From: Archangium violaceum
Lineage (GTDB): Bacteria; Myxococcota; Myxococcia; Myxococcales; Myxococcaceae
Assembly (NCBI RefSeq): GCF_016859125.1
Contig: NZ_CP069338.1
Span: forward strand, 10,853,501 to 10,917,500
Direction of reading: 5' to 3'
Length of the DNA: 64,000 nucleotides
Shown: positions 1 through 64,000 of the stretch, piece by piece
Position numbering within the stretch: position 1 is the first letter of the stretch
How the letters are laid out: the number at the start of each line of letters is the position of its first letter
The notes under the pieces: model-generated
Seen by the model: the letters and a program-made list of their open reading frames with translations, nothing else
Database searches by the model: none
Told to the model about the DNA's origin: nothing
Translations under genes and position numbers: made by a program

Positions 1-669
<669 letters not shown>

Positions 670-733
670 TGTGCGGGCATTGTTCGCCGCCCGAGCAACC
701 CCCCGCCGGGCTTGATATGTACACCCGCCCGCC

Positions 734-1489
734 ATGGTCTACTGCCCTCGCTGCGACGCCGACAACCCCGACACCGCCTCCACCTGCCACGCCTGTGGCT
801 CGCCCATCCGCTCCAACACGATGGTGATGGCCGCGCCGAAACCGGCGGCCCGGCCCCAGGTGGCCCTGCGCGTCGTGCGAGCGGACGGCGGCCCGGAGTC
901 GGTGGTGCGGATGACCAAGGACACGCTCACCTGCGGCCCCCAGGGCGACCTGCCGCTGGCGGATGACCCCTTCATCATGCCCGTGCAGGCCCGCTTCTTC
1001 TTCTCGGGGGGGAGGTTGGCGGTCGAGGACGTGGGCGGCGCCAATGGCGTCTTCGTGCGCCTGCGCCAGGAGCGGGAGCTGCCCGTGGGCGGCGAGCTGC
1101 GCCTGGGCCGGCAGCGGCTGGTGCTCGAGCCCATCCCCGCGGCGGCCGTGGGTCCGGGTGGAGCCCACATCTGGGGCTCGAACGACCCGGGCTACCGGCT
1201 GAGGCTGGTGCAGATTCTGGAAGGGGGTCTGCGGGGCGCCGCCTTCCCGCTCAAGGAAGGGGACAACCATCTGGGGCGCGAGCAGGGGGACATCACCTTC
1301 GCCACCGATGGCTTCGTGTCGGGGCGCCACGCGCTGTTGATGGTGAAGCAGGACAGGTTGCGAGTGAAGGACGTGGGCTCTTCCAACGGCACCTTCATCC
1401 GACTGACCGGTCCGGTGTTCGTGGACAACGGGGACCACTTCCTCATTGGCCGCCAGCTGCTCCGGGTGGAGATCCAACTGGCGGCCTGA
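734..1489 (+). CDS. Zinc-ribbon double FHA-domain protein
   Basis: 251-residue phosphopeptide-binding protein. An N-terminal zinc ribbon (CPRC at 4-7, CHAC at 19-22) precedes two FHA domains, roughly 50-130 and 160-250. The second keeps the classic features: LGRE, SGRHALL and SSNGTF. The first is more degenerate (ANGVFVRL). No membrane segment or signal peptide is seen. It is divergent from the kinase gene at 669, which also begins with a zinc ribbon, so the two probably share a promoter region and a phosphorylation-dependent pathway (inference). ATG start at 734. Confidence 0.9.
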   Translation: MVYCPRCDADNPDTASTCHACGSPIRSNTMVMAAPKPAARPQVALRVVRADGGPESVVRMTKDTLTCGPQGDLPLADDPFIMPVQARFFFSGGRLAVEDVGGANGVFVRLRQERELPVGGELRLGRQRLVLEPIPAAAVGPGGAHIWGSNDPGYRLRLVQILEGGLRGAAFPLKEGDNHLGREQGDITFATDGFVSGRHALLMVKQDRLRVKDVGSSNGTFIRLTGPVFVDNGDHFLIGRQLLRVEIQLAA

Positions 1490-1550
1490 GGAAAGCAGGA
1501 GGTCTCACGCGGGCCCGTACGCGAGAACCCCCCCTGCCCTCTCCTACGGG

Positions 1551-1913
1551 CTAGCCGTAGGACTTCTCCTTCTTCTCCTGCTCTTCCTTGCAGCGGATGC
1601 ACAGCGTCGTCACGGGCCGCGCCTCCAGCCGCTTGGGAGAGATCTCCTCCTCACAACGTTCGCAGATGCCGAAGGTGCCGTCCTCGATACGGCCGAGAGC
1701 ACGTTCGATCTTCTGCAGCAGGAACTTCTCCCGGTCCCGAAGACGGAACACCATGGACTGGGCGTACTCGGAAGAGGCCTGGTCGATCTCGTCGGGGAGA
1801 TCATCGGTGTCGAAGCTCGCTTCCTCCACCAGGGTCTTCTTGGCGCTCTCCAGCAGGCTCGTCTTGCTGTCCTCGAGCATCTTCTTGTAACGCTTGAGAT
1901 CTTTCTGGTTCAC
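1551..1913 (-). CDS. TraR/DksA-type C4 zinc-finger regulator
   Basis: 120-residue protein of the DksA/TraR family. These proteins bind the RNA polymerase secondary channel and tune initiation, often together with (p)ppGpp. The N-terminal half is a helical coiled coil starting MNQKDLKRYKKMLEDS. The zinc finger is C-terminal, CERCEEE followed by CIRCKEE, a full C4 set. It lacks extra domains and ends in a lysine/glutamate-rich tail. It is convergent with the FHA gene and transcribed alone. Myxobacteria carry several such paralogues, so no specific symbol is given. Confidence 0.9.
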   Translation of the reverse strand: MNQKDLKRYKKMLEDSKTSLLESAKKTLVEEASFDTDDLPDEIDQASSEYAQSMVFRLRDREKFLLQKIERALGRIEDGTFGICERCEEEISPKRLEARPVTTLCIRCKEEQEKKEKSYG

Positions 1914-2049
1914 AGCCTTAGGCTCCCGTGCATCGGGGAAAATGGGCCCTGGTGCCTCGAAAAAAATGGCCGGAAAGCTTTATTCACATGCGGTCTGATG
2001 TCAAGGAGACCTGACCAACAACCCATAACAGGCGGCGCGTTCGTAGCCC

Positions 2050-2931
2050 ATGAGCGATACCTCGAAATTCGACCGGGAGTTCCTGCGAGCCGCTCTCTCG
2101 CTCGCTGGAAAAGGGGACGTGGACCACTTCCTCTACATCAGCGACGTGCCCATCGCGCCCGAGGACCTGCGCCGGCAGCAGGCGAAGCGCAAGCTCGTCT
2201 ACGCGGTCACCGCACCCCGGATGGCGGAGGAGCTGTTGTCGAAGAAGCAGCGGGCGCTGGTGATTCCCGCCTATGACTACTCGCGTACCGAGCGGGTAAA
2301 GGTGGCCCTCGTGTCCGCCCTGTCCCAGGGAGCGTTCAAGGAGGGGGACCTGGTGCTGTGCATGACGGGCAAGCTCGGCCGCTCTCCCGACACGCTGATG
2401 CAGATGCGCATCGGCGGCTCGCTCGACGACCGGCTGACGATCGAGGGCGTGAAGCTGGGGGACGAGTTCAACTCGCAAGTGGTGGACGCGCTCATCCAGC
2501 TGGCGCTGCAGGTCGGCCAGGAGGGCTTCGAGGGCCACCCCATCGGGACGATCATCACGATTGGCGATCACACAAGCGTGATGGAGAAGAGCCGGCAGAT
2601 GACGATCAACCCGTTCCAGGGGATCTCGGAGGCCGAGCGCAACGTGCTGGATCCGAAGATCCGCGAGGCCATCAAGAACTTCTCGGTGCTGGACGGAGCC
2701 TTCGTCATCCGCGAGGACGGCGTGGTGCTGGCGGCGGGACGCTACCTGTCGGCCTCGGACGAGGCGGTGAAGATTCCGCTGGGGCTGGGAGCGCGACACG
2801 CGGCGGCGGCGAGCATCACGTCGACGACGAAGTGCATCGCGCTGGTGGTGAGCCAGACGTCGGGAGCGGTGAGGCTCTTCAAGGGCGGCAACATCGTGCT
2901 GGAGCTGCACCAGACCGCGCGCCGCACGTAG
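2050..2931 (+). CDS. DAC-domain protein, probable diadenylate (c-di-AMP) cyclase
   Basis: 293-residue cytosolic protein whose C-terminal third matches the DisA_N/DAC fold that joins two ATP into c-di-AMP. The DGA motif is at 215-217 (LDGAFVIREDG), followed by an LGARHAAAASIT segment around 245-258 where canonical enzymes have an RHR motif. The N-terminal 200 residues resemble the regulatory half of archaeal and deltaproteobacterial DAC proteins, not the DNA-binding domain of DisA. There is no membrane helix, so it is unlike CdaA. The GARHAA variant leaves cyclase activity probable but unproven. Confidence 0.82.
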   Translation: MSDTSKFDREFLRAALSLAGKGDVDHFLYISDVPIAPEDLRRQQAKRKLVYAVTAPRMAEELLSKKQRALVIPAYDYSRTERVKVALVSALSQGAFKEGDLVLCMTGKLGRSPDTLMQMRIGGSLDDRLTIEGVKLGDEFNSQVVDALIQLALQVGQEGFEGHPIGTIITIGDHTSVMEKSRQMTINPFQGISEAERNVLDPKIREAIKNFSVLDGAFVIREDGVVLAAGRYLSASDEAVKIPLGLGARHAAAASITSTTKCIALVVSQTSGAVRLFKGGNIVLELHQTARRT

Positions 2932-2943
2932 CGCGGCGGGCCC

Positions 2944-3375
2944 TCACCCGATGGAGATCCGCGAGAGCGCCTCGCGCAGGCGCTCGGGCATGGCCACCGC
3001 CTTGCGCGACTGGCGGTCCACGAAGACGTGCACGAAGTACCCGTGGGCCGAGGCCTGCTCCTCGCCCTCCTTGAAGATTCCGATCCCGTACGTCACCGAG
3101 CGGTTGCCGAGCTTGTCCACGCGCAGGCCCGCCCGGAGACGGTCCGGGTACGCGAGCGGAGCGCGGTAGGAGCACCGCGACTCCACGACGAGGCCGATGA
3201 CGGGACTGGTGAGGATGTCCAGGCCGCCCTCGTGGATGAGGTAGTGGTTCGCGACCGTGTCGAAGTAGCTGTAGTAGGTGACGTTGTTGATGTGCCCGTA
3301 GACGTCGTTGTCCATCCAGCGGGTGGTGATGGGCAGGAAGTAACGGTAGCGGTCCGCGGTCTCGGCTTCGGTCAT
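2944..3375 (-). CDS. Acyl-CoA thioesterase, 4-hydroxybenzoyl-CoA thioesterase-like
   Basis: 143-residue hotdog-fold thioesterase that hydrolyses acyl-CoA in the cytosol. The family signature lies near the N-terminus: RWMDNDVYGHINNVTYYSYF, with the catalytic Asp in place. The ATG at 3375 is chosen because it begins the conserved sequence and lies 20 bp past the stop of the upstream transhydrogenase. The open frame continues further upstream but would overlap that gene. Same strand and tight spacing indicate an operon with the transhydrogenase. Substrate unknown. Confidence 0.88.
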   Translation of the reverse strand: MTEAETADRYRYFLPITTRWMDNDVYGHINNVTYYSYFDTVANHYLIHEGGLDILTSPVIGLVVESRCSYRAPLAYPDRLRAGLRVDKLGNRSVTYGIGIFKEGEEQASAHGYFVHVFVDRQSRKAVAMPERLREALSRISIG

Positions 3376-3395
3376 GGGGGTTGCCTCCGCTTCGA

Positions 3396-4706
3396 TTACC
3401 AGTAGCTCAGCGCCTGGCGGAACAGCTCGGTGAGGACGGGCCGGGTCATCTCCCGGGGAGCGTTCTGCAGCAGGCGCTGCTGCGGGAAGGCACCTTCCGT
3501 GAGGGCCGCCACGTCCGCTTCGCCGTAACCCACGCCCCCCAGGCCATTGGGGATGCCCACCGCGCGCATGATCTGGATGAGCTTGCCGGAGAGCACCTCG
3601 CCAGCGTCCGAGGGCGTGGCGCCGCGCACATCCGCGCCCAGCCACTGCGCGGCTTCCAGGTGGCGCTCGGGGCTCACCTGCGCGGTGTAGCGGAACACGG
3701 CCGGCGCATTCACGATGACGGCCATGCCGTGGGGAACCAGGGGCTCATCCCGCGGATAGCCCGAGGGACGGAAGTCGCGCACCAGACCCGCCACGGCGTA
3801 GGCCATGCCGTGCGGTGCGTGCACCCCGGCGTTTCCGAAGGCGATGCCCGCCAGCGTGGAGGCCCACATCAACTGCTCGCGGGCCTCGTGGTCCTCCGCG
3901 TCCTTCACCCCGCGCTCCAGGTACAGCCCCATCAGGCGCAGCGCCTCGCGACAGCCGAGGTCGCTCCACGGGTTGGCGCCCTGGCTCATGGGCCGCAGGC
4001 TTGGACGCTGCGGCGCGGGACGGCGCACGTACGGACGCGCCGTATAGGACTCGAGCGCGTGGGACAGCACGTCCAACCCGCTGGCGGCGACCACCTCACC
4101 GGGCAGGGTCGCGGTGCAGTCCGGATCGATGAGGGCCTCGGTGGGCCGCAGCGCGGGCGAGGCGATGCCGGTCTTCGCCCCCATCGACAGCAGGTCGAAG
4201 ATGGTGATGCCGGTGACCTCGCTGCCGGTCCCCGAGGTGGTGGGGCAGGCGATGTGCGGCTTGAGCGGGCCGGGCACCGGACGCCCCTCACCCACCGGCG
4301 CGTTGACGTAGGCCAGGAAGTCCGCCGGATGGGTGGCGTAGAGGTTGGCCGCCTTGCAGGTGTCGATGACCGAGCCTCCCCCCAGGGAGATGTAGCCATC
4401 CGGCCGGGCCTCAGAGGCGAAGCGCGCCGCGTGCAGGAACGACTGGTCCGTGGGCTCGACGTGCACGTCGGTGTAGACGACCACGTCCAGCCCGGCGGCG
4501 CTCAAGGACTGGTGGACCTTCTGGAAGTGCGGCAGCCGGGCCATGCGCGCGTCCGTGAACAGGGCCACGCGCTTCATCCCGAGTGCCCTGGCGCGATCAC
4601 CCACCTCCGCCAGGCAACCGCGGCCGAAGGTGATACGCGAGGTGTCCACGGTGAAGGCGTTGTCGCAGCCCTCTCCGACGTGCTGGTAGTAGTGGCAGCA
4701 GCCCAT
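3396..4706 (-). CDS. Iron-type alcohol dehydrogenase, hydroxyacid-oxoacid transhydrogenase-like
   Basis: 436-residue group III metal-dependent alcohol dehydrogenase close to ADHFE1/HOT. That enzyme transfers hydride from 4-hydroxybutyrate to 2-oxoglutarate without free NAD. Seen directly: the N-terminal [18 protein letters not shown] block typical of HOT, GGGS dinucleotide contact ([14 protein letters not shown]), [11 protein letters not shown], metal ligands in [11 protein letters not shown] and [11 protein letters not shown], and a full-length C-terminal helical domain. It is cotranscribed with the thioesterase 20 bp downstream, so a short-chain hydroxyacid/acyl-CoA role is plausible (inference). 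Confidence 0.88.
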
Positions 4707-4730
4707 TGCTTCCCTCCTATCCGTTCGTGA

Positions 4731-5288
4731 TCAAGCTCCGCGCTCTTCCCGGTAGATGTCCGCGAGCGCATGAGCCCGTTCGATCTCATCGCGCGCGGCA
4801 TCCACGGCCAGCACCTTCTCGAAGCGCTCCACCTGCTCGCGGAGGGCGGTCGAGACGAGCCCCCCCACGGCGAGCCGGGCCGAGGCACTCTCCCGCTCGG
4901 TGCGCAGCTCGGCAACACGGTCGCCGAGCTCCGCGGCGGCCTCCAGCAGCAGCTTGCCGTCCTGCTCGGCCCGGTTGAGCGACTCGCGCGTGGTGTTCAA
5001 CAGGGACTCGGTCTGGGCGCGATCCCGCTCGAGCGCCTGGGCGATCTTCGTATCCCCCTGCTCGTCCGCGACGGCCCGCCGCTGGGAGATGTCCTCCAGC
5101 CGCTTGACGTACCGCTCCTGCGAGCGGGTCAGGTCTCCCTTGAGCGCCAACAGCGTGGCCGCGGACTTGCGGACCTCGGCCGCCTGCCGCTCCAGGTCCT
5201 CGATGAGCTGATCGAAGGCCGCGAGCGGATCCGTGGACCGCTGGGGCTTCTTGGGTGTCTTCTTCCTGCGCAACCAGTCGAAGAGCAT
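4731..5288 (-). CDS. Coiled-coil protein (VWA/AAA cluster)
   Basis: 185-residue, mostly helical protein. After a basic start (MLFDWLRRKKTPKK) nearly the whole chain has heptad-like Leu/Ala spacing with many Glu, Arg and Gln. It resembles PspA/phage-shock style coiled coils in composition but lacks an amphipathic leader. The ATG at 5288 lies 14 bp past the stop of the VWA gene. Longer upstream frames would overlap that gene. Same strand and close spacing put it in the operon with the VWA and AAA+ genes. Function unknown. Confidence 0.72.
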   Translation of the reverse strand: MLFDWLRRKKTPKKPQRSTDPLAAFDQLIEDLERQAAEVRKSAATLLALKGDLTRSQERYVKRLEDISQRRAVADEQGDTKIAQALERDRAQTESLLNTTRESLNRAEQDGKLLLEAAAELGDRVAELRTERESASARLAVGGLVSTALREQVERFEKVLAVDAARDEIERAHALADIYREERGA

Positions 5289-5301
5289 GGCCGAGCACAG
5301 C

Positions 5302-7614
5302 CTACTCGAACGGACGGCACAGGAGGCGCACGCGAGAAAGGCGCTCGTGCACCTGTGAACCTCCGACGGCCAGCGCCGAGAGGTAGCGCGCCGGGGTGAG
5401 CTGATACACCCCGAGCAGGTGCTGCAGGAGGGTGAGGCCCTCGGTGGCGCGGCGGTCGGCGGAGGCGAGCGCGGCCGCCTCCACGATGGCATCGAGGATG
5501 TCGGCCACGCGGGCGATCACCTCGGGACCGGGCGCCTCCCCCGCCAGCTTCTGGGCGCCCACCCGCTCCGGGTCCGGGAAGAGCGCATCGAAGGAGGCCT
5601 CGGAAGCCAGGGGCGCGCGAGAGGCGTCCGTCCGTCCGGTGGCCATGGCCTCGAGCGCGTCGAGGTGGGGGGTGAGCGCCTCGATCACCTCCGGGGTGAC
5701 GGGCACGTCGTGTGGAAGGAGGGTGCGCCAGGGGCTGTCGAACTCGGTCTTCGCCCACTGGATCTCCTGGTCGGAGAGGTGGTGGTAGAAGGCGCGGCCA
5801 CCCCGGGCACGCTGCTCCATGACGAGCGACTTGAGGTCCGGGTTCTCCTCGCCGAGCGAGATGAAGCTGAGCGAGATGTCCAGCGCGTCCACGGGAGCGC
5901 GGGTACGGCGGATGAGCTCCAGGTCGACGCGATCCTCGCCATCGGTGATGAGCACCACGGTGGCCCGGGCGAGGTACGGATCCTTTCCCCGCGCGGCGCG
6001 GATGGAGTCGAAGGCGGACATGAGCGCCAGGGTGATGTCCGTCTGGCCCTCGGCGGGCGAGTCGCGGAAGAGCTTCTCGATCTGCCGGGTGGCCTCGCGG
6101 GCCGTGTCCACGCGGGCCAGCTCCGTGGGGGCGTCGTTGAAGAAGGAGAAGTAGAGCGGATCGAAGGGGTGGCCCTGGCGCGCCTTGACGCGGAGGTTGT
6201 TGAGCTCGGCGATGATGATGGCGTCGCGGAAGCGCGCCCGGGAGCCGTGCATGGAGCCCGAGGCGTCACAGACGTACACGCGCACGGCGGTGCGCTTCTT
6301 CTTCTTGGGCTGGACGGGCGGCTCCTCCTCCAGGTAGGCGCGCACCGTCTGGCTGTGGGCGGCCAGCTCGTAGACGAGCAGCCTCGGGTCCGAGATGACG
6401 AAGTTGTGCACGTCGTGCAGACCGCCCGTGCGCTCGAACGTCATGTTCTGCGTGGGGTACGGCACCCGACGCGGCACGGGACGCACCTTCCGGGTGTTCA
6501 CCTCGACGACTTCCTCGGAGAGCGAGTCCTCCACGTCGAAGTAGCGGGCGCAGCCGGCCGCCAGCTCGAACGCGGAGAGCTGCTCGGGCCGCAGCGAGAA
6601 GGCCAGATCCGCGAGCAGGTCATCCGCGCTGGAGGCCTTGGGCGCCTGCCGGAGCGCGTTCGGGCCCTCGAAGGCGGGGGGCGCCTCGCCGAACCAGCGG
6701 GTCAGATCATCGCGCTCGGCGGACTCCAGCATGGCCCGCATCGGCTCGCGGGAAGGCATCATCGGCTCGAGCGCCGCTCGGGCCGCCGCCGCCAGCCGGG
6801 GATCATTGGCCTCGAGGGCTCGCTCATAGAGCCCCCGGAGCGAGCGCCAGGCCATGTGCGGATCCCTGCTCGCGGTGCGTCGCACCTCCTTCACCAGTGC
6901 ATCCAGCGAGCGCGTCGCCGGCTGCTCCCGGACACGCTCACGCGCCTGGGCCACCTCGCTGCGCAGGGCCACGCCGCGATCCCGGTCGTGCTCCATGCCG
7001 ATGCGCAGGAGGATCTCATGGGCGACGTCCAGGTCCCTTCGCTTCTGGACCAGGTCCTCCACGTTGGTGCGCGCACGCTCGGCGAGGAACTCGGCCACGG
7101 CCATGCGGGCCTTGCTCGGGGCTCCGCGATCGTTCCAGAGCGGACCGGGCCTCGTGAAGATCTCGAACGCGCCCTCCTCCTCCCGAGGCGGGGGTGTGGG
7201 GGACATGAAGAGGTCCGCCACCCGCAGCACCCGCGCGAGCCGCACGAAACCCCGCTCCAGCGCCGTGCGCGCCCCCGGAGGCGTCCGGCCTACCCGGAGC
7301 ATCTTCTCCACCGCATCCAGCGTCCGCTCGTACTCCTCCAGCGCCTCGCCGGCCCGGGTCTTCAGCCCCGTGGCCAGCTCGCCCACCCTGCCCTTCTTCA
7401 CACCGAGCTCGAGCAGCAGTCGGGCATCCGCGAGCGTGTGCACCCCCACCCGCTCCAGGGCCTTGTCGAGCGCCGTCACGGTGGGCAGGGACAGGTCCAC
7501 CTCGGCCGGGGCGGTGAGCCCGAGCCACCAACCCCGCAGACCCTCGGACTGGGACGGACTCCCCTGGAGCGCGTCCAACCGGAGCCGCAGGCGTGAGAGC
7601 CGCGAGCCGAGCAC
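5302..7614 (-). CDS. Large VWA-domain protein, partner of the adjacent MoxR-like AAA+ ATPase
   Basis: 770-residue cytosolic protein. The C-terminal half contains a von Willebrand A domain with a perfect MIDAS start (VCDASGSMHGS, Asp near residue 451), then TDITLAL and VLITDGEDRVD. The N-terminal half is helical and has no clear domain. There is no signal peptide or transmembrane helix. MoxR-type ATPases are typically encoded next to VWA proteins and act with them as metal-dependent chaperones or complex activators. Here the ATPase gene ends 15 bp upstream on the same strand. Client unknown. Confidence 0.85.
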   Translation of the reverse strand: MLGSRLSRLRLRLDALQGSPSQSEGLRGWWLGLTAPAEVDLSLPTVTALDKALERVGVHTLADARLLLELGVKKGRVGELATGLKTRAGEALEEYERTLDAVEKMLRVGRTPPGARTALERGFVRLARVLRVADLFMSPTPPPREEEGAFEIFTRPGPLWNDRGAPSKARMAVAEFLAERARTNVEDLVQKRRDLDVAHEILLRIGMEHDRDRGVALRSEVAQARERVREQPATRSLDALVKEVRRTASRDPHMAWRSLRGLYERALEANDPRLAAAARAALEPMMPSREPMRAMLESAERDDLTRWFGEAPPAFEGPNALRQAPKASSADDLLADLAFSLRPEQLSAFELAAGCARYFDVEDSLSEEVVEVNTRKVRPVPRRVPYPTQNMTFERTGGLHDVHNFVISDPRLLVYELAAHSQTVRAYLEEEPPVQPKKKKRTAVRVYVCDASGSMHGSRARFRDAIIIAELNNLRVKARQGHPFDPLYFSFFNDAPTELARVDTAREATRQIEKLFRDSPAEGQTDITLALMSAFDSIRAARGKDPYLARATVVLITDGEDRVDLELIRRTRAPVDALDISLSFISLGEENPDLKSLVMEQRARGGRAFYHHLSDQEIQWAKTEFDSPWRTLLPHDVPVTPEVIEALTPHLDALEAMATGRTDASRAPLASEASFDALFPDPERVGAQKLAGEAPGPEVIARVADILDAIVEAAALASADRRATEGLTLLQHLLGVYQLTPARYLSALAVGGSQVHERLSRVRLLCRPFE

Positions 7615-7628
7615 GCGTCAACCCCTCC

Positions 7629-10178
7629 TCACAACGAGGCCCGCAGCTCCAGCAGCTGCTTGCTGAAGCGGGTGAAGTCGTCGTCGATGCCGCGCAGCAC
7701 GCTCTCCAGCTTGCGCGCGCTGTCGCCCAGCTCGCCGGGGATGGCGATCAGCACGCCGAGCAGGCCCTTGATGCGCACCAGCTCACCCTCCTTGAGCGCG
7801 AGCAGCGGGAATCGGCTCTTCACCAGGCGATCGAAGACCTGCTCCGCGGAGGCCCGGTTCTGGATGGACTCGGGGGCCGGCAGCGCGTTGAAGAGCTGGG
7901 TGAGCCAGCTGCGCAGGTACTTGAGACGCGTCTGGACGAAGGACAGCTCCACCCGGGCCACCGCGTCGCGGATGGTGTCGGAGAGGAAGGACGTAGCGGA
8001 GGCCGGCCGCGCGAAGGCGAGCTGTCCGTCCAGCCCGAGCAGCGCGGCGAACTCACCGTCCCGGACCTGAGCGGAGAAGTCCCCCCGGTAGAAGGTGTAG
8101 GCCTCGCCATTGACGGCGGCATGAGGGGCCGGCGGAGGGCTCGCCACCTCGCGGCCAATGTTCCGCACGTACTCGCGCAGGCGCGTCTCGAGGATCTCCC
8201 GGCACTCGGTGAACACGGGCTCCGGGGACAGGCCCTCGCGCCGCAGGTTCTCCGCCACCGACTGCACCGTGCGGGAGAACTGGTCGATGCGCTCGAAGGG
8301 CGTGGTGGACAGCACGTCCCGCGCGTAGGCGAACCCGAGCGGCTGCAACAGCTCCTGCTTGAGGCCGCGCTGCGCAGGATCCAGCTTGCACAGGGCCGTC
8401 TCGAGCTGGGTGAGCCGGCGCGAGTCCGCCGCGAGCGCATCGAGCGGATCCCTCCGGCCACGCGACGCGGGGAAGACGCTCGTCGCACGCTGACGGAGCG
8501 CGACCACGGCACGCCGCCGCGCCTCGGACTCCGAGGCCCGCAGGCGCGCCACCGCGCCCGAGCTGCCCTCGGCGAGCAGCACCAGGAGCTCGCCCACCTT
8601 GGCCAGCTCCTCGGAGAGGTTGTCCACCATACCGACGAGCGTCTCCAGCACCACCGCCTCGTCGAAGGCGAGACTCTCGGCGTTGAGCGCCATCAGCTCG
8701 AGCGCCTGCAGGACGAAGCGGGCCACCGACTCACACAGGGCCGGCAGCCGCTGGCGCAACTCCGGCACCTGGCGGCACAGATCCACCGTCTCCACGAGCG
8801 CGGAGAACACGGCCACGCCCGCCCGGGGCTCGGTGCCCTCGACGGGCCCGCGCGCCATGCGCTGCTCCACCGTCGCGAGCAGCCCGCGCGCGGCTCCCAG
8901 CAGGACCACCCGGTTGTCCGGATGACGCGGCCCCGGGACGAGCTTGATGCGCAGGCGCTGCGCCGTGGTGGTGACGATGCCGGGCTGGAAGTTGCGCGCC
9001 AGGGCCTCCACGACCTTGAGATCCTCGGCCGCGCCGAGCGACGACGCCTCGCGCTCCACGCCCGTGCCCAGCTCCGCGCGCACCTTGGTCAGCGCGGCAT
9101 CGAAGGCCTTCTGCTCGATGCGGACGATCTCCAACTGCGCGCGCTCGCGGGGATCCACCGCCACCTTGAGGAGCGCCTCGGACTCCTCCGCCGGAGGTCC
9201 GCCGAGCAGGAAGAACCAGCGCAGGGCATCCAGGTCCTCCACGGTGGCCTCGAGCGACCGCTCCGGGCGGCGGTAGAGCTGATCCCTCACCACCGCGGCC
9301 TTGAGGGCCCACAGCGCCTTCACCACCGAGCGTTGGGAGAAGTACTTGGTGGGCACGTAGTCGGGCAGCTTGGACACCTGGGCCGTGAGCGCGCGCTCCA
9401 GCTCGTCGGCGAGCATCTCGATGGCCTCGAGCAGGTGGCTGGAGACGGTCACCCGCTCCACGGCCTCCTGGAGTACGTCCAGTTGCTGCAGGGTGAGGGT
9501 GGCGCGCAGATCCGGCCGGATGCCATGGGCGAAGCGGTGCAGCATGGCCGCGCGGCTGGGGCGCCGGGCGAAGGACTTGGGCACGAAGGAGATGAAGCTG
9601 AGCCGGTCCGCGAAGGCCAGGAGCAGCTCCGGCGAGCGCGCCAGCACCTCGGAGAGGTAGCGGTTGCTCGTCATGATGGCGCACTCGATGCGCCCGCTCG
9701 TCACCCGGCGCCCGTGCTTGAGCTCGCGCTCGTGCAGGACGTTGAGGATGGAGCGCAGCAGCATGTCGCGCCCGTCGAAGACCTCGTCGAGGAAGGCGTG
9801 GGTGGCGCCCAGCATGCCGTCCTCGGTGATGTACTCGGTGCGCCCCGTCTCGGTGAGCACCTTGAAGTCCACCGGGCCGATGAGGTCCGTCTGCACGGTG
9901 GATTCGGCGATCTGCTTGGCGAAGAGCGAGGGCTGTCCCGTCTTCTCGTCCAGGATGCGTCCCAGCACCGCGGAGGCGATGGCGCTCTTGGCCGTCCCCG
10001 GCGGCCCCACCACGAGCACGTGCTCCCGGCACAGCAGCGCCAGCTCGATCTGGGTGAGGAGCGTCTCACGCTCGAGGTAGGCCTCGCGCAGCTCCTGGAA
10101 GAAGTGGCGGAAGGCCTGCGCGGCCTGGGGATGGACGTGAGTGGGCGGATGGATCACGGGTATTCGGCCTGGGAACAA
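7629..10178 (-). CDS. MoxR/RavA-like AAA+ ATPase
   Basis: 849-residue ATPase. Walker A GPPGTAKS is at 58-65, Walker B AFLDEVF at about 128-134, and a sensor 1 stretch follows (IMTSNRYL). The AAA core fills roughly residues 20-330. The remaining 500 residues are helical with several Leu/Glu-rich segments and no recognised domain, much longer than standard MoxR (about 330) and closer to RavA plus an extension. It is first in the operon with VWA and coiled-coil genes. Likely role is ATP-driven remodelling or metal insertion, with VWA as adaptor (family knowledge plus inference). Confidence 0.87.
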   Translation of the reverse strand: MFPGRIPVIHPPTHVHPQAAQAFRHFFQELREAYLERETLLTQIELALLCREHVLVVGPPGTAKSAIASAVLGRILDEKTGQPSLFAKQIAESTVQTDLIGPVDFKVLTETGRTEYITEDGMLGATHAFLDEVFDGRDMLLRSILNVLHERELKHGRRVTSGRIECAIMTSNRYLSEVLARSPELLLAFADRLSFISFVPKSFARRPSRAAMLHRFAHGIRPDLRATLTLQQLDVLQEAVERVTVSSHLLEAIEMLADELERALTAQVSKLPDYVPTKYFSQRSVVKALWALKAAVVRDQLYRRPERSLEATVEDLDALRWFFLLGGPPAEESEALLKVAVDPRERAQLEIVRIEQKAFDAALTKVRAELGTGVEREASSLGAAEDLKVVEALARNFQPGIVTTTAQRLRIKLVPGPRHPDNRVVLLGAARGLLATVEQRMARGPVEGTEPRAGVAVFSALVETVDLCRQVPELRQRLPALCESVARFVLQALELMALNAESLAFDEAVVLETLVGMVDNLSEELAKVGELLVLLAEGSSGAVARLRASESEARRRAVVALRQRATSVFPASRGRRDPLDALAADSRRLTQLETALCKLDPAQRGLKQELLQPLGFAYARDVLSTTPFERIDQFSRTVQSVAENLRREGLSPEPVFTECREILETRLREYVRNIGREVASPPPAPHAAVNGEAYTFYRGDFSAQVRDGEFAALLGLDGQLAFARPASATSFLSDTIRDAVARVELSFVQTRLKYLRSWLTQLFNALPAPESIQNRASAEQVFDRLVKSRFPLLALKEGELVRIKGLLGVLIAIPGELGDSARKLESVLRGIDDDFTRFSKQLLELRASL

Positions 10179-10206
10179 GGGCTCCTACATCGTAGCCCCA
10201 AAACAG

Positions 10207-10243
10207 AAGGGCCGGACACCCCCTCGCGGGAGCGCCGGCCCTT
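10207..10243 (-). terminator. Rho-independent terminator after dnaK
   Basis: A 9-bp perfect stem (AAGGGCCGG / CCGGCCCTT) is followed on the minus strand by CTGTTTTGG. It lies between the dnaK stop and the AAA+ gene start, so it probably ends dnaK transcription. Confidence 0.7.
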
Positions 10244-10289
10244 GCTCTTCCTGGGTTTCAACCCGGGATGTCTGCGACCCTCACCCCGG

Positions 10290-10310
10290 CCCTCTCCCGA
10301 GGGGAGAGGG
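10290..10310. repeat. Short palindromic hairpin CCCTCTCCC/GGGAGAGGG
   Basis: A 9-bp stem with a 3-base loop, just downstream of dnaK. The same arms recur at 13687-13709 after the lipid kinase gene. It looks like a dispersed intergenic palindrome of this genome and may assist termination. Confidence 0.55.
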
Positions 10311-10327
10311 AGGAGGAGGGGCACCGA

Positions 10328-12238
10328 TTACGACTGGCGGAACTCGGCGTCCACCACGTCGTCCTTCGGCTTGGCCGAGCTGCCCGGAGCCGCACCCGCG
10401 TCGGCGCCCGGAGGCGGAGCACCCTCGCCAGGAGCGCCGCCCGTGGCCTTGTACATCTCCTCGGCCACCTTGTAGCTGGCCTGCTGCAGCCGATCCAACG
10501 CGCCCTTGATGGCGTCCTTGTCCTGGCCCTCGCGCACCTCGTTGACGGCCTTGATGGCCGACTCGAGCGTCGACACCGCGTCCGCCGAGAGCTTCTCGCG
10601 GTTCTCCTTCACCATCTTCTCCGCGGCGTACACCTGCGCCTCGGCCTGGTTCTTCACCTCGACCAGCTCGCGGCGAGCCTTGTCCGCGGCCTCGTTCTCC
10701 TTGGCCGCGTTCACCATCTTCTCGACCTCGTCCTTGGCCAGACCGGACGAGTGGGTGATGGTGACCTTCTGCTCCTTGCCCGTCGCCTTGTCCTTGGCGC
10801 TGACGTTGAGGATGCCGTTGGCGTCGATGTCCAGCGTCACCTCGATCTGCGGCACGCCGCGCGGCGCCGGAGGAATCCCCGTCAGGTGGAAGCGGCCGAG
10901 GCTCCGGTTGTCACCGGCCATCTCGCGCTCGCCCTGCAGGATGTGGATCTCCACCTGCGTCTGGCCATCCGCCGCCGTGGAGAACGTCTCCGACTTGCGG
11001 GTGGGGATGGTGGTGTTGCGCTCGATGAGCTTCGTCATCACGCCACCCAGCGTCTCCACGCCCAGCGACAGCGGGGTGACGTCCAGCAGCAGGATGTCCT
11101 TCACCTCGCCCGCGAGCACGCCGGCCTGCACCGCCGCGCCCACCGCCACCACCTCGTCCGGGTTCACCGAGCGGTTCGGCTCCTTGCCGAACAGCCGCTT
11201 CACCGCCTCCTGCACCTTCGGGATGCGCGTGGAGCCACCCACCAGCACGACCTCGTTGAGGTCCTTGAGGTCCACGCCCGAGTCCTTCAGGCACTTGCGG
11301 CACGGCTCCAGCGAGCGCTCGACGAGGCTGTCGATCATCGCCTCGAACTTGGCCCGCGTCAGCCGGACGTTGAGGTGCTTGGGACCGGAGGCGTCCGCCG
11401 TGAGGAACGGCAGGTTGATCTCCGTCTCCATCGTGCTGGACAGCTCGATCTTCGCCTTCTCCGCCGCCTCCTTCAGGCGCTGGAGCACCATCTTGTCCTT
11501 GGAGACGTCGATGCCGGTGTCCTTCTTGAACTCGGCGATCAGCCAGTCCATGAGCGCGTGATCGATGTTGTCGCCGCCCAGGTGGGTGTCACCGTTGGTG
11601 GCGAGCACCTCGACCACGTTCTCGCCCACCTCCAGGATGGAGATGTCGAACGTGCCGCCGCCGAAGTCGTAGACGGCGATCTTCTCGTCCTTCTTCTTGT
11701 CCAGACCGTACGCCAGCGCCGCCGCGGTCGGCTCGTTCACGATGCGCCGCACGGTGAGGCCGGCGATCTCGCCCGCGTCCTTGGTCGCCTGGCGCTGGGC
11801 GTCGTTGAAGTAGGCCGGAACGGTGATGACCGCCTCGGTGACCTTCTCGCCCAGGTAGTTCTCGGCGGCACGCTTCAGCTTGAGCAGCACCTGCGCGGAG
11901 ATCTCCGGCGCGCTGTACTGCTTTCCATCGATCTCCACGCGCGCGTCACCATGGGGGCCGCGCACCACCTTATAAGGGACGAGCTTCGCCTCCTCGGTGG
12001 TCTCCTCGTACCGCCGGCCCATGAAGCGCTTGATGGAGTAGATGGTCCGCTCGGGGTTGGTGATGGCCTGACGCTTGGCCACCTGCCCCACCAGACGCTC
12101 CCCATCCTTCGCGAACGCGACGACCGAGGGCGTGGTGCGGCTCCCCTCCTCATTGGTGAGAACCTTGGGCTCGCGACCCTCCATGATCGCCACCACGCTG
12201 TTGGTGGTGCCCAGGTCGATGCCGATAATCTTGCCCAC
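10328..12238 (-). CDS. dnaK: Chaperone DnaK (Hsp70)
   Basis: 636-residue Hsp70, the ATP-dependent folding chaperone that works with DnaJ and GrpE in the cytosol. The ATPase domain opens [13 protein letters not shown] and includes FGGGTFD and VGGSTRIP. The substrate-binding domain holds [14 protein letters not shown], and the lid ends in a Gly/Ala/Pro-rich tail with EFRQS. Length fits the family (about 638). The start is GTG at 12238 with GGAGG nine bases upstream; the longer open frame upstream has no homology. No dnaJ or grpE is adjacent. Confidence 0.97.
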
Positions 12239-12306
12239 GGTGTGTAACCTCCCGGAATAATTGCGGAAAATACCGCGAAACCCTCGAGTACTTCCGATGT
12301 GTGACC

Positions 12307-12335
12307 AACGTAACCACCCACCGGGGGGTGTCAAA
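12307..12335 (-). promoter_or_regulatory. Candidate dnaK promoter
   Basis: On the minus strand TTTGAC (12330-12335) and TACGTT (12307-12312) are 17 bases apart, about 70 bp upstream of the dnaK start. This is a sigma70-like arrangement. No CIRCE inverted repeat was found. The rest of 12253-12583 shows nothing else recognisable. Confidence 0.35.
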
Positions 12336-12583
12336 CCGCCGAAAGCTGCGTCACGGATGCGCCACCCCACTGCAACCGGTGCGTAACGCGCTCTCCACCT
12401 CCGCCACCCGCCGGTAGCAACCGGCCAGCCATCCGAACAGTTCCCGACATGCCAACCCATTGGAATTGTTAATGTAGGAGGAGATAACGCCACGCGTCAG
12501 CCCTTGGCTGGGAAAGTGCACTGGAGAGCCATCGCGCTGCCGCGAGGCGGCGACATGCCCCTACCCCCTTGGAGTCGACTCCC

Positions 12584-13675
12584 ATGCTGGTACAGCCACT
12601 TCGGTCCGTGGATCCGCGCCAGATTCCGTCCGTCACCGGTGCTCCCGAGCACAAGGTCGCGGTGCTGCTGAACGCCAACGCCCGCAAGGTGGACGCACGG
12701 GTGGTGAAGTCCCTCTCGCACCTGGTGCCGGAGCAGGATCTGTTCCTGTCGCGCTCGGAGCTGGACTGCCGGCGCATCGTCCAGACGGTGCTCGAGCGCA
12801 ACTACCCGATGGTGTTCACGGGTGGCGGAGACGGGACGTTCCAGTGCTTCGTGAACGAGGTGTTCCGCCAGTTGGATCCGCGGGGCCGTTTCGCCGGCAG
12901 GCGCGCGCCGCGCTTCGGCGTGCTGAAGCTGGGCACGGGCAATGGCCTGGCCACGTTCGTGAACGCGGGCAGTGGCTCGGACGGGATCCTCCAGGACGTG
13001 GTGCGGGCGCGCGCCGGCGAGGTGCCGGGCTACCGGCGGATGGATCTCCTGCTGGTGGACGGCCAGCGCACGCCGTTCGCGGGCCTGGGCGTGGATGGGA
13101 AGGTGCTCAACGACTACATCTGGGTGAAGAGCAACCTGGGCCGCGGCTTCTTCAAGAAGATGCTGTCGGGCCCGGGCGGCTACTTCTCGGCGGTGGCCTT
13201 CAAGACGGCGCCGCACTACCTGACGAACTCGACGTGGGTGGAGTGCGAGATCACCAACGGCCAGGCCGGAGAGGCGTACCGGGTGGGGCCGGATGGCAAC
13301 CCGGTGGGCGCGCCCATCGCCCCGGGGCAGACGATCTTCAGGGGCGAACTGATGATGGCGGCGGCGGCGACGATGCCCTTCTACGGGTACGGCTTCCGGA
13401 TGTTCCCGTTCGCGGGGGAGCGCCGGGGGATGATGCAGCTGCGCCTGGGCCAGCTTCAGGCCACCAGCGTCCTGGCGAACCTGCCGAAGCTGTGGGCGGG
13501 CCGCTGGTTCCCCGAGGGCATCCGGGACTTCTACGCGAGCGAGGTGACCATCCGCTTCGCCAGGCCCATGCCCTTCCAGGTGGGCGGGGACGCGGCCGGC
13601 TACCGCGAGGAAGTGAAGCTGAGCGTGGCCCCCGAGACGGTGGAGCTGCTGGACTTCCACGGCGCGGTGAACTGA
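12584..13675 (+). CDS. Diacylglycerol/YegS-like lipid kinase
   Basis: 363-residue cytosolic lipid kinase. The diacylglycerol kinase catalytic domain starts KVAVLLNANA, with the nucleotide-binding loop TGGGDGT at about 79-85 and the LGTGNGLATF block shortly after. ATG at 12584 is preceded by GGAG ten bases upstream. A TTG five codons earlier is in frame but lacks a better site. It has an unusual hydrophilic C-terminal lobe (AGERRGMMQLRLGQ), as in other myxobacterial members. Substrate (diacylglycerol, sphingoid base or other) cannot be told. Confidence 0.85.
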   Translation: MLVQPLRSVDPRQIPSVTGAPEHKVAVLLNANARKVDARVVKSLSHLVPEQDLFLSRSELDCRRIVQTVLERNYPMVFTGGGDGTFQCFVNEVFRQLDPRGRFAGRRAPRFGVLKLGTGNGLATFVNAGSGSDGILQDVVRARAGEVPGYRRMDLLLVDGQRTPFAGLGVDGKVLNDYIWVKSNLGRGFFKKMLSGPGGYFSAVAFKTAPHYLTNSTWVECEITNGQAGEAYRVGPDGNPVGAPIAPGQTIFRGELMMAAAATMPFYGYGFRMFPFAGERRGMMQLRLGQLQATSVLANLPKLWAGRWFPEGIRDFYASEVTIRFARPMPFQVGGDAAGYREEVKLSVAPETVELLDFHGAVN

Positions 13676-13686
13676 GCGCCCTGCCC

Positions 13687-13709
13687 GCCCTCTCCCCCTG
13701 GGAGAGGGC
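13687..13709. terminator. Intergenic hairpin between convergent genes
   Basis: A 10-bp stem GCCCTCTCCC / GGGAGAGGGC with a 3-base loop, 12 bp after the lipid kinase stop and before the end of the convergent methyltransferase gene. It could act on either strand. There is no clear T-run. Confidence 0.5.
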
Positions 13710-13727
13710 CGGAGAACACCCGCCCGA

Positions 13728-14486
13728 CTATCCGCGATCGCGCGAGGCCGGAGGCTTCTCCCCGGGCTCGCGGCGGCGGCCCACGGCGAACGCGTAGCTC
13801 GCCGTCGCCTTGCCGCTCTCGCGGTGCAGGGCCATCTCCTCTCGCAACCACCGGGTCTGCTCTGCCGGAGCCTTGGCCAGCGAGGGCTCCAGCTCCCGGT
13901 AGAGCGCATCCAGCTCGGCGTCCTGCAGGGACTCGACGGACTCCGGCTCGAAGCCGGCCAGCGAGAGGAACTGGAGCAGCTCGCGCGGCAGCACCAACGG
14001 AGCCCCCAGGCGGCGCTCCCAGAACTCGAGCACCGCGCGAGGCGTCACCCGTCCCACGCGCACCGGGTAGGTGATGCCCAGCCGGCCCCGGTGGGCCAGC
14101 AGCGGCCGGAGGGTCCCCAGCGCATCGAGCAGGGACATCAACACCCGGCCCTGGCAGAGGATGGCGTCGAACTCCCCTTCTCGGAAGGCGGGCCGGCCGA
14201 AGTCCACGCGCCGCACCTCGACGCGTCCATCCAGGGCGAGCGAACGCACCCGATCCCGCATGCCCACGAGCGCCGCATCGTCCGAGTCCGCGGCCACCAC
14301 CGAGCAGCCGAACTCCTGGGCGAGCACCACGCTGGCCGGGCCGGCGGGACCGCAGCCGAGCTCCAGCACACGCCCCCCTTCTTCCAACTGCGCCACCTTC
14401 GCGAAGCGCCGGGTCGCGGACTCGGAGCAGAAGGGGCGCCGAGCGTCACCAGGGAAGTAGAGCGGGAAGGGCTCAGCCGGGCTCAT
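13728..14486 (-). CDS. Class I SAM-dependent methyltransferase
   Basis: 252-residue Rossmann-fold methyltransferase. Motif I is VLELGCGPAGPAS, followed by the acidic end of strand 2 (VVAADSDD), then FDAILCQGRVLMSL at the post-II/III position. C-terminal half is helical with no extra domain. The ATG at 14486 (MSPAEPFPLY) is chosen over a GTG six codons upstream because the family sequence begins here. It is transcribed alone, convergent with the lipid kinase. Substrate unknown. Confidence 0.82.
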   Translation of the reverse strand: MSPAEPFPLYFPGDARRPFCSESATRRFAKVAQLEEGGRVLELGCGPAGPASVVLAQEFGCSVVAADSDDAALVGMRDRVRSLALDGRVEVRRVDFGRPAFREGEFDAILCQGRVLMSLLDALGTLRPLLAHRGRLGITYPVRVGRVTPRAVLEFWERRLGAPLVLPRELLQFLSLAGFEPESVESLQDAELDALYRELEPSLAKAPAEQTRWLREEMALHRESGKATASYAFAVGRRREPGEKPPASRDRG

Positions 14487-14566
14487 GAGAAAGCCGTTGT
14501 ACACCGCTGGAAGGGAATCGCCAATTCCCCCCTACCCGCCCGGCATGCCAGTGAAACGGGCCGCCC

Positions 14567-14872
14567 TCAAAGGTAGTAGACGACCCGCTGCTCCTGCCGC
14601 AGCCGGGTGTAGATGGAGCGGCGGTGCTCCTCGGACAGCAGGTACACGGACACGCTCACCGAGACGTAGGTGCCCTTGCTGCTGGGCTGCTCCCGGATGG
14701 AATCCGGGGAGATCTCCGTGCCCATGAGCAACCGGAAGAGGCTGCGCACGTACTCGACGAAGTCCGGCGCCTGCCTCCCCATCACCTTGAAGGTGTAGAC
14801 GGTGGGGTACTCGATGAGCGGCTTCTTCTCCTGCCCGTCGCCCTCTTGCTGGATCTGACCGTCTCCCTTCAT
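14567..14872 (-). CDS. DUF493 (YbeD-like) protein
   Basis: 101-residue protein matching DUF493/YbeD: LIEYPTVYTFKVMG, then a beta-alpha core ending SKGTYVSVSVSVYL and a final helix. YbeD-type proteins adopt an ACT-like regulatory fold; their role is poorly defined. It has a Gln/Gly/Asp-rich leader of about 15 residues. It lies 26 bp downstream of the PhoH gene on the same strand and is probably cotranscribed. Confidence 0.82.
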   Translation of the reverse strand: MKGDGQIQQEGDGQEKKPLIEYPTVYTFKVMGRQAPDFVEYVRSLFRLLMGTEISPDSIREQPSSKGTYVSVSVSVYLLSEEHRRSIYTRLRQEQRVVYYL

Positions 14873-14898
14873 GACCGCTTCCTCGTTCAGCGCAGGGG

Positions 14899-16221
14899 CT
14901 AGAGGAGGTTCGCCGCGAGCTCGGCCAGGGCGCTGCGCTCGCCCTTGGCCATGGTGATGTGGCCCGCGATCTTCTCGTTCTTGAACCGGTTGACCACGTG
15001 AACGAGTCCGTTGCTGGTCGCGTCCACGTAGGGGTTGTCTATCTGGAACGGGTCCCCGGTGAGAATGATTTTCGTGTTGTCGCCCACTCGGGTGATGATC
15101 GTCTTCACCTCATGGGGCGTGAGGTTCTGCGCCTCGTCGATGATGATGTACTGGTTGGGGATGCTGCGCCCGCGGATGTAGGTGAGCGCCTCGATCTCCA
15201 TCAGTCCCAGGTCGATGAGCTCGTGGTAGCCCCTGCCGGCCTTCTTGTCGGCCCGGCTGAGGTTCATCAGGAACTCCACGTTGTCGAAGATGGGCTGCAT
15301 CCAGGGGTTCATCTTCTCTTCCAGGGTGCCCGGCAGGTAGCCGATGTCCCGGCCGAGCGGGAAGACCGGCCGGCTGACGAGCAGCTTCTGGTACACGCTC
15401 TCCTCGGTCACCTTGTGGAGCCCCGCGGCTATCGCCAGCAGCGTCTTGCCCGTGCCCGCCTTGCCCACGATGGTGACGAGCTTGATCTCGTCGTTCATGA
15501 CCAGATCCAGCGCGAAGCTCTGCTCCATGTTGCGCGGACGAATGCCCCAGACGCCCTCGCTCTTCATTCCGCGCAGCAGCGGCACCACCCGGCCCCGGGC
15601 GGCGTTGAAGCGGCCCATGGCGGTGTGCGAGGGGTTCGTCTCGTCCTTGAGCAGCACGAACTGGTGCGGCGAGAGCAACTCCTGCCCGGAGATCTCCACC
15701 TCGGCGCCGGGCTTGTACATCTGGTCGACCATCTCGCGGGAGACCAGGCGCTCGGTGAAGCCCGTGTAGAGCTCGGTGATCTCCACCCGCTCGGCGTCGT
15801 AGTCCTCGGCGATGAGGCCCAGCGCGTCCGCGCGGATGCGCAGGTTGGTGTCCTTGGTGATGAAGACGGCCGGCGACTGCGGCTCGCGCTCCATCAGATC
15901 GATGGCCACCGAGAGGATGCGGTTGTCCATCAGGTTGCTGTCCGCCACGGAGAGCGGCAGGCTCCTCTCGGAGAAGCAGACCCGGAGCACCCCGCCATGT
16001 GGCAGGCGCACTCCATCCTTCAGCGAACCCTCCTCCCGGAAGGAGTCCAGGTAGCGCGCAACCAGGCGCGCGTTACGTCCGAGCTCGGAGAGATCGCGCT
16101 TGAACTGATCGATCTCCTCGATGACGTAGATGGGGATGATGACGTTGTGTTCCTTGAAGCTGTAGATGGAGCGGGGGTCGTGAAGGAGGACGTTGGTGTC
16201 GAGGATGAAGTTCTTTCGCAT
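14899..16221 (-). CDS. PIN-PhoH fusion (YlaK-type) ATPase/ribonuclease
   Basis: 440-residue protein with an N-terminal PIN nuclease domain (KNFILDTNVLLHDP, then FITKDTNLRIRA) and a C-terminal PhoH ATPase: GKAGTGKTLLA near residue 250, and Walker B YIIIDEAQNLTPHE near 360. PIN-PhoH proteins are RNA helicase/nucleases linked to RNA turnover. ATG at 16221 (MRKNF) begins the family sequence. The 57 upstream in-frame codons are unlike any domain. Followed at 26 bp by DUF493. Confidence 0.9.
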   Translation of the reverse strand: MRKNFILDTNVLLHDPRSIYSFKEHNVIIPIYVIEEIDQFKRDLSELGRNARLVARYLDSFREEGSLKDGVRLPHGGVLRVCFSERSLPLSVADSNLMDNRILSVAIDLMEREPQSPAVFITKDTNLRIRADALGLIAEDYDAERVEITELYTGFTERLVSREMVDQMYKPGAEVEISGQELLSPHQFVLLKDETNPSHTAMGRFNAARGRVVPLLRGMKSEGVWGIRPRNMEQSFALDLVMNDEIKLVTIVGKAGTGKTLLAIAAGLHKVTEESVYQKLLVSRPVFPLGRDIGYLPGTLEEKMNPWMQPIFDNVEFLMNLSRADKKAGRGYHELIDLGLMEIEALTYIRGRSIPNQYIIIDEAQNLTPHEVKTIITRVGDNTKIILTGDPFQIDNPYVDATSNGLVHVVNRFKNEKIAGHITMAKGERSALAELAANLL

Positions 16222-16541
16222 CGTGTGGAGCGCGACCTCGTGTGGGTGCGACCGCTGGAACCGACCGTGCGACGGGACTCCGACTGACGGACCGCTTCTG
16301 CGTCTGACTGCCTGACTGCACCACCAATATAGGTCCGACCTCCCACGCAAGCAGCCCTCCGGGGCCACTTGTGGAGGCCTACTTCGGATCAACGCACACG
16401 CTAACCACCAGAGTCCCGGGAGGCGCCTGGACGCGGGATCACTGGATCCCGCCCATTATGAACCCTCGGGGCACCCGAGTGTCACCCGATCGACACCTCA
16501 CAGCGCCGGGAGGGGGCGCACAGGCGAGGGTCCACCTGTCG
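16222..16541. other. 320-bp intergenic stretch between phoH and greB
   Basis: No coding homology seen. It holds the upstream region of the PhoH gene. A hairpin GCGGGATC/GATCCCGC with a 4-base loop at 16433-16452 is placed to terminate the greB transcript, but no T-run follows. Confidence 0.5.
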
Positions 16542-17111
16542 CTACATGTAGCGGATCTGGACGAGGGTGTACTCGATCTCCCCCCGAGGGCGGATGACCT
16601 CGACGGTGTCCCCGATCTTCTTGCGCAGCAGGGCTCGCGCGATGGGCGACTCCACGCTGATCCGCCCACCCGCGGTGTCGATCTCGTCCGAGCCGACGAT
16701 CTGATAGGTGACCCGGGCGCCGTCCTCGTCCTCGAGCGTCACGGTGGCACCGAAGTAGACGCGCTCGGTGTCGCTCTGCTCCGAGGGATCGACGATGGTG
16801 GCCGTGTCCAGGCGCTTCTGGAGGAAACGGATGCGCCGGTCGATCTCCCGGAGGCGCTTCTTTCCGAAGATGTACTCGGCGTTCTCCGAGCGGTCGCCCT
16901 GGGCGGCGGCGGCGGACACCTCGGCGGTGACCTTGGGCCGCTCCTCGTTGAGCAGGCGCAGCAGTTCCTTGTGCATGCGCTCGGCCCCTGCCCGAGTGAG
17001 GTAGCGCCGGTGGCCGGAGGGCTTTTCCTCCTCTTCTTCCTCCCCTCCCTCCAACTCCAACTCGTCGTTCTCCTCAGGGGCTTCCTGGGAATTCCGGGTG
17101 TCTCGACGCAT
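16542..17111 (-). CDS. greB: Transcript cleavage/elongation factor GreB
   Basis: 189-residue GreA/GreB factor that enters the RNA polymerase secondary channel and stimulates cleavage of backtracked RNA. The GreB-type N-terminal coiled coil is clear, with the acidic tip GDRSENAEYIFGKKRLRE. The FKBP-like C-terminal domain (YQIVGSDEID, SPIARALLRKKIGD) is complete. It carries an extra acidic leader of about 35 residues (GGEEEEEEKPSGHRR) not found in E. coli GreB. Just upstream on the other strand lie the two tRNA genes. Confidence 0.92.
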   Translation of the reverse strand: MRRDTRNSQEAPEENDELELEGGEEEEEEKPSGHRRYLTRAGAERMHKELLRLLNEERPKVTAEVSAAAAQGDRSENAEYIFGKKRLREIDRRIRFLQKRLDTATIVDPSEQSDTERVYFGATVTLEDEDGARVTYQIVGSDEIDTAGGRISVESPIARALLRKKIGDTVEVIRPRGEIEYTLVQIRYM

Positions 17112-17299
17112 GGCTTCTGTATAGCGCCTCCTGCGAGCCGGGACAGGAAGGAGCCACGGGGGGAGAGGCTGTTTGAACGGAGGGTGTCAGGTGACAGGGG
17201 GCACGATCGCCAGTAGAAGTCCGGAACGAGTGCTGGTAGAGAGCGCTCGAACGCCGGGGGGTTGCGGATTCCGGCGAGCCGCCCAAAAAAGAATAGTGC

Positions 17300-17372
<73 letters not shown>

Positions 17373-17383
17373 CAGAGGTAGAG

Positions 17384-17456
17384 GTCCCCGTCGTCTAGAG
17401 GCCCAGGACGCTGGCCTTTCAAGCCGGTAACACGGGTTCGAATCCCGTCGGGGACA
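17384..17456 (+). tRNA. tRNA-Glu (TTC)
   Basis: 73-nt cloverleaf, 11 bp after tRNA-Lys: acceptor GTCCCCG/CGGGGAC with discriminator A, anticodon arm CTGGC-CTTTCAA-GCCGG giving TTC, and T-loop TTCGAAT. CCA is not encoded. The 3' half is the likely attachment site for the adjacent integrase. Confidence 0.93.
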
Positions 17457-17462
17457 CACAAG

Positions 17463-17513
17463 CCGAGGCCGGAAGCCGCTGAGCAATCAGGGGTTTCCGG
17501 CCTCGGTGTTTTC
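17463..17513 (+). terminator. Terminator after the tRNA-Lys/tRNA-Glu pair
   Basis: Left arm CCGAGGCCGGAA (17463-17474) pairs with TTCCGGCCTCGG (17495-17506), 12 bp perfect, followed by TGTTTTC. It ends the tRNA transcript and also lies inside the 3' end of the antisense integrase frame. Confidence 0.75.
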
Positions 17514-18278
17514 GGGCTCCTGCACGTCTCCAGAATGTCTCCAAATTGGAGACGTATCCCGCCCTTCCTCTTCTCCCCCTTCCCCAGGTGCATGTAGCGC
17601 ATCGTGGTGCGGAGGCTGCGGTGGCCCGCCAGCTCCTTGATCGAGAGAGGCGGCACGCCCCGCATGGCCAGGTGGCTACAGAAGGTGTGGCGGAGGATGT
17701 GGAGCGCTCCCGTCACCTTCAGCCCGGCCCGCTTCTGCGCTGCGGACATCCAGCTCCGCACCGTCTGCTGGGACGCCGGCGTCCCATCCTCGCGATAGAG
17801 TACCCGCTCACCTCGGAGGTGATGGGCACGCACGAGCGCCGAGGCCAGAGCGCGTGTCAGCGGCACCTCACGGGGCCGCCCGCCCTTGGGGAGATTGACG
17901 TGCCCCTTCCAGTCCGAGCGCTGCACCTTGAGCAGCCCGCGCTTGAGGTCCACGTCGCTCCACTCCAGCGCGATCATCTCGCCCATGCGGAGGCCCGCGT
18001 CACCGCCGAGCAGCACCACGAGCTGCTGCGCCGGTCCGAGCTTCTCGGCGGCCTGCACCAGTCGCTCGTAGTCCTCCACCTCGTAGAAGTCGACGGTACT
18101 GTCCGCCGCCTTGAGGTGCTCGACCTCCACCGGTATCCGGTCGATGACCTTCCACTTCACCGCGACCTTCAACATCGTCGAGAGCGTGGAGAGGCAGTTG
18201 TTCTGGATGTGACCAGGCTGAACATCCGGCACTTCGACGGGAAGAGCCGCCAGGCACGGCTTGTCCGATGTCCGCGGC

Positions 18279-19160
18279 CTATGCGCTCCCCTCAAGTGTG
18301 CGCTGATGGGGTTTGAAGGCGTCGTAGACGTGGTCCATGAAGGCACGAATACGCCTGTTGTTGCGAAGCTCGGGCAACGTCAGCACCCAGAGATCGCGCG
18401 CCTCTTCGGAGAGGCGCGCACCCACGCGCACCAGCCCTGGATCGGCATCGCCGTCGAAGCACGCCAGGAAGGTGACGCCCATGCCGGCGGAGAGCGCGCG
18501 CCGGCGGACCGCGAAGTCGTCGGAGCGCAGCGACACCCTGGCCCCCGGCGCGTTCCGGGCCAGCCATCCATCGAGCCAACGCCCATCGGAGCGCTCGTCC
18601 GAATGCAGCCACGGAAAATCCGCGAGGGTGGCACCAGGGCCCATCCGATCCACGAGTGAACGCGCGGCGTAGGCCTCGAACTGCATTCGACCGACGCGGC
18701 GGCCCACCAGGCCCTCCGCCGGATTGTTGCCCAGACGCAGCGCCACATCGGCCTCGCGGCGAATGAGCGACACCTGCTCATTGGTCACGCCGAGGGTCAC
18801 CTCCACCCCCGGATAGCGCTGGATAAAGCTGGAAAACACCTCGGGAAAACCCGCGAACAGGAAGTCCACCGTCGAGACCCGCAGCCGGCCGCGGAGCTCG
18901 GCGTCACGGCCCAGAAGCCGCCCCTCGGTCACGTGGATCTCCGCCTCCAGCCGCGCCGCGGTCTCGGCCAGCTCGTCGCCGGCGGCCGTGGCCGCGAAGC
19001 CTTCTTCGGTGCGGTCGAAGAGCCGGACGCCCAGCCGATCCTCGGCCTCCTTCAGGCGCCGCCCGACGGTGGTCCGGGAGACCCCGAGGGTGGCGGCGGC
19101 GCCGGACAACGTCTTCTCGCGGTGGATCGCCAGCACGTAGCGAAGGTCGTCCCAGTCCAT
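18279..19160 (-). CDS. LysR-family transcriptional regulator
   Basis: 293-residue DNA-binding regulator. The winged HTH is at the N-terminus (LSGAAATLGVSRTTVGRRLK), followed by a periplasmic-binding-like effector domain from about residue 90 (GRLRVSTVDFLFAGFPEV). The ATG at 19160 (MDWDDLRYVLA) is chosen; an upstream start adds eight residues without homology. It is divergent from the MDR dehydrogenase at 19235 with a 74-bp gap. LysR regulators usually control the divergent gene, so it likely regulates that dehydrogenase (inference). Confidence 0.9.
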   Translation of the reverse strand: MDWDDLRYVLAIHREKTLSGAAATLGVSRTTVGRRLKEAEDRLGVRLFDRTEEGFAATAAGDELAETAARLEAEIHVTEGRLLGRDAELRGRLRVSTVDFLFAGFPEVFSSFIQRYPGVEVTLGVTNEQVSLIRREADVALRLGNNPAEGLVGRRVGRMQFEAYAARSLVDRMGPGATLADFPWLHSDERSDGRWLDGWLARNAPGARVSLRSDDFAVRRRALSAGMGVTFLACFDGDADPGLVRVGARLSEEARDLWVLTLPELRNNRRIRAFMDHVYDAFKPHQRTLEGSA

Positions 19161-19234
19161 GCGCACATTTTTGCACGCCGACATCCCGAAATCATGCGTG
19201 GGGCGCCAGTTTCCGCACGCGTAGGGTGGTCCTC

Positions 19235-20224
19235 ATGCGAACCATCTTGCAGAGCGGTTACGGAGAGCCTGAACGCGTCCTGGTGCAGGGCGAGAGCGAC
19301 ATCCCCACGCCGGGCGACGGCGAAGTCCTCGTCCGTGTGCACGCGACGTCGGTGAACACGCCGGACTGCATCGCCACCCTCGGAGTTCCCTACGCGCTGC
19401 GCCTGGTGTCCGGCCTCCGTGCGCCCAGGTCGCCGGTCCGCGGCTCGGACGTGGCCGGCGTCGTGGAAGCGGTGGGCGCCCACGTGACCGGCTTCGCACC
19501 CGGCGACGCCGTGTTCGGCTCGGTGTGGACGGGAGGTTACAAGCGCGGCGCTCCCGGGACCTTCTGCGAATACACCGTGGTCCCGGCGACACAACTGGCG
19601 CACAAGCCGGCGCAGCTCAGCTTCGAGGAAGCCGCCGGGGCGGTGATGTCGGGCGTGACGGCGCTGGTGGCCATGCGCGATGTCGCTCGCGTCCGCGCGG
19701 GTCAGCAGGTGCTCGTCAACGGTGCCTCCGGTGGCCTGGGGACGTTCGCCGTGCAGATCGCCAGGGCCTTGGGTGCCAGGGTCACGGGCGTGTGCAGCAC
19801 GAGGAACGTCGAGCTGGTGCGTTCGCTCGGGGCCTCCCACGTCATCGACTACACGCGGACGAGCTACCCGGAGCAGGACGCGCGCTACGACGTCGTGATG
19901 GACAACGTGATGAACCACCCTCCGTCGGTCTCGGCGCGCGTCCTCACCGCGAATGGAGTGTTGCTGCCCAACAGCATCGGCACCCACAAGTGGCTGGGAA
20001 CGCTGCCCAGCATGGCGTTCGGGGCGCTCTTCAAGTCCAGGCAGTGGCGCACGATTCAATTCGTCCCGTCACGCAAGAACCTCGAGGACATCGGCGCGCT
20101 GATTCAATCGGGCGCCGTGAAGGTCGTGATCGACAGGACCTATCCGCTCGCGCACGCCGGCCAGGCCGTGGCGCACATGGTGAGCAGGCGCGCGCGCGGA
20201 CAGATCGTGATCAGCGCCATGTAG
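19235..20224 (+). CDS. MDR-superfamily NAD(P)-dependent alcohol dehydrogenase/quinone oxidoreductase
   Basis: 329-residue medium-chain reductase. The GroES-like N-terminal half contains GSDVAGVVEAVGAHVTGF. The Rossmann half has NGASGGLGTFAVQIARALGA, the AXXGXXG-like NADP site. Zinc ligands of the alcohol dehydrogenases are absent, so it resembles zeta-crystallin/quinone reductases or the reticulon-4-interacting type. ATG at 19235 is preferred over a GTG three codons earlier. Divergent from the LysR gene. Substrate unknown. Confidence 0.88.
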   Translation: MRTILQSGYGEPERVLVQGESDIPTPGDGEVLVRVHATSVNTPDCIATLGVPYALRLVSGLRAPRSPVRGSDVAGVVEAVGAHVTGFAPGDAVFGSVWTGGYKRGAPGTFCEYTVVPATQLAHKPAQLSFEEAAGAVMSGVTALVAMRDVARVRAGQQVLVNGASGGLGTFAVQIARALGARVTGVCSTRNVELVRSLGASHVIDYTRTSYPEQDARYDVVMDNVMNHPPSVSARVLTANGVLLPNSIGTHKWLGTLPSMAFGALFKSRQWRTIQFVPSRKNLEDIGALIQSGAVKVVIDRTYPLAHAGQAVAHMVSRRARGQIVISAM

Positions 20225-20381
20225 GCAACGGCGAGCAGGCGTCCCCCCTTCTGTGCACTGGGATGGAGGGTCGTCCAGGAGGGCCGCGCGACACGCATTG
20301 GACGGCGCAGGAGGGCAGGCCCCCCTCCCCTGCGCAGGCGACCGGTCGCCTTGGGCTGTGCCAGAGAGTGCATCCCTCAGC

Positions 20382-20565
20382 CGTGCGTCAACTCCCACAG
20401 CGCCTGCTGCTCTGGCCCCCTGGCAGGTGCCTGGGGTGGGGGCAGCTCGAGCAGGTGCAGGTGGCGAAGAATGCGCCGGATGACGCTGCCCTGGGTGAGC
20501 TACGCCAACACCCGGCGCCTGCCGCCACACCTCACGCAGGCGAACACGTCGAGCCGCGTCAGTGG
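20382..20565 (-). pseudogene. IS91-family transposase C-terminal remnant
   Basis: On the minus strand the end of an IS91/IS801-type transposase is readable: LDVFACVRCGGRRRVLA, then an in-frame TAG where the relatives in this window have a Tyr codon, then LTQGSVIRRILRHLHLLEL and a further stop. No other transposase part is present. It directly abuts the 5' end of the DUF6310 gene and probably truncates it. Bases 20225-20381 hold nothing recognised. Confidence 0.7.
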
Positions 20566-20567
20566 GA

Positions 20568-21326
20568 ACAGTTGGACCGCAAGCTCACCGCAGCGGAACG
20601 GGCCTTCGAGCGCTTCTCCCGCGCCGCGAGGACGAGCGGGCAAGCCGCAGAGGTGGCGAGGGGAGCCGAGGGCCTCGCGCAGGCTGGACGCGCCGGGACG
20701 TTGGCTGAAGGGCTCCCCCGAGTGGGCCCGTTGCTCGCGGTCCTCGTCCTGCTCTATCCCTCCAGCACCGCCGGGCCGGAGATCGACCGTCGCCCGCCCT
20801 GGGTCGACGCTCAACGGGAGTTCGAGGCACGGCTGCGGGACGTCTCGGAGTCCTCGCGGCAGCTCATGGTGGAACTTGAGGCCCAGCCTCGTGCGACGAA
20901 AGCACCGGCACGGGAGCCCTCGCCCCAGAAGCAGCTCGCGTCCGCCCTCGTGGAGGAAGACGACCCGAGATGCACGCCCCCCCTTGCCGCGCCACCTTGG
21001 TGGGCATGACCCGCACAACGAATGCGCCGACAGGATGCCGGGCAACACCTTCCCTGGGGGATGTGTACGTGAATGGGAAGAGCTTCGACGCGCTGCAACT
21101 GGCCACGCGTACACTCTGGGAGGTCAAGACGGATGACTTTGGCAAGCACTCACCTCACTCGCAGAGATTCTTCATCAAAATGAAATTGAGCGAGATACAG
21201 CGCGAGGCCAAGCTTGCCAAGGAATGTGGGTATGACTTCATTGTTGGCGTGCGCAGTGAAGCTCACAAGACAGCATTGCTATTCGCGGATCGCTCCCTCA
21301 AAGTCGTCGTCATGGACTGGTGCTGA
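20568..21326 (+). pseudogene. DUF6310-type putative nuclease toxin, frameshifted
   Basis: Resembles myxobacterial DUF6310 proteins, whose C-terminus looks like a restriction-endonuclease-fold toxin. A hydrophobic LLAVLVLLYPSSTAGPE segment is followed by ALVEEDDPRC, GHDPHNECADRMPGNTFPG, then DVYVNGKSFDALQ, LWEVKTDDF and ECGYDFIVGVRSEAHK. The three parts lie in three successive frames, with shifts near 20985 and 21058. The N-terminus is cut by an IS91 remnant. Its stop is one base before the start of the DUF5953 gene. Two frameshifts imply an inactive gene, or sequencing error. Confidence 0.72.
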
Positions 21327-21327
21327 A

Positions 21328-22080
21328 ATGACGTCTAGTCACAATGAGCTTGGCATCATCGTCTATGCGCCTGCACTCGTGGGCTCCGATATGCGGCCTC
21401 TCACCATCATCTATGGGATGGAACGTGCGCTTCCGGGCTTGCGCCTGGGATGGACGACTTCCGAAAAGGAAGACTTTATTGCATTGCCTCGCCGCGATGA
21501 GTGGGTCGCGGCAAACAGAACAGACGGCGGGTTTCCGTTCCTCTGCAACAACGACGATAACCACCTCGTGACGATTGCTGGTTGGGAAAACCCGAACGGT
21601 CTTGCAGCAGGCAGCCCGCCGCACTTTGAAGTCCATGCGGACCTGCCGCTAGACGCAGCCGGCATCGCGGCAGCAGTGGATGTGCTGGAAGCCGTAGCGG
21701 AGGGCGCACGCGCGTTCTGGGGGCACGCGACGCCGTTCAACGCGGGTGTGGAGATCGCACAGCAGACGAATCCCACGTTGGAAGGGCCTCCACGTCCACC
21801 ACGCGGGCTGCCAGCGCTCAAACTCCCCGACAAGATCCGCTTGCCAGAGATCCCACATTATCTGGGGTGGCTGAACTACTGGTCGGCTGCTGCCGCACGG
21901 GCCATCGGCTTTCCGGACCCCGCCCGCGACGCCGAGCTGCGCTCGCGGCGCACGGCGTCGGCTGGGTGGGTTGTGCAGCTCACCGATGCGCCGCTCGACC
22001 TGGACAACCCCGCGCACCTGGACGCGCTCAAACGGGCCTACGATCGCTTCCCGGAGATCGGCGGGCGCGCAACCCCCTGA
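21328..22080 (+). CDS. DUF5953 family protein, candidate immunity partner
   Basis: 250-residue myxobacterial DUF5953-type protein (GIIVYAPALVGSDMRPLTIIYGMERALPGLRLGW at the N-terminus, read in parts). It has no signal peptide or membrane helix and is acidic and compact. ATG at 21328 lies one base after the DUF6310 stop, so the two are translationally coupled. As I recall the family, DUF5953 genes commonly follow DUF6310 or other toxin-like genes, which suggests immunity; this is inference. Codon use at its start is less GC-rich than the backbone. Confidence 0.75.
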   Translation: MTSSHNELGIIVYAPALVGSDMRPLTIIYGMERALPGLRLGWTTSEKEDFIALPRRDEWVAANRTDGGFPFLCNNDDNHLVTIAGWENPNGLAAGSPPHFEVHADLPLDAAGIAAAVDVLEAVAEGARAFWGHATPFNAGVEIAQQTNPTLEGPPRPPRGLPALKLPDKIRLPEIPHYLGWLNYWSAAAARAIGFPDPARDAELRSRRTASAGWVVQLTDAPLDLDNPAHLDALKRAYDRFPEIGGRATP

Positions 22081-22179
22081 GGCTTTCGGGCTCTGTTGGC
22101 GTTCACGAAGAAGCGCGGAAATTTGGACCGGGAAGCCGGAGGTGTGCCGGGGGTCCGGCATCCCGGTCCGAGGTGAGGC

Positions 22180-22325
22180 TCAGCGCTTGGACTTCGCCTT
22201 CCTGGTCGTCGCGGCCTCCTCGGCCTCGCGGCGGCGGTAGCTTTCGCCTTCAATAGCGAGGACGTCCGCGTGGTGGATGACGCGGTCAATCAGCGCGGTG
22301 TCGCCTGCGCCTTGGAGGCGGCGGC
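22180..22325 (-). pseudogene. IS21-family IstB helper ATPase, 3' remnant
   Basis: About 47 codons of the end of an IstB-type protein are readable on the minus strand: TALIDRVIHHADVLAIEGE, then SYRRREAEEAA and a Lys-rich tail with stop. The ATPase core is absent. It abuts the YcaO fragment. Confidence 0.7.
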
Positions 22326-22329
22326 TCGT

Positions 22330-22932
22330 GGTTGTCCCATCTCACGAGTGGACCCGGCCAGTGTGGACGCGGCCGTACCGGCCGAGTTGATCGACCGACT
22401 CCTCGCGGCCGATGTGCTCCCGGTCATCCGCGACTGCACCAGCGACCTCGAGGTTCCGACTTTCATGGTGGACCTCCATGATCTTCGTGAGCGGCACGTG
22501 GGTGTCTATCGCGGGTATGGTGCCCACCTCGACCCGGCGGTGGCTCTGACCCGCGCCCTGACGGAGGCGGCGCAAAGCCGACTCGTCTTCATTAGCGGTT
22601 CTCGAGATGACCACTTCGCCGAGGATTTGTCGCGCCTGCGCCGCCTGGACGATGCCGCCGCTCTGGCGCGGGCTCGTGCGCTCCCTCCCAGGTCGGTGGA
22701 GTTCGCGGCCCTGCGGAATGGCTCCACGGGCAGCCTCGAAGGAGACCTGACCCGGCTTCTCGAGAGGCTGGCCGCACATGCGCTCACGCAGGTTCTACGC
22801 GTGGACCTCTCCACCGCGGAGATGCCAGTGAGCGTGGTGCGGATCCTGGTACCCGGACTGGAAGGGTATCGGTTCGATAGCTACAAGCCGGGCCCGCGGG
22901 CTCGCCGAGCCATGGAGAGGGGAGCGCGATGA
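22330..22932 (+). pseudogene. TfuA-associated YcaO protein, C-terminal fragment
   Basis: YcaO enzymes use ATP to install azoline or thioamide groups in peptide backbones. Here only the C-terminal 200 residues remain: VDPASVDAAVPAELIDRLL, VPTFMVDL, GYGAHLDPAVALTRALTEAA and QSRLVFISGSRDDHF. The ATP-binding N-terminal half is missing, replaced by the IstB remnant. The stop overlaps the TfuA ATG (ATGA at 22929-22932), the coupling typical of YcaO-TfuA pairs in thioamide-forming RiPP clusters. No precursor peptide is visible. Confidence 0.78.
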
Positions 22933-23425
22933 AGAAAATCGTTTTCTTGGGTCCCTCTCTTCCGCTTGAGGTGGCGCGAGCGCTTCTGCCGGACGCACTG
23001 TTCCTTCCACCCGTGGCACAGGGGGAACTTGTATCGGCACTCGTCCAACATCAGCCACGTGCGATTGGGATCATCGACGGCGTGTTCAAGGGGACTCTCT
23101 CTGTCTGGCACAAGGAGATCTTGTATGCCCTTGGGCAGGACGTCATCGTCCTGGGCGCGTCCAGCATGGGGGCGCTGCGTGCGGCCGAGCTGCACCCCCA
23201 TGGGATGGTAGGGGTTGGCCGCATCTTCGAAGCGTACCTCGAGGGAAGGCTCAGCGCGGATGACGAGGTCGCGCTGCTTCATGGCCCAGCGGAGCTGGGG
23301 TTCCGGCCGCTCACGTTGCCGCTCGTCAACATCCGAGCCACGCTGGACGCGTCACCCCTGGATGCCGGGCTGCGAGGCCTGCTGCTGGCCACGGCCACGC
23401 GGCTCCCCTTCGAGGAGCGGACACC
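22929..23425 (+). pseudogene. TfuA-like protein, C-terminally truncated
   Basis: TfuA partners YcaO in thioamidation, probably supplying sulfur or allosteric help. The family core is clear: VFLGPSLP at the N-terminus, IGIIDGVF, VLGASSMGALRAAEL, GMVGVGRIFEAYLEGRLSADDEVA and ELGFRPLTLPLVNIRATL. Homology stops near residue 165 (PFEERT) at about 23425; beyond it the frame continues into unrelated DNA. The 23426-23565 stretch is not recognised. Confidence 0.78.
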
Positions 23426-23565
23426 CTCTTCGAGGTCGTCGAGCCAGTACGCGGCATGGCGGGATCCGTCCAGTGTCGGCTTGAAGCCGTACGGCCGCCG
23501 CCGGCCCGGCAGTCCCGCCGCCGCTGCTGCGTCCGCCTGGCCGAGCCGGCGCGCCACCGCCCAGC

Positions 23566-24477
23566 TCACGGGTGTCGCGGTTCCGCCTGCTCCCGCGCGT
23601 AATGCGTTGGCGGCAGTCCGACGTGGCGAGTGAAGGCAACGCTGAAGGTGCTCGCGGAGCTGTAGCCGACCTGCTCCGCGACCTCGGCGACAGTGACTTC
23701 CTTGCGCCGCAGCAGGTCCTTCGCCAAGGCCATGCGCCAGCCGAGCAGGTACTCCATCGGGGTAACGCCCACCGCGCGACTGAAGCGCTCGAAGAACGCC
23801 GAACGGGACAGCGCGGCCTCTTTCGCCAACTGCGCGACAGTCCACGCCTGGGTCGGGCTCTCGTGCATCCGTCGTAGCGCGACGGCAATGCGCTCGTCGG
23901 CGAGCCCGCGCAGGAGGCCCGGCGACGCCGCGGTGCCCGCCATGGAGCGGAGGGCTTCGATGAGAAGAACCTCGAGGAGGCGGGCGAGGATGACGTCGCG
24001 CGCGGGCCGCCGTTCGCGGGACTCCTCTCTCACGAGCTCCACGAGGGTGGAGAGCCTCCGCTCGCCGCGAACGTGCACGAACCGCGGAAGGAGCGAGACG
24101 AGCAAGCTCGCGTCCGGGGAAGCGAAGACGCAGTAACCCACCAGCATTCGAACATCGGGCGGGCCACTCGAGTCGCCGTGTCTGACTTCGCCATCGGGCA
24201 ACACGACGTGCGCGGTGTCGCGCCGCCCCCTCGGCGGCTCCAGGCTCGACGCCGTGAAGTCGAACGCCGACGGGATCAAGACGAAGTCCCCCTTCTCCAG
24301 AATCACCGGCTCGCGTCCGTCGACCGCAAGGCGGCTCGCACCCTCGAGGACCGCGCAATAGAAGGGCCTCCCGGTTTCCGCGCGCCGAACGCTCCACCGG
24401 CCCGCACCGCTGACGAGCTTCGAGTACGGGGCGCCCGGCTGGAGCAGCGTGACCACTTCCGCGAGCGGATCGACCAT
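23566..24477 (-). CDS. AraC-family regulator (cupin-type), copy 1
   Basis: 303-residue regulator. The N-terminal cupin-like sensor covers about residues 1-190 (GREPVILEKGDFVLIPSAFDF). The double HTH of AraC/XylS is C-terminal: WTVAQLAKEAALSRSAFFER and VTVAEVAEQVGYSSASTFS, then FTRHVGLPPTHY. It is a close paralogue of the gene at 27125. ATG at 24477; divergent SDR gene starts at 24577. The 99-bp intergenic region is also conserved at the second copy, so it likely autoregulates and controls the neighbouring oxidoreductase (inference). Confidence 0.92.
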   Translation of the reverse strand: MVDPLAEVVTLLQPGAPYSKLVSGAGRWSVRRAETGRPFYCAVLEGASRLAVDGREPVILEKGDFVLIPSAFDFTASSLEPPRGRRDTAHVVLPDGEVRHGDSSGPPDVRMLVGYCVFASPDASLLVSLLPRFVHVRGERRLSTLVELVREESRERRPARDVILARLLEVLLIEALRSMAGTAASPGLLRGLADERIAVALRRMHESPTQAWTVAQLAKEAALSRSAFFERFSRAVGVTPMEYLLGWRMALAKDLLRRKEVTVAEVAEQVGYSSASTFSVAFTRHVGLPPTHYAREQAEPRHP

Positions 24478-24540
24478 GACCGGACTCCTGCAAACGAGAT
24501 ACGGACTTCCTGTTGTAGCACGTTCGGTCTCCCCTCCCTA
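24478..24540. promoter_or_regulatory. Conserved divergent control region, copy 1
   Basis: Bases upstream of AraC copy 1 match those upstream of AraC copy 2 (27050-27124) nearly base for base in reverse orientation, including CCAGACGATAGG and CGTTTGCAGGAGTCCGG. Conservation of non-coding DNA beside two regulators with different divergent genes points to operator and promoter function. Confidence 0.55.
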
Positions 24541-24576
24541 TCGTCTGGGACAGAAACCACCCCGACAGGAGCTGTC

Positions 24577-25335
24577 ATGAAGACGATCTTGATCACCGGA
24601 TGCTCGTCCGGATTCGGCCTCGAAACCGCCCGCTACTTCCTCGCGCGCGGCTGGAAGGTCATCGCCACGATGCGCACGCCGCGCGAGGGCGTGTTGCCCC
24701 GGTCCGAGCATCTGCGCGTGCTCGCGCTCGACGTCACCGACCCGCGGAGCATTCGCGAAATGGTGGAGGCCGCCGGACCGATCGACGTGCTGGTGAACAA
24801 CGCGGGCGTCGGCCTGCTGAGTGTCTTCGAGGGCACTTCGATGGAAACGGTCCGCGCCACCTTCGAAACGAACACGTTCGGTGTGATGGCCGTGACCCAG
24901 GCGTTCCTGCCCCGGTTCAGGCAACGGAAGGCGGGTGTCATCGTGAACGTCTCGTCGAGCACGACGCTGAAGTCGCTCCCGATGCTTGCCGTGTACACCG
25001 CGAGCAAAGCCGCGCTCAACGCGTTCACCGAGTCGCTCGCGCTGGAGCTCCAGCCCTTCAATGTGCGGGTGAGCCTCGTGATTCCGGGGCAGTCCCCGGA
25101 GACGCCCTTCTCTCAAAACGCACAGGCCCTGATGCGGAAGCAGGGCGTCGCCATTCCCGAGGCGTACTCCGACTTCGCGCGGAGCGTCTTCGAGAGAATC
25201 ACGGAGCGGCGCTCGGGGCCGTTCACCCGGTCGCTCGACGTGGCGGAAGTGATCTGGCGCGCGGTGAACGATCCGGCGTGCCCGATACGCCAGCCAGCCG
25301 GCGTGGACGCCGTGGAGCTGGCCAGGTCGAACTGA
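24577..25335 (+). CDS. Short-chain dehydrogenase/reductase
   Basis: 252-residue classical SDR. Cofactor loop TGCSSGFG lies at the N-terminus, then NNAGVG, catalytic Ser in VNVSSST and YTASK (Tyr-x-x-x-Lys). Acid after strand 2 suggests neither cofactor strongly. Start ATG 24577 has ACAGGAG upstream. Divergent from AraC copy 1. Such AraC/SDR pairs are common in transferred modules. Substrate unknown. Confidence 0.9.
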   Translation: MKTILITGCSSGFGLETARYFLARGWKVIATMRTPREGVLPRSEHLRVLALDVTDPRSIREMVEAAGPIDVLVNNAGVGLLSVFEGTSMETVRATFETNTFGVMAVTQAFLPRFRQRKAGVIVNVSSSTTLKSLPMLAVYTASKAALNAFTESLALELQPFNVRVSLVIPGQSPETPFSQNAQALMRKQGVAIPEAYSDFARSVFERITERRSGPFTRSLDVAEVIWRAVNDPACPIRQPAGVDAVELARSN

Positions 25336-25410
25336 GCCCAGGGGGCGCGCCCTCTCAGGGCCAGGCTCGGTAGGGCATGCCGGATGTGCGGGCCGCGGTG
25401 GATGTTGGTG

Positions 25411-25866
25411 TCACTTCACGCTGCCGCTGCTGCCGCCCATCATCCTCGTGGGAGACTTCTGGAGGATCTCCTCCGTCTTCGGGTCCGGCCGGGGCCGCGA
25501 AGCGAACACGACGACCACCCGCTTCAGCGAGGCCTCTCCCGCGTCCACCACCGCCACCCCCAGGTCCGAGGTGGCCCGGTCCAGCAGCACCGCGGGACGC
25601 GGCAGCCCCAGCACGTCCGGAAGCTCGTACACCGTCGCGGACGCGGTCGTCGCCTTCGGCAGCGCCTTGAGGATGCGCTCGTACACCGCCACGTCCGTGA
25701 CTTCACCGGGCCCCTGGGCGCTCCGGGCCACCTCCGCCGCCAGCGCCTCCAGCTCCGGGCTCCGGCGGAGCGCGGGCAGTTGCTTCGTGCGCAGCCGCTC
25801 CAGCACGCGGTAGGTCTTCTCGACCGTGCCACCGGAAGGCGGCGCCCCCGGCGTGTCGAGGGTCAT
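25411..25866 (-). CDS. Hypothetical protein, possibly 5'-truncated
   Basis: About 151 residues from an ATG at 25866. Middle region is helical (ERLRTKQLPALRRSPELEAL), followed by a beta-rich end (DLGVAVVDAGEASLKRVVVV). No known domain or signal sequence is recognised. The 41-bp inverted repeat of the neighbouring mobile segment begins 15 bp upstream of that ATG, so the original N-terminus may lie beyond the insertion. Confidence 0.5.
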   Translation of the reverse strand: MTLDTPGAPPSGGTVEKTYRVLERLRTKQLPALRRSPELEALAAEVARSAQGPGEVTDVAVYERILKALPKATTASATVYELPDVLGLPRPAVLLDRATSDLGVAVVDAGEASLKRVVVVFASRPRPDPKTEEILQKSPTRMMGGSSGSVK

Positions 25867-25881
25867 CACCTCCACGAGGAG

Positions 25882-25922
25882 TGAGCCTGCCCCGATTTTG
25901 TGGACACACCCAATAAGTCGGC
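25882..25922 (+). repeat. Left terminal inverted repeat of cargo segment
   Basis: Begins TGAGCCTGCCCCG and ends AATAAGTCGGC. 38 of 41 bases match the right repeat in reverse complement. Confidence 0.85.
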
Positions 25923-25924
25923 TA

Positions 25925-26060
25925 CACGGGAGGTAGTGTCCATGGAGCGACACGAACAGCCGCTGCTCTGAGATTCCAGCCCTCATCGAGCAGGCGCAGG
26001 ATGCGGATGCGACGCCAGCGTAGCTGATGAAGATCGGGTGGATGCGTGCGCGTGGACCGC
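25925..26060 (-). pseudogene. IS630-type transposase N-terminal remnant
   Basis: On the minus strand RRIRILRLLDEGWNLRAAAV is readable, matching the N-terminal helix-turn-helix of IS630/Tc1 transposases, with a stop soon after. No DDE catalytic part is seen. It adjoins the left terminal repeat, so the repeats probably belong to this IS family. Confidence 0.5.
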
Positions 26061-26074
26061 GTCCGGGCCGTTGC

Positions 26075-27019
26075 TCAACGCGCGTTGCCCGCGCGCAGCC
26101 ACGCGATGTAGTCCTCGGCCGCGCGCTGGGTGCCATAGGCGGGCTGGTAGCCGGTGTCTTGCTGAAGGCGGCTGATGTCGAGGTAGTTGTGCGGGGTCGG
26201 CTTGCCGGTGGGGAGCTCGAGCTGTGCGTCGGGAACGACGGTCCTGATCGCGGCGACGACCTCGGCATTCGTCGTCGCACGGCCAGACGCGACGTTGTAC
26301 GTGCGGTAGTTCAGACGGTCTGCGAGCTGAAGGAGCGCGATGGCGCGACCGGTGTCCTTGACGTAGCAGAGGTCAAGCGCGTTTCCTGCATAGGCGGGGA
26401 TGACGAGTCGGGACAGATCCGGCTTCGTGCCACGGGCCGCCGCGTGGATGAGCGCGGGCGCGGGGAAGAACGGATCGTCGTGACCGACTGGGCCCCAGGT
26501 GCCGGAGATCCGGTAGTTGACGATCTCGATGCCGGTGGCGCCAGACAGGTGTTCGTTGAGCAGTTCGCCGATCTTCTTGAACGTTGGGATCAGGTGTGGA
26601 GCCGACATCGGCAGCGGCATGTCTTCACGGAGGGCGCCTTCGCTCGCGACACCGGCGTAGACGCCGATCGTGCTCGCGACGCCCACGCGCTTGACGCCCC
26701 AGTTCTGGGCGGCCTGCACGATGTTGAGTAGGCCGCCGAGCGCCTTGCGGGTGGCGTCGACGGGCGGCTCGGACGTCGGAGGCCAGGGCATGGAGCCCGC
26801 GAGATGCACGATGCCGGTGATCTTGTGGCGAGTGCCGACGTCGAGCAGCGACGCCAGATCGGTGACGTCCCCCTGTGCCACCGCCACGGGCAGATCGGCG
26901 AGGTGAGCCGGGACCTCCCCGGTTCGGCGCTGGAAGAGCATGCACTTCTCGCCCATCTCGTGCAGCGCACGAACGGTGTGTGAACCGATGAAACCTGAAC
27001 CTCCGGTAACCAAGATCAT
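26075..27019 (-). CDS. NAD-dependent epimerase/dehydratase family protein
   Basis: 314-residue extended SDR. NAD site VTGGSGFIGSHTV is at residues 4-16, VHLAGSMPWP follows, then VASTIGVYAG. The usual catalytic Tyr-x-x-x-Lys is not intact: HLIPTFKKIGE has Lys but no Tyr at the expected place, so classical sugar-epimerase chemistry is doubtful. C-terminal YNVASGRATTNAEVVAAIR and YLDISRLQQDTGY are family features. Divergent from AraC copy 2; presumably its target. Confidence 0.85.
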   Translation of the reverse strand: MILVTGGSGFIGSHTVRALHEMGEKCMLFQRRTGEVPAHLADLPVAVAQGDVTDLASLLDVGTRHKITGIVHLAGSMPWPPTSEPPVDATRKALGGLLNIVQAAQNWGVKRVGVASTIGVYAGVASEGALREDMPLPMSAPHLIPTFKKIGELLNEHLSGATGIEIVNYRISGTWGPVGHDDPFFPAPALIHAAARGTKPDLSRLVIPAYAGNALDLCYVKDTGRAIALLQLADRLNYRTYNVASGRATTNAEVVAAIRTVVPDAQLELPTGKPTPHNYLDISRLQQDTGYQPAYGTQRAAEDYIAWLRAGNAR

Positions 27020-27044
27020 TTGTAACTCCTTCGTAGATGGTGGT

Positions 27045-27124
27045 CTTCAGCACCCAGACGATAGGAGGCAGAGGCAGGACGTTCTACAATAGGGAGTCCG
27101 TATTTCGTTTGCAGGAGTCCGGCC
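27045..27124. promoter_or_regulatory. Conserved divergent control region, copy 2
   Basis: Counterpart of 24478-24540, placed between the epimerase and AraC copy 2. Shared blocks include CCAGACGATAGG, AGTCCGTAT and CGTTTGCAGGAGTCCGG. Confidence 0.55.
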
Positions 27125-28054
27125 ATGATCGATCCGCTTGCCGAGGTAGTCACGCTGCTCCAGCCGGGCGCTCCGTTCTCGAAGCTCGTCAGCGGTGCAG
27201 GTCGGTGGAGCGTTCGCCGCGCGGAAGCCGGGGGGCCCTTCTACTGCGCGATCCTCGATGGTGCGAGCCGCCTTGCGGTCGACGGACACGAGCCGGTGAT
27301 CCTCGAGAAGGGTGACTTCGTTCTGGTCCCCTCGGTGTTCAACTTCACGGCGTCGAGCCTCGAGCCGCCGAGGGGCAAGAGCGACACCGCGTACGTCGTA
27401 TTGCCCGATGGCGAAGTCAGACACGGCAATCCAGGCGGCCCTCCCGACGTTCGAATGCTGGTGGGCTACTGCGTCTTCGGTTCCCCGGATGCGAGCTTGC
27501 TGGTCTCGCTCCTCCCGCGGCTCGTGCATGTTCGAGGGGAGCGACGGCTCTCCACCCTCGTGCAGCTCGTGAGAGAGGAGTCCCGCGAACGGCGGCCCGC
27601 CCGTGATGTCATCCTGGCTCGCCTCCTTGAGGTTCTTCTCATCGAAGCCCTCCGCTCCACGGCGGGGACTGCGGCGTCGCCGGGCCTCCTGCGCGGCCTC
27701 GCCGACGAGCGCCTCTCCGCCGCGATACGACGAATGCACGAGAGCCCGACCAAGGCGTGGACGGTCGCGCAGTTGGCGAAAGAGGCGGCACTCTCTCGTT
27801 CGGCGTTTTTCGAGCGCTTCAGCCGCGCGGTGGGCGTTGCCCCGATGGAGTACCTGCTCGGCTGGCGCATGGCCCTAGCGAAGGACCTACTGCGGCGGAA
27901 GGAAATCACTGTCGCCGAGGTCGCTGAGCAAGTCGGCTACAGCTCCGCGAGCACGTTCAGCGTTGCGTTCACCCGCTACGTCGGGTTGCCGCCGACGCAG
28001 TACGTGCGGCGATCAGCGCCAGCTTTGGGCTTGCCCCAGTTACGTGGACAGTAG
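27125..28054 (+). CDS. AraC-family regulator (cupin-type), copy 2
   Basis: 309-residue paralogue of the regulator at 23566, alike over nearly its entire length, with the same cupin sensor (HEPVILEKGDFVLVPSVFNF) and two HTH motifs (WTVAQLAKEAALSRSAFFER, then AEVAEQVGYSSASTFS). It differs mainly at the very C-terminus (TQYVRRSAPALGLPQ). ATG at 27125 matches the start of copy 1. It lies inside the inverted-repeat-bounded segment, in opposite orientation to copy 1, so the two could have arisen by duplication or separate acquisition. Confidence 0.92.
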   Translation: MIDPLAEVVTLLQPGAPFSKLVSGAGRWSVRRAEAGGPFYCAILDGASRLAVDGHEPVILEKGDFVLVPSVFNFTASSLEPPRGKSDTAYVVLPDGEVRHGNPGGPPDVRMLVGYCVFGSPDASLLVSLLPRLVHVRGERRLSTLVQLVREESRERRPARDVILARLLEVLLIEALRSTAGTAASPGLLRGLADERLSAAIRRMHESPTKAWTVAQLAKEAALSRSAFFERFSRAVGVAPMEYLLGWRMALAKDLLRRKEITVAEVAEQVGYSSASTFSVAFTRYVGLPPTQYVRRSAPALGLPQLRGQ

Positions 28055-28063
28055 GGTTAAGAT

Positions 28064-28104
28064 GCCGACTTATGAGGTGTGTCCACAAAACCGGGGCAGG
28101 CTCA
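28064..28104 (-). repeat. Right terminal inverted repeat of cargo segment
   Basis: Reverse complement begins TGAGCCTGCCCCG and ends CATAAGTCGGC; pairs with 25882-25922. Confidence 0.85.
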
Positions 28105-28215
28105 CTTCGAAGTCGAACGTCTTCCTCAGCAGTTCCGCCCAGTCCACTCGCGGCGTCCTCTCCTTCTTCGGCTCCTTCCTGGCCTCCGCCTCAAGCGCCA
28201 CGCTCGTCTCCCCCG
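28105..28215 (-). mobile_element. IS91-family transposase 3' fragment
   Basis: Base-for-base like part of the 39376 and 43268 copies: minus strand encodes the [20 protein letters not shown] and LLRKTFDFD segment. Its right edge fuses to the Imm52-like gene. Confidence 0.75.
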
Positions 28216-28553
28216 CTGCTCACGTGCCCGGACGCCCCGGCCGACGTGATGCCCGCCGTTACCCCGTGCGTCCCCTCCACGTATCCCGTCCAGGCGCGGA
28301 AGATGAAGCCACCTTCTGCGAAGCGGCCCTTGCTTCGCCCGAAGAACCGCGCGAAGGCCTCCCGCGTGGGCTCAAAGCCAAGTTGCAGCGACTCCTCGGC
28401 TGAACGGCCCTCCTCGTACCACCGCGAGAACGACGGATGGCACTGCGCCAGTAGCCGGAAGAACGTCTCCGCCCTCCCCGCCCACTCCTCTCTGGACTCC
28501 TCACGCCGGCGCCAGAAGGCCGTTGCCGAGTACGCCTCTACATGACGACCCAT
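28216..28553 (-). pseudogene. Imm52-like immunity protein, 3'-truncated
   Basis: About 110 residues similar to the Imm52 immunity family of polymorphic toxin systems: EAYSATAFWRRREESREEWA, LLAQCHPSFSRWYEEGRS and FARFFGRSKGRF. The remaining half is lost where an IS91 transposase fragment begins (after GASGHVSS). ATG at 28553 overlaps the stop of the preceding gene by 16 bp, which is operon-style coupling. With the SitA5-like toxin upstream, it was probably a cognate or orphan immunity gene. Confidence 0.62.
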
Positions 28554-29149
28554 GGCACCTTCTCCAGGGCTGCGCGCAGCTCCTCTGCCGTAGTGCCCAT
28601 ATTCTCAGCCGCGGTATGCGCGTGCCAGGTCGATGCGACTGTGCCCTCGGGCGCATCGCATACCACCTTGATGACCGAGTCGAACGAGCCGGGCCACTCG
28701 TGCCGACCCAGCTCCGCCGCATGCCTGCGTGCGTCCATGAAGGTGAAGCACGGCCAGAGCGGCAGCCGAATTGTCTTCATGTCGCAGTTGAAGAACCGGC
28801 AGCCATCGAGTCGCGCCTCTGAAAAGTCGCAGTCCTCGATCCCTCCGATTTTCCACTTGTCGATGTCGTCCTCACGGAAGCCGAAGTCATTGCCAGCAAA
28901 CCGCCCCTTGAACCGGCACCCTCTGAAGTGCATCGGTGCCCAGCGCACGTTCTTCAGCTCGCCTTTCGCCTGGATGGTGCAATCAATGAACCGGCCCGAC
29001 ATGGGCACGAGCCCCCGCGACGCCACGCTGATGACCACGGTGCAGTTGCGAAACGTCACGTTCGGCCCAAGCCAATAGATGGCGTGCTTCGGCAACTCCA
29101 CCCGCTCGCCCTCAATTACTCGGTCCTTGAAGTGGATATTGGGAGTCAC
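28538..29149 (-). CDS. Pentapeptide-like small protein, candidate SitI-type immunity
   Basis: 203 residues. The first two thirds show a loose beta-helix rhythm of the pentapeptide kind (VTFRNCTVVI, GRFIDCTIQ, HFRGCRFKGRF, IEDCDFSEARLDGCRFFNCD). The C-terminal part is helical. No signal peptide, so cytosolic. It begins 8 bp after the toxin gene stop and overlaps the next gene by 16 bp. In Myxococcus, SitA lipoprotein toxins are followed directly by their cytosolic SitI immunity gene, which makes this the prime immunity candidate (context inference). Confidence 0.65.
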   Translation of the reverse strand: MTPNIHFKDRVIEGERVELPKHAIYWLGPNVTFRNCTVVISVASRGLVPMSGRFIDCTIQAKGELKNVRWAPMHFRGCRFKGRFAGNDFGFREDDIDKWKIGGIEDCDFSEARLDGCRFFNCDMKTIRLPLWPCFTFMDARRHAAELGRHEWPGSFDSVIKVVCDAPEGTVASTWHAHTAAENMGTTAEELRAALEKVPWVVM

Positions 29150-29156
29150 GCGGCCC

Positions 29157-30809
29157 TCACCTCAGAAGAAGATCATACGGAAGAAGGTGCGCGCCATCCG
29201 GCGCCCGTGCAGGGTGAAGTTGGACTTCCGTACCAGACAAAATTTCGTAGTGGTAGCTCTGCCCGTTCGGCCCTGTGACGTCCACGCCGTGCTCATTCCA
29301 GGTCAGATGCGGGAATCGACGAGACACGCGCGTCTCTACCCATCGCCCACGTGCCTGTCGCTCCAGAAGCTTCGCCCAGTGCTCCTTACCCGCCTTCCGC
29401 ATCGCCTCGATGGCGGCCCGCTCCCGATCCGTCAGCTCGGCCTGAGACCACTTAGCCGCCTCCTCCCTCACGGCCGCCTGTAGCTCGTCGCCAAGCCTGT
29501 CCTCCCTCGGTATGTCCCTGTAGCTCTTGCCTCGCGGGAGGTGCCACCGCTCGCCGTTGCTGAGGATGACCTGCTTGTTACCACCGCGGTGCTGGATGGC
29601 CACGGTGCCTGAGTGCCCTCCAGATGCTCCCGAACTGCCGCTCTTCGCCAGGACGTTGATAGCCACGGGAGCCTGCCGGGAAGTGAGGACGACGAGCGCG
29701 CGGCTCTCCTCCACCACCACCTCCACTGCGGCGGCCTCCTCCATCGCCACCGCCACCGAGCCCTCCATGCCTTGTGCCGCCCACTGCGCCTGCACCTGGT
29801 TGAATCTCGGCAGCGAGCGCACATGCGCTGCCACCTCACCGAGCGTCCGCCCGCTGAGCGTGGCCACCGCGAGAATGAGGGCCCGGGCCGCGTCCGTCCC
29901 AATCACCCGGCCGAAGGACTCGCCCGCCTCGCGCAACTCGTCGAAGGTGGTGGCCTCGTGGGCCCGGTGAGCCATGGTCGCCCAGCCGTCCATGAGGCCC
30001 CACAGGGCATCCACGCCCAGCCAGGCCAGCAGCACCACCGACAGCGCGGCCGCAAGCGCCTTCGTGCTCGGCTCCGGCAGCAGCCAGAGCGCCAGATACA
30101 GGCCCGCGGCCCACACCAGCGACGAGAGAATCGTCTTCGGGCTGAGCTCGTGCCCGAGGGCCGCCCGCGTCTCGTCGAGCACCGTGCCGAAGGCCAGGGC
30201 CAGAGCCAGGGTGCGCCTGTCGTCCGTGTGCAGGTAGGGCCCATCCGTGAAGAGGCCCAGACAGTCCCCACCGCCGCGCCGCTCGCACCAGCGCAGGTAC
30301 TTCTCCTTGAGCGCCGCCTCGGCCTCGGGGACGAGCGGGCCCTTGTCGTTGAAGGGCACCAGGGTGAGCACCTTGTCCCGGTACACCTCGGCGAGCAACT
30401 CCTCCTCCGGCATGGCCTGGAGGAGCCCCTGGGCTGTTTCCTGGGCCGTGCCCTTCACCTGGAGGCGCTGGCCGAGCACCTCTACCGCGCGCTGGTACTC
30501 GGCCACCGTGAGCGCCACCACGCGGGTGTTGCCGCGCGCCTGGGGGCTGTCCGCGACGACGACTACCACGGGCCCGAGCTCGCGCGGCGTTGCTCGGGCC
30601 TCCGTCGCTGGCGGCCGCCAGCGATTCACCCCGGCGAGGTGTCCTCCCATGGGGGCCTGCGTCGCGCACGCCGCATGGAGGAAGAGGACGACGAGCCCAA
30701 AGGCCCCTGCGGGTCCCCACCGCGGCGGACCCCTCGTGGCTTTTCTCTGAGCTTCAAGCCGCGTACCGCCGCCCTCCCCCACCTCAGGACTCCGGTACTC
30801 ATTCGCCAT
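29157..30809 (-). CDS. SitA5-like polymorphic lipoprotein toxin
   Basis: 550 residues. A long basic leader and hydrophobic stretch end in a lipobox, LHAAC, with Cys at 48. The conserved SitA body follows: YLRWCERRGGGDCLGLFTDG, a two-helix membrane hairpin around LYLALWLLPEP and LSVVLLAWLGVDALWGLM, then ATTFDELREAGESFGRVIG. The variable C-terminal 170 residues (GNKQVILSNGERWHLPRGKS to HPHLTWNEHG-like end) would be the toxic domain; its activity is unknown. SitA toxins pass between kin cells by outer membrane exchange and kill those without SitI. ATG 30809 has GGGGGAG upstream. Two immunity-like genes follow immediately. Confidence 0.75.
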   Translation of the reverse strand: MANEYRSPEVGEGGGTRLEAQRKATRGPPRWGPAGAFGLVVLFLHAACATQAPMGGHLAGVNRWRPPATEARATPRELGPVVVVVADSPQARGNTRVVALTVAEYQRAVEVLGQRLQVKGTAQETAQGLLQAMPEEELLAEVYRDKVLTLVPFNDKGPLVPEAEAALKEKYLRWCERRGGGDCLGLFTDGPYLHTDDRRTLALALAFGTVLDETRAALGHELSPKTILSSLVWAAGLYLALWLLPEPSTKALAAALSVVLLAWLGVDALWGLMDGWATMAHRAHEATTFDELREAGESFGRVIGTDAARALILAVATLSGRTLGEVAAHVRSLPRFNQVQAQWAAQGMEGSVAVAMEEAAAVEVVVEESRALVVLTSRQAPVAINVLAKSGSSGASGGHSGTVAIQHRGGNKQVILSNGERWHLPRGKSYRDIPREDRLGDELQAAVREEAAKWSQAELTDRERAAIEAMRKAGKEHWAKLLERQARGRWVETRVSRRFPHLTWNEHGVDVTGPNGQSYHYEILSGTEVQLHPARAPDGAHLLPYDLLLR

Positions 30810-30926
30810 GACGCTGGTCTCCCCCCAGGTAGAACAACCCTGAAGGATAGGATGCGGGACACCCAACCAGTCAGGGTGGGACACACGGGGCTGGAGTTTC
30901 AGCCGCTCCTGCTGACCGGTACTGGA

Positions 30927-31600
30927 CGCATGACTGGAGCCACAACTCCAGCCGGCTCGCCACGACGCTCGCCCCCAGCGAGGGCCCGGAGACCACCACG
31001 CTCTCGGGCAAGACGAGTCCCTGGACCGGCAGCATGGACGCTCTCGCCGAGGGCACCGACAGGACCTTCACCGCCCGTGCCCTGGACAGAGCCGGAGTTC
31101 AGCTCTACGCGGGGCAGGCCACCAGCGTCACGCTCGCCGACGGTGAGAAGACGCCCGTCTTCATCACCCTCGACGACCTCTCGGCCTCGAGCGCCCCCCA
31201 GAGCGAGGCGCCCTCCCTCACCTCCCTCACCTCCGAGGTACGCGCCGGCGGCACCGTGGCCCTACGCGCCACCGTCCGGGATAGGAATCCGGGCGACTCG
31301 CTGCGCTTGGCCTGGAGTGGAGCGCCACCTCTGGTGCTTTCGGCACGCCCTCCGATGGTGCCATTACCTGGACGGCGCCCGCGACTGGCCCCACGTACTC
31401 GCTGGACTGCAAGGCCGTCGACTTCCAGGGCCTGAGCTCCGGCTTCACCCTGCCCCTCACCGTGCGCGCGTCGTCCACCTCCAGCACGCCCCCCCAAGTC
31501 CTGCTGCAAGCACTGCGGGAGCGGCAGCAAGCCCTGCGGCGACAGATGCATCAGCTCCAGCTACACCTGCAGGAAGCCTGCGGGCTGCGCCTGCTACTAA
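30927..31600 (+). pseudogene. Cys-rich myxobacterial lipoprotein remnant, frameshifted
   Basis: Readable in pieces: SGKTSPWTGSMDALAEGTDR, TFTARALDRAGVQLYAGQAT, an Ig-like VRAGGTVALRATVRDRNPGD, then in the next frame ATSGAFGTPSDGAITWTAPA, and finally a Cys-rich tail (CKHCGSGSKPCGDRC, TCRKPAGCACY) in a third frame. That tail type is common at the end of secreted myxobacterial proteins. No N-terminus or signal peptide remains. ISAzo13 is inserted 14 bp after its stop. Confidence 0.65.
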
Positions 31601-31614
31601 TCCATAGGAACTAA

Positions 31615-32935
31615 GGAGGCTCGGAAAAATAAATGTTCCATTGTGCGTGAAATTCAAACCACGTTGGGTATGAATACGTAGTTCCATTCCCCATGGAACT
31701 TGTTCCTTTTTATTCGGAGCGACTCCATCTCATGGTTGGTTACCTTTATGCCAAGAGGGTAGTCGTCCGTATCGAGTGCTGCCTGAATGTGTAGGCCCTT
31801 TTCGGTAGTCGTGCTCCCGATGAGGTTGACGACGATCTCTCGACTCTCCAGGGGACGCCCTCTCCAGTTGTGGGTGATATGGCAGAACATCCGATGCTCT
31901 ATCTTGTTCCACTTGCTCGTTCCGGGCGGTAGGTGGCTGACGCTGATTCGCAGCCCCATCTCGTCCGCCAGGTGCTGCAACTCCACTTTCCACAACCGAG
32001 CACGAGCGCTGTTGCTGCCACCGCTGTCTGCGATGATGAGCAACTCCTTCGCTCGCGCGTAGCGCTCTCGGCCCATCTCCAACCACCAGGTTCGGATGGT
32101 GGACGTGGCGAAGGCGGGCGTGTCGTGTGTCACCCCTACGCTCACCCATCCCTCATTGGCGCCCACGTCATAGACGCCGTACGGCAGGACTTTACCCAAC
32201 TCCTTATCTACGAAGTCGTATACCCGAACCTCGGACGGCTTGGCTTTCGGGTGCCACTCCCTTCCTGCGTTCTTGAAGTCCCCCACCAACTCCTTTTTCT
32301 TGGCATCCACCGAGATGACAGGCTCTCCGCGCCGGTGGAAGGCCCGCACCAGCGCGTTGATGTGCTCGAATTGTGCGTTTCGGTCGGGATGCTTGCCGCC
32401 CTCACGCGTTTTGCGGTTACTCTGGAGGCTGTAGCCCGTCTGGCGCAGAAGTCTCCCCACGGTGCTGGGATCGATGGCATGGCCTCGATGACTCAACTCA
32501 GCGGCCAGTTTCACGGTGCTCTTGCAAGTCCAGCGCAAGGGCGACATCGGATCGCCGCGCGTGGCTGGCTCCACCAACACCTCGAGGTCCGACAGCAACG
32601 TTGTGTCTTTCTCTGTCGCTTTCTTCCGGCCTCCACCATGGCGGCGTGCGCGGTGGATGTCGAGAGTCACCCCCTGTTCAAGCTCTTTCAACCCCCGCCG
32701 TATTGCCGACCGGGACAGTCCTGTGGCCTTTGCCACCAAACTGATGCCTCCCCTTCCCAAGGACCTGGCCTCCGCAGCCGCCCAGCGCCGACGAACCACC
32801 TCGTTCATTCCCGCACGCAGCGCCTCGAATTTGCGTTGAACAGCCTCTATCGATGGCGTTACGTTCATCTGTCACCCGTTTGCTGAGTTCAGACACTCAA
32901 CACGCCGTGTGGAACATTTATTTTTCCGAGCCTCC
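31615..32935. mobile_element. Complete ISAzo13-family insertion sequence
   Basis: 1321 bp with perfect 25-bp terminal inverted repeats starting GGAGGCTCGG at 31615-31639 and 32911-32935. A TAA on both sides (31612-31614, 32936-32938) fits a 3-bp target duplication. It carries one intact transposase gene, so it could be active. Confidence 0.9.
31654..32868 (-). CDS. ISAzo13-family transposase
   Basis: 404-residue transposase, full length. N-terminal HTH region RWAAAEARSLGRGGISLVAK and TGLSRSAIRRGLKELEQG; DDE-type segments PVISVDAKKKELVGDFKN, LLIIADSGGSNSARARLW and KWNKIEHRMFCHITHNWRG. ATG at 32868 lies 43 bp inside the right inverted repeat. No stop or frameshift interrupts it. Third-position GC is lower than in backbone genes, as expected for a mobile gene. 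Confidence 0.93.
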   Translation of the reverse strand: MNVTPSIEAVQRKFEALRAGMNEVVRRRWAAAEARSLGRGGISLVAKATGLSRSAIRRGLKELEQGVTLDIHRARRHGGGRKKATEKDTTLLSDLEVLVEPATRGDPMSPLRWTCKSTVKLAAELSHRGHAIDPSTVGRLLRQTGYSLQSNRKTREGGKHPDRNAQFEHINALVRAFHRRGEPVISVDAKKKELVGDFKNAGREWHPKAKPSEVRVYDFVDKELGKVLPYGVYDVGANEGWVSVGVTHDTPAFATSTIRTWWLEMGRERYARAKELLIIADSGGSNSARARLWKVELQHLADEMGLRISVSHLPPGTSKWNKIEHRMFCHITHNWRGRPLESREIVVNLIGSTTTEKGLHIQAALDTDDYPLGIKVTNHEMESLRIKRNKFHGEWNYVFIPNVV

Positions 32936-32966
32936 TAAGTTCGAGTTTCGCAGTTTTTAGAGACGG

Positions 32967-33097
32967 TCGAAGTCGAACGTCTTCCTCAGGAGTTCCGCCC
33001 AGTCCACTCGCGGCGTCCTCTCCATCTGCGGCTCCTTCCTGGCCGCTGCCTCAAGCGCCACGCTCTCCTCCCCCGCTCCTGCTGCTTGGGGGAGCCC
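32967..33097 (-). mobile_element. IS91-family transposase 3' fragment
   Basis: Similar to the 39376 and 43268 copies over the LLRKTFDFD and ARKEP coding part; right edge is the recurrent GCTTGGGGGAG boundary, where a molybdenum oxidoreductase fragment starts. Confidence 0.72.
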
Positions 33098-33650
33098 ATC
33101 GACGGGCTGTGCACGGGCCGGCCCAGGCCACCGCCTGGCGCTGGCTCGAGAGCAAGAACGTCGTCGCGCCCACCGCCGCCAGCGGCTTCTACGGCCGCAG
33201 CGTCTATTCGCCCTCGGGCGCCCTGGTGGCCGTGGAGGTGGATCCCACCACGGGCCGCGTCCAGGTCGTCGAGGCGCACACCTTCCTCGACGCCGGCCGC
33301 CTCATCCAGCCCGAACTCGTCATCGGTCAGTCCGAGGGCGGCCTGGCCATGGGCATCGGCTACGCGCTGCTCGAGCAGCTGCCCCTGGGCGTGGGCGGAG
33401 CGGGCGAGGGCAACTGGAACCTCAACCGCTACCGGGTGGCGCTCGCGGGAGATCTACCGCTCGGGCGGATGAAGCTGCACGTACTGCCCCCGCTGCCGCC
33501 GCCGGATGATCATCCCAAGGGGATCGCCGAGGCGGTGCTCTGCCCCATTCCCCCCCCGCCATCGCCAACGCCGTCGCCGACGCCACCCAGCGCCGCTTCC
33601 GCTCGCTGCCCATCACCCCGACCCGGATCCTGGAGGCCCTTCGCTCATGA
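33098..33650 (+). pseudogene. Xanthine/aldehyde oxidase-type molybdopterin subunit, C-terminal fragment
   Basis: C-terminal 180 residues of a molybdenum hydroxylase large subunit: GFYGRSVYSPSGALVAVEVD, VQVVEAHTFLDAGRLIQPEL, QSEGGLAMGIGYALLEQLPL and HPKGIAEAVLCPIP. A run of C near 33550 shifts the frame; in the next frame the expected end continues (AIANAVADATQRRFRSLPIT, then stop overlapping the next ATG). The N-terminal part is cut by the IS91 fragment. Substrate class cannot be decided. Confidence 0.82.
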
Positions 33651-33913
33651 GCGACCCCATCATCAATGTGAACCTCACGGTCAACGGTGAGACGTACGTC
33701 CACAAGGTGCCCGCCTCGCTGCCCCTCGTGGACTTCCTCCACGAGGAGGTGGGGCTGACGGGGACCAAGTTCGGCTGCGGCATCGGCGTGTGCCGCGCCT
33801 GCACCGTGGCCACGTGCCGGACGTCCCAGGCCCACCCCGTGCCCACGCTCGCGTGCTCCACGCCCGTGAGCGAGCTCAACGGCCAGTTCATCACCACCGT
33901 GGAAGGACTGGCG
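33648..33913 (+). pseudogene. [2Fe-2S] small subunit of the molybdenum hydroxylase, truncated
   Basis: First 88 residues of the iron-sulfur subunit: VNGETYVHKVPASLPLVDFL, then the plant-type cluster motif CGIGVCRACTV and a fourth Cys in LACSTPV. The second [2Fe-2S] domain is missing; homology ends near GLAGG at 33913. ATG overlaps the stop of the large-subunit frame (ATGA), as in intact operons. Confidence 0.8.
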
Positions 33914-33932
33914 GGGGGGCGAGAAGATGCGC

Positions 33933-33953
33933 GCTCAGCCGCGAGGGCTGAGC
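33933..33953 (-). terminator. Hairpin downstream of marR
   Basis: Perfect 8-bp stem GCTCAGCC/GGCTGAGC with a 5-base loop, about 125 bp past the marR stop on its strand. No T-run. Confidence 0.4.
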
Positions 33954-34075
33954 CGCGCACCCGAGGCGGGGTGGTAGAGAATTTCCGTGGTGGCTCTCGC
34001 GCGGGCCGCGGCGGCAGGACGTCTGGCAATGGCCGCCATCTCATGCGGCGACCCGCGGCGAAGTGCGGGGCCGTA

Positions 34076-34576
34076 TCATCTGGATGAAGGATTCCGCTCC
34101 GCGGTGATGAGTTTTGCCAGAAGATTGGAAAGTTGTTCCTGTTCGCTCTTCGTGAGGACGCTCAGGATCATCTGTTGGTTTCGTACGTGCGGGCCAATGG
34201 CGCGTTCAATCACATCCAGCCCTTTGGGCGTCAGCGCGACCAGTGTCCCACGGCGGTCGGTTGGATGCGGTCTGCGCTTGACCAACCCCGCCTTTTCCAG
34301 CCGGTCGATGCGGTTGGTCATGCTTCCGGAGGAGATCATCGCGGCATCGTATAACGCGGTTGGCGTCAGCTCATAGGGGGCGCCGCTCCGCCTCAAGGTC
34401 GCCAGGACATCGAACTCTCCAGGTTGGAGTCCGTACTCGGCGAAGAGCGGATTGAGTCGATCCTGGGCAATATGGTGCGCCGCTTCGAGCAAGCGGCCCA
34501 GCACCACCATGGGTCCCGTTTCGATATCTGGCCGTTCCCTTCGCCACTGCTCGGCCGCCTTCATCGCGCGATCCAT
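34076..34576 (-). CDS. MarR-family transcriptional regulator
   Basis: 166-residue winged-helix regulator: LQPGEFDVLATLRRSGAPYE, the recognition helix region MISSGSMTNRIDRLEKAGLV and wing KRRPHPTDRRGTLVALT. ATG at 34576 (MDRAMKAAEQW) has GGAG eight bases upstream. A start at 34618 is in frame but would put the GGAGATATCTCC palindrome inside the gene. Divergent from the MFS transporter, which it probably represses through the intervening palindromes. Confidence 0.88.
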   Translation of the reverse strand: MDRAMKAAEQWRRERPDIETGPMVVLGRLLEAAHHIAQDRLNPLFAEYGLQPGEFDVLATLRRSGAPYELTPTALYDAAMISSGSMTNRIDRLEKAGLVKRRPHPTDRRGTLVALTPKGLDVIERAIGPHVRNQQMILSVLTKSEQEQLSNLLAKLITAERNPSSR

Positions 34577-34602
34577 CTTGCTCCGTCCATGTGTCTTGAC
34601 AT

Positions 34603-34638
34603 GGAGATATCTCCCCATGTATCTCGGCGTGGAGATAC
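34603..34638. promoter_or_regulatory. Candidate MarR operators
   Basis: Two palindromes between marR and the MFS gene: GGAGATATCTCC (34603-34614) and GTATCTC-N6-GAGATAC (34619-34638). Size and place suit MarR dimers. Confidence 0.6.
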
Positions 34639-34703
34639 TCTACGTCGAGATGAATGCGGGTGCAAACCGGGAGCGCGCCTCGTGGCCCCGCCGAAAGGCG
34701 AAC

Positions 34704-35879
34704 ATGTCGAAGTTCGGGAAAAGCTCCTTGTTGTTGCTCATCGCCATCGTCCTGGTTGGCTTGAATCTGCGTCCGGCGCTTGCGTCCATCGGGCCGCTTC
34801 TCGACGCGATTCAACGGGCGATCGGCCTCACCGACACACGCGCGAGTCTGCTGACCACCATTCCAGTCTTTCTCATGGGGGCCTGTGCGCTCAGCGCCTA
34901 TCGCCTGCGGCGGCTGACGGGTGAGCGTTACGGTATCCTGCTCGGAATCGCTGTCATCGGGTTGGCGTGCGCGGGGCGCGCCGGGGTCTCTACCGGCGCG
35001 GGGCTGGTCGGAACGGCTGTGGCCGCTGGCATCGGGATCGCCATTGTGCAGGCATTGCTGCCGGCCTTCATCAGACGCTGTTTCGCTGAAAGGGCCGGCG
35101 GAGTCATGGGTTACTACTCGACCGCGATCATGGGAGGAGCTGTATCCGCGAGCGTGCTGTCCCCGCGTCTGGCCAGCCACTTCGGGTGGGTGGCGGCGTT
35201 GGCGAGCTGGTGCCTTCCCGCCCTGCTCGCGGCAGGAGCGTGGATGCTGGCAACTCGTGGAGCGGGACACTCCGTTGTCATCACCGAAGCAACCAGGACA
35301 CCGTTTTCCCGCAGTCCACGCGCCTGGCTCCTCGCGCTGTTCTTCGGGCTTGGCACTGGCGCCTACACGCTCGTTCTTGCGTGGCTTCCTCCCTACTACA
35401 CGGGCCTGGGGTGGACTCCGGTGGACGCAGGAGAATTGCTCGGCGTGGTGACGCTCGCCGAAGTCGTCGCGGGTCTTGCTGTGTCCTTCTGGATCGACCG
35501 CCTGCCAGATCGACGGCCGGCCCTCCTCTCTGCGATTCTGTCGCTATTCGTCGGCCTGCTCTGTCTGCTCATCGCCCCCCTTCAACTGGCCTTGCCGTCC
35601 GCCATCTTGATGGGGCTCGGCATCGGCGCGCTGTTCCCCTTGTCATTGATTGTCGCGATGGACCATGCGAGCGATCCCCGCCAGGCCGGTGAGCTCGCCG
35701 CCTTCGTGCAGGGGAGCGGATATCTGATCGCCGCGACGTTCCCCTTCATTGCCGGCGTTCTCCGGCAACACATGGCCAGTCTCGGCCTGGCCTGGGTGCT
35801 GATGGCGGGTCTCTCTCTCGTGCTCGTCGGAATCGCCCTGCGCTTCTCGCCTGCGTCATACGCCCGGATGAGCGGGTAA
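34704..35879 (+). CDS. MFS transporter, CynX/NimT family
   Basis: 391-residue inner membrane transporter with about 12 hydrophobic helices. Family sequence NLRPALASIGPLLDAIQ at the first loop is the CynX/NimT (cyanate, 2-nitroimidazole) signature. ATG at 34704 has GAAAGG upstream; an earlier ATG at 34650 gives an 18-residue basic extension. Under likely control of the divergent MarR protein, which fits a drug or metabolite efflux role. The substrate is not predictable. Confidence 0.86.
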   Translation: MSKFGKSSLLLLIAIVLVGLNLRPALASIGPLLDAIQRAIGLTDTRASLLTTIPVFLMGACALSAYRLRRLTGERYGILLGIAVIGLACAGRAGVSTGAGLVGTAVAAGIGIAIVQALLPAFIRRCFAERAGGVMGYYSTAIMGGAVSASVLSPRLASHFGWVAALASWCLPALLAAGAWMLATRGAGHSVVITEATRTPFSRSPRAWLLALFFGLGTGAYTLVLAWLPPYYTGLGWTPVDAGELLGVVTLAEVVAGLAVSFWIDRLPDRRPALLSAILSLFVGLLCLLIAPLQLALPSAILMGLGIGALFPLSLIVAMDHASDPRQAGELAAFVQGSGYLIAATFPFIAGVLRQHMASLGLAWVLMAGLSLVLVGIALRFSPASYARMSG

Positions 35880-35909
35880 CCAGTTTCTTCGAAGTCAGGG
35901 AGGCTCGTC

Positions 35910-36707
35910 TTGGCCTGTTATGAGAATGAAGGTCGCAGGAATTACTTCATGGAGTTCGGTTCCGGCCGGCCGGTGATCCTGCTGCACGGCATCAGCAACT
36001 CCGGTCGTGCATGGGGCCCGCAGATCGTCCCACTCGCGGACGCGGGGTTCCGGGTGATCGTGCCCGATCACGCGGGACACGGAGCATCCGGGCCCGTCAA
36101 CCGGCCTTGGGGGATCCAGGACTTCACCGCCGATGTGGTTGCATTGTTGGCTCACCTGGACATCGGGAACGCCGATGTGGTCGGGCTTTCCCTCGGCGGG
36201 ATGGTTGCACTGCAGTTGGCGCTCGAGAGGCCCGAGCTGGTCGGTAGGCTCGTGGTCGCCAACAGCTTCGATACCACCGCGACGCCTGGCTTCCGTTCCA
36301 TGGCGGAAGGTTGGGCGGGGATGTTCAGGAGCGAGGAGGGTCCTGTCCGCAGACTCGAGCGTACTTGGCCCATGCTCGTCAATGATGCGTTCAGGGCATC
36401 TGGTGAAGGTCGGCGGACCTACCAGGTCTGGCACGGCATCGCGGCGACTGCCCACGGACCGTCGCTCGCCTATGTCTCGGAGGGCATCATCGGCTTCGAT
36501 GTCACGACGAGACTGGCGTCCCTGAAAAGGGAGACTCTTTTCATCGCGGGAGAAAAGGACGCGATGTCACCGCCCGAGGTCAGCCGACGGATGGCCGAGA
36601 CCGTTCCCCATGCTCGATATGCCGAGCTTGCCGAGGCATTCCACATCTCGAACGTGGACGCGGCGGAGCACTTCAACCGGTTGCTCATCCCCTTTCTGTT
36701 GGATTGA
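35910..36707 (+). CDS. Alpha/beta hydrolase, 3-oxoadipate enol-lactonase-like
   Basis: 265-residue alpha/beta hydrolase. Oxyanion region LLHGISNSG, nucleophile elbow VVGLSLGGMVAL with Ser, acid in FIAGEKDAMSPP and catalytic His in EAFHISNVD. Start TTG at 35910 with GGAGG seven bases upstream; no ATG fits better. It follows the MFS gene by 30 bp and may share its transcript. Substrate unknown. Confidence 0.87.
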   Translation: MACYENEGRRNYFMEFGSGRPVILLHGISNSGRAWGPQIVPLADAGFRVIVPDHAGHGASGPVNRPWGIQDFTADVVALLAHLDIGNADVVGLSLGGMVALQLALERPELVGRLVVANSFDTTATPGFRSMAEGWAGMFRSEEGPVRRLERTWPMLVNDAFRASGEGRRTYQVWHGIAATAHGPSLAYVSEGIIGFDVTTRLASLKRETLFIAGEKDAMSPPEVSRRMAETVPHARYAELAEAFHISNVDAAEHFNRLLIPFLLD

Positions 36708-36714
36708 TGAGCAA

Positions 36715-36828
36715 GGGGCTGTATCTGGGCTGGGTACCAGTGGTGGAGGCGTGCTCCGGTGCCCCTTACCTCCTCCTGGGCTGGAGGTGTTCGCGTGCTT
36801 GAGGTGTGGAGGGAGGAGGAGCCAGTCC
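36715..36828 (+). mobile_element. IS91-family transposase remnant (degenerate)
   Basis: Plus strand reads GLEVFACLRCGGRR, the zinc-ribbon-like end of the transposase, then breaks into the hydrolase fragment at a GCGTATA-like point (36829). Opposite orientation to the neighbouring copies. Confidence 0.5.
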
Positions 36829-37144
36829 TCGCGTATAGCCTCGCGGCGGTGGCCAGGGCGACGCACCCTCCGAAGGAGTGTCCCACCAGCTGGGCCCCCT
36901 CCTCCAGCAGGTCGGCGACCCACGCCCCATCCGCCTCGGCATCATCGGGACGGCCGGGCGCCGGACTGCGCCCGTGGCCGGGACGATCCGGAACGACCAG
37001 CCGCCACCCCCGCTCGCCCAGACGCGCCTGGGCGGCGAAGTGGCGGTCTCCTCCCACCCGACTGCCTTGCATGCTTCCATGGACCAAGACGACCCGGGGA
37101 CCGGACTCGCCCCAGCGGGTGATGTGTATCGAGGCATCGCTCAC
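36829..37144 (-). pseudogene. Alpha/beta hydrolase, N-terminal fragment
   Basis: About 105 residues: RVVLVHGSMQGSRVGG, VVPDRPGHGRSP and nucleophile elbow LVGHSFGGCVALA. Start GTG at 37144 with AAGGAG upstream. The chain breaks after TAARLYA, where IS91-derived DNA begins, so the catalytic Asp and His are missing. An element copy also sits 16 bp upstream of its start, in what should be its promoter. Confidence 0.8.
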
Positions 37145-37160
37145 GGTGGACTCCTTTGGA

Positions 37161-37445
37161 GCATAAGAAAAATGGGAGGCCGGTTGAAGGTGAGGGCTGG
37201 AGCGGAGGGGCCGAGGAGAGCCGCGGACGGGAGCCGCCCGAGCTGTGTGCCAGGCCCGTGTAGGGGGCCGAGCACCCCCATAGGGCACACTGCTGCCCAG
37301 GCCGCCCTCCCATCAGGGCGCGGCAAGAGCCTGAGCTGGGCCTGTGGGTTGTCTTGAGCGCCTCAACACCACGCTGCCTGGGCTCCTTCCTGGCCGCTGC
37401 CTCGCGCGCCACGCTCGCCTCCCCCGCTCCTGCTGCTTGGGGGAG
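37161..37445. mobile_element. IS91-end repeat, short copy
   Basis: Starts GCATAAG, has the TTGAAGG...GGGCTGGAGCGGAGG interior and CCCATAGGGCACAC block homologous to the other copies, and ends at the recurrent GCTTGGGGGAG boundary. It lacks about 200 bp of the transposase end present in the 39376 copy. Confidence 0.75.
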
Positions 37446-37895
37446 CAGCTTCCTCGCCGCGACGGGGGACGGGCAGCTCTCCGCGGCGCGCTGGTAGAGC
37501 GCGAGGGACTTCTTCGCCGCCTCCAGCGCCTCCTCGCGCTTGCCCCCGGCCATGAGTTCCCTCGCCAGGGTGCGCGAGCTCGAGGCCTCGAGCTGGAGGC
37601 CATAGGAGAGGAAGAGCGGGTCCTCTTGCAGGAGCGCCGCGACGCGCAGGACCTCCGCGGGCTGGCGCGGCCCGGCTTCAAGCGCGAGCCGCAGTTGCCG
37701 CGCGGCCGGCGAGCGGCGCTCCGGGAGTGCGTCACGCAATTGCTCGACGGGGCGCTCGGAGGTGGAGGCGGCGAGGCCTGCGTCTCCACCGGGCAGAAGT
37801 GCCAAGGCATCAGCGGGCGGCGGAGCCCCCCAGGGGCCCACGCATCCAAGGAGCGCGAGACAGACGCCCCACCCCACAAGCTTCACCCCGCGCAT
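37446..37895 (-). pseudogene. Hypothetical lipoprotein, 3'-truncated
   Basis: About 150 residues from ATG at 37895. Signal peptide GVKLVGWGVCLALLGC with lipobox Cys at about 18. The body is helical and TPR-like in feel (ALEAAKKSLALYQRAAESC) with no recognised domain. After VAARKL the frame continues into IS91 transposase residues ([16 protein letters not shown]), so the native C-terminus is lost. Confidence 0.65.
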
Positions 37896-38246
37896 CCTGC
37901 CTCCGTTCCGAGCACCGCGAGTCACCGGCAACCCTGCTCCGATTCGGCACGAGGTCGAGAATAAACCGCAGCCCGGGCACGTCTGGGGCCCGCGTTTGGG
38001 AGGTTTCAGACCGGCCTTCCAGCACCCGTTGGCGACCGCGTCCGTCCATGAACTCGGCGTCGCGGCTCCGTGCGCCTGTAGCCCCCGTGGGGCGCACGGT
38101 GGATGACCGCGGACGGTCCGACGCGCGCGCGATGCGGGCGCGGCGGGTGCCGTCATCGCGGCAAACCCGAGGTCTCAAGATGTTTCACCCTGACGAGGCG
38201 AGCAACGCTAATGCAACCGGATGGACGAATACACCAGGAGCGATTC
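37896..38246. other. 351-bp divergent intergenic region
   Basis: Lies between the truncated lipoprotein and the RCC1 gene. High GC, no convincing coding remnant, no repeat recognised. Presumably holds both promoters. Confidence 0.5.
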
Positions 38247-39383
38247 ATGCAACGGAGCGATGGGCCGCGGATGAGCCGATGGCTGGGAGTCTGCCTCGGA
38301 CTGTTGTTCGTGGTGGGCTGTGGCCAACCCACCACGACGGGGGATTCCGTCGAGGAGGCGTCGGTGGACTCACCCATCGTGCGCACGAGACCGCGAGCCC
38401 GTGTGGCCGCGGGAGGGGAGCATTCACTGTCGGTGCGTCCGAACGGCACCGTGTGGGCGGTGGGCTCCAACGCCTATGGGCAGCTGGGGAATGGCTCCAC
38501 TACGTCCAGCACCGTGCCCGTGCAGGTGCAGGGGGTGACCGGGGCGACGGCGGTGGCCTCAGGCAATGATCACTCCCTGGCGGTGATGGCGGATGGCACC
38601 GTGCGGGCCTGGGGTGGCAACCGCTTCGGCCAGTTGGGGACTGGCACCACTACCGCCTCCTCCACGCCCGTGCAGGTGCAGGGGCTGACCGGGGCCGTGG
38701 CCGTGGTCGCGGGCGACGAGTGGTCCCTGGCCCTGCGCTTCGACGGCACCGTATGGGCCTGGGGCAACAACCACTATGGCCAGCTGGGGACTGGCACCAC
38801 CACCGCCTCCTCCACGCCCGTGCAGGTGCAGGGGCTGAGCGGCATCACGGCTGTCGCCGCGGGCACGGACCACGCGCTGGCGGTGAAACCTGACGGTACC
38901 GTGTGGGCCTGGGGCAACGCGTACGTATCCATGTTCACGTCGACCACGCCCGTGCAGGTGCAGGGGCTGACCGGAGCCGTGGATGTGGCCGCGGGCACAT
39001 TGTTCTCCCTGGTGGTGCGCTCCGATGGCACCGTATGGGCCTGGGGCTACAACGCCGATGGCGGTGAGCTGGGCGACGCCACCAAGAGTGGCCGCACGAC
39101 CCCCGCGGCGGTGCAGGGGCTGACCGGGGTCACCGCCGTCGCGGCGGGGCAGGACCACGCCCTGGCCCTGCGCTCCGATGGCACCGTGTGGACCTGGGGC
39201 AACAACGACGCGGGGCAGCGTGGAGATGGGACGCCCGCGCGGCAACTCCTGCCGGTGGCGGTGCAGGGGATGAGCGGGGTTTCCACCGTGGCGGCGGCCC
39301 CTTCGCACTCCCTGGCGCTGCGGTACGACGGCACCGTGTGGGCCTGGGGCGCCAACTTCGCCGGCCAGCTCGGGGGCGTATAA
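38247..39383 (+). CDS. RCC1-repeat lipoprotein, 3'-truncated by IS91-end repeat
   Basis: 378 residues as it stands. Signal peptide and lipobox LLFVVGC give an exported lipoprotein. At least six RCC1-type beta-propeller blades of about 50 residues follow (HSLAVMADGTVRAWGGNRFG, then QLGTGTTTASSTPVQVQGL and so on). ATG at 38247 with AGGAG upstream. The last blade ends at FAGQLGG, and the next codons GTA TAA come from the repeat start GCGTATAA, which thus supplies the stop. RCC1 propellers are protein-binding scaffolds; role unknown. Confidence 0.85.
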   Translation: MQRSDGPRMSRWLGVCLGLLFVVGCGQPTTTGDSVEEASVDSPIVRTRPRARVAAGGEHSLSVRPNGTVWAVGSNAYGQLGNGSTTSSTVPVQVQGVTGATAVASGNDHSLAVMADGTVRAWGGNRFGQLGTGTTTASSTPVQVQGLTGAVAVVAGDEWSLALRFDGTVWAWGNNHYGQLGTGTTTASSTPVQVQGLSGITAVAAGTDHALAVKPDGTVWAWGNAYVSMFTSTTPVQVQGLTGAVDVAAGTLFSLVVRSDGTVWAWGYNADGGELGDATKSGRTTPAAVQGLTGVTAVAAGQDHALALRSDGTVWTWGNNDAGQRGDGTPARQLLPVAVQGMSGVSTVAAAPSHSLALRYDGTVWAWGANFAGQLGGV

Positions 39384-39859
39384 GAAGGATGGGAGGTCTG
39401 TTGAGGGAGTGGGCTGGAGCAGAGAGGTGGAGGAGGGCCGCTGAAGGGGGCCGGCCGAGTGGTGCGCCAGGCCGGTGGAGAGGCCGCGCAGTCCCCTTGG
39501 GGTACACGCCGGCCCAGGCCGTCATCCCAGGAGGGGTGCGGCAGGGGACGTGGGCCTCTTGGCTCTCTTGAGCCTCAACACCACGCGGCCTTATGTGGCC
39601 CTCGCTCTGGGGCCAGACGCGCACCTGCCATGGGCAATCCCTGGTGCTCCAAAATCTCTCGCACCCCGCTCGCTTGCTTCACGTACGCCAACACACTCCG
39701 CCTGCCTCCACCTCTCTCGCAGGCCAACACGTCGAAGTCGAACGTCTTCCTCAGCAGTTCCGCCCAGTCCACTCGCGGCGTCCTCTCCTTCTTCGGCTCC
39801 TTCCTGGCCTCCGCCTCAAGCGCCACGCTCGTCTCCCCCTCTCCTGCTGCTTGGGGGAG
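39376..39859. mobile_element. IS91-end repeat, 484-bp copy
   Basis: Starts GCGTATAAG and contains the transposase 3' end on the minus strand ([20 protein letters not shown], then KAAWC and stop). By eye it differs from 43268-43751 at one base. Right edge GCTTGGGGGAG. Left flank is an RCC1 gene and right flank a DeoR gene, both truncated. Confidence 0.85.
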
Positions 39860-40428
39860 CGCCCACCTACGCGGGACGGTGGAGCGAGTCGGTGGAGGCC
39901 AAGAGCGCCATCGCCGCCACCGCGGCGCGCTTCCTGCGAGCCGGGCAGGTGGTGTTCTTCGATGCGGGGACCACGGCCAGGGCGGTCGCGACGCAGGTGC
40001 CGAGGGATTTAGCGATGACCGTCATCACCCACAGCCTGCCGGTTGCCGCGGTGTTGGCGGAGCATCCGGCGGTGGAGGTCATCGTGCTGGGGGGACGGCT
40101 CCTCAAGGAGTCGCAGGCCATGGTGGGCGCCGAGACGGTGGACGGCTACCGGCGGATCCGCGCGGACCTGTGCGTGCTGGGGACGGCGAGCGTGCACCCG
40201 GACATCGGCCTGGGTGCCTTCGTTCATGAGGACGCCGAGGTCAAACGCGCCATGGTGGGGGCGGCCGCGGAGGTCCTGGTGGTCGCCGCGGGCGAGAAGC
40301 TGGGCACCACCTCGCCCTATCTCATCGGGCCGCTCTCGGTCGTGGACCGGCTGGTGACGGACAGCGCCGCACCAGACGCGGTCCTCCAATCCCTCACGCA
40401 CGCAGGCATTGAGATCGTGCGGGGCTGA
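39860..40428 (+). pseudogene. DeoR/GlpR-family regulator, effector domain only
   Basis: C-terminal 188 residues of a DeoR-type repressor: EAKSAIAATAARFLRAGQVV, FFDAGTTARAVATQVPR, VIVLGGRLLKESQAMVGAET and the sugar-phosphate-sensor block TASVHPDIGLGAFVHEDAEV, with KRAM. The N-terminal HTH is missing, cut at the boundary of the IS91-end repeat. Stop is native. Confidence 0.85.
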
Positions 40429-40459
40429 GGCTCTCACATCACGGGTTGGGAGCTGGACG

Positions 40460-41596
40460 TCAGGAGTCAGTCACCGGCCGGAGCGCGTCGGGGACATAGT
40501 TGGGGGGCAGCATCTGCTGTTTGTTGCCAGTACCGTTCGCCTTGGGCCCTTCGTGGAAGGTGTATCCCGCGTCCAGCAGCTGCGCGAGCTCACGCGCGGT
40601 GACCGTGGAGCGATTATTCTCCACGTCCCACAGGTTGGGGTCGATGGGGGACTGCCCGGCCTGGGGCTTCAGGGCATCGAGGAACTCCTGTCCATTCTTG
40701 CCACTGCTCAAGAGCGCCTTGACCGGCTCCTGGAACTGGGTGACCAGCTTGAAACGGACCGGGAGATCGATTCCCCCTTCCACCCATGCATCGTTGACTC
40801 CCAGGCTCCAGACATCGGCAGCGAGCCGCCGCACTTCTTTATTCGGGTTCGGCGTCTCCGAGCCTTGATGGGTATGATTCCTTACGTCGTCGACGCGACC
40901 AAGGTACAGTTTGGCCTTGTGGGTGGTGTCGCGCGCCTCTTCCGCCTTGGCATTCCACTGCTTGGCGGACTCGATGTACTGAGCGGTAATGCCGCGAACG
41001 ACGTCCCCACCGCCCTCCCGCGAGTAGCGATTCCACTGTTGTTTCAGGCTGTTGAGGCCTGCACTGTGATCGAGGCGCTTCTTACTCGCCTCCTCATATG
41101 CCGCCTTCAGGTCCGCGTCGCCAGGGGCATTCTTGGATGCCTCCTTCAGGCGCGCCACCTCCTGCTTCAGCCCCTCCAACTCCTGCTCGGCGGTATGGAT
41201 GTTGGCGCGCAGGGTCTTCGCGTTCTCATACGCCTCCTTGACGATGGTGGCCTCGGCCTTCATCTGCGTCTCGGGCTTGTAGTTCTTCAGCACCTCCTCC
41301 ACAGAGGCAGGGAGTTGCATCGCGGTCTGAGCAGAGGTCTTGCGCCCCCCCCACAGCGCGCTCGCCCCAGCGGTGGTGGCGACAGGCGCGGCAGTGGGAA
41401 CGCGAGGCAGAGGAGGAGGACGCCCCCCGGTCTGGGCGAAGAGATCGCGGAGCGCGGTGGGCGCGGTCGGCGCAGTGGGCGCGGCGGCCACGGGAGGTGT
41501 CGGTGGCACCGGCGGCGTGACAGCCGAGGGCTGATTCGTCGCCGCCGGTCGGGACTGCGGGGGGGGAGGAGAACCCACAGGTGAACGAATTGTCAT
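40460..41596 (-). CDS. Hypothetical Pro-rich coiled-coil protein
   Basis: 378 residues, no signal peptide. The first 90 are Pro/Ala/Thr-rich and disordered (TPPVPPTPPVAAAPTAPTAP). A coiled coil covers about 105-200 (AEQELEGLKQEVARLKEASK), followed by a globular end (NPNKEVRRLAADVWSLGVND). ATG 41596 has AGGAGA six bases upstream. It has the build of secreted effectors or structural proteins with a flexible N-terminus, but no family is recognised. Confidence 0.65.
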   Translation of the reverse strand: MTIRSPVGSPPPPQSRPAATNQPSAVTPPVPPTPPVAAAPTAPTAPTALRDLFAQTGGRPPPLPRVPTAAPVATTAGASALWGGRKTSAQTAMQLPASVEEVLKNYKPETQMKAEATIVKEAYENAKTLRANIHTAEQELEGLKQEVARLKEASKNAPGDADLKAAYEEASKKRLDHSAGLNSLKQQWNRYSREGGGDVVRGITAQYIESAKQWNAKAEEARDTTHKAKLYLGRVDDVRNHTHQGSETPNPNKEVRRLAADVWSLGVNDAWVEGGIDLPVRFKLVTQFQEPVKALLSSGKNGQEFLDALKPQAGQSPIDPNLWDVENNRSTVTARELAQLLDAGYTFHEGPKANGTGNKQQMLPPNYVPDALRPVTDS

Positions 41597-41649
41597 GAAA
41601 GTCTCCTGAAATCCTTTTGCCTTTACCTTACAACGCAAATGAAGTCCAT

Positions 41650-41895
41650 TTAAGCTTGTTTTTCAGCTCTGAGGATGGACTCCATGCGCTCGATGACCTG
41701 CATCTTGTACACTTGCGAGCCACAGCGTGGACACTCGCCCTGAGGAATGGCGGTGATGACTACGGTGCGGCCGGCGACGACCATCTCCACTTCGATCAAC
41801 TGTCCCTGATACATCCCGGTGCAGGTGCAGTGACCGTAATCGAACCCCGCTCCATCGTTGGCTCCCATGGGGCCCGCGAGATTACTACAGCCCAT
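41650..41895 (-). CDS. Small CXXC zinc-binding protein
   Basis: 81 residues with Cys/His pairs YGHCTCTG and ECPRCGSQVY, likely a zinc ribbon, and a YgiT-like look. Its end is helical and charged. It precedes the coiled-coil gene on the same strand with a 53-bp gap. Its ATG overlaps the ATG of the divergent gene at 41894 in the sequence CATG. Function unknown. Confidence 0.7.
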   Translation of the reverse strand: MGCSNLAGPMGANDGAGFDYGHCTCTGMYQGQLIEVEMVVAGRTVVITAIPQGECPRCGSQVYKMQVIERMESILRAEKQA

Positions 41896-42757
41896 GACGA
41901 AGATCCCCCCTCGCCATCATCTCCATCGCCCCGCCGGCATGGCCCGAGCGCGCCCCAACGAGCGGCGGCGTGCCGGGAGCAAGTCCGCGCCCGGGAGCCC
42001 GCCCCACATCGATGAGCAGGAGGAGGAGCACGCCAGGATTGGAGACGACTCGGAGCTCTCCCTGGGACACAACGGGGACAAGAGAAACGACACGGAAGAG
42101 CGGCTCTGGCGGCAGGTCGAGGAGTTCCGGAACAAGGGCGGGCAGCAGCAGGCACTCGGGGCGGACACGGGAGGCCCGGAGCCCACGGGCTCCAAGGGTG
42201 CCTCCGCACAGCAGGTCACCGCCGAGCTCCAGAAGGCGGCACAGGCCAATCCCCAGCGCAGTGTCTTCGGCGTCCAGCGCAAGGCCGAGCAGCCACCTCG
42301 GGTCTCTCCGCCCGCCCCGGCGCCTCCGCGCCCGCCGCCCGCCGAGGGACCAGCTCCCGTGGCGCCCCGAGCCCTCACGGGCGCGCGAGGGCTCCTGGCC
42401 ACGGGAAGACCCCAGGGGAGCTATGTCCGTGAGCTGGCGGCTGGAGGCACCGAGGGCGCCACGTCACCGCCACGGGCCCTGGCCGCGGTGGAGGAGGCCC
42501 GGCGGCTCCTGGTCCAGGTGGAGGGCATCGAGCGCGTCTCCCTGGGCGAGAACAAGACGGGCCAGCAGGTCGTCCTCGTCGTCGCCCGGCGGGGCGTGAG
42601 CCTGCAGTCCCTGCGCGCCGTGCCGCAGAAGGTGCAGAACCTCGACACGGTCGTCCTCATCCCGTTCGATGCGCTGCCGCTGCGGCGTCCGGCCGGAGAG
42701 ACGGGCTCGACCCCGAGCCTTCCGGCCCGTCGGCCCCCGCTCCCGGGCAAGGAGTAG
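41894..42757 (+). CDS. Hypothetical Pro/Glu-rich protein
   Basis: 287 residues from ATG 41894 (or 272 from ATG 41939). The N-terminal half is disordered and charged (EQEEEHARIGDDSELSLGHN). A Pro-rich linker follows ([17 protein letters not shown]), then a small folded part with LVQVEGIERVSLGENKTGQQ and VVLVVARRG that ends in another Pro/Arg-rich tail. No domain or signal recognised. Neither start has a good ribosome binding site. Confidence 0.5.
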   Translation: MTKIPPRHHLHRPAGMARARPNERRRAGSKSAPGSPPHIDEQEEEHARIGDDSELSLGHNGDKRNDTEERLWRQVEEFRNKGGQQQALGADTGGPEPTGSKGASAQQVTAELQKAAQANPQRSVFGVQRKAEQPPRVSPPAPAPPRPPPAEGPAPVAPRALTGARGLLATGRPQGSYVRELAAGGTEGATSPPRALAAVEEARRLLVQVEGIERVSLGENKTGQQVVLVVARRGVSLQSLRAVPQKVQNLDTVVLIPFDALPLRRPAGETGSTPSLPARRPPLPGKE

Positions 42758-42927
42758 AAGCGGCGCCACGGCCCGGACTGGCGCTCTCGCAGGTGGATGT
42801 AGGGCTTCACGATGGAGGTGCATCAAGCTCGCACCAGTTCCTCGAGGTGCGTCATCTCGTCGGGCGAGAGCCGGATGATGAGAACTCAAGACGACCTCGG
42901 GGAGACCACCCCGTGGGGTAGAGGGCG

Positions 42928-43267
42928 TCAGCCGCCGAACGTGGCCGACACCCACGCCGCCAGTTCGGCCCCTGCTGCCTCCAATGACGCGCCACCCGCG
43001 CCGTTGGTCACCAGTGCGAAGTGGAGGTTGGAGTCCCGTGTCGAGAGCAAGAGCCGGTTCACGCCCGCGACGCCCGGTTCCGCCGCCGCGGCCACCGACT
43101 CGGCGCCGGTGTACGCGGGCACACCCCTGACCGAGCCGATCGAGCTCACCACCGTCGTCGCGCCCGGCGCGAACGACGCGGGCAGGTGCAGCTCGGTGGG
43201 CGCCGTGCCGCCGTTGGACCGCCACACCAGCACGCCGAACTGCCCCGTGCCAACCAGTGCGCGCACC
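42928..43267 (-). pseudogene. C-terminal fragment of a secreted, actinobacterial-looking enzyme
   Basis: About 110 residues of a beta-rich C-terminal domain: GQFGVLVWRSNGGTAPTELH, FAPGATTVVSSIGSVRGVPA, then LLLSTRDSNLHFALVTNG and the native stop. The style recalls C-terminal domains of actinobacterial glycoside hydrolases, which is a weak guess. The 5' part is cut at the GCGTATA edge of the IS91 element at 43268. Between 42758 and 42927 only a tiny coding remnant (RLSPDEMTHLEELVRA, minus strand) is seen. Confidence 0.5.
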
Positions 43268-44604
43268 GCGTATAAGAAGGATGGGAGGTCTGTTGAGGGA
43301 GTGGGCTGGAGCAGAGAGGTGGAGGAGGGCCGCTGAAGGGGGCCGGCCGAGTGGTGCGCCAGGCCGGTGGAGAGGCCGCGCAGTCCCCTTGGGGTACACG
43401 CCGGCCCAGGCCGTCATCCCAGGAGGGGTGCGGCAGGGGACGTGGGCCTCTTGGCTCTCTTGAGCCTCAACACCACGCGGCCTTATGTGGCCCTCGCTCT
43501 GGGGCCAGACGCGCACCTGCCATGGGCAATCCCTGGTGCTCCAAAATCTCTCGCACCCCGCTCGCTTGCTTCACGTACGCCAACACACTCCGCCTGCCTC
43601 CACCTCTCTCGCAGGCCAACACGTCGAAGTCGAACGTCTTCCTCAGCAGTTCCGCCCAGTCCACTCGCGGCGTCCTCTCCTTCTTCGGCTCCTTCCTGGC
43701 CTCCGCCTCAAGCGCCACGCTCGTCTCCCCCGCTCCTGCTGCTTGGGGGACCAGAAATGGCCGCAGTTTTGCGCCTGGAGCGAAGACGCCGTGGAACCTC
43801 GTGAGATTTGCCCGAGGCGGAGGCACCAGGGACGCCACTCGCCGTAACAGTTCCAGCCCGGTGAAGAGCAGGTGCGTGGTGCCGTCCGGCAGCGGCCGCT
43901 TCATTCGGTAGGCGATGCGGCCGTCCTCCGCTCGTGACAAACGCTCCAGCGCCAGCGCACCGCGCGCCCCGTAGCGGCACAGCCGCTCCAGCCCCAGCCT
44001 GTCGTTGGCGTGAAGGTGCGTGTTGGCATGCAGGGAGAAGCCCTCCAGGACGGCGCACCGGGGTTGCTTTCGGGGAGGGGGCCGCACGTCCACCTCCGTC
44101 CAGCGCAGTCGCTGCTGCAGGGAATGCGCCTGGTACGCCTGCAGCGCGTCCTCGGGCCCTTGCGCGGGCAGGGCCCCTCTTTTCTCCAACAGCCGCAGCA
44201 CCCGGTGCCGCACCACCTTCAGCAGCCGCTCCACCTCGCCTTGCGTGGGCGGCGGCAACGGCTCGAAGCGCACGCCACCCTCCTCCGGCACGAAGACGCC
44301 GTCCGGCACCAGCGAGTGGAAGTGAGGCGTCACTTGCAAGGCCGAGCCGAAGAACTGGATGAACGACACGGCCCCTGGCTGCCCACCCCGCAGGCCCTGC
44401 CGCCGTGCCCTTCGGCGCTGCAGGGCTTGCCCCCGCGCGCAGGAAGAGGGTGAGGACGTCCGAGAGCAGTCCCACGTCCTTGAGCAGCACCCAGCGCACC
44501 CGGTGCGGAAAGGACAGCGTCCACTGCCGGTAGGGCACGTGCGGCAGCACCCGCTCCACCAGGTGCTCCGCTGTGACATGCGCCCGTTTCGCATTGCAGG
44601 CAGG
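43268..44604. mobile_element. IS91-family element, 5'-truncated
   Basis: Starts GCGTATAAG (the end downstream of the transposase, which in IS91 is the replication-origin side) and extends through most of the transposase. The far end is lost where ISAs1-related DNA begins. This is the longest copy of the family in the window. IS91 elements move by rolling circle, lack inverted repeats and give no target duplication. Confidence 0.82.
43467..44604 (-). pseudogene. IS91-family transposase, frameshifted and N-terminally truncated
   Basis: Y2-type/IS801-IS1294 transposase. Homology starts at [20 protein letters not shown] (CPSC zinc-binding region already cut), continues through [19 protein letters not shown] and [12 protein letters not shown], shifts frame near 44430, then [20 protein letters not shown] (the HFH/HxH metal site), [34 protein letters not shown] and the CPRCGG-like end ([11 protein letters not shown]). 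The frameshift and lost N-terminus make it non-functional, though a source copy elsewhere may act on the repeats. Confidence 0.85.
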
Positions 44605-44800
44605 ATTGATCCAAAGTCCGTAGGAGAGGTTTTGAAGAGGCGGAGAGCAAGTCCAGACATTCACAGGCAAAGAGGGAGCATCCCTCCGGACGGCGCCTGA
44701 AAGAGGGGCGCCGTGGAAGGACAGGAGTGAAGGTACACAGGCCGAACAGCCAGGGGAGAAGAGGCGCGGGAAGGCCGGAGCGGGAGCAGCTGGCGGGCGC

Positions 44801-46028
44801 TCAGGCAAGTGTGGCCAGACTCTCGGGCAGCACGGCCAGACCCAACAGGCCCTGGTAGAGCACCTCCATGGTGCGTGCGAAGCTTTGGGGCCGTTTGTCG
44901 CGAGTCGGCAGGTGCGTGCGCACCAGGGCCAGCAGGTTGTAGGCCAGCAAACGCAGCCAGCTGAGCACCAGGGGTGCATTGCCTCGCAGGCTGGGCGAGG
45001 CGCTGTCCTCCTCCAGCACCACGTCCGCTGTCCAGTTGGGCCCGTTCTCAATCCCCCAGTGCCGGCGTACCAACGTCAGCATCCGCTCCGGGGACAGTTG
45101 CCCTGTGGGAATGGAGGTGAGGAACAGCCGCGTCTCCACCTTCGGCAGCTCGCCGTCTCTGGTTCGCGTCTGCCTCACCCATACCCATTGCTGGGCGCCG
45201 GGAAAGTCCTCCTCTGGCGGCTTGTCCACCACCCTCAACTCCCTCTCCACCCACTCCCCGCTCGTCCGCTCGCGCGTGCGCACCTTCACTGGCGCCACCG
45301 CCAGCGCCACCCACGCCTTGTCATGTAGCCGGTGGAAGTTCTCCTTGAGCGCCATCAGGTAGTCTTCTCCACCACCCGTTTGAACAACTCCGGGAACGCC
45401 GTCGCCTCTCCCTGCTTGCCTTCCAGCAACTTCTGGTCGAGCACCGGCTGGGCCGCGCTGCTGGTGAGACTGGCGCGCAGCGCGTACGGGTACCAGTACT
45501 CCCGCCCCTGCTCATCCTTCGTCGTGTGGCTCGGCTCGCACGGCGGCTGCCCCGGCGTGCTCTCCCCGCCTTCCCGTCAATGCTGACGACGCCCCGGGCG
45601 AAGAGCTCATGGCGTATCAGCCCCACTTCCAGGCCTCGGTGCACCATCTGGTGCACCTCCTGCTCCAACCCCTCTGGCTCCAACTTCCCCAGCAGCCTAT
45701 CCAACGTCGTGTCGGACACCGGCCGCTTCAGCCCCTCGGGCGCCGTGCCTTCGCGCAGCATGTCCTCCCCCAGCGCCTCGGCATGCCTCAACACCCGCCG
45801 CCCCACCGCCAGCGCCTGCACCAGCAGCATCAACATCGCCGCCAGCGGATGCCTCTGTCCCCGGCGGGCCCGGGGGTCCTTTACCTCCTTGAATGTCAGC
45901 CCCAGGCTCGCCATCATCCTCTGCACGCGGGAGGGGGTTTCCTGCTCGTCCTTCTTCCCCTTCCCGTTTCCCGCTTGGGGTGTGGAGGGCCCGCCAGTCC
46001 TCCCGCCCCGGTTTTTCTTCCCACTCAT
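44801..46028 (-). pseudogene. ISAs1-family transposase, frameshifted
   Basis: N-terminal part (EVKDPRARRGQRHPLAAMLM, then PVSDTTLDRLLGKLEPEGLE and VVSIDGKAG) from 46028 is in one frame; the middle (EQGREYWYPYALRASLTSSA, LLEGKQGEATAFPELFKRVV) in a second; and the end (GEDYLMALKENFHRLHDKAW, RRHWGIENGPNWTADVVLEE) in a third. The catalytic centre between the second and third parts is shortened. Terminal repeats were not found with confidence; 44605-44800 and 46029-46197 hold its probable ends. Confidence 0.75.
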
Positions 46029-46197
46029 CCTTCTTCTCCCCGGACCTGTCCGGCCCGTCTCCGGCTCTGTGCTGGCGCTCCCCCTCGCGATCTGCCCGCG
46101 GCTGCTCGCCTCCGGTGGGCGCCTGTAGGCGGGACTATACTTCAGCCGTAGGCCCGGGTGGGATGACCTCTCCCGTGGGACTTTGAATCAAGCCTGA

Positions 46198-46341
46198 TGT
46201 TGAGGGGGAGGGCTGGAGCGGAGGGGCCGAGAAGGGCCGCTGACGGGGCCAGCAAGGCCGCGCGCCGCGCCGGTACACGGGACGGTACAACCCCTTGGGG
46301 CACACCCCTGCCCTGGCCGCCCTCGCTTGAGGAGAGAGTTC
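46198..46341. repeat. 171-bp-type IS91-end repeat, partial
   Basis: Matches the unit repeated at 51876 from ATGTTGAGGGGG to CGCTTGAGGAGAGAG. It lacks the first 24 bases (GCGTATAG) and the final GCAGGGA. Confidence 0.85.
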
Positions 46342-46518
46342 GGTCATGCCCGACGAGCCGAAGACGGCCGTGGTTCCGCTGGCGCTCGCCCAGCGTCTGC
46401 TGCGCATGGAGGGGCGCGCCACCGAGCTCGCCGTGGCGGTGCACCGGCTGGAGGAGGCGCCCCAGGTGGCCGCCCGCCTGCGCGAGGCGCTCGGCCCCGA
46501 CTACGAGGTCCACACCTG
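46342..46518 (+). pseudogene. FtsX/LolC-like ABC transporter permease, internal fragment
   Basis: About 57 residues from the periplasmic domain of a lipoprotein-releasing type permease: LALAQRLLRMEGRATELAVA, then VHRLEEAPQVAARLREALGP and DYEVHTC. Membrane helices on either side are absent. It is bounded by the IS91-end repeat on the left and the SIR2-like gene on the right. Confidence 0.65.
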
Positions 46519-47901
46519 CCGCTCGGCCCACTCCTCCGCCAAGTCGGTAAGAACCTCGCGCCACGCATCCACGTCCTGATCCTCGAGTGAGGTCGTCGCC
46601 GCTGAGCTCAGCACCGCCGTCGGCAGAGGTGGTCCACCAGGCAGCTCTGCGACGCAAGGCGCGGCAACCACCGACTGCCACCTCCGAGTGCTCATCGCCT
46701 CCGATAGGTCGCGAGCCCAGATGTCGGACGAGCCCAGACTCTGCCCGGCGATCCATGGGCTGTCATGGCCGACCGGCACCGTCCGCAGCTGCTCCGGGCT
46801 CCGGTAGAGGCGGTCATGGGAGCTCCAGCGCACGATCTGACCGGCCCCATCAGCCAGCCACAAGGTCATGTTCGCGTCATCGCCCAGTACCGGCCGCAGG
46901 CGAGTGAGATCACGGGCCAGCTGGTCGGAGTGCTCCGGCTGCAGCTGGTCGAAGTCGCCCTTGATGGCATCCCAGAGCGCACCGGCCCGCACCTTCGGGG
47001 CCAGATAGTCCGCCCTGTTGAGGGCGCTCAACTCGCGGATCGCCTGAGCGGCATCGCTGTGATCCTGCACCAGGACCGCCGAGACGCCGATAGATGCCCA
47101 CTGGGCTACCAGGGCGTCCTTGACCAGGTCGAACTGCTGCCGGGACAGCCCGAAGCTTTCGCGGGCCAAGAGGATGAAGCCTTTGTCGGGGCGGGTGGCG
47201 AGCTTGAGCTCATGCAGCCACTGTCGGATGTCGCTGTCGCGGTAGGAGGTGCCAGCCAGCAGCAGCGGTCCGCGGCTGAGGGCACCTTGCAACTCGGCGC
47301 GCTGCCACGGTGAGGACTGGGCGCTCAGCTTGGTGAAATCCGACAGCGTCAGCACGATCTCGCCAGTGTCGGCGGGGTCTTGGCCCAGGTACCCGTGAAG
47401 GTGGTGAACCTCGAAGGCCCCTCGGGGTGCCCGGTCATCCTCGGTGTCCCGGGCCTGGACGCCGGCGTCGCTTCCGACTTCTTCCAGGGCATCTTGCAGC
47501 GCCCACTCGATGAGCAGGTCGAAGTTGAGGGTGAAGAGGCCGACGTCGCCGACCGGGCGCCCGGCGGCCAGGGACGCAACAGCAAGGTGCAGGGCAGCCG
47601 GCTCTGTCTCCACCGGTGACGGGGGGTAGAGGGCCTCGCGCACGAGCTCGAGCCAGTTGCCGACGCCTGCTCGTGCTGCCTCTGCGGCCAGGGACGGGTC
47701 CTGGCCTGCCAGGAAGGCCCGGGCGGTCTCCTCGTCATCGATCGTGCCGCTGAGCTGCAGCAGCTGGGTCGCCAAGCTGTTCCAGTCGGGAAGGCCGGCC
47801 GCGGCGGAGGCGCCCGCTCCCAGCAGCACGCTCACCTGCTCGGCGTTCGCGACCGGAAGAAGGCGCTGAAGCGTGACCAGATCGAGTTCGGCGGCGCTCA
47901 C
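46501..47901 (-). CDS. SIR2-like domain protein with GAF-like C-terminal domain
   Basis: 466 residues, cytosolic. The SIR2_2-type N-terminal domain shows SVLLGAGASAAAGLPDWNSL (NAD loop), FTLNFDLLIEWAL and HHLHGYLGQ (His at the active site position). After about residue 330 comes a second domain reminiscent of GAF sensors (ANMTLWLADGAGQIVRWSSH, RRWQSVVAAPCVAELPGGPP). SIR2-like NADases are effectors in several anti-phage systems. No second defence gene is adjacent. Its last few residues come from the FtsX fragment, so the true C-terminus is slightly cut. Start GTG 47901. Confidence 0.75.
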   Translation of the reverse strand: MSAAELDLVTLQRLLPVANAEQVSVLLGAGASAAAGLPDWNSLATQLLQLSGTIDDEETARAFLAGQDPSLAAEAARAGVGNWLELVREALYPPSPVETEPAALHLAVASLAAGRPVGDVGLFTLNFDLLIEWALQDALEEVGSDAGVQARDTEDDRAPRGAFEVHHLHGYLGQDPADTGEIVLTLSDFTKLSAQSSPWQRAELQGALSRGPLLLAGTSYRDSDIRQWLHELKLATRPDKGFILLARESFGLSRQQFDLVKDALVAQWASIGVSAVLVQDHSDAAQAIRELSALNRADYLAPKVRAGALWDAIKGDFDQLQPEHSDQLARDLTRLRPVLGDDANMTLWLADGAGQIVRWSSHDRLYRSPEQLRTVPVGHDSPWIAGQSLGSSDIWARDLSEAMSTRRWQSVVAAPCVAELPGGPPLPTAVLSSAATTSLEDQDVDAWREVLTDLAEEWAERQVWTS

Positions 47902-48121
47902 CGGCTCATGCTGTCAGGGACCGGCTGACCCCACCGGGATGCCACCCGTCCCAGGGAGGCAATCGGGCGTTCGGTGGCCTGACCAGTCCGACACTGCTCA
48001 AACTCGGGGGCGTGCCCTACCCGCCCCGTCCCCAGCTGCGGCCGCGCCCGGAGTTCGCGGGCACGCGGGACAGCGCGCATCCGGGGGTCCGAGGAGGATC
48101 GGAACGGTTTTTGGCGGTAGC

Positions 48122-48156
48122 CATCTCTGCTGACGGCGAAGCCCCCAGCAGAGATG
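48122..48156 (-). terminator. Hairpin downstream of recombinase gene
   Basis: Arms CATCTCTGCT/AGCAGAGATG, 10 bp, 15-base loop, 25 bp past the recombinase stop. The gap 47902-48180 holds no gene seen. Confidence 0.45.
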
Positions 48157-48180
48157 AAGTGTTCACAGCGCTGGTTCTGG

Positions 48181-48810
48181 CTATGCCTCGGTCGTCGGAG
48201 GCGCGTGCAGTTCATGCTCGGCGGCGGTGACCTGGGCCGCGGGGCGTGGTGGCAGGTGCCGGTAGAGGCTGGTGCGGGTGATCCCGGTCTTAGTGACGAT
48301 CTCGGCGATCGTGCTGCCGGTGTCGCGAAGGTGCGCGGCGTAGGCGAGCTTGTCGGGGTCGACGACGGTGGGCCGCCCGATCCGCCGGCCTTTCGCGGTC
48401 GCGGCCGCGCGGGCACCGGCGGCGCGTTCGAGGCTGTAGGTGCGTTCCATCTGGGCGAACAGCGCCAGCAGCACGACGGCCAGCTGGGCCATCGGATCAT
48501 CCGGGTTGGCGGAGTCGACCTTGATGGGGTCGGCGAGGGTGCGGATGCCGACTCCGCGCTCGGCCAGGTCGTGGATCAGGTTCAGGGTGTCGCGCACGGT
48601 CCGCCCGAGCCGGTCGAGGGTGTGGATGACGATGACGTCGCCGTGACGGGCGAAACTCATCGCCGCCTGCAGGCCGGGCCGGTTGGTGGTGGCCCCGGAC
48701 TTCTTGTCGACGTAGATCCGCTCGGGCGGGATGTCGGCCGCCTCGAGCGCCATGATTTGCCGATCAAGATCTTGCTTGGTGGTCGAGACCCGCGCGTACC
48801 CAAGATCCAT
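48181..48810 (-). CDS. Serine recombinase/resolvase (invertase family)
   Basis: 209 residues. The resolvase domain opens LGYARVSTTKQDLDRQ with catalytic Ser, then DRLGRTVRDTL and AQLAVVLLALFAQMER on the long helix. C-terminal Hin-type HTH: IAEIVTKTGITRTSLYRHL. ATG at 48810; the upstream extension has no homology. The closest style is actinobacterial plasmid and transposon resolvases. It may be the DNA-mobilising gene of this foreign block; no clear res site was identified. Confidence 0.9.
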   Translation of the reverse strand: MDLGYARVSTTKQDLDRQIMALEAADIPPERIYVDKKSGATTNRPGLQAAMSFARHGDVIVIHTLDRLGRTVRDTLNLIHDLAERGVGIRTLADPIKVDSANPDDPMAQLAVVLLALFAQMERTYSLERAAGARAAATAKGRRIGRPTVVDPDKLAYAAHLRDTGSTIAEIVTKTGITRTSLYRHLPPRPAAQVTAAEHELHAPPTTEA

Positions 48811-48927
48811 GTCGCTACCGTACCAAAAGTCAAAACCGTACGACACATTCGGTACTCACTTGTGGGACAACTTCTGGGACGGTCTCGACCTGGGCGTCTG
48901 TGATCGGCGCCGAAGCTGGCCGCCGGT

Positions 48928-48951
48928 GTCCCACTTCCAAGGAAGTGGGAC
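48928..48951 (-). terminator. Perfect hairpin after tetR
   Basis: 11-bp arms GTCCCACTTCC/GGAAGTGGGAC with a 2-base loop, 43 bp past the TetR stop. Likely terminator; no T-run. Confidence 0.5.
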
Positions 48952-48993
48952 GGCCCGGCAGGCCGCCTGCATATCCCGCCCTTGCGGTAGAAG

Positions 48994-49596
48994 CTAGGGC
49001 GAAACCTGGTGGGTGAAGTTACCGCTGTCCGATCGAGACCGTTGCCCGCTGAGGGTCCGTGCCCAGGGCTCGTCGACGTCGGCCAAGCCGAGGGTCAGCG
49101 TGACATTTTCGAGCATGCCGGCGCCGAACCAGTGCCGGACCGCAGCGTCGTCGTGGTTCAGGAGCTCACTGACGAGTTCGACCTGCCGGGCATAGCACGT
49201 GCGCACCGCCTCGGCCACGAGCGGCTCATCAGCTGCGCAACTGGCCTGCATGAGGAACCGCATGACGTCCCGGTCCTGGATCAGGGTGCTGTAGGCGGAC
49301 CGGATCGCACGCATCACCCCCTCCGCCTGCCGGGGCGGCCCGGCCTCATCGGTGCCGGCGCCGGCTCCGGTCAGAGCATCCGAGAGCAGCTCGGACACGT
49401 GGAGGACGGCACCGGCGAACAGCGCCTCCTTACTGGCGAAGAGGCGGTAGACGTAGGGCTGAGAGATTCCGGCCCGTTCGGCGATCTCACTGGTTATCGT
49501 GCCGTAGTAACCCTTGCGCGCGAAACAGGCCACGGCAGCGTCCAGCACGACTCGACGGCGTTGATCGCTTTTCACGCTGGAGCCGGGGGCGGGCAT
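48994..49596 (-). CDS. TetR/AcrR-family regulator
   Basis: 200 residues. HTH at the N-terminus: RRVVLDAAVACFARKGYYGT, SEIAERAGISQPYVYRLFAS (recognition helix). The ligand-binding domain is all-helical. ATG 49596. It lies downstream of the NTF2-like gene, separated by a strong terminator, so it is expressed on its own. Codon use and sequence style are actinobacterial. Target unknown, possibly the NTF2-like gene. Confidence 0.88.
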   Translation of the reverse strand: MPAPGSSVKSDQRRRVVLDAAVACFARKGYYGTITSEIAERAGISQPYVYRLFASKEALFAGAVLHVSELLSDALTGAGAGTDEAGPPRQAEGVMRAIRSAYSTLIQDRDVMRFLMQASCAADEPLVAEAVRTCYARQVELVSELLNHDDAAVRHWFGAGMLENVTLTLGLADVDEPWARTLSGQRSRSDSGNFTHQVSP

Positions 49597-49633
49597 GTCT
49601 GCCAGGCTTTCACTGCGGGGTGAGACGGGGTTC

Positions 49634-49672
49634 GAGGGGGCAAGACGGGTGGGCGACCCGTCTTGCCCCCTC
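49634..49672. terminator. Strong terminator between NTF2-like and tetR genes
   Basis: 17-bp perfect arms (GAGGGGGCAAGACGGGT and its complement) with a 5-base loop, 19 bp past the NTF2-like stop. Confidence 0.75.
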
Positions 49673-49691
49673 TCACCCTGTCGAATCGGGA

Positions 49692-50159
49692 TCAGCGCCC
49701 TGCGGGCCACGACACGTCTTGGCCACTGGCCGCCTGGTCGGGGGTCATGGCCTCGATGACCACGAGAGGGTTCCAGTAGTCGACGAACCGCTCGACCAGG
49801 CCCGCCTCGTCGAGGCGGATCACCGTGATGACCGTCTGCTCATACGGCTTGCCGGTGCTGAGGACGCTTCCCTCCGAGCGGTATTCGGCGACCGCGGTGC
49901 GGGGGTCGGTCGTCTCGATGAACTTCACGTCGACGAACTTCACATCGAAGGTCTGCGGGAAGCCGCGCATGTGGGCGATCAGCGCCTCGCGTCCCTGCAC
50001 CCGGGTAGGCACACCGGCGGGAGCGAAGGGGAACTCGACCGTGCCGTCCGCGGCGTACAGCTCGATCCACTCGTCGATCTGGCCGGAGGACACCAGCCGC
50101 AGGTGCTCTGCCAGGGCGTGCTGTGCGGGGGTGAGTTCGCGGGCCGGGTTGGCGTTCAT
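49692..50159 (-). CDS. NTF2-like/SnoaL-fold protein
   Basis: 155 residues with the SnoaL/NTF2 layout: helix HLRLVSSGQIDEWIELYA, then DGTVEFPFAPAGVP, RVQGREALIAHMRGFPQTFD and FVDYWNPLVVIEA. Such proteins are small enzymes (isomerase, hydrolase) or scaffolds; PhzA/B-like members are closest. ATG 50159. The only conserved neighbour is TetR. Confidence 0.82.
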   Translation of the reverse strand: MNANPARELTPAQHALAEHLRLVSSGQIDEWIELYAADGTVEFPFAPAGVPTRVQGREALIAHMRGFPQTFDVKFVDVKFIETTDPRTAVAEYRSEGSVLSTGKPYEQTVITVIRLDEAGLVERFVDYWNPLVVIEAMTPDQAASGQDVSWPAGR

Positions 50160-50223
50160 GGTCGCTCCTTGGTTAGTGATTGAACAATAACAAACCTAAC
50201 CGGGAGGCAGCCGAGGAGCAAGG

Positions 50224-50697
50224 GTGAGGACCGTCACGGCCCAGCCAAGAGGCGCCGGCCCGGTGCTTCCGATGGTCACCGTGGCAGCGGGCGCGGGACG
50301 ATCGGTATTTCTGGATGCGGGTGTGCCCGCATCGGAGGGGGAAACACTGCCCCCTGACTTCGTGCGTGCAGCAGTGGCCGACCTTCGGCGAGGCGACAAG
50401 ATCGCTGCGTGGCCGACCTGGTGGGACCCGGCAGATCTGGCGGCGGAGCTCCCGGATGACGAGCTTGGGGCTGTGGTGTCAGCTGAGGCCCCCGAGCTCC
50501 CCGCTGACTTCTTCGACGTACCTGTGCCGGTTCCCCCGAGCTGGTCGACCGACGTGCTCTATGTCCAGCTGTCACCGTCCTACGATCCGGACTCGGCCAC
50601 CGCCCGAGAGCGCGGGTGGACTGTTCGAGGCACCGGAACGGGGAGCCACCTCGACGTCGCATCGGCGCCGGCTCATATCGCCGATCTGATCAGCTGA
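50224..50697 (+). CDS. Alpha/beta-hydrolase-like protein, possibly partial
   Basis: 157 residues from GTG 50224. The C-terminal part (WSTDVLYVQLSPSYDPDSAT, GTGTGSHLDVASAPAHIADL) resembles the acid- and His-bearing end of actinobacterial alpha/beta hydrolases. A standard nucleophile elbow is not visible, so the N-terminal half may be missing. Divergent from the NTF2-like gene. Confidence 0.5.
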   Translation: MRTVTAQPRGAGPVLPMVTVAAGAGRSVFLDAGVPASEGETLPPDFVRAAVADLRRGDKIAAWPTWWDPADLAAELPDDELGAVVSAEAPELPADFFDVPVPVPPSWSTDVLYVQLSPSYDPDSATARERGWTVRGTGTGSHLDVASAPAHIADLIS

Positions 50698-51112
50698 CCG
50701 GCGAGGTCTTGGCGGGATGGGTTACCGCTTCGGCCCGTCGAGCAGACGGCGCTGACTAAGCCTCAGCACGTCAGCGGGCCAGTTGATGTCGGAAGGACGG
50801 ACTACTGCCGCGCGCTGGTGGTGCTCGCCGGCCCGAAAACGGGTGGGTAGTGGTCTGTCCGTTATCGGGTGATTGTGGGTCGCCGTTTTGGAACCCCTTT
50901 TTGGTCACCTAGAGCGAGATGGCCGTTTTCCGCTAGTCGTCCTGAGCGACGGCCAGTAGTCGGCCGGTCGGCCGCAGCAGGATGCAGCGCTCATGCTGGT
51001 CCACTGGGCGCTTCGCGGCCCGAGAATGATCTGGCATCGGTGAGTCCGTCAACGGGCATCAGCGGTTCTTCAAATTGCGATACTGAGGCCTACGGTCGCT
51101 GCATCTCGCAAC
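50698..51112. other. 415-bp intergenic region with a 35-bp repeat
   Basis: No gene seen. Bases 50835-50869 recur with a few changes at 51681-51714 (shared core GGGTAGTGGTC, GTCCGTTA). Otherwise nothing recognised. Confidence 0.5.
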
Positions 51113-51655
51113 CTAATGAGAGATGAGGCTGGCGCTGATCTCGTGGATGATCTCCAAGCCGTCTTCGTCGTCCCACTGTTCGCCGACTGCGGTGAAGCCG
51201 TACTGCGCTGTCAGGTTGGACGAGGCGGTGTTTCCGGGGGTGATGGTGACCCGGACCGTACGGACCGCCGGTTCTTCACGGGCGCGTTCCAGCAACGCTT
51301 CCAGCGCGGCGCGGGCGTACCCACGGCGGCGGTGGGCCGGATCGACGGCGTAGCCGATCTCCACCATGCCCGAGATGTCCGGTGGCCCGTGGTACCCGGC
51401 CCGGCCCACGGCGATGTGGTGGTCCTCGTCCCAGATGACGCCGGTGACCCAGGCAGCGCTGATGGGGTCCTGACGGGTCTGCTCACTGCGCATGCGCCAC
51501 ACGCTGCGCCAGTCCTGGCCGGCGAAGTACTCGGAAAGCGGAACGGGGCTAGCGGCGTTGGCGGTGGCCAAGTCACCAGCTGCCAAGGCGTGGAAGGCAG
51601 CTTCGGTGAGGTGGACGATTCGCACGTGGGGGATGGGGTGGTCGGTCGTGGTCAC
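51113..51655 (-). CDS. GNAT-family N-acetyltransferase
   Basis: 180 residues. GNAT core: IGYAVDPAHRRRGYARAALE (acetyl-CoA binding loop RRRGYA), then LLERAREEPAVRTVRVTIT and NTASSNLTAQYGFTAVGEQW. Start GTG 51655. RimJ/RimL-like. Acceptor unknown. Of actinobacterial style like its neighbours. Confidence 0.9.
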   Translation of the reverse strand: MTTTDHPIPHVRIVHLTEAAFHALAAGDLATANAASPVPLSEYFAGQDWRSVWRMRSEQTRQDPISAAWVTGVIWDEDHHIAVGRAGYHGPPDISGMVEIGYAVDPAHRRRGYARAALEALLERAREEPAVRTVRVTITPGNTASSNLTAQYGFTAVGEQWDDEDGLEIIHEISASLISH

Positions 51656-51741
51656 TGAACTTCCTGTCGTTGGCGGCCGGGAAACGGTTGGGTAGTGGTC
51701 AGTCCGTTAACCGGCGCTTGCGGTCCGTCAGAAGGCGGCAG

Positions 51742-51875
51742 CTACAGCGGCTTGGAGCACAGCACGTCGGGATACGGGAGATAGCCGATGCGCTGCCAGA
51801 ACGCCAGCCCGTCAGCGTTGTCGGGCATGACCAGCAGGTTGATGCGCGGAGCGCCGCGATCCCGGAATCGCTGCT
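51742..51875 (-). pseudogene. Second GNAT acetyltransferase, C-terminal fragment
   Basis: 44 residues: RGAPRINLLVMPDNADGLAF, then WQRIGYLPYPDVL and stop, the end of a GNAT protein. The remainder is removed by the repeat array starting at 51876. Confidence 0.75.
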
Positions 51876-52413
51876 GCGTATAGGCGGGATAGAAGCCATG
51901 TTGAGGGGGAGGGCTGGAGCGGAGGGGCCGAGAAGGGCCGCTGACGGGGCCAGCAAGGCCGCGCGCCGCGCCGGTACACGGGACGGTACAACCCCTTGGG
52001 GCACACCCCTGCCCTGGCCGCCCTCGCTTGAGGAGAGAGGCAGGGAGCGTATAGGCGGGATAGAAGCCATGTTGAGGGGGAGGGCTGGAGCGGAGGGGCC
52101 GAGAAGGGCCGCTGACGGGGCCAGCAAGGCCGCGCGCCGCGCCGGTACACGGGACGGTACAACCCCTTGGGGCACACCCCTGCCCTGGCCGCCCTCGCTT
52201 GAGGAGAGAGGCAGGGAGCGTATAGGCGGGATAGAAGCCATGTTGAGGGGGAGGGCTGGAGCGGAGGGGCCGAGAAGGGCCGCTGACGGGGCCAGCAAGG
52301 CCGCGCGCCGCGCCGGTACACGGGACGGTACAACCCCTTGGGGCACACCCCTGCCCTGGCCGCCCTCGCTTGAGGAGAGAGGCAGGGAGTTCGCTTGAGG
52401 AGAGAGGCAGGGA
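51876..52413. repeat. Three tandem copies of the 171-bp IS91-end repeat
   Basis: Units start at 51876, 52047 and 52218 (GCGTATAGGCGGG...), each 171 bp and apparently identical, followed by a 25-bp copy of the unit's right end (TTCGCTTGAGGAGAGAG...). Left flank is a GNAT fragment, right flank a ketosynthase-like fragment. Confidence 0.92.
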
Positions 52414-52840
52414 GTTGGGGCGTATTGACAGCGGCTGCGCCAGGTTCAGCACCACGCCTGCTGGGGTGGTCCCCGGGCCGGGGCCCGCTTCAGAGCCTGC
52501 GAGGGAAGTCCCAGGTGCTCCAGCTTGGCTGGGGGCCCGCTGCGAGAAAGGCCGTGGCTCGACGCCGAGGGCCGTGCCCAGCAGGACGCCCGTGGCCTCC
52601 AACTTCAGGGACTTGGGGGCGCCCGGCCGCGCCAGGGCGACGAAGCCCGCGGCCTCGCCTGGAATCCTTCCGTCCGGGTTCCGGCGGCCCAGGTGCAGCC
52701 GCGCCCTCACGTGCGCAGCCAAGGAGGCGCCGTCCACCAACGAGTCCACCGCCCCCACCAGGGCCACCGCCCCCGCGCGGCCGGAGTGCAAGTCCTTTTG
52801 GGCGGAGGCCAGCGCCTCGAAGAAGGCGGCCCGCCAGGCT
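52414..52840 (-). pseudogene. Ketosynthase-like protein of the effector-operon type, internal fragment
   Basis: About 140 residues on the minus strand: GRAGAVALVGAVDSLVDGAS, NPDGRIPGEAAGFVALARPG. These match the DSLTNAPTLD and DGVIPGEAAACVLLKR region of the full gene at 55124, in a diverged sequence. Both ends are lost. It is therefore a second, unrelated copy of that operon component. Confidence 0.68.
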
Positions 52841-53094
52841 TCACGCCGACAAGGCGTATGACCATCGCTTCATCCGTCGAGGGCTGCGCCTGCGTCACAT
52901 CCAGCCGCGCATCGCCCGCCGAGGTATTGACTCCTGCCAGCGCTTCGGACGTCACCGCTGGAAGGCGGAGCGCATGGCTGCGCCGCATGCGCCGACTCAC
53001 CATCCGCTATGAGCGGCGCGATGACATCCACTACGCTCTCCTCCAACTCGGCTGTTGCACCATTCTCTTCAATGCGCTCATGCACTGGCCTTGA
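52841..53094 (+). pseudogene. IS5-family transposase, 3' fragment
   Basis: End of an IS5-type DDE transposase: LHADKAYDHRFIRRGLRLRH, IARRGIDSCQRFGRHRWKAE, then after a frameshift near 52972 RRMRRLTIRYERRDDIHYAL and the native stop. The N-terminal two thirds are missing. Confidence 0.8.
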
Positions 53095-53102
53095 AAGGCG
53101 CT

Positions 53103-53981
53103 TCAATCCGGAATTTCGTGGCCAAAGAAGTAGCGAACACCCTCTTTATATCTCGCTGCCTCCGGGCTGTTGAGAAAGGCCTCGGCAATCCGAGCCGCCG
53201 CGAGCGGCTGGAAGACCTTATCTACATACATGTCGTGACAATCAATCCCAGTTGATGCCTCAAAACGGCGACGAAGCTCGAGCGCCAAGTGCCACGCCTC
53301 GTCCATGTCGTGCGCCAGAATGTTGGCATAGCTCTTCACGCCTGATTTCTTACCCTGAAATAGCAGAATATTTCCTCCTTCGTATTGAGAGCAAAGGGCC
53401 TCATGACGATGAAGGACAAGCCCCAAATACTCCTCCAAGCCATCGTCAGGCGGCTCCGTTGAGATAATGGTCACCTCTCGCTCCATTATCATCGACAATA
53501 GAACCGGAAACGACCGAATATCCGTCACCCCATTGCTGCGAAGCGTGAGGTAGTGGTCTACAATCACAGGCGCGGCATCAAGAAGTCCCCAGCTGGCAAA
53601 TGCGTCACAAAAATCAAGAGCCATGTCGCGATAGTCATACAGCGCATCCTGGGTTCGTGTCTCCCTCGCGGCCCTTTGCATTCTCTCGAGGTCCTCGCGC
53701 ATCTGCTGGAAGCAGTCAAAGGTGGCGGCGTCCCCCAGAAGAGTGCAAATGGTGGCCCGAAGGAGTCCATCTCTCGCGGAATGGTAGATGGACAAGAGTT
53801 CCTGCAGGTGCTCAAAGCGCCCAGCCTTGAGAGATTCAAAGATTTCCTCCGTACGGAGCCAGAGCTTCCTATCTTCATTGCGTAGTAGCTCTGGATGATT
53901 GGCGGGAGTGGGGACCGGAAAGTAGCCGTCTCTTCGGGGGTTAAGTCTGTTTTCGTAGAATGTCAGGCGTCTTGGGGGCAT
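53103..53981 (-). CDS. Putative immunity protein of the PAAR-like/HNH effector
   Basis: 292 residues, no signal peptide. N-terminal block NPRRDGYFPVPTPANHPELL and RNEDRKLWLR, then helices in a repeat-like arrangement. It resembles an Imm47-type immunity family as far as I recall, which is uncertain. It follows the toxin gene by 27 bp on the same strand, the expected place for an immunity gene. Lower GC than its neighbours, typical for immunity genes. Confidence 0.6.
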   Translation of the reverse strand: MPPRRLTFYENRLNPRRDGYFPVPTPANHPELLRNEDRKLWLRTEEIFESLKAGRFEHLQELLSIYHSARDGLLRATICTLLGDAATFDCFQQMREDLERMQRAARETRTQDALYDYRDMALDFCDAFASWGLLDAAPVIVDHYLTLRSNGVTDIRSFPVLLSMIMEREVTIISTEPPDDGLEEYLGLVLHRHEALCSQYEGGNILLFQGKKSGVKSYANILAHDMDEAWHLALELRRRFEASTGIDCHDMYVDKVFQPLAAARIAEAFLNSPEAARYKEGVRYFFGHEIPD

Positions 53982-54008
53982 GGTTTTAGTGTCCGTGACG
54001 TGTGAGGC

Positions 54009-55124
54009 CTATTGCTTTTTTGGCTTCATCCAAGATGGCGGGGAGATACTTCTGAGCCTTGACCTGTTGGCACCAGAGCTTCGGAAACGCTCGTGGAACC
54101 GGTCAGGCTTGTCCGCCTGCCAGTCAGTGAACACGTCGTCGATAGTCTTGCAGACTTTGCATAGAAGGTCATGCGGCTGAAGGTTCCCTGGGTTTATCGG
54201 GCAGCCTCCAGCAGTCTTGGGGGTGAGGTGGTCTACTTTCTTGAATCCGCCGCTGCGGCGTGGTGGCTCCTCCCGAGGGTTCCTGGCGACAAATCGCTCG
54301 ACGATGCCCGGATTCTTGGAAAGAAATTCCGCCTGATAGACTCGGGAAATAGACTCACGCCGGCCGGTGCGGTCGTCCACGTATTCGCCTTTCCACGCAG
54401 TTTCGATAGAGCCCGTTGAAACAACACCCTGAGCGCGAAAGACGTCGCACGGCGGGGTGGGAAAGACTCGCCCTTCGCAGGTGCACTCCTTCTCCTTCAT
54501 CGCGCGCATGGTGGCCAAAACGTCACTGCGATGTATGGCTCTGGGCGTGGGCTTTCCCCTTTCGTCCTTTTCATTCACTCCGTAGAAGTCCTCGAGCGAC
54601 AGAGGCTCATCGCCTTCGCGGAAGGCTGCTGGGCAGCCCGGCTCTCCACAGCAGGGACACTGCTTGAGCTTGATGCGCTGGTGGGCCAGCAGTTGACTGG
54701 ATGAAAGATTTGGGTACGGAGGGGTAGAACCCGGGTAGCTTGCGTGATTCGAGGTGGTGAGGTCGATATGGCGGGTGACATTCTTTCCTTCCATGAGCAC
54801 ATCCATGGACCAGGAGGTGAAGTATGTCTTTCCGGTGATGGTGTGCGTCACCAAGCTGCCACCGAAGTTGCGTGTGGCCGCCTCGTTCCCGAGAGGAGAG
54901 GTGGCATAGAACGATTGGTCGCGCAGCATGACGGGCTTCCCATTAATCGTTACGCGCTTCGTGCCCTGCTTCATGTCCCGGGAGAACGAAGTATTCGGGT
55001 AAGGCACCGGCACCGGCCCGGCTGGCGGGGGAGGAGGACTCATGCAGACGTCTGGGAAGGCCGCCACTACCTTTCCGTCCCCGTCAGCACAGGCAACTTC
55101 ATTGCCATTGGCAAAAACCTTCAT
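54009..55124 (-). CDS. DUF4150/PAAR-like effector with HNH-like C-terminal nuclease domain
   Basis: 371 residues. N-terminal DUF4150 (PAAR-like) domain that would cap a type VI spike: [38 protein letters not shown] and TYFTSWSMDVLMEGKNVTRH. Middle has CPCCGEPGCP. C-terminal toxin: GFKKVDHLTPKTAGGCPINP, then NLQPHDLLCKVCKTIDD and FTDWQ; the DH plus Asn/His pattern is HNH-like. ATG overlaps the preceding stop (TGATG). The target is probably DNA (inference). Confidence 0.78.
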   Translation of the reverse strand: MKVFANGNEVACADGDGKVVAAFPDVCMSPPPPPAGPVPVPYPNTSFSRDMKQGTKRVTINGKPVMLRDQSFYATSPLGNEAATRNFGGSLVTHTITGKTYFTSWSMDVLMEGKNVTRHIDLTTSNHASYPGSTPPYPNLSSSQLLAHQRIKLKQCPCCGEPGCPAAFREGDEPLSLEDFYGVNEKDERGKPTPRAIHRSDVLATMRAMKEKECTCEGRVFPTPPCDVFRAQGVVSTGSIETAWKGEYVDDRTGRRESISRVYQAEFLSKNPGIVERFVARNPREEPPRRSGGFKKVDHLTPKTAGGCPINPGNLQPHDLLCKVCKTIDDVFTDWQADKPDRFHERFRSSGANRSRLRSISPPSWMKPKKQ

Positions 55125-56188
55125 CAGGGCATCCCTCGTGGTGTGTAGGTGTCAGGTCCGCGCAAGACGGCCGCTGCTCTTCCTCCGGCTTCATCGGATG
55201 TGGTTATAAGCGCCCGGGGCCCGGGCGCATAGCCGTGGCGCATGGCCACGGAGGCCCAAGCCAGGGCCACGAGGCCCGAGGCCGCCCCTGTCTCCCCCAG
55301 GGACTCTGCGGGAAGCCACAGTGGCATCGTCTCTCTGCGCGTCCTCAATAGCCTGGAAAGCGCCAGGGAAAGCTCCTTGAATCCATAGCCCTCTCCTGAA
55401 GCGTCAGCGATACGGAAGTCTACATCCGCCATGTCCAGCTTGCCTTCCGCGAGGGCCGTGCGGCAGGCCTGGGCGAGGCCGAGACCCCGGAGGGGAGCCT
55501 CCGAATGGAGGGTGGCATTTTCCTCAGCGAAGCCGAGGCCCATCAGCCACTGGGGGCTGTCATCGTCTGGGCGAGGCCTGCGCTTCAGCAAGACGCAGGC
55601 GGCTGCTTCTCCAGGAATCACTCCGTCCGAGTTCTCCGGACGGAGTAGCCTTCCTTCTCGCTGCATGCAATCGAGAGTCGGAGCATTGGTGAGGGAGTCC
55701 ACTGAGGCGACCAAGCACCCCGGAAGCCGAGGCTGGCGCTCAAGTAACAGGCGAGCTTCGGCCAGCGCCTTGAGCCCTGCCGTGTTCCCCACAGCCAGAC
55801 TGCGCGACAGGGTCGTCTCCAGCCGAAGGCCGTGGGCTCGGTGCAGGTCCTCGAATGCCCGGGGAAATACGTTCGCGATGCCTCCTGGACGCGCTGTGGG
55901 CGCCGTCCCCACCAGCAGTGGCATGGAGGCGACCTCGGATTCATCCATTCCCCGGACTGCATCTGCGACCGCCATGCCCAGCAGCCCCATGACGCGCTCC
56001 TCGTGCAGCAACCCTGGTGAGAGCACTGACAATTCGGAGAGGACAATGGGCTCGCCTTCGTTGTCGCGGTAGCGGCTCCTCTTGAAGCGGTTCATCCTTG
56101 CGCGGAGGGCTGCCCCCGCGGCCGAGGCGCTCAGTCCCAGAGGGCATGCCATCCCCACGGAAGCCACGTTCAAGGGGAGAGCGTTCAT
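55124..56188 (-). CDS. Beta-ketoacyl-synthase-like (thiolase fold) protein of T6SS effector operon
   Basis: 354 residues with the thiolase-fold layout of ketosynthases: VASVGMACPLGLSASAAGAA, then ATLSRSLAVGNTAGLKALA-like region, CLVASVDSLTNAPTLD, SDGVIPGEAAACVLLKRRPR and GETGAASGLVALAWASVAMR. The active-site Cys motif of true synthases is not seen (LAVGNTAG region instead), so it is probably non-catalytic. Such proteins recur between DUF2169 and DUF4150 genes. ATG overlaps the DUF2169 stop (ATGA), and its stop overlaps the effector ATG. Confidence 0.78.
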   Translation of the reverse strand: MNALPLNVASVGMACPLGLSASAAGAALRARMNRFKRSRYRDNEGEPIVLSELSVLSPGLLHEERVMGLLGMAVADAVRGMDESEVASMPLLVGTAPTARPGGIANVFPRAFEDLHRAHGLRLETTLSRSLAVGNTAGLKALAEARLLLERQPRLPGCLVASVDSLTNAPTLDCMQREGRLLRPENSDGVIPGEAAACVLLKRRPRPDDDSPQWLMGLGFAEENATLHSEAPLRGLGLAQACRTALAEGKLDMADVDFRIADASGEGYGFKELSLALSRLLRTRRETMPLWLPAESLGETGAASGLVALAWASVAMRHGYAPGPRALITTSDEAGGRAAAVLRGPDTYTPRGMP

Positions 56189-57309
56189 GAGTTTCCTCCG
56201 GGCCTTCTCATTCGGCGCATCCAGGCAACAAGCGAGCCGAGGCCACGGAAATAAGGCTTGCCGCGTCGGTACGTCACTGGCTCACCTCTTGTGCTTGAGG
56301 GGCGAGGGCCGACTTGCACCTCGCGAAGGTGGGAGAGCTTCTTGGCCAGCGGAACAGAGGCCCGCCATGTCACCACCACTTCGCGTGCATCCACGTCGAG
56401 GAGAACCGTGTCCATGCGTGCTTCCGTGCTGACCCAGGAATTTGGAAAGCGGAAGGCTATCGGCACCTGGAGGCGCGGCACCGTTACCGTCCAGGGGCCG
56501 GACTCGGTGAGGCCCAGGCACCGGAACACCTCGCCGCCGCGCAGGGCCGGCAGTTGCTGGTCCTCGGGCGCGCACTGGAAGTAGCGCGGGTTGAAGTCCC
56601 GAGGAAGGAAGGGGTAGTCCTCCGCGAGCCAGCGCTCGTCATACGTTCCGGCGTGGGCGAGGCGAGGCTGCCAGCCACGGCCCACCGGGCCCAATCCCAC
56701 CGGCACCGTCTTCCCATCCCAGCTGTCCAGGAAGTGCCGGGGGTGCTCCAGGTTGGGCAATGGCGTCCCCACCGCATCCGCGGCGCGCGGGTTCTGCCGG
56801 AAGCCTCTGCCCACTGGGTTGCGCAGCTCCGCGCCGTGGTGCTTCGGCTCGGGGTGGGAGGTGTCCACTCCACCGAAGGCGAACTCGTATCGCAGGGGCA
56901 TGCGGACGAAGGGTTTGGGAGGCGTGGCCTTCATGCCCATCAACCCCTTGTCCCAGTAGCGGTCCCCCGTGACGCGGAGGTCCTTCTGCCGGCCCGGCAT
57001 CTCCACGCGCACCAGCATCGCCTCCGTCGCGCGCCCGTGGGGCGCGACGGCGTGGCCCAGCACGAGGAGGTCCACCAGGGGCTTCGTCAACGCGAAGTCA
57101 TTCTCCCGGAGGAGGCTCGTCATTTCGGGGGCCCCGTGGTGCTCGTCCGTGTAGGCCACCGGACGTTGCACGTCCGCCAGTCGGGGCTCGCCCCGGCCGT
57201 CCATGCGGAAGGTGCCTTTGACGGCGACGACGCAGTGCTCTCGGGCCTGGGCGTCCGTCGCCACGGTGAGGCCCGCGGACATGCCCGTGGTGTTTTCGCT
57301 GATTTGCAT
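56185..57309 (-). CDS. DUF2169 domain protein (T6SS accessory)
   Basis: 374 residues. DUF2169 features: REHCVVAVKGTFRMDGRGEP, PLRYEFAFGGVD, NPVGRGF, LPNLEHP and GPVGRGWQPR. ATG 57309 with GGAG upstream; the longer open frame upstream overlaps the HEAT gene and lacks homology. DUF2169 proteins accompany PAAR-like effectors and probably help load them. Coupled by overlap to the ketosynthase-like gene. Confidence 0.85.
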   Translation of the reverse strand: MQISENTTGMSAGLTVATDAQAREHCVVAVKGTFRMDGRGEPRLADVQRPVAYTDEHHGAPEMTSLLRENDFALTKPLVDLLVLGHAVAPHGRATEAMLVRVEMPGRQKDLRVTGDRYWDKGLMGMKATPPKPFVRMPLRYEFAFGGVDTSHPEPKHHGAELRNPVGRGFRQNPRAADAVGTPLPNLEHPRHFLDSWDGKTVPVGLGPVGRGWQPRLAHAGTYDERWLAEDYPFLPRDFNPRYFQCAPEDQQLPALRGGEVFRCLGLTESGPWTVTVPRLQVPIAFRFPNSWVSTEARMDTVLLDVDAREVVVTWRASVPLAKKLSHLREVQVGPRPSSTRGEPVTYRRGKPYFRGLGSLVAWMRRMRRPGGNS

Positions 57310-57323
57310 GGCGTCTCCTCGCG

Positions 57324-58343
57324 TCAGCGCAGCGTGCGCTCCAGGGGCAGAAGGCTCAGGTGTGCGCAGCCCGCCCGGGCCTGGGCCAGCGCCGCCCATT
57401 GGCGCAGGGTGAAGGCCCGGGTGGGAATGCGGTACCGGCCCTTGCTGCGAATGGCCAACTCGCGTGCCAGCACGTGCCGGCGCCGCATGGGGCCGTGCGT
57501 GAGGGCCTCCAGCAGTGCGGGCCCCTCAAGGGGCTGGCCGTTCAGGTAGCGCCGCTCCGCATGGAAGCGAGGGCGGGCCTCCTTCCACCAGTACCTCACC
57601 GCACCAATGCACGGCCAGGGCAGGTCATCCTCGGGTTTGGGCACCAGGTCCGCATCCAGGTCCTCCTGCTGCTCGGGTGGCAGCGGCGCTCCTTCGGGTT
57701 GCTCCCCGGGAGGGAGGGCATAGAGGCCCTCCAACGGGAGGCCCGTCATGGCCGAGAAGGCTTCCCCCGCCAGCCGTGCCGCCAGGGGGTCCTCCAGCAG
57801 CGCGAGGCAGGCCTCCATGGCCCCGAGGCGCCCACTGAAGCCCAGGGCCCAGAGGGCATGCGGGCGCATCTCCTGAGTCCCCAACATGTCCACCAGCAGG
57901 GCCGTGTCGGCGTCGGTGCCGAAAAGGGCGAGCAGCACCATGGCCTGGGGTGAGTGGGCATTGCACGCGCGCACCGCCTGACGGCAGGCCTCCCAGGCCA
58001 CTCGGGCGCCCGAGGCCAGGCCGGCCTCCATGGCCGCGGCGCGAATCCCCGGGTGCCCGGACTCCAGGAGTCGGGGGAGGAGCCGGCGCAGGGTGGCCTC
58101 GGGAAGGGGCGGGCTGGCGCGTAACGCCGCCATCCTCGCCTGCGGCTCCTCGTGGAGGAAAGACTCCGCAAGCACTTCAGCAGGCGCTTCCTGCCGGAAG
58201 GCCAGCGCCTCCAGCAACTGGGCCTGAAGGGCGACGTCATCCCGCTTCAGCAGTGGAAGCAGATGCTTACCCAGGCTGGGGGCCGCACTCAACTCCACCG
58301 CGCGTCGGACAGCCGCTCTCGCCTCGAGCGCGTCGCCTTGCAT
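57324..58343 (-). CDS. HEAT-repeat protein (TIGR02270-type), N-terminus disturbed
   Basis: 339 residues from ATG 58343, though in-frame homology (AAAYALLAQGHVEALLNFMQ) reaches back to about 58420, where the DUF3540 gene is joined. Helical repeats cover 20-230 (HPGIRAAAMEAGLASGARVA, MVLLALFGTDADTALLVDML). Then WWKEARPRFHAERRYLNGQP and RRRHVLARELAIRSKGRYRI. TIGR02270 proteins belong to type VI effector operons. About 60 N-terminal residues appear deleted. Confidence 0.72.
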   Translation of the reverse strand: MQGDALEARAAVRRAVELSAAPSLGKHLLPLLKRDDVALQAQLLEALAFRQEAPAEVLAESFLHEEPQARMAALRASPPLPEATLRRLLPRLLESGHPGIRAAAMEAGLASGARVAWEACRQAVRACNAHSPQAMVLLALFGTDADTALLVDMLGTQEMRPHALWALGFSGRLGAMEACLALLEDPLAARLAGEAFSAMTGLPLEGLYALPPGEQPEGAPLPPEQQEDLDADLVPKPEDDLPWPCIGAVRYWWKEARPRFHAERRYLNGQPLEGPALLEALTHGPMRRRHVLARELAIRSKGRYRIPTRAFTLRQWAALAQARAGCAHLSLLPLERTLR

Positions 58344-59082
58344 GAAGTTGAGGAGGGCCTCGACGTGCCCCTGGGCCAGCAGTGCATAGGCCGCGGCGGT
58401 GATTCGCGGTGCTTCTCCGGAGGATTCGCCCGCTGCGAAGAAGCGTCAGGCGCGCCCTGCCACACCGCAGGACGAGGCTCTCCCTGCCTTGGATGACCTG
58501 GATGTCCGCCGCATCGTCGCCCGCGCGGTGGCCCACCGCGGGATGGACGTCTGCTTCCGCCTGGCCCCCTTGGGCGCCCTGCGCACCCGGCGTGTGGACT
58601 TGAACCGCCATGCCCTTGATGCGCACGGTGCCCTCCGCCGAAGTCTCAACGGACGTCCCCTCCAGCGAGACCTTCCCGTTGCGCAGCAGGGTGACGGCAG
58701 CGTCCCCGCAGCGCAGCACGAGTCCGTCCCGGCCCTGGATGACGTGAGCGGGCGACTCGGCCTCGACCCGCGCACCCGGAGTTGCCTCCGATGGGGTGCG
58801 CCGCTGAACGACGGGGAGTAGGGCCATGATGATGGGCCGATACGGGTCTCCATCCTCGAAGCGGAGCTCCACCGATTGCTGCGCTTCGACGGCAGCATGA
58901 AGCGCCTCAGCGTCCAACCGCACGGCCTTGCGTGCCACGCGCGGGCCTACCGGATTGCCCTCGAAGTCCACCACGGGCCGGCCTTCGCCGTCCGTCCCGA
59001 TGATGCGCCCCAAGCGGCTCTCCCAAAGAGGCTCCAACGTCGCCTCGGGAGAGGTGACGTGCACAGGTAACCGGTGACTCAT
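58267..59082 (-). CDS. DUF3540 protein with disturbed C-terminus
   Basis: 271 residues. N-terminal part WESRLGRIIGTDGEGRPVVD; then two related blocks, VIQGRDGLVLRCGDAAVTLL (near 115) and VIQGRESLVLRCGRARLTLL (near 200). Normal family members have one such block. After RSGRIL the frame runs into HEAT-gene DNA in the wrong frame, so the native end is lost. The stop at 58267 lies 76 bp inside the next gene. Deletion between DUF3540 and the HEAT gene explains both defects. Confidence 0.72.
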   Translation of the reverse strand: MSHRLPVHVTSPEATLEPLWESRLGRIIGTDGEGRPVVDFEGNPVGPRVARKAVRLDAEALHAAVEAQQSVELRFEDGDPYRPIIMALLPVVQRRTPSEATPGARVEAESPAHVIQGRDGLVLRCGDAAVTLLRNGKVSLEGTSVETSAEGTVRIKGMAVQVHTPGAQGAQGGQAEADVHPAVGHRAGDDAADIQVIQGRESLVLRCGRARLTLLRSGRILRRSTANHRRGLCTAGPGARRGPPQLHARRRARGESGCPTRGGVECGPQPG

Positions 59083-59378
59083 GGAGACTCCCCCTCTTCG
59101 AAACGTAACGGCGGGGCGCTGGATGGAGAACGTGACTGGGTACGGCCTCCGGCCCTCGCGGAGGCTGAACTACCCCATGGCGCGCATCGATTCAAACCGC
59201 TTCTCCCGCTTCTACCGGGCAACCCTACCGGCCCGGGCTGACTCGCAATCCAGGAGGCGTGCTGGGACTGAAGGGCCACACCAAAAGTGCAACCGACCTG
59301 AAAGTCCGAAGCCGTCGCAAAGGTGGCCGGCTGCATGTAGACGCTCGGCACACTCCCTGCTCTCGGCCTTGGGGCATG

Positions 59379-59702
59379 GACATGACGAAGCGGAGGGCGC
59401 TCGCCGAGCGCCTGGGGCGGGCAGAGGTGGAGTTGCAGTGGGCGTACGCGGGGCTGGACGGGAGTACCGAATCTCGGATGCGCCTGGCCCGAGCGAAGGC
59501 AGAGTACCGCGCGGCGGAGTCGGCTGCGATGGCTGTACTGGGAGTCCGCGATGCGCTGGCACTTACAGAGTGCGAGCTCGCAGTCGCCATGGGGAGGGAC
59601 ACGGAGCAACTTCACTTGGAGGCGTACGCCTCGAATGGACTCGGCCCGGCAGCACGGGGTACCCAGGACGCCAATGACGGACGAGGAGCTGGAAGAGCTT
59701 GA
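59379..59702 (+). CDS. Small helical hypothetical protein
   Basis: 107 residues from ATG 59379 (MDMTKRRALAERLGRAEVEL). Helical throughout, with Ala/Arg/Glu-rich heptads (RMRLARAKAEYRAAESAAMA). No domain recognised. Overlaps the next small gene by 29 bp. The 296 bp to the divergent DUF3540 gene hold no gene seen. Confidence 0.5.
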   Translation, partial: DMTKRRALAERLGRAEVELQWAYAGLDGSTESRMRLARAKAEYRAAESAAMAVLGVRDALALTECELAVAMGRDTEQLHLEAYASNGLGPAARGTQDANDGRGAGRA

Positions 59703-59724
59703 GGGGCGCTACCTGCGCCTGCTG
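59674..59724 (+). pseudogene. Small protein, truncated after 17 codons
   Basis: MTDEELEELEGRYLRLL, then the IS91-end repeat begins (GCGTATAG). The style is that of a short helical partner of the preceding gene. No family assigned. Confidence 0.45.
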
Positions 59725-59920
59725 GCGTATAGGCGGGATAGAAGCCATGTTGAGGGGGAGGGCTGGAGCGGAGGGGCCGAGAAGGGCCGCTGACGGGGCC
59801 AGCAAGGCCGCGCGCCGCGCCGGTACACGGGACGGTACAACCCCTTGGGGCACACCCCTGCCCTGGCCGCCCTCGCTTGAGGAGAGAGGCAGGGAGTTCG
59901 CTTGAGGAGAGAGGCAGGGA
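59725..59920. mobile_element. IS91-end repeat, single 171-bp unit plus 25-bp tail
   Basis: GCGTATAGGCGGG start at 59725; unit to 59895, then the same 25-bp right-end duplication seen at 52389-52413. Flanks are two different truncated genes. Confidence 0.9.
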
Positions 59921-59925
59921 GTTAC

Positions 59926-60943
59926 GGTGAACAACCCCGGCATGGCCAGCTACGACAGCGCGCGCAAGGCCCCCGCGTGCGCCAACGTGGGCGCCTACTG
60001 CGACACCGGCGTGCTGGTGGACGGCCGTGGCACCATGGGCCCGGAGAAGAACGCTCCCAACACCATCAACTCCTCGTGCGCCGATGGCAACAGCGGCACC
60101 TACCACAGCGACGAGTCGCTGGATCGCCTCCGCGTCTCCACCCTCGACGGCTCGCCGATGGCGCCGGGCAAGACGGTGAAGATCGAGGCGACGGTGTGGG
60201 CCTGGTCCACCGGGACCTCGGACTCGCTGGACCTCTACTACGCCAGCGATGCCTCCAACCCGACGTGGACCTTCCTGACCACCCTCAAGCCGGCCGCCGG
60301 CGGGGCCCAGGTCCTCTCCACCACGTACACGCTGCCCGCGGGTGGCCTGCAGGCCGTGCGCGGCAACTTCCGCTACAGCAGCACCGTGGGCAGCTGCACC
60401 ACGGGCGGCTACGACGACCGCGACGACCTCGTGTTCGCGGTGGGCAGCGAGGGCACGCCGCAGCCTCCCTCGGCCGCCTTCACCTCTTCGTGCAGCGCGC
60501 TGACGTGCGGCTTCACGGACACGAGCACGGATGCGGACGGCGACCTCGCCTCCTGGAGCTGGAACTTCGGTGATGGCACCACCTCCACCACGCGCAGCCC
60601 CAGCCACGCGTATGCGGCCGCGGGCACCTACACCGTGACGCTGACGGTGACGGACAGCCAGGGCCAGACGAGCACGGCGCAGCGCACGGTGACGGTGACC
60701 GCGCCCTCGGTCATCTCGCTCTCCACCCTGGGCTACAAGACGAAGGGCACCCGGTACGTGGACCTGACCTGGTCCGGCGCCGCCGGCACCAGCGTGGACG
60801 TGTACCGCAACGGCACCCGCCTCCTCACCACGGCCAATGACGGGGCCCACACGGACGCGCCGGGCGCGGCTGGCACCTACACGTACCGCGTGTGCGAGGC
60901 CGGCACGAGCACCTGCTCGAACGAGTCGAGCGCCACCTTCTAG
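59926..60943 (+). pseudogene. Secreted enzyme C-terminal part with PKD domain
   Basis: About 338 residues. A beta-rich domain of the type found after catalytic domains of secreted myxobacterial peptidases (YCDTGVLVDGRGTMGPEKNA, then LDLYYASDASNPTWTFLTTL) is followed by a PKD domain (SWSWNFGDGTTST, GTYTVTLTVTDSQGQ) and a fibronectin-like end (VDVYRNGTRLLTTANDGAHT). Catalytic part and signal peptide are missing, replaced by the repeat. A GTG at 59926 is in frame but is not a credible start. Confidence 0.72.
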
Positions 60944-61097
60944 TCGGCCGCTCCCGGGGGCTCCTCGTAGATTTCCAGGGGGAGCCCGTCCGGGTCGGCG
61001 AAGAAGGTGAAGCGGCGGCCGGTGTACTCGTCGATACGCACCGGCTCCGTTTCCACGCCGCGGCGCCGGAGCTCGAGCACCGTGGCTTCCACGTCCG
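60940..61097 (-). pseudogene. VOC-family (glyoxalase-like) protein, C-terminal fragment
   Basis: About 52 residues: ADVEATVLELRRRGVETEPV, DEYTGRRFTFFADPDGLPLE and IYEEPPG, the second half of a vicinal-oxygen-chelate domain including the metal-ligand Glu. The 5' part is lost at the GCTTGGGGGAG boundary. Its stop shares CTAG with the convergent PKD gene. Confidence 0.82.
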
Positions 61098-61616
61098 CTC
61101 CCCCAAGCAGGAGCGGAGGAGAGGAGCGTGAGGCGCCCCCAGGTAGGAGCAGAGGAGGCGAGCGTGGCGCCGGAGGCAGGGGCGAGGCAGGAGCGGAGGA
61201 ATGAGAGGACGCCGCCAGTAGACTTTCGCGGGGCTGCTGCGCAGGACATTCGCGGTGGACGTGTTCACCTGCGTCAGGTGTGGAGGCAGGCGGCGGGTGT
61301 TGGCGGGCCGTGAAGGGAGCAACAGGGGTGCGCGCGATTCTGGAGCACCTGGGGTTGCCCACGAAGAGTGCGAGCCTGGCCTCGGCGCGAGCGCCCCCTC
61401 AGGCCGCGTGGTGTTGAGGCTCAAGACAGCCAAGAGGCCCACGTCCCCTGCCGCACCCCTCCTGGGAGGACGGCCTGGGCCGGCGTGTACCCCAAGGGGA
61501 CTGCGCGGCCTCTCCACCGGCCTGGCTCACCACTCGGCCGGCCCCCGTCTGCGGCCCTCCTCCACCTCTCTGCTCCAGCCCTCTCCCTCCACTCGCCTCC
61601 CCTCCTTCTTATGCGC
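61098..61616. mobile_element. IS91-end repeat, inverted copy
   Basis: Reverse orientation relative to 39376. Its GCGCATAAG start lies at 61608-61616 and the CTCCCCCAAGC boundary at 61098-61108. Transposase end on the plus strand (VDVFTCVRCGGRRRVL). Sequence is clearly diverged from the 39376 and 43268 copies. Confidence 0.82.
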
Positions 61617-62048
61617 CCGGCCGGAGAACTCGAGCTCCCGAGCCTCGAAGAGGTCCGCCGCCAGCGCCACCGGCAGGCCGGTCTCCCGCAGCACCCGGGC
61701 GAAGTCGAACTCCACGCTCGTGTCGGTGGAGGGCTCGTCCATCACCCCGTCGAACAGCACGGCCCGAGCGCCCTGGTGTGACAGCTCCTCCATCACCCGG
61801 GTCCACAGGCCACGAGTCCACGGGTAGTGGCCGAAGTCACGCGCGTACGCGGGGTTGTCGCGAACGCCGTCGAGGCTCGACTGATCAATGGCCACCACGA
61901 CGATGTCGGGTGACTGGGCCTGGCTCCGGGTGAAGGTGGTGAGCGCGCGGTCATGGAGGGCGCGCTCCAGGGCTGGCAGTCCCAGCCATCCGAGGAGCCA
62001 GCACCCCGCCGCCACCGCCGTGGACAGCACCGCCACTCCCAGCATCAT
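61617..62048 (-). pseudogene. CHASE2-domain sensor, N-terminal fragment
   Basis: About 144 residues. A transmembrane helix (GVAVLSTAVAAGCWLLGWLG) then an extracytoplasmic CHASE2 domain: DRALTTFTRSQAQSPDIVVV, AIDQSSLDGVRDNPAYARDF, YPWTRGLWTRVMEELSHQGA and RAVLFDGVMDEPSTDTSVEF. Cyclase or kinase output is missing, cut by the inverted repeat copy after LEFSGR. ATG 62048 is the first in-frame start. Confidence 0.82.
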
Positions 62049-62180
62049 CGGCAGGTGGTTGCGCAGGCGCGGCAGCAGGAGCTTCCAGGTGTCACTCGCG
62101 GGTGTAAGGGTTTCACAGCTCGTTCGGTCTTTCTCGCAGCACACCGTGGCCCTCGTACCCAGGGCATCCAGGAGCGCACA

Positions 62181-63875
62181 ATGACCGACCCACAGTCCCA
62201 TGAGCAGAGCCCCTCCCCGCAGTCGTCCGAAGTCTCCTCTCCACCGGCTGCCCGGTTGAGCCGCCGCGCGCTCCTGGGAACCGCCGGAGGCGCCACCGTG
62301 GCGGGGCTCGCGATGGGGGGCGGCCTGGGCTCTCTGCTCCTCCCCGGGAGGGCAGGGGCCGAGGAGCTGGGGCCCGTCAACGCGCCTCGCCGCGTGGCTC
62401 AGGCCCGCGAGGTCCGAATCGAGGCCGCCAACCAGCAGGCGCGCCGTCCTCTGCCTCGACACCTCGCCAACGGGGATGAGCAGCGTCATCCGGGCTTCAT
62501 CGCCAACTTCACCAAGGGCCTGCCGCATGACAGCCGTGGGCACGTGGAGCCCGGGGCCTACGCCGCGCTTCTCCAGGCCCTGCGCACGGGACGGCCGGAC
62601 GACTTCGAGCGGATTCCGCTGGGAGGGGCGCGCAAGCTGGCCAACCCGCAGGCAGCCCTGGCCTTTGATCTGATCGGGCCAGACAGCCACCACGTCACCC
62701 TGCCGCCCGCCCCGGCCTTCGCGAGCGCGGAGAGTGCGGGGGAGATGGTGGAGCTGTACTGGATGGCGCTCGCCCGTGACATTCCCTTCGCCGAGTACGA
62801 CACGCACCCGCTCACGCGCGCGGCGGCCGAGGACATCTCCAGCCTCTCGGACTTCCGTGGCCCACGGGAGGCGGATGGCACGGTGACGTCGCGCACGCTC
62901 TTCCGGGGGACCACGCCTGGGGATCTGAACGGCCCCTACGTGTCGCAGTTCCTCCTGTGGGACGTGCCCCATGGCGCTCAACTCCTGAGGCAGCAGAACC
63001 GGGTACCGGTGGCCGCGGATGACTACATGACGGTGTTCGGGGAATGGCTGGCCATCCAGAATGGCCATGCCCCCGGCAAGAACGTCTTCGACGCCACCCG
63101 CCGCTACCTCCGCAACCTGCGTGACCTGGGGGAGTTCGTCCATGTGGACTTCTCCTTCCAGGCGTACCTCAACGCGCAGCTCATCCTGCAGGGCCTGCGT
63201 GCACCCTTCAATCCGACCCACCCCTACCTTTCCTCGCGGACCCAGCAGGGCGTCGTCACGTTTGGCAACGAGTACATCGCCCCTCTCGTGGCCGCCGCGG
63301 CGAACCGCGCCCAGAAGGCGGTGTACTTCCAGAAGTGGGCCGTCCACCGCCGGCTCCGTCCAGAGGAGTACGCCGGACGTGTGCACCGCGTGCGTACCGG
63401 GGCCGCGGACTACCCGGTGCACAGCGAGGTGTTGAACAACCAGGCCGTGGACAGGGTGTTCTCTCGCTTCGGCTCCCACCTGCTGCCGATGGCCTTTCCC
63501 GAAGGCTCGCCCATCCACCCCTCCTACGGCGCGGCTCACTCGGCCGCCGCGGGAGCGTGCGTCACCATTCTCAAGGCCTTCTATGATGCGTCCTACGTCC
63601 TGCCCACCCCGGTCGTGGCCGACTCGGAGGGCCTGGCCCTCGTCCCCTACTCAGGGCCGCCGCTCACCGTGGGGGGAGAGCTCGACAAGCTCGCCTACAA
63701 TTGCAGCATCGGGCGCAACGGCGCGGGCGTGCACTACCGCTCCGAGGCCATCGAGTCGATGATTCTCGGCGAGACCGTGGCCCTCGAGATGCTGCGTGAC
63801 GAGAGGCTCACCTTCAACGAGAGCTTCCGGGGCTTCACCCTGACACGGTTCGATGGGACGACGGTCACACTCTGA
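62181..63875 (+). CDS. Vanadium-dependent haloperoxidase-like protein (PAP2 fold)
   Basis: 564 residues. Tat-type signal SRRALLGTAGGATVAGLAMG exports it folded. Vanadate/phosphate-binding motifs are visible: KWAVHRRLRPEEY (Lys and Arg), HPSYGAAHSAAAGACVTIL (PSxxxxH) and NGAGVHYRSEAIES (His and Arg). Such enzymes oxidise halides with peroxide or act as phosphatases. ATG 62181 with AGGAG upstream. It is the only intact gene in this part of the window and is divergent from the CHASE2 fragment. Confidence 0.87.
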   Translation: MTDPQSHEQSPSPQSSEVSSPPAARLSRRALLGTAGGATVAGLAMGGGLGSLLLPGRAGAEELGPVNAPRRVAQAREVRIEAANQQARRPLPRHLANGDEQRHPGFIANFTKGLPHDSRGHVEPGAYAALLQALRTGRPDDFERIPLGGARKLANPQAALAFDLIGPDSHHVTLPPAPAFASAESAGEMVELYWMALARDIPFAEYDTHPLTRAAAEDISSLSDFRGPREADGTVTSRTLFRGTTPGDLNGPYVSQFLLWDVPHGAQLLRQQNRVPVAADDYMTVFGEWLAIQNGHAPGKNVFDATRRYLRNLRDLGEFVHVDFSFQAYLNAQLILQGLRAPFNPTHPYLSSRTQQGVVTFGNEYIAPLVAAAANRAQKAVYFQKWAVHRRLRPEEYAGRVHRVRTGAADYPVHSEVLNNQAVDRVFSRFGSHLLPMAFPEGSPIHPSYGAAHSAAAGACVTILKAFYDASYVLPTPVVADSEGLALVPYSGPPLTVGGELDKLAYNCSIGRNGAGVHYRSEAIESMILGETVALEMLRDERLTFNESFRGFTLTRFDGTTVTL

Positions 63876-63901
63876 GGAGGCGGGGTATAGGATGTGACGC
63901 C

Positions 63902-63973
63902 ATGCTCCCGCTCCCCCGCGCGTCCCTCTTGCTGGTGCTGTGCCTGCTGCTGGCCAGCTCCGGCTGTGTCTTG
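63902..63973 (+). pseudogene. Lipoprotein signal peptide, gene cut by repeat
   Basis: 24 codons, MLPLPRASLLLVLCLLLASS then GCVL: a lipoprotein leader with lipobox. The next bases are the IS91-end repeat. 26 bp after the haloperoxidase stop. Confidence 0.75.
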
Positions 63974-64000
63974 GCGTATAGGCGGGATAGAAGCCATGTT
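63974..64000. mobile_element. Start of another 171-bp-type IS91-end repeat
   Basis: GCGTATAGGCGGGATAGAAG start, identical to the other copies, running off the window. Confidence 0.88.

Follow-up and report, generated by a model that had tools for sequence, protein, structure and literature searches.

A transposase-less epimerase and AraC-type regulator unit with IS3-family left ends at both tips in two Archangium species

A 2223-bp unit in Archangium violaceum carries two cargo genes between inverted ends of an IS3-family insertion sequence (IS), and its recurrence as an exactly bounded unit in a second Archangium species is confirmed. The unit occupies positions 25882-28104 of the window (the whole 64,000-nucleotide stretch of DNA that was analysed), is assigned to neither strand, and has a tip-to-tip counterpart in genome G005 (C1:1257036-1259258). 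Both outer tips are the left end of the IS (IRL), facing outward, and do not form a left/right pair; the right end (IRR) lies inside the unit and faces inward. It is probable that the unit derives from an inverted IS3 composite transposon that was reduced to a cassette of the mobile insertion cassette (MIC) type, with intact IS copies mobilising it in trans. The anatomy of the unit, the identity of its ends, the presence of full-length IS copies in the genome and the exact recurrence in a second species were observed directly and are the basis for this reading.

The left end (25882-25950, forward strand) consists of IS positions 1-69, from IRL up to the start of orfA (ATGGAGCGA); among sequence variants it comes nearest to CCCAATAAGTC, which is seen in G002 and G005. 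It is followed by a scrap that is not of IS3 origin (25951-26060, reverse strand) and that is possibly the N-terminus of an HTH_23-like transposase, on a weak, sub-threshold match to HTH_23 (E 0.0045). The cargo comprises a gene for an NAD-dependent epimerase/dehydratase of 314 amino acids (PF01370; 26075-27019, reverse strand) and, divergent from it, the gene for its probable regulator, an AraC-type protein of 309 amino acids with Cupin_6 and HTH_18 domains (27125-28054, forward strand). The final codons and stop of the regulator gene are supplied by a 79-bp mini-IS (28026-28104, reverse strand), in which IS positions 1211-1263 (IRR, tip at 28026) are fused to positions 1-41 (IRL, tip at 28104), with a 15-bp overlap of similar sequence at the deletion joint. 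This mini-IS is an internally deleted IS, complete with both IRR and IRL, and it lies inverted, with its right end inward and its left end outward. Its IRL (28064-28104, reverse strand) is identical at 41 of 41 positions to full-length IS copies of the same genome.

The inverted ends (25882-25922 and 28064-28104) agree at 38 of 41 positions, as the original prediction had stated, and a chance origin is not expected, because the 26-bp tip, searched with up to three mismatches allowed, did not occur in any of 100 shuffled versions of the window. These ends enclose no transposase gene. The predicted content of two cargo genes, an epimerase gene and an AraC-type gene, thus stands, whereas the IS630 type proposed for the scrap is possible rather than established. 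That the ends are those of an IS3-family element, and that the right end is a complete mini-IS, had been overlooked.

When the unit was used as a query against the window's own Archangium genome (12.68 Mb, one contig), many short matches to both ends were returned, and reading of these loci yielded eight full-length IS copies. The element is 1262-1263 bp long with TG...CA ends, and the eight copies are 99.8-100% identical to one another. Four of them have an open orfB with an intact DDE frame, and an intact IS lies, for example, at genome position 1964024; the remaining four lack one base and have a frameshift in orfB. The element belongs to the IS3 family and not to IS630, since OrfB matches NF033516 (E 1.9e-117) and contains an rve domain (PF00665), OrfA carries HTH_Tnp_1 (PF01527), and an A7 slippery site lies between the two frames. 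OrfB scores 392 bits with the IS3 profile and 19.5 bits with the IS630 profile, against a cut-off of 100. The ends sought on an intact IS630 element therefore do occur on a full-length IS, but on one of another family, and no TA duplication accompanies the unit.

A search of 58 family genomes recovered the left end of the IS from six Archangium genomes, from one genome of a second genus and from no others, and a scan of a genome collection, which may omit records near the window, returned only Archangium records. Many truncated IS copies in these genomes retain an intact left tip, so that such tips are common scars. Target-site duplications are irregular: among the eight full-length copies they measure 3-4 bp in three and 2 bp in one and are absent from four, as well as from the three copies that were examined in other genomes. 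Two full-length copies face each other with their left ends inward, 2.2 kb apart, at genome positions 8412682-8414885 (L023 1383-3586); a 3-bp target duplication is present at one copy of this pair and absent at the other.

The unit in G005 is complete at 2223 bp and differs by 11 substitutions (99.5% identity). The match between the two genomes ends exactly at both tips, and the flanks are unrelated. Because rpoB of the same two species is only 96.9% identical (3.1% difference), the unit was shared more recently than rpoB diverged. Such a near-identical package, with identical edges but located elsewhere in the genome of a related species, makes it likely that the unit moved as one piece, helped by intact IS copies. 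Of 96 family genomes, only the two that contain the unit show the pattern of the mini-IS joint, and no dispersal of the mini-IS as a MITE was found among the 96. No full-length copy of the same IS is present in G005. Among the matches listed for plasmid records there are only relatives of single cargo genes, at 66-73%, and phage records contained no match to the unit.

These results bear out part of the original prediction of a movable module that depends on a helper transposase, in that its boundary is coherent, a near-identical unit exists elsewhere and full-length IS copies reside in the genome; the helper, however, would be of the IS3 family rather than IS630, and no target-site duplication accompanies the putative transposition in either genome. 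Ends found only here, or as part of a larger intact IS, had been named as grounds for refutation. In that wording the grounds do not apply: the ends are indeed carried by intact IS copies, yet the unit is separate from these and recurrent.

The left flank of the unit (25411-25881, reverse strand) retains only the C-terminal part of a gene; homologues of this gene encode CAP-domain proteins ~500 amino acids long. The missing N-terminal part is absent beyond the other side of the unit, and a genome search gave only a distinct paralogue. The right flank (28106-28220, reverse strand) holds a piece of a Y2 transposase gene of IS91/ISCR-like type, and this piece is repeated at 39732, 43624 and 32967. 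In G005, an IS91-like fragment of another subtype lies to the left, and the sequence to the right runs into a glutaminase-like gene, named by reading of its ORF. The IS91-like fragments adjoining the two unit copies are of different subtypes, ~78-80% alike. Both copies can therefore not stem from the same insertion into a shared element, and we rejected the idea of a single ancestral IS91-like target of which G005 kept the left half and the window's genome the right half. No target-site duplication flanks the unit in either genome, a lack that is common here, since half of the full-length IS copies also show none. Missing duplications have been attributed to adjacent deletions, recombination or rearrangement-coupled movement (PMC11708052). 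We also rejected a separate insertion of the mini-IS, suggested by 3-bp CTT sequences at 28023-28025 and 28105-28107: the left CTT is inside the unit and is present in G005 as well, where the right flank is TGA. No empty site was found; for the G005 copy, a search with its joined flanks gave the IS91-like repeat and, as a separate match, the glutaminase-like gene, and nothing else.

Further IS91/ISCR-like (Y2_Tnp) fragments lie at 32967-33080, 37381-37431, 39732-39845, 43624-43737 and 61145-61252, and such fragments are abundant in related genomes too. Just to the right of the unit, 28191-28553 holds a fragment that matches positions 1-91 of 233 of the Imm52 immunity-protein family. A paralogous AraC-type regulator gene 1.4 kb to the left has 89% DNA identity to that of the unit, and is divergent from a predicted short-chain dehydrogenase-like gene (23566-24477 and 24570-25335).

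We infer that two 1.26-kb IS3-family copies in opposite orientation once flanked the epimerase-AraC pair, with IRL at both outer ends. Deletions would then have left 69 bp of the left copy, while the right copy would have lost its interior, its remaining 79 bp being joined at an imperfect short repeat. The IS remnants found are inverted relative to each other, and neither is a full IS. The reductions would have produced a small cassette that is bordered by matching IRL tips, lacks a transposase and could be moved in trans by OrfAB from resident intact IS3 copies; at least two Archangium species would have acquired it at different genomic places.

The origin of the cargo can be approached through its relatives. 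In G031, which belongs to another genus of the same family, the epimerase-AraC pair is 95% identical and has no IS ends at the locus examined. In G033, of the same genus as G031, the epimerase gene is likewise present without IS ends (95% DNA identity), and the AraC gene is shortened. Relative to G031, the epimerase gene of the unit carries 26 synonymous and 17 nonsynonymous substitutions and the AraC gene 21 and 17; for genes this long, these counts suggest that function has been maintained. When IS copies listed for G005, G033 and the window's genome were scanned for outward-facing left ends within 20 kb of each other, only the unit (twice) and one pair in G033 emerged. The latter (4239948-4245299) consists of a 73-bp left remnant and one full inverted IS, 5352 bp apart, enclosing other DNA, and looks like a half-reduced composite. 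The segment was not found as a unit elsewhere. Relatives thus exist for most of the proposed steps: the cargo pair without IS ends, the full-length IS, the half-reduced pair of another genus and, in two species, the completed cassette.

A different history, which we regard as unlikely, is that the unit is a dead remnant of a larger segment that another vehicle passed between the species, its flanks having been trimmed to the tips by IS-driven adjacent deletions or recombination. Such events often explain missing duplications (PMC11708052), and the unit has none; one flank in each genome looks truncated, and G005 lacks a full-length helper. Trimming would, however, have had to be exact at both tips and to leave no shared flank on either side, and the difference in subtype between the adjoining IS91-like fragments argues against descent from one site. 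These fragments raise the question of whether IS91/ISCR-like neighbours carried the unit by one-ended rolling-circle transposition. ISCR-type elements mobilise adjacent DNA and leave no duplications, and a fragment of this kind touches the unit in both genomes, but it lies to the left in G005 and to the right in the window's genome, and the DNA common to both ends exactly at the IS3 tips and not at an IS91 terminus, which makes such carriage quite improbable. Least credible of all is that two independent truncated IS3 copies happen to lie beside a resident gene pair that was never a unit. Truncated IS3 pieces with intact left tips are plentiful in this genome, but another species has the same arrangement from one tip to the other at 99.5% identity, with both deletion joints in place.

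Although we thus favour a reduced composite mobilised in trans, the stronger proposal, that a cassette with two identical left ends actively carries this regulator-enzyme pair between Archangium species, is offered only tentatively. If it is true, an IRL-IRL pair is functional in this IS3 element. In IS2, a model for the IS3 family, the left end is exclusively a recipient and cannot act as donor (PMC3299598); transposition of an IRL-IRL pair of the present element may accordingly be inefficient or fail altogether. In IS911, the N-terminal portion of the transposase can bridge a pair of right-end DNA fragments in vitro (PMC2909936). This indicates that pairing of like ends is possible, but not that left-left pairs transpose. 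The unit could serve as a direct test of whether two IS3 left ends can cooperate, contrary to the IS2 model.

Among known systems, the unit most resembles mobile insertion cassettes such as MIC231 of Bacillus cereus, associated with IS231A, and mic-qnrD, in which one or more passenger genes lie between inverted IS ends without a transposase and are mobilised in trans by the cognate IS (PMC3913671, PMC3129680). Inverted repeats that match a known IS, passenger genes and the lack of a transposase are all shared, and mobilisation in trans, for which the recurrence in a second species speaks indirectly, would be as well. Unlike MIC231 and mic-qnrD, the unit is based on the IS3 family rather than IS231, both of its ends are the left IS end, and one of them is a whole 79-bp mini-IS. 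Since it lacks both the usual left/right end pair and the usual target-site duplication, we file it as a variant MIC. The decayed composite Tn6330 (ISApl1-mcr-1-ISApl1) also retains its cargo after most of the flanking IS is lost, and its target-site duplication is sometimes lost after rearrangement (PMC5821093), but its IS copies are direct and of the IS30 family, whereas those of the unit are inverted, of the IS3 family, and have kept both outer tips. The mini-IS resembles MITEs in being an internally deleted, non-autonomous IS with IRL and IRR, yet it is not a dispersed repeat, and in the 96 genomes it occurs only within the unit. The unit would provide a natural example, with clean boundaries, of how chromosomal genes come to be packaged between IS3 ends as a cassette without a transposase.

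Another gene pair in the window also has relatives beside this IS. Positions 34076-35879 contain genes for a MarR-type regulator and an MFS-like transporter (named by ORF reading), with near-identical relatives in G003 (L103 2751-4554) that have truncated copies of the same IS3 element to either side.
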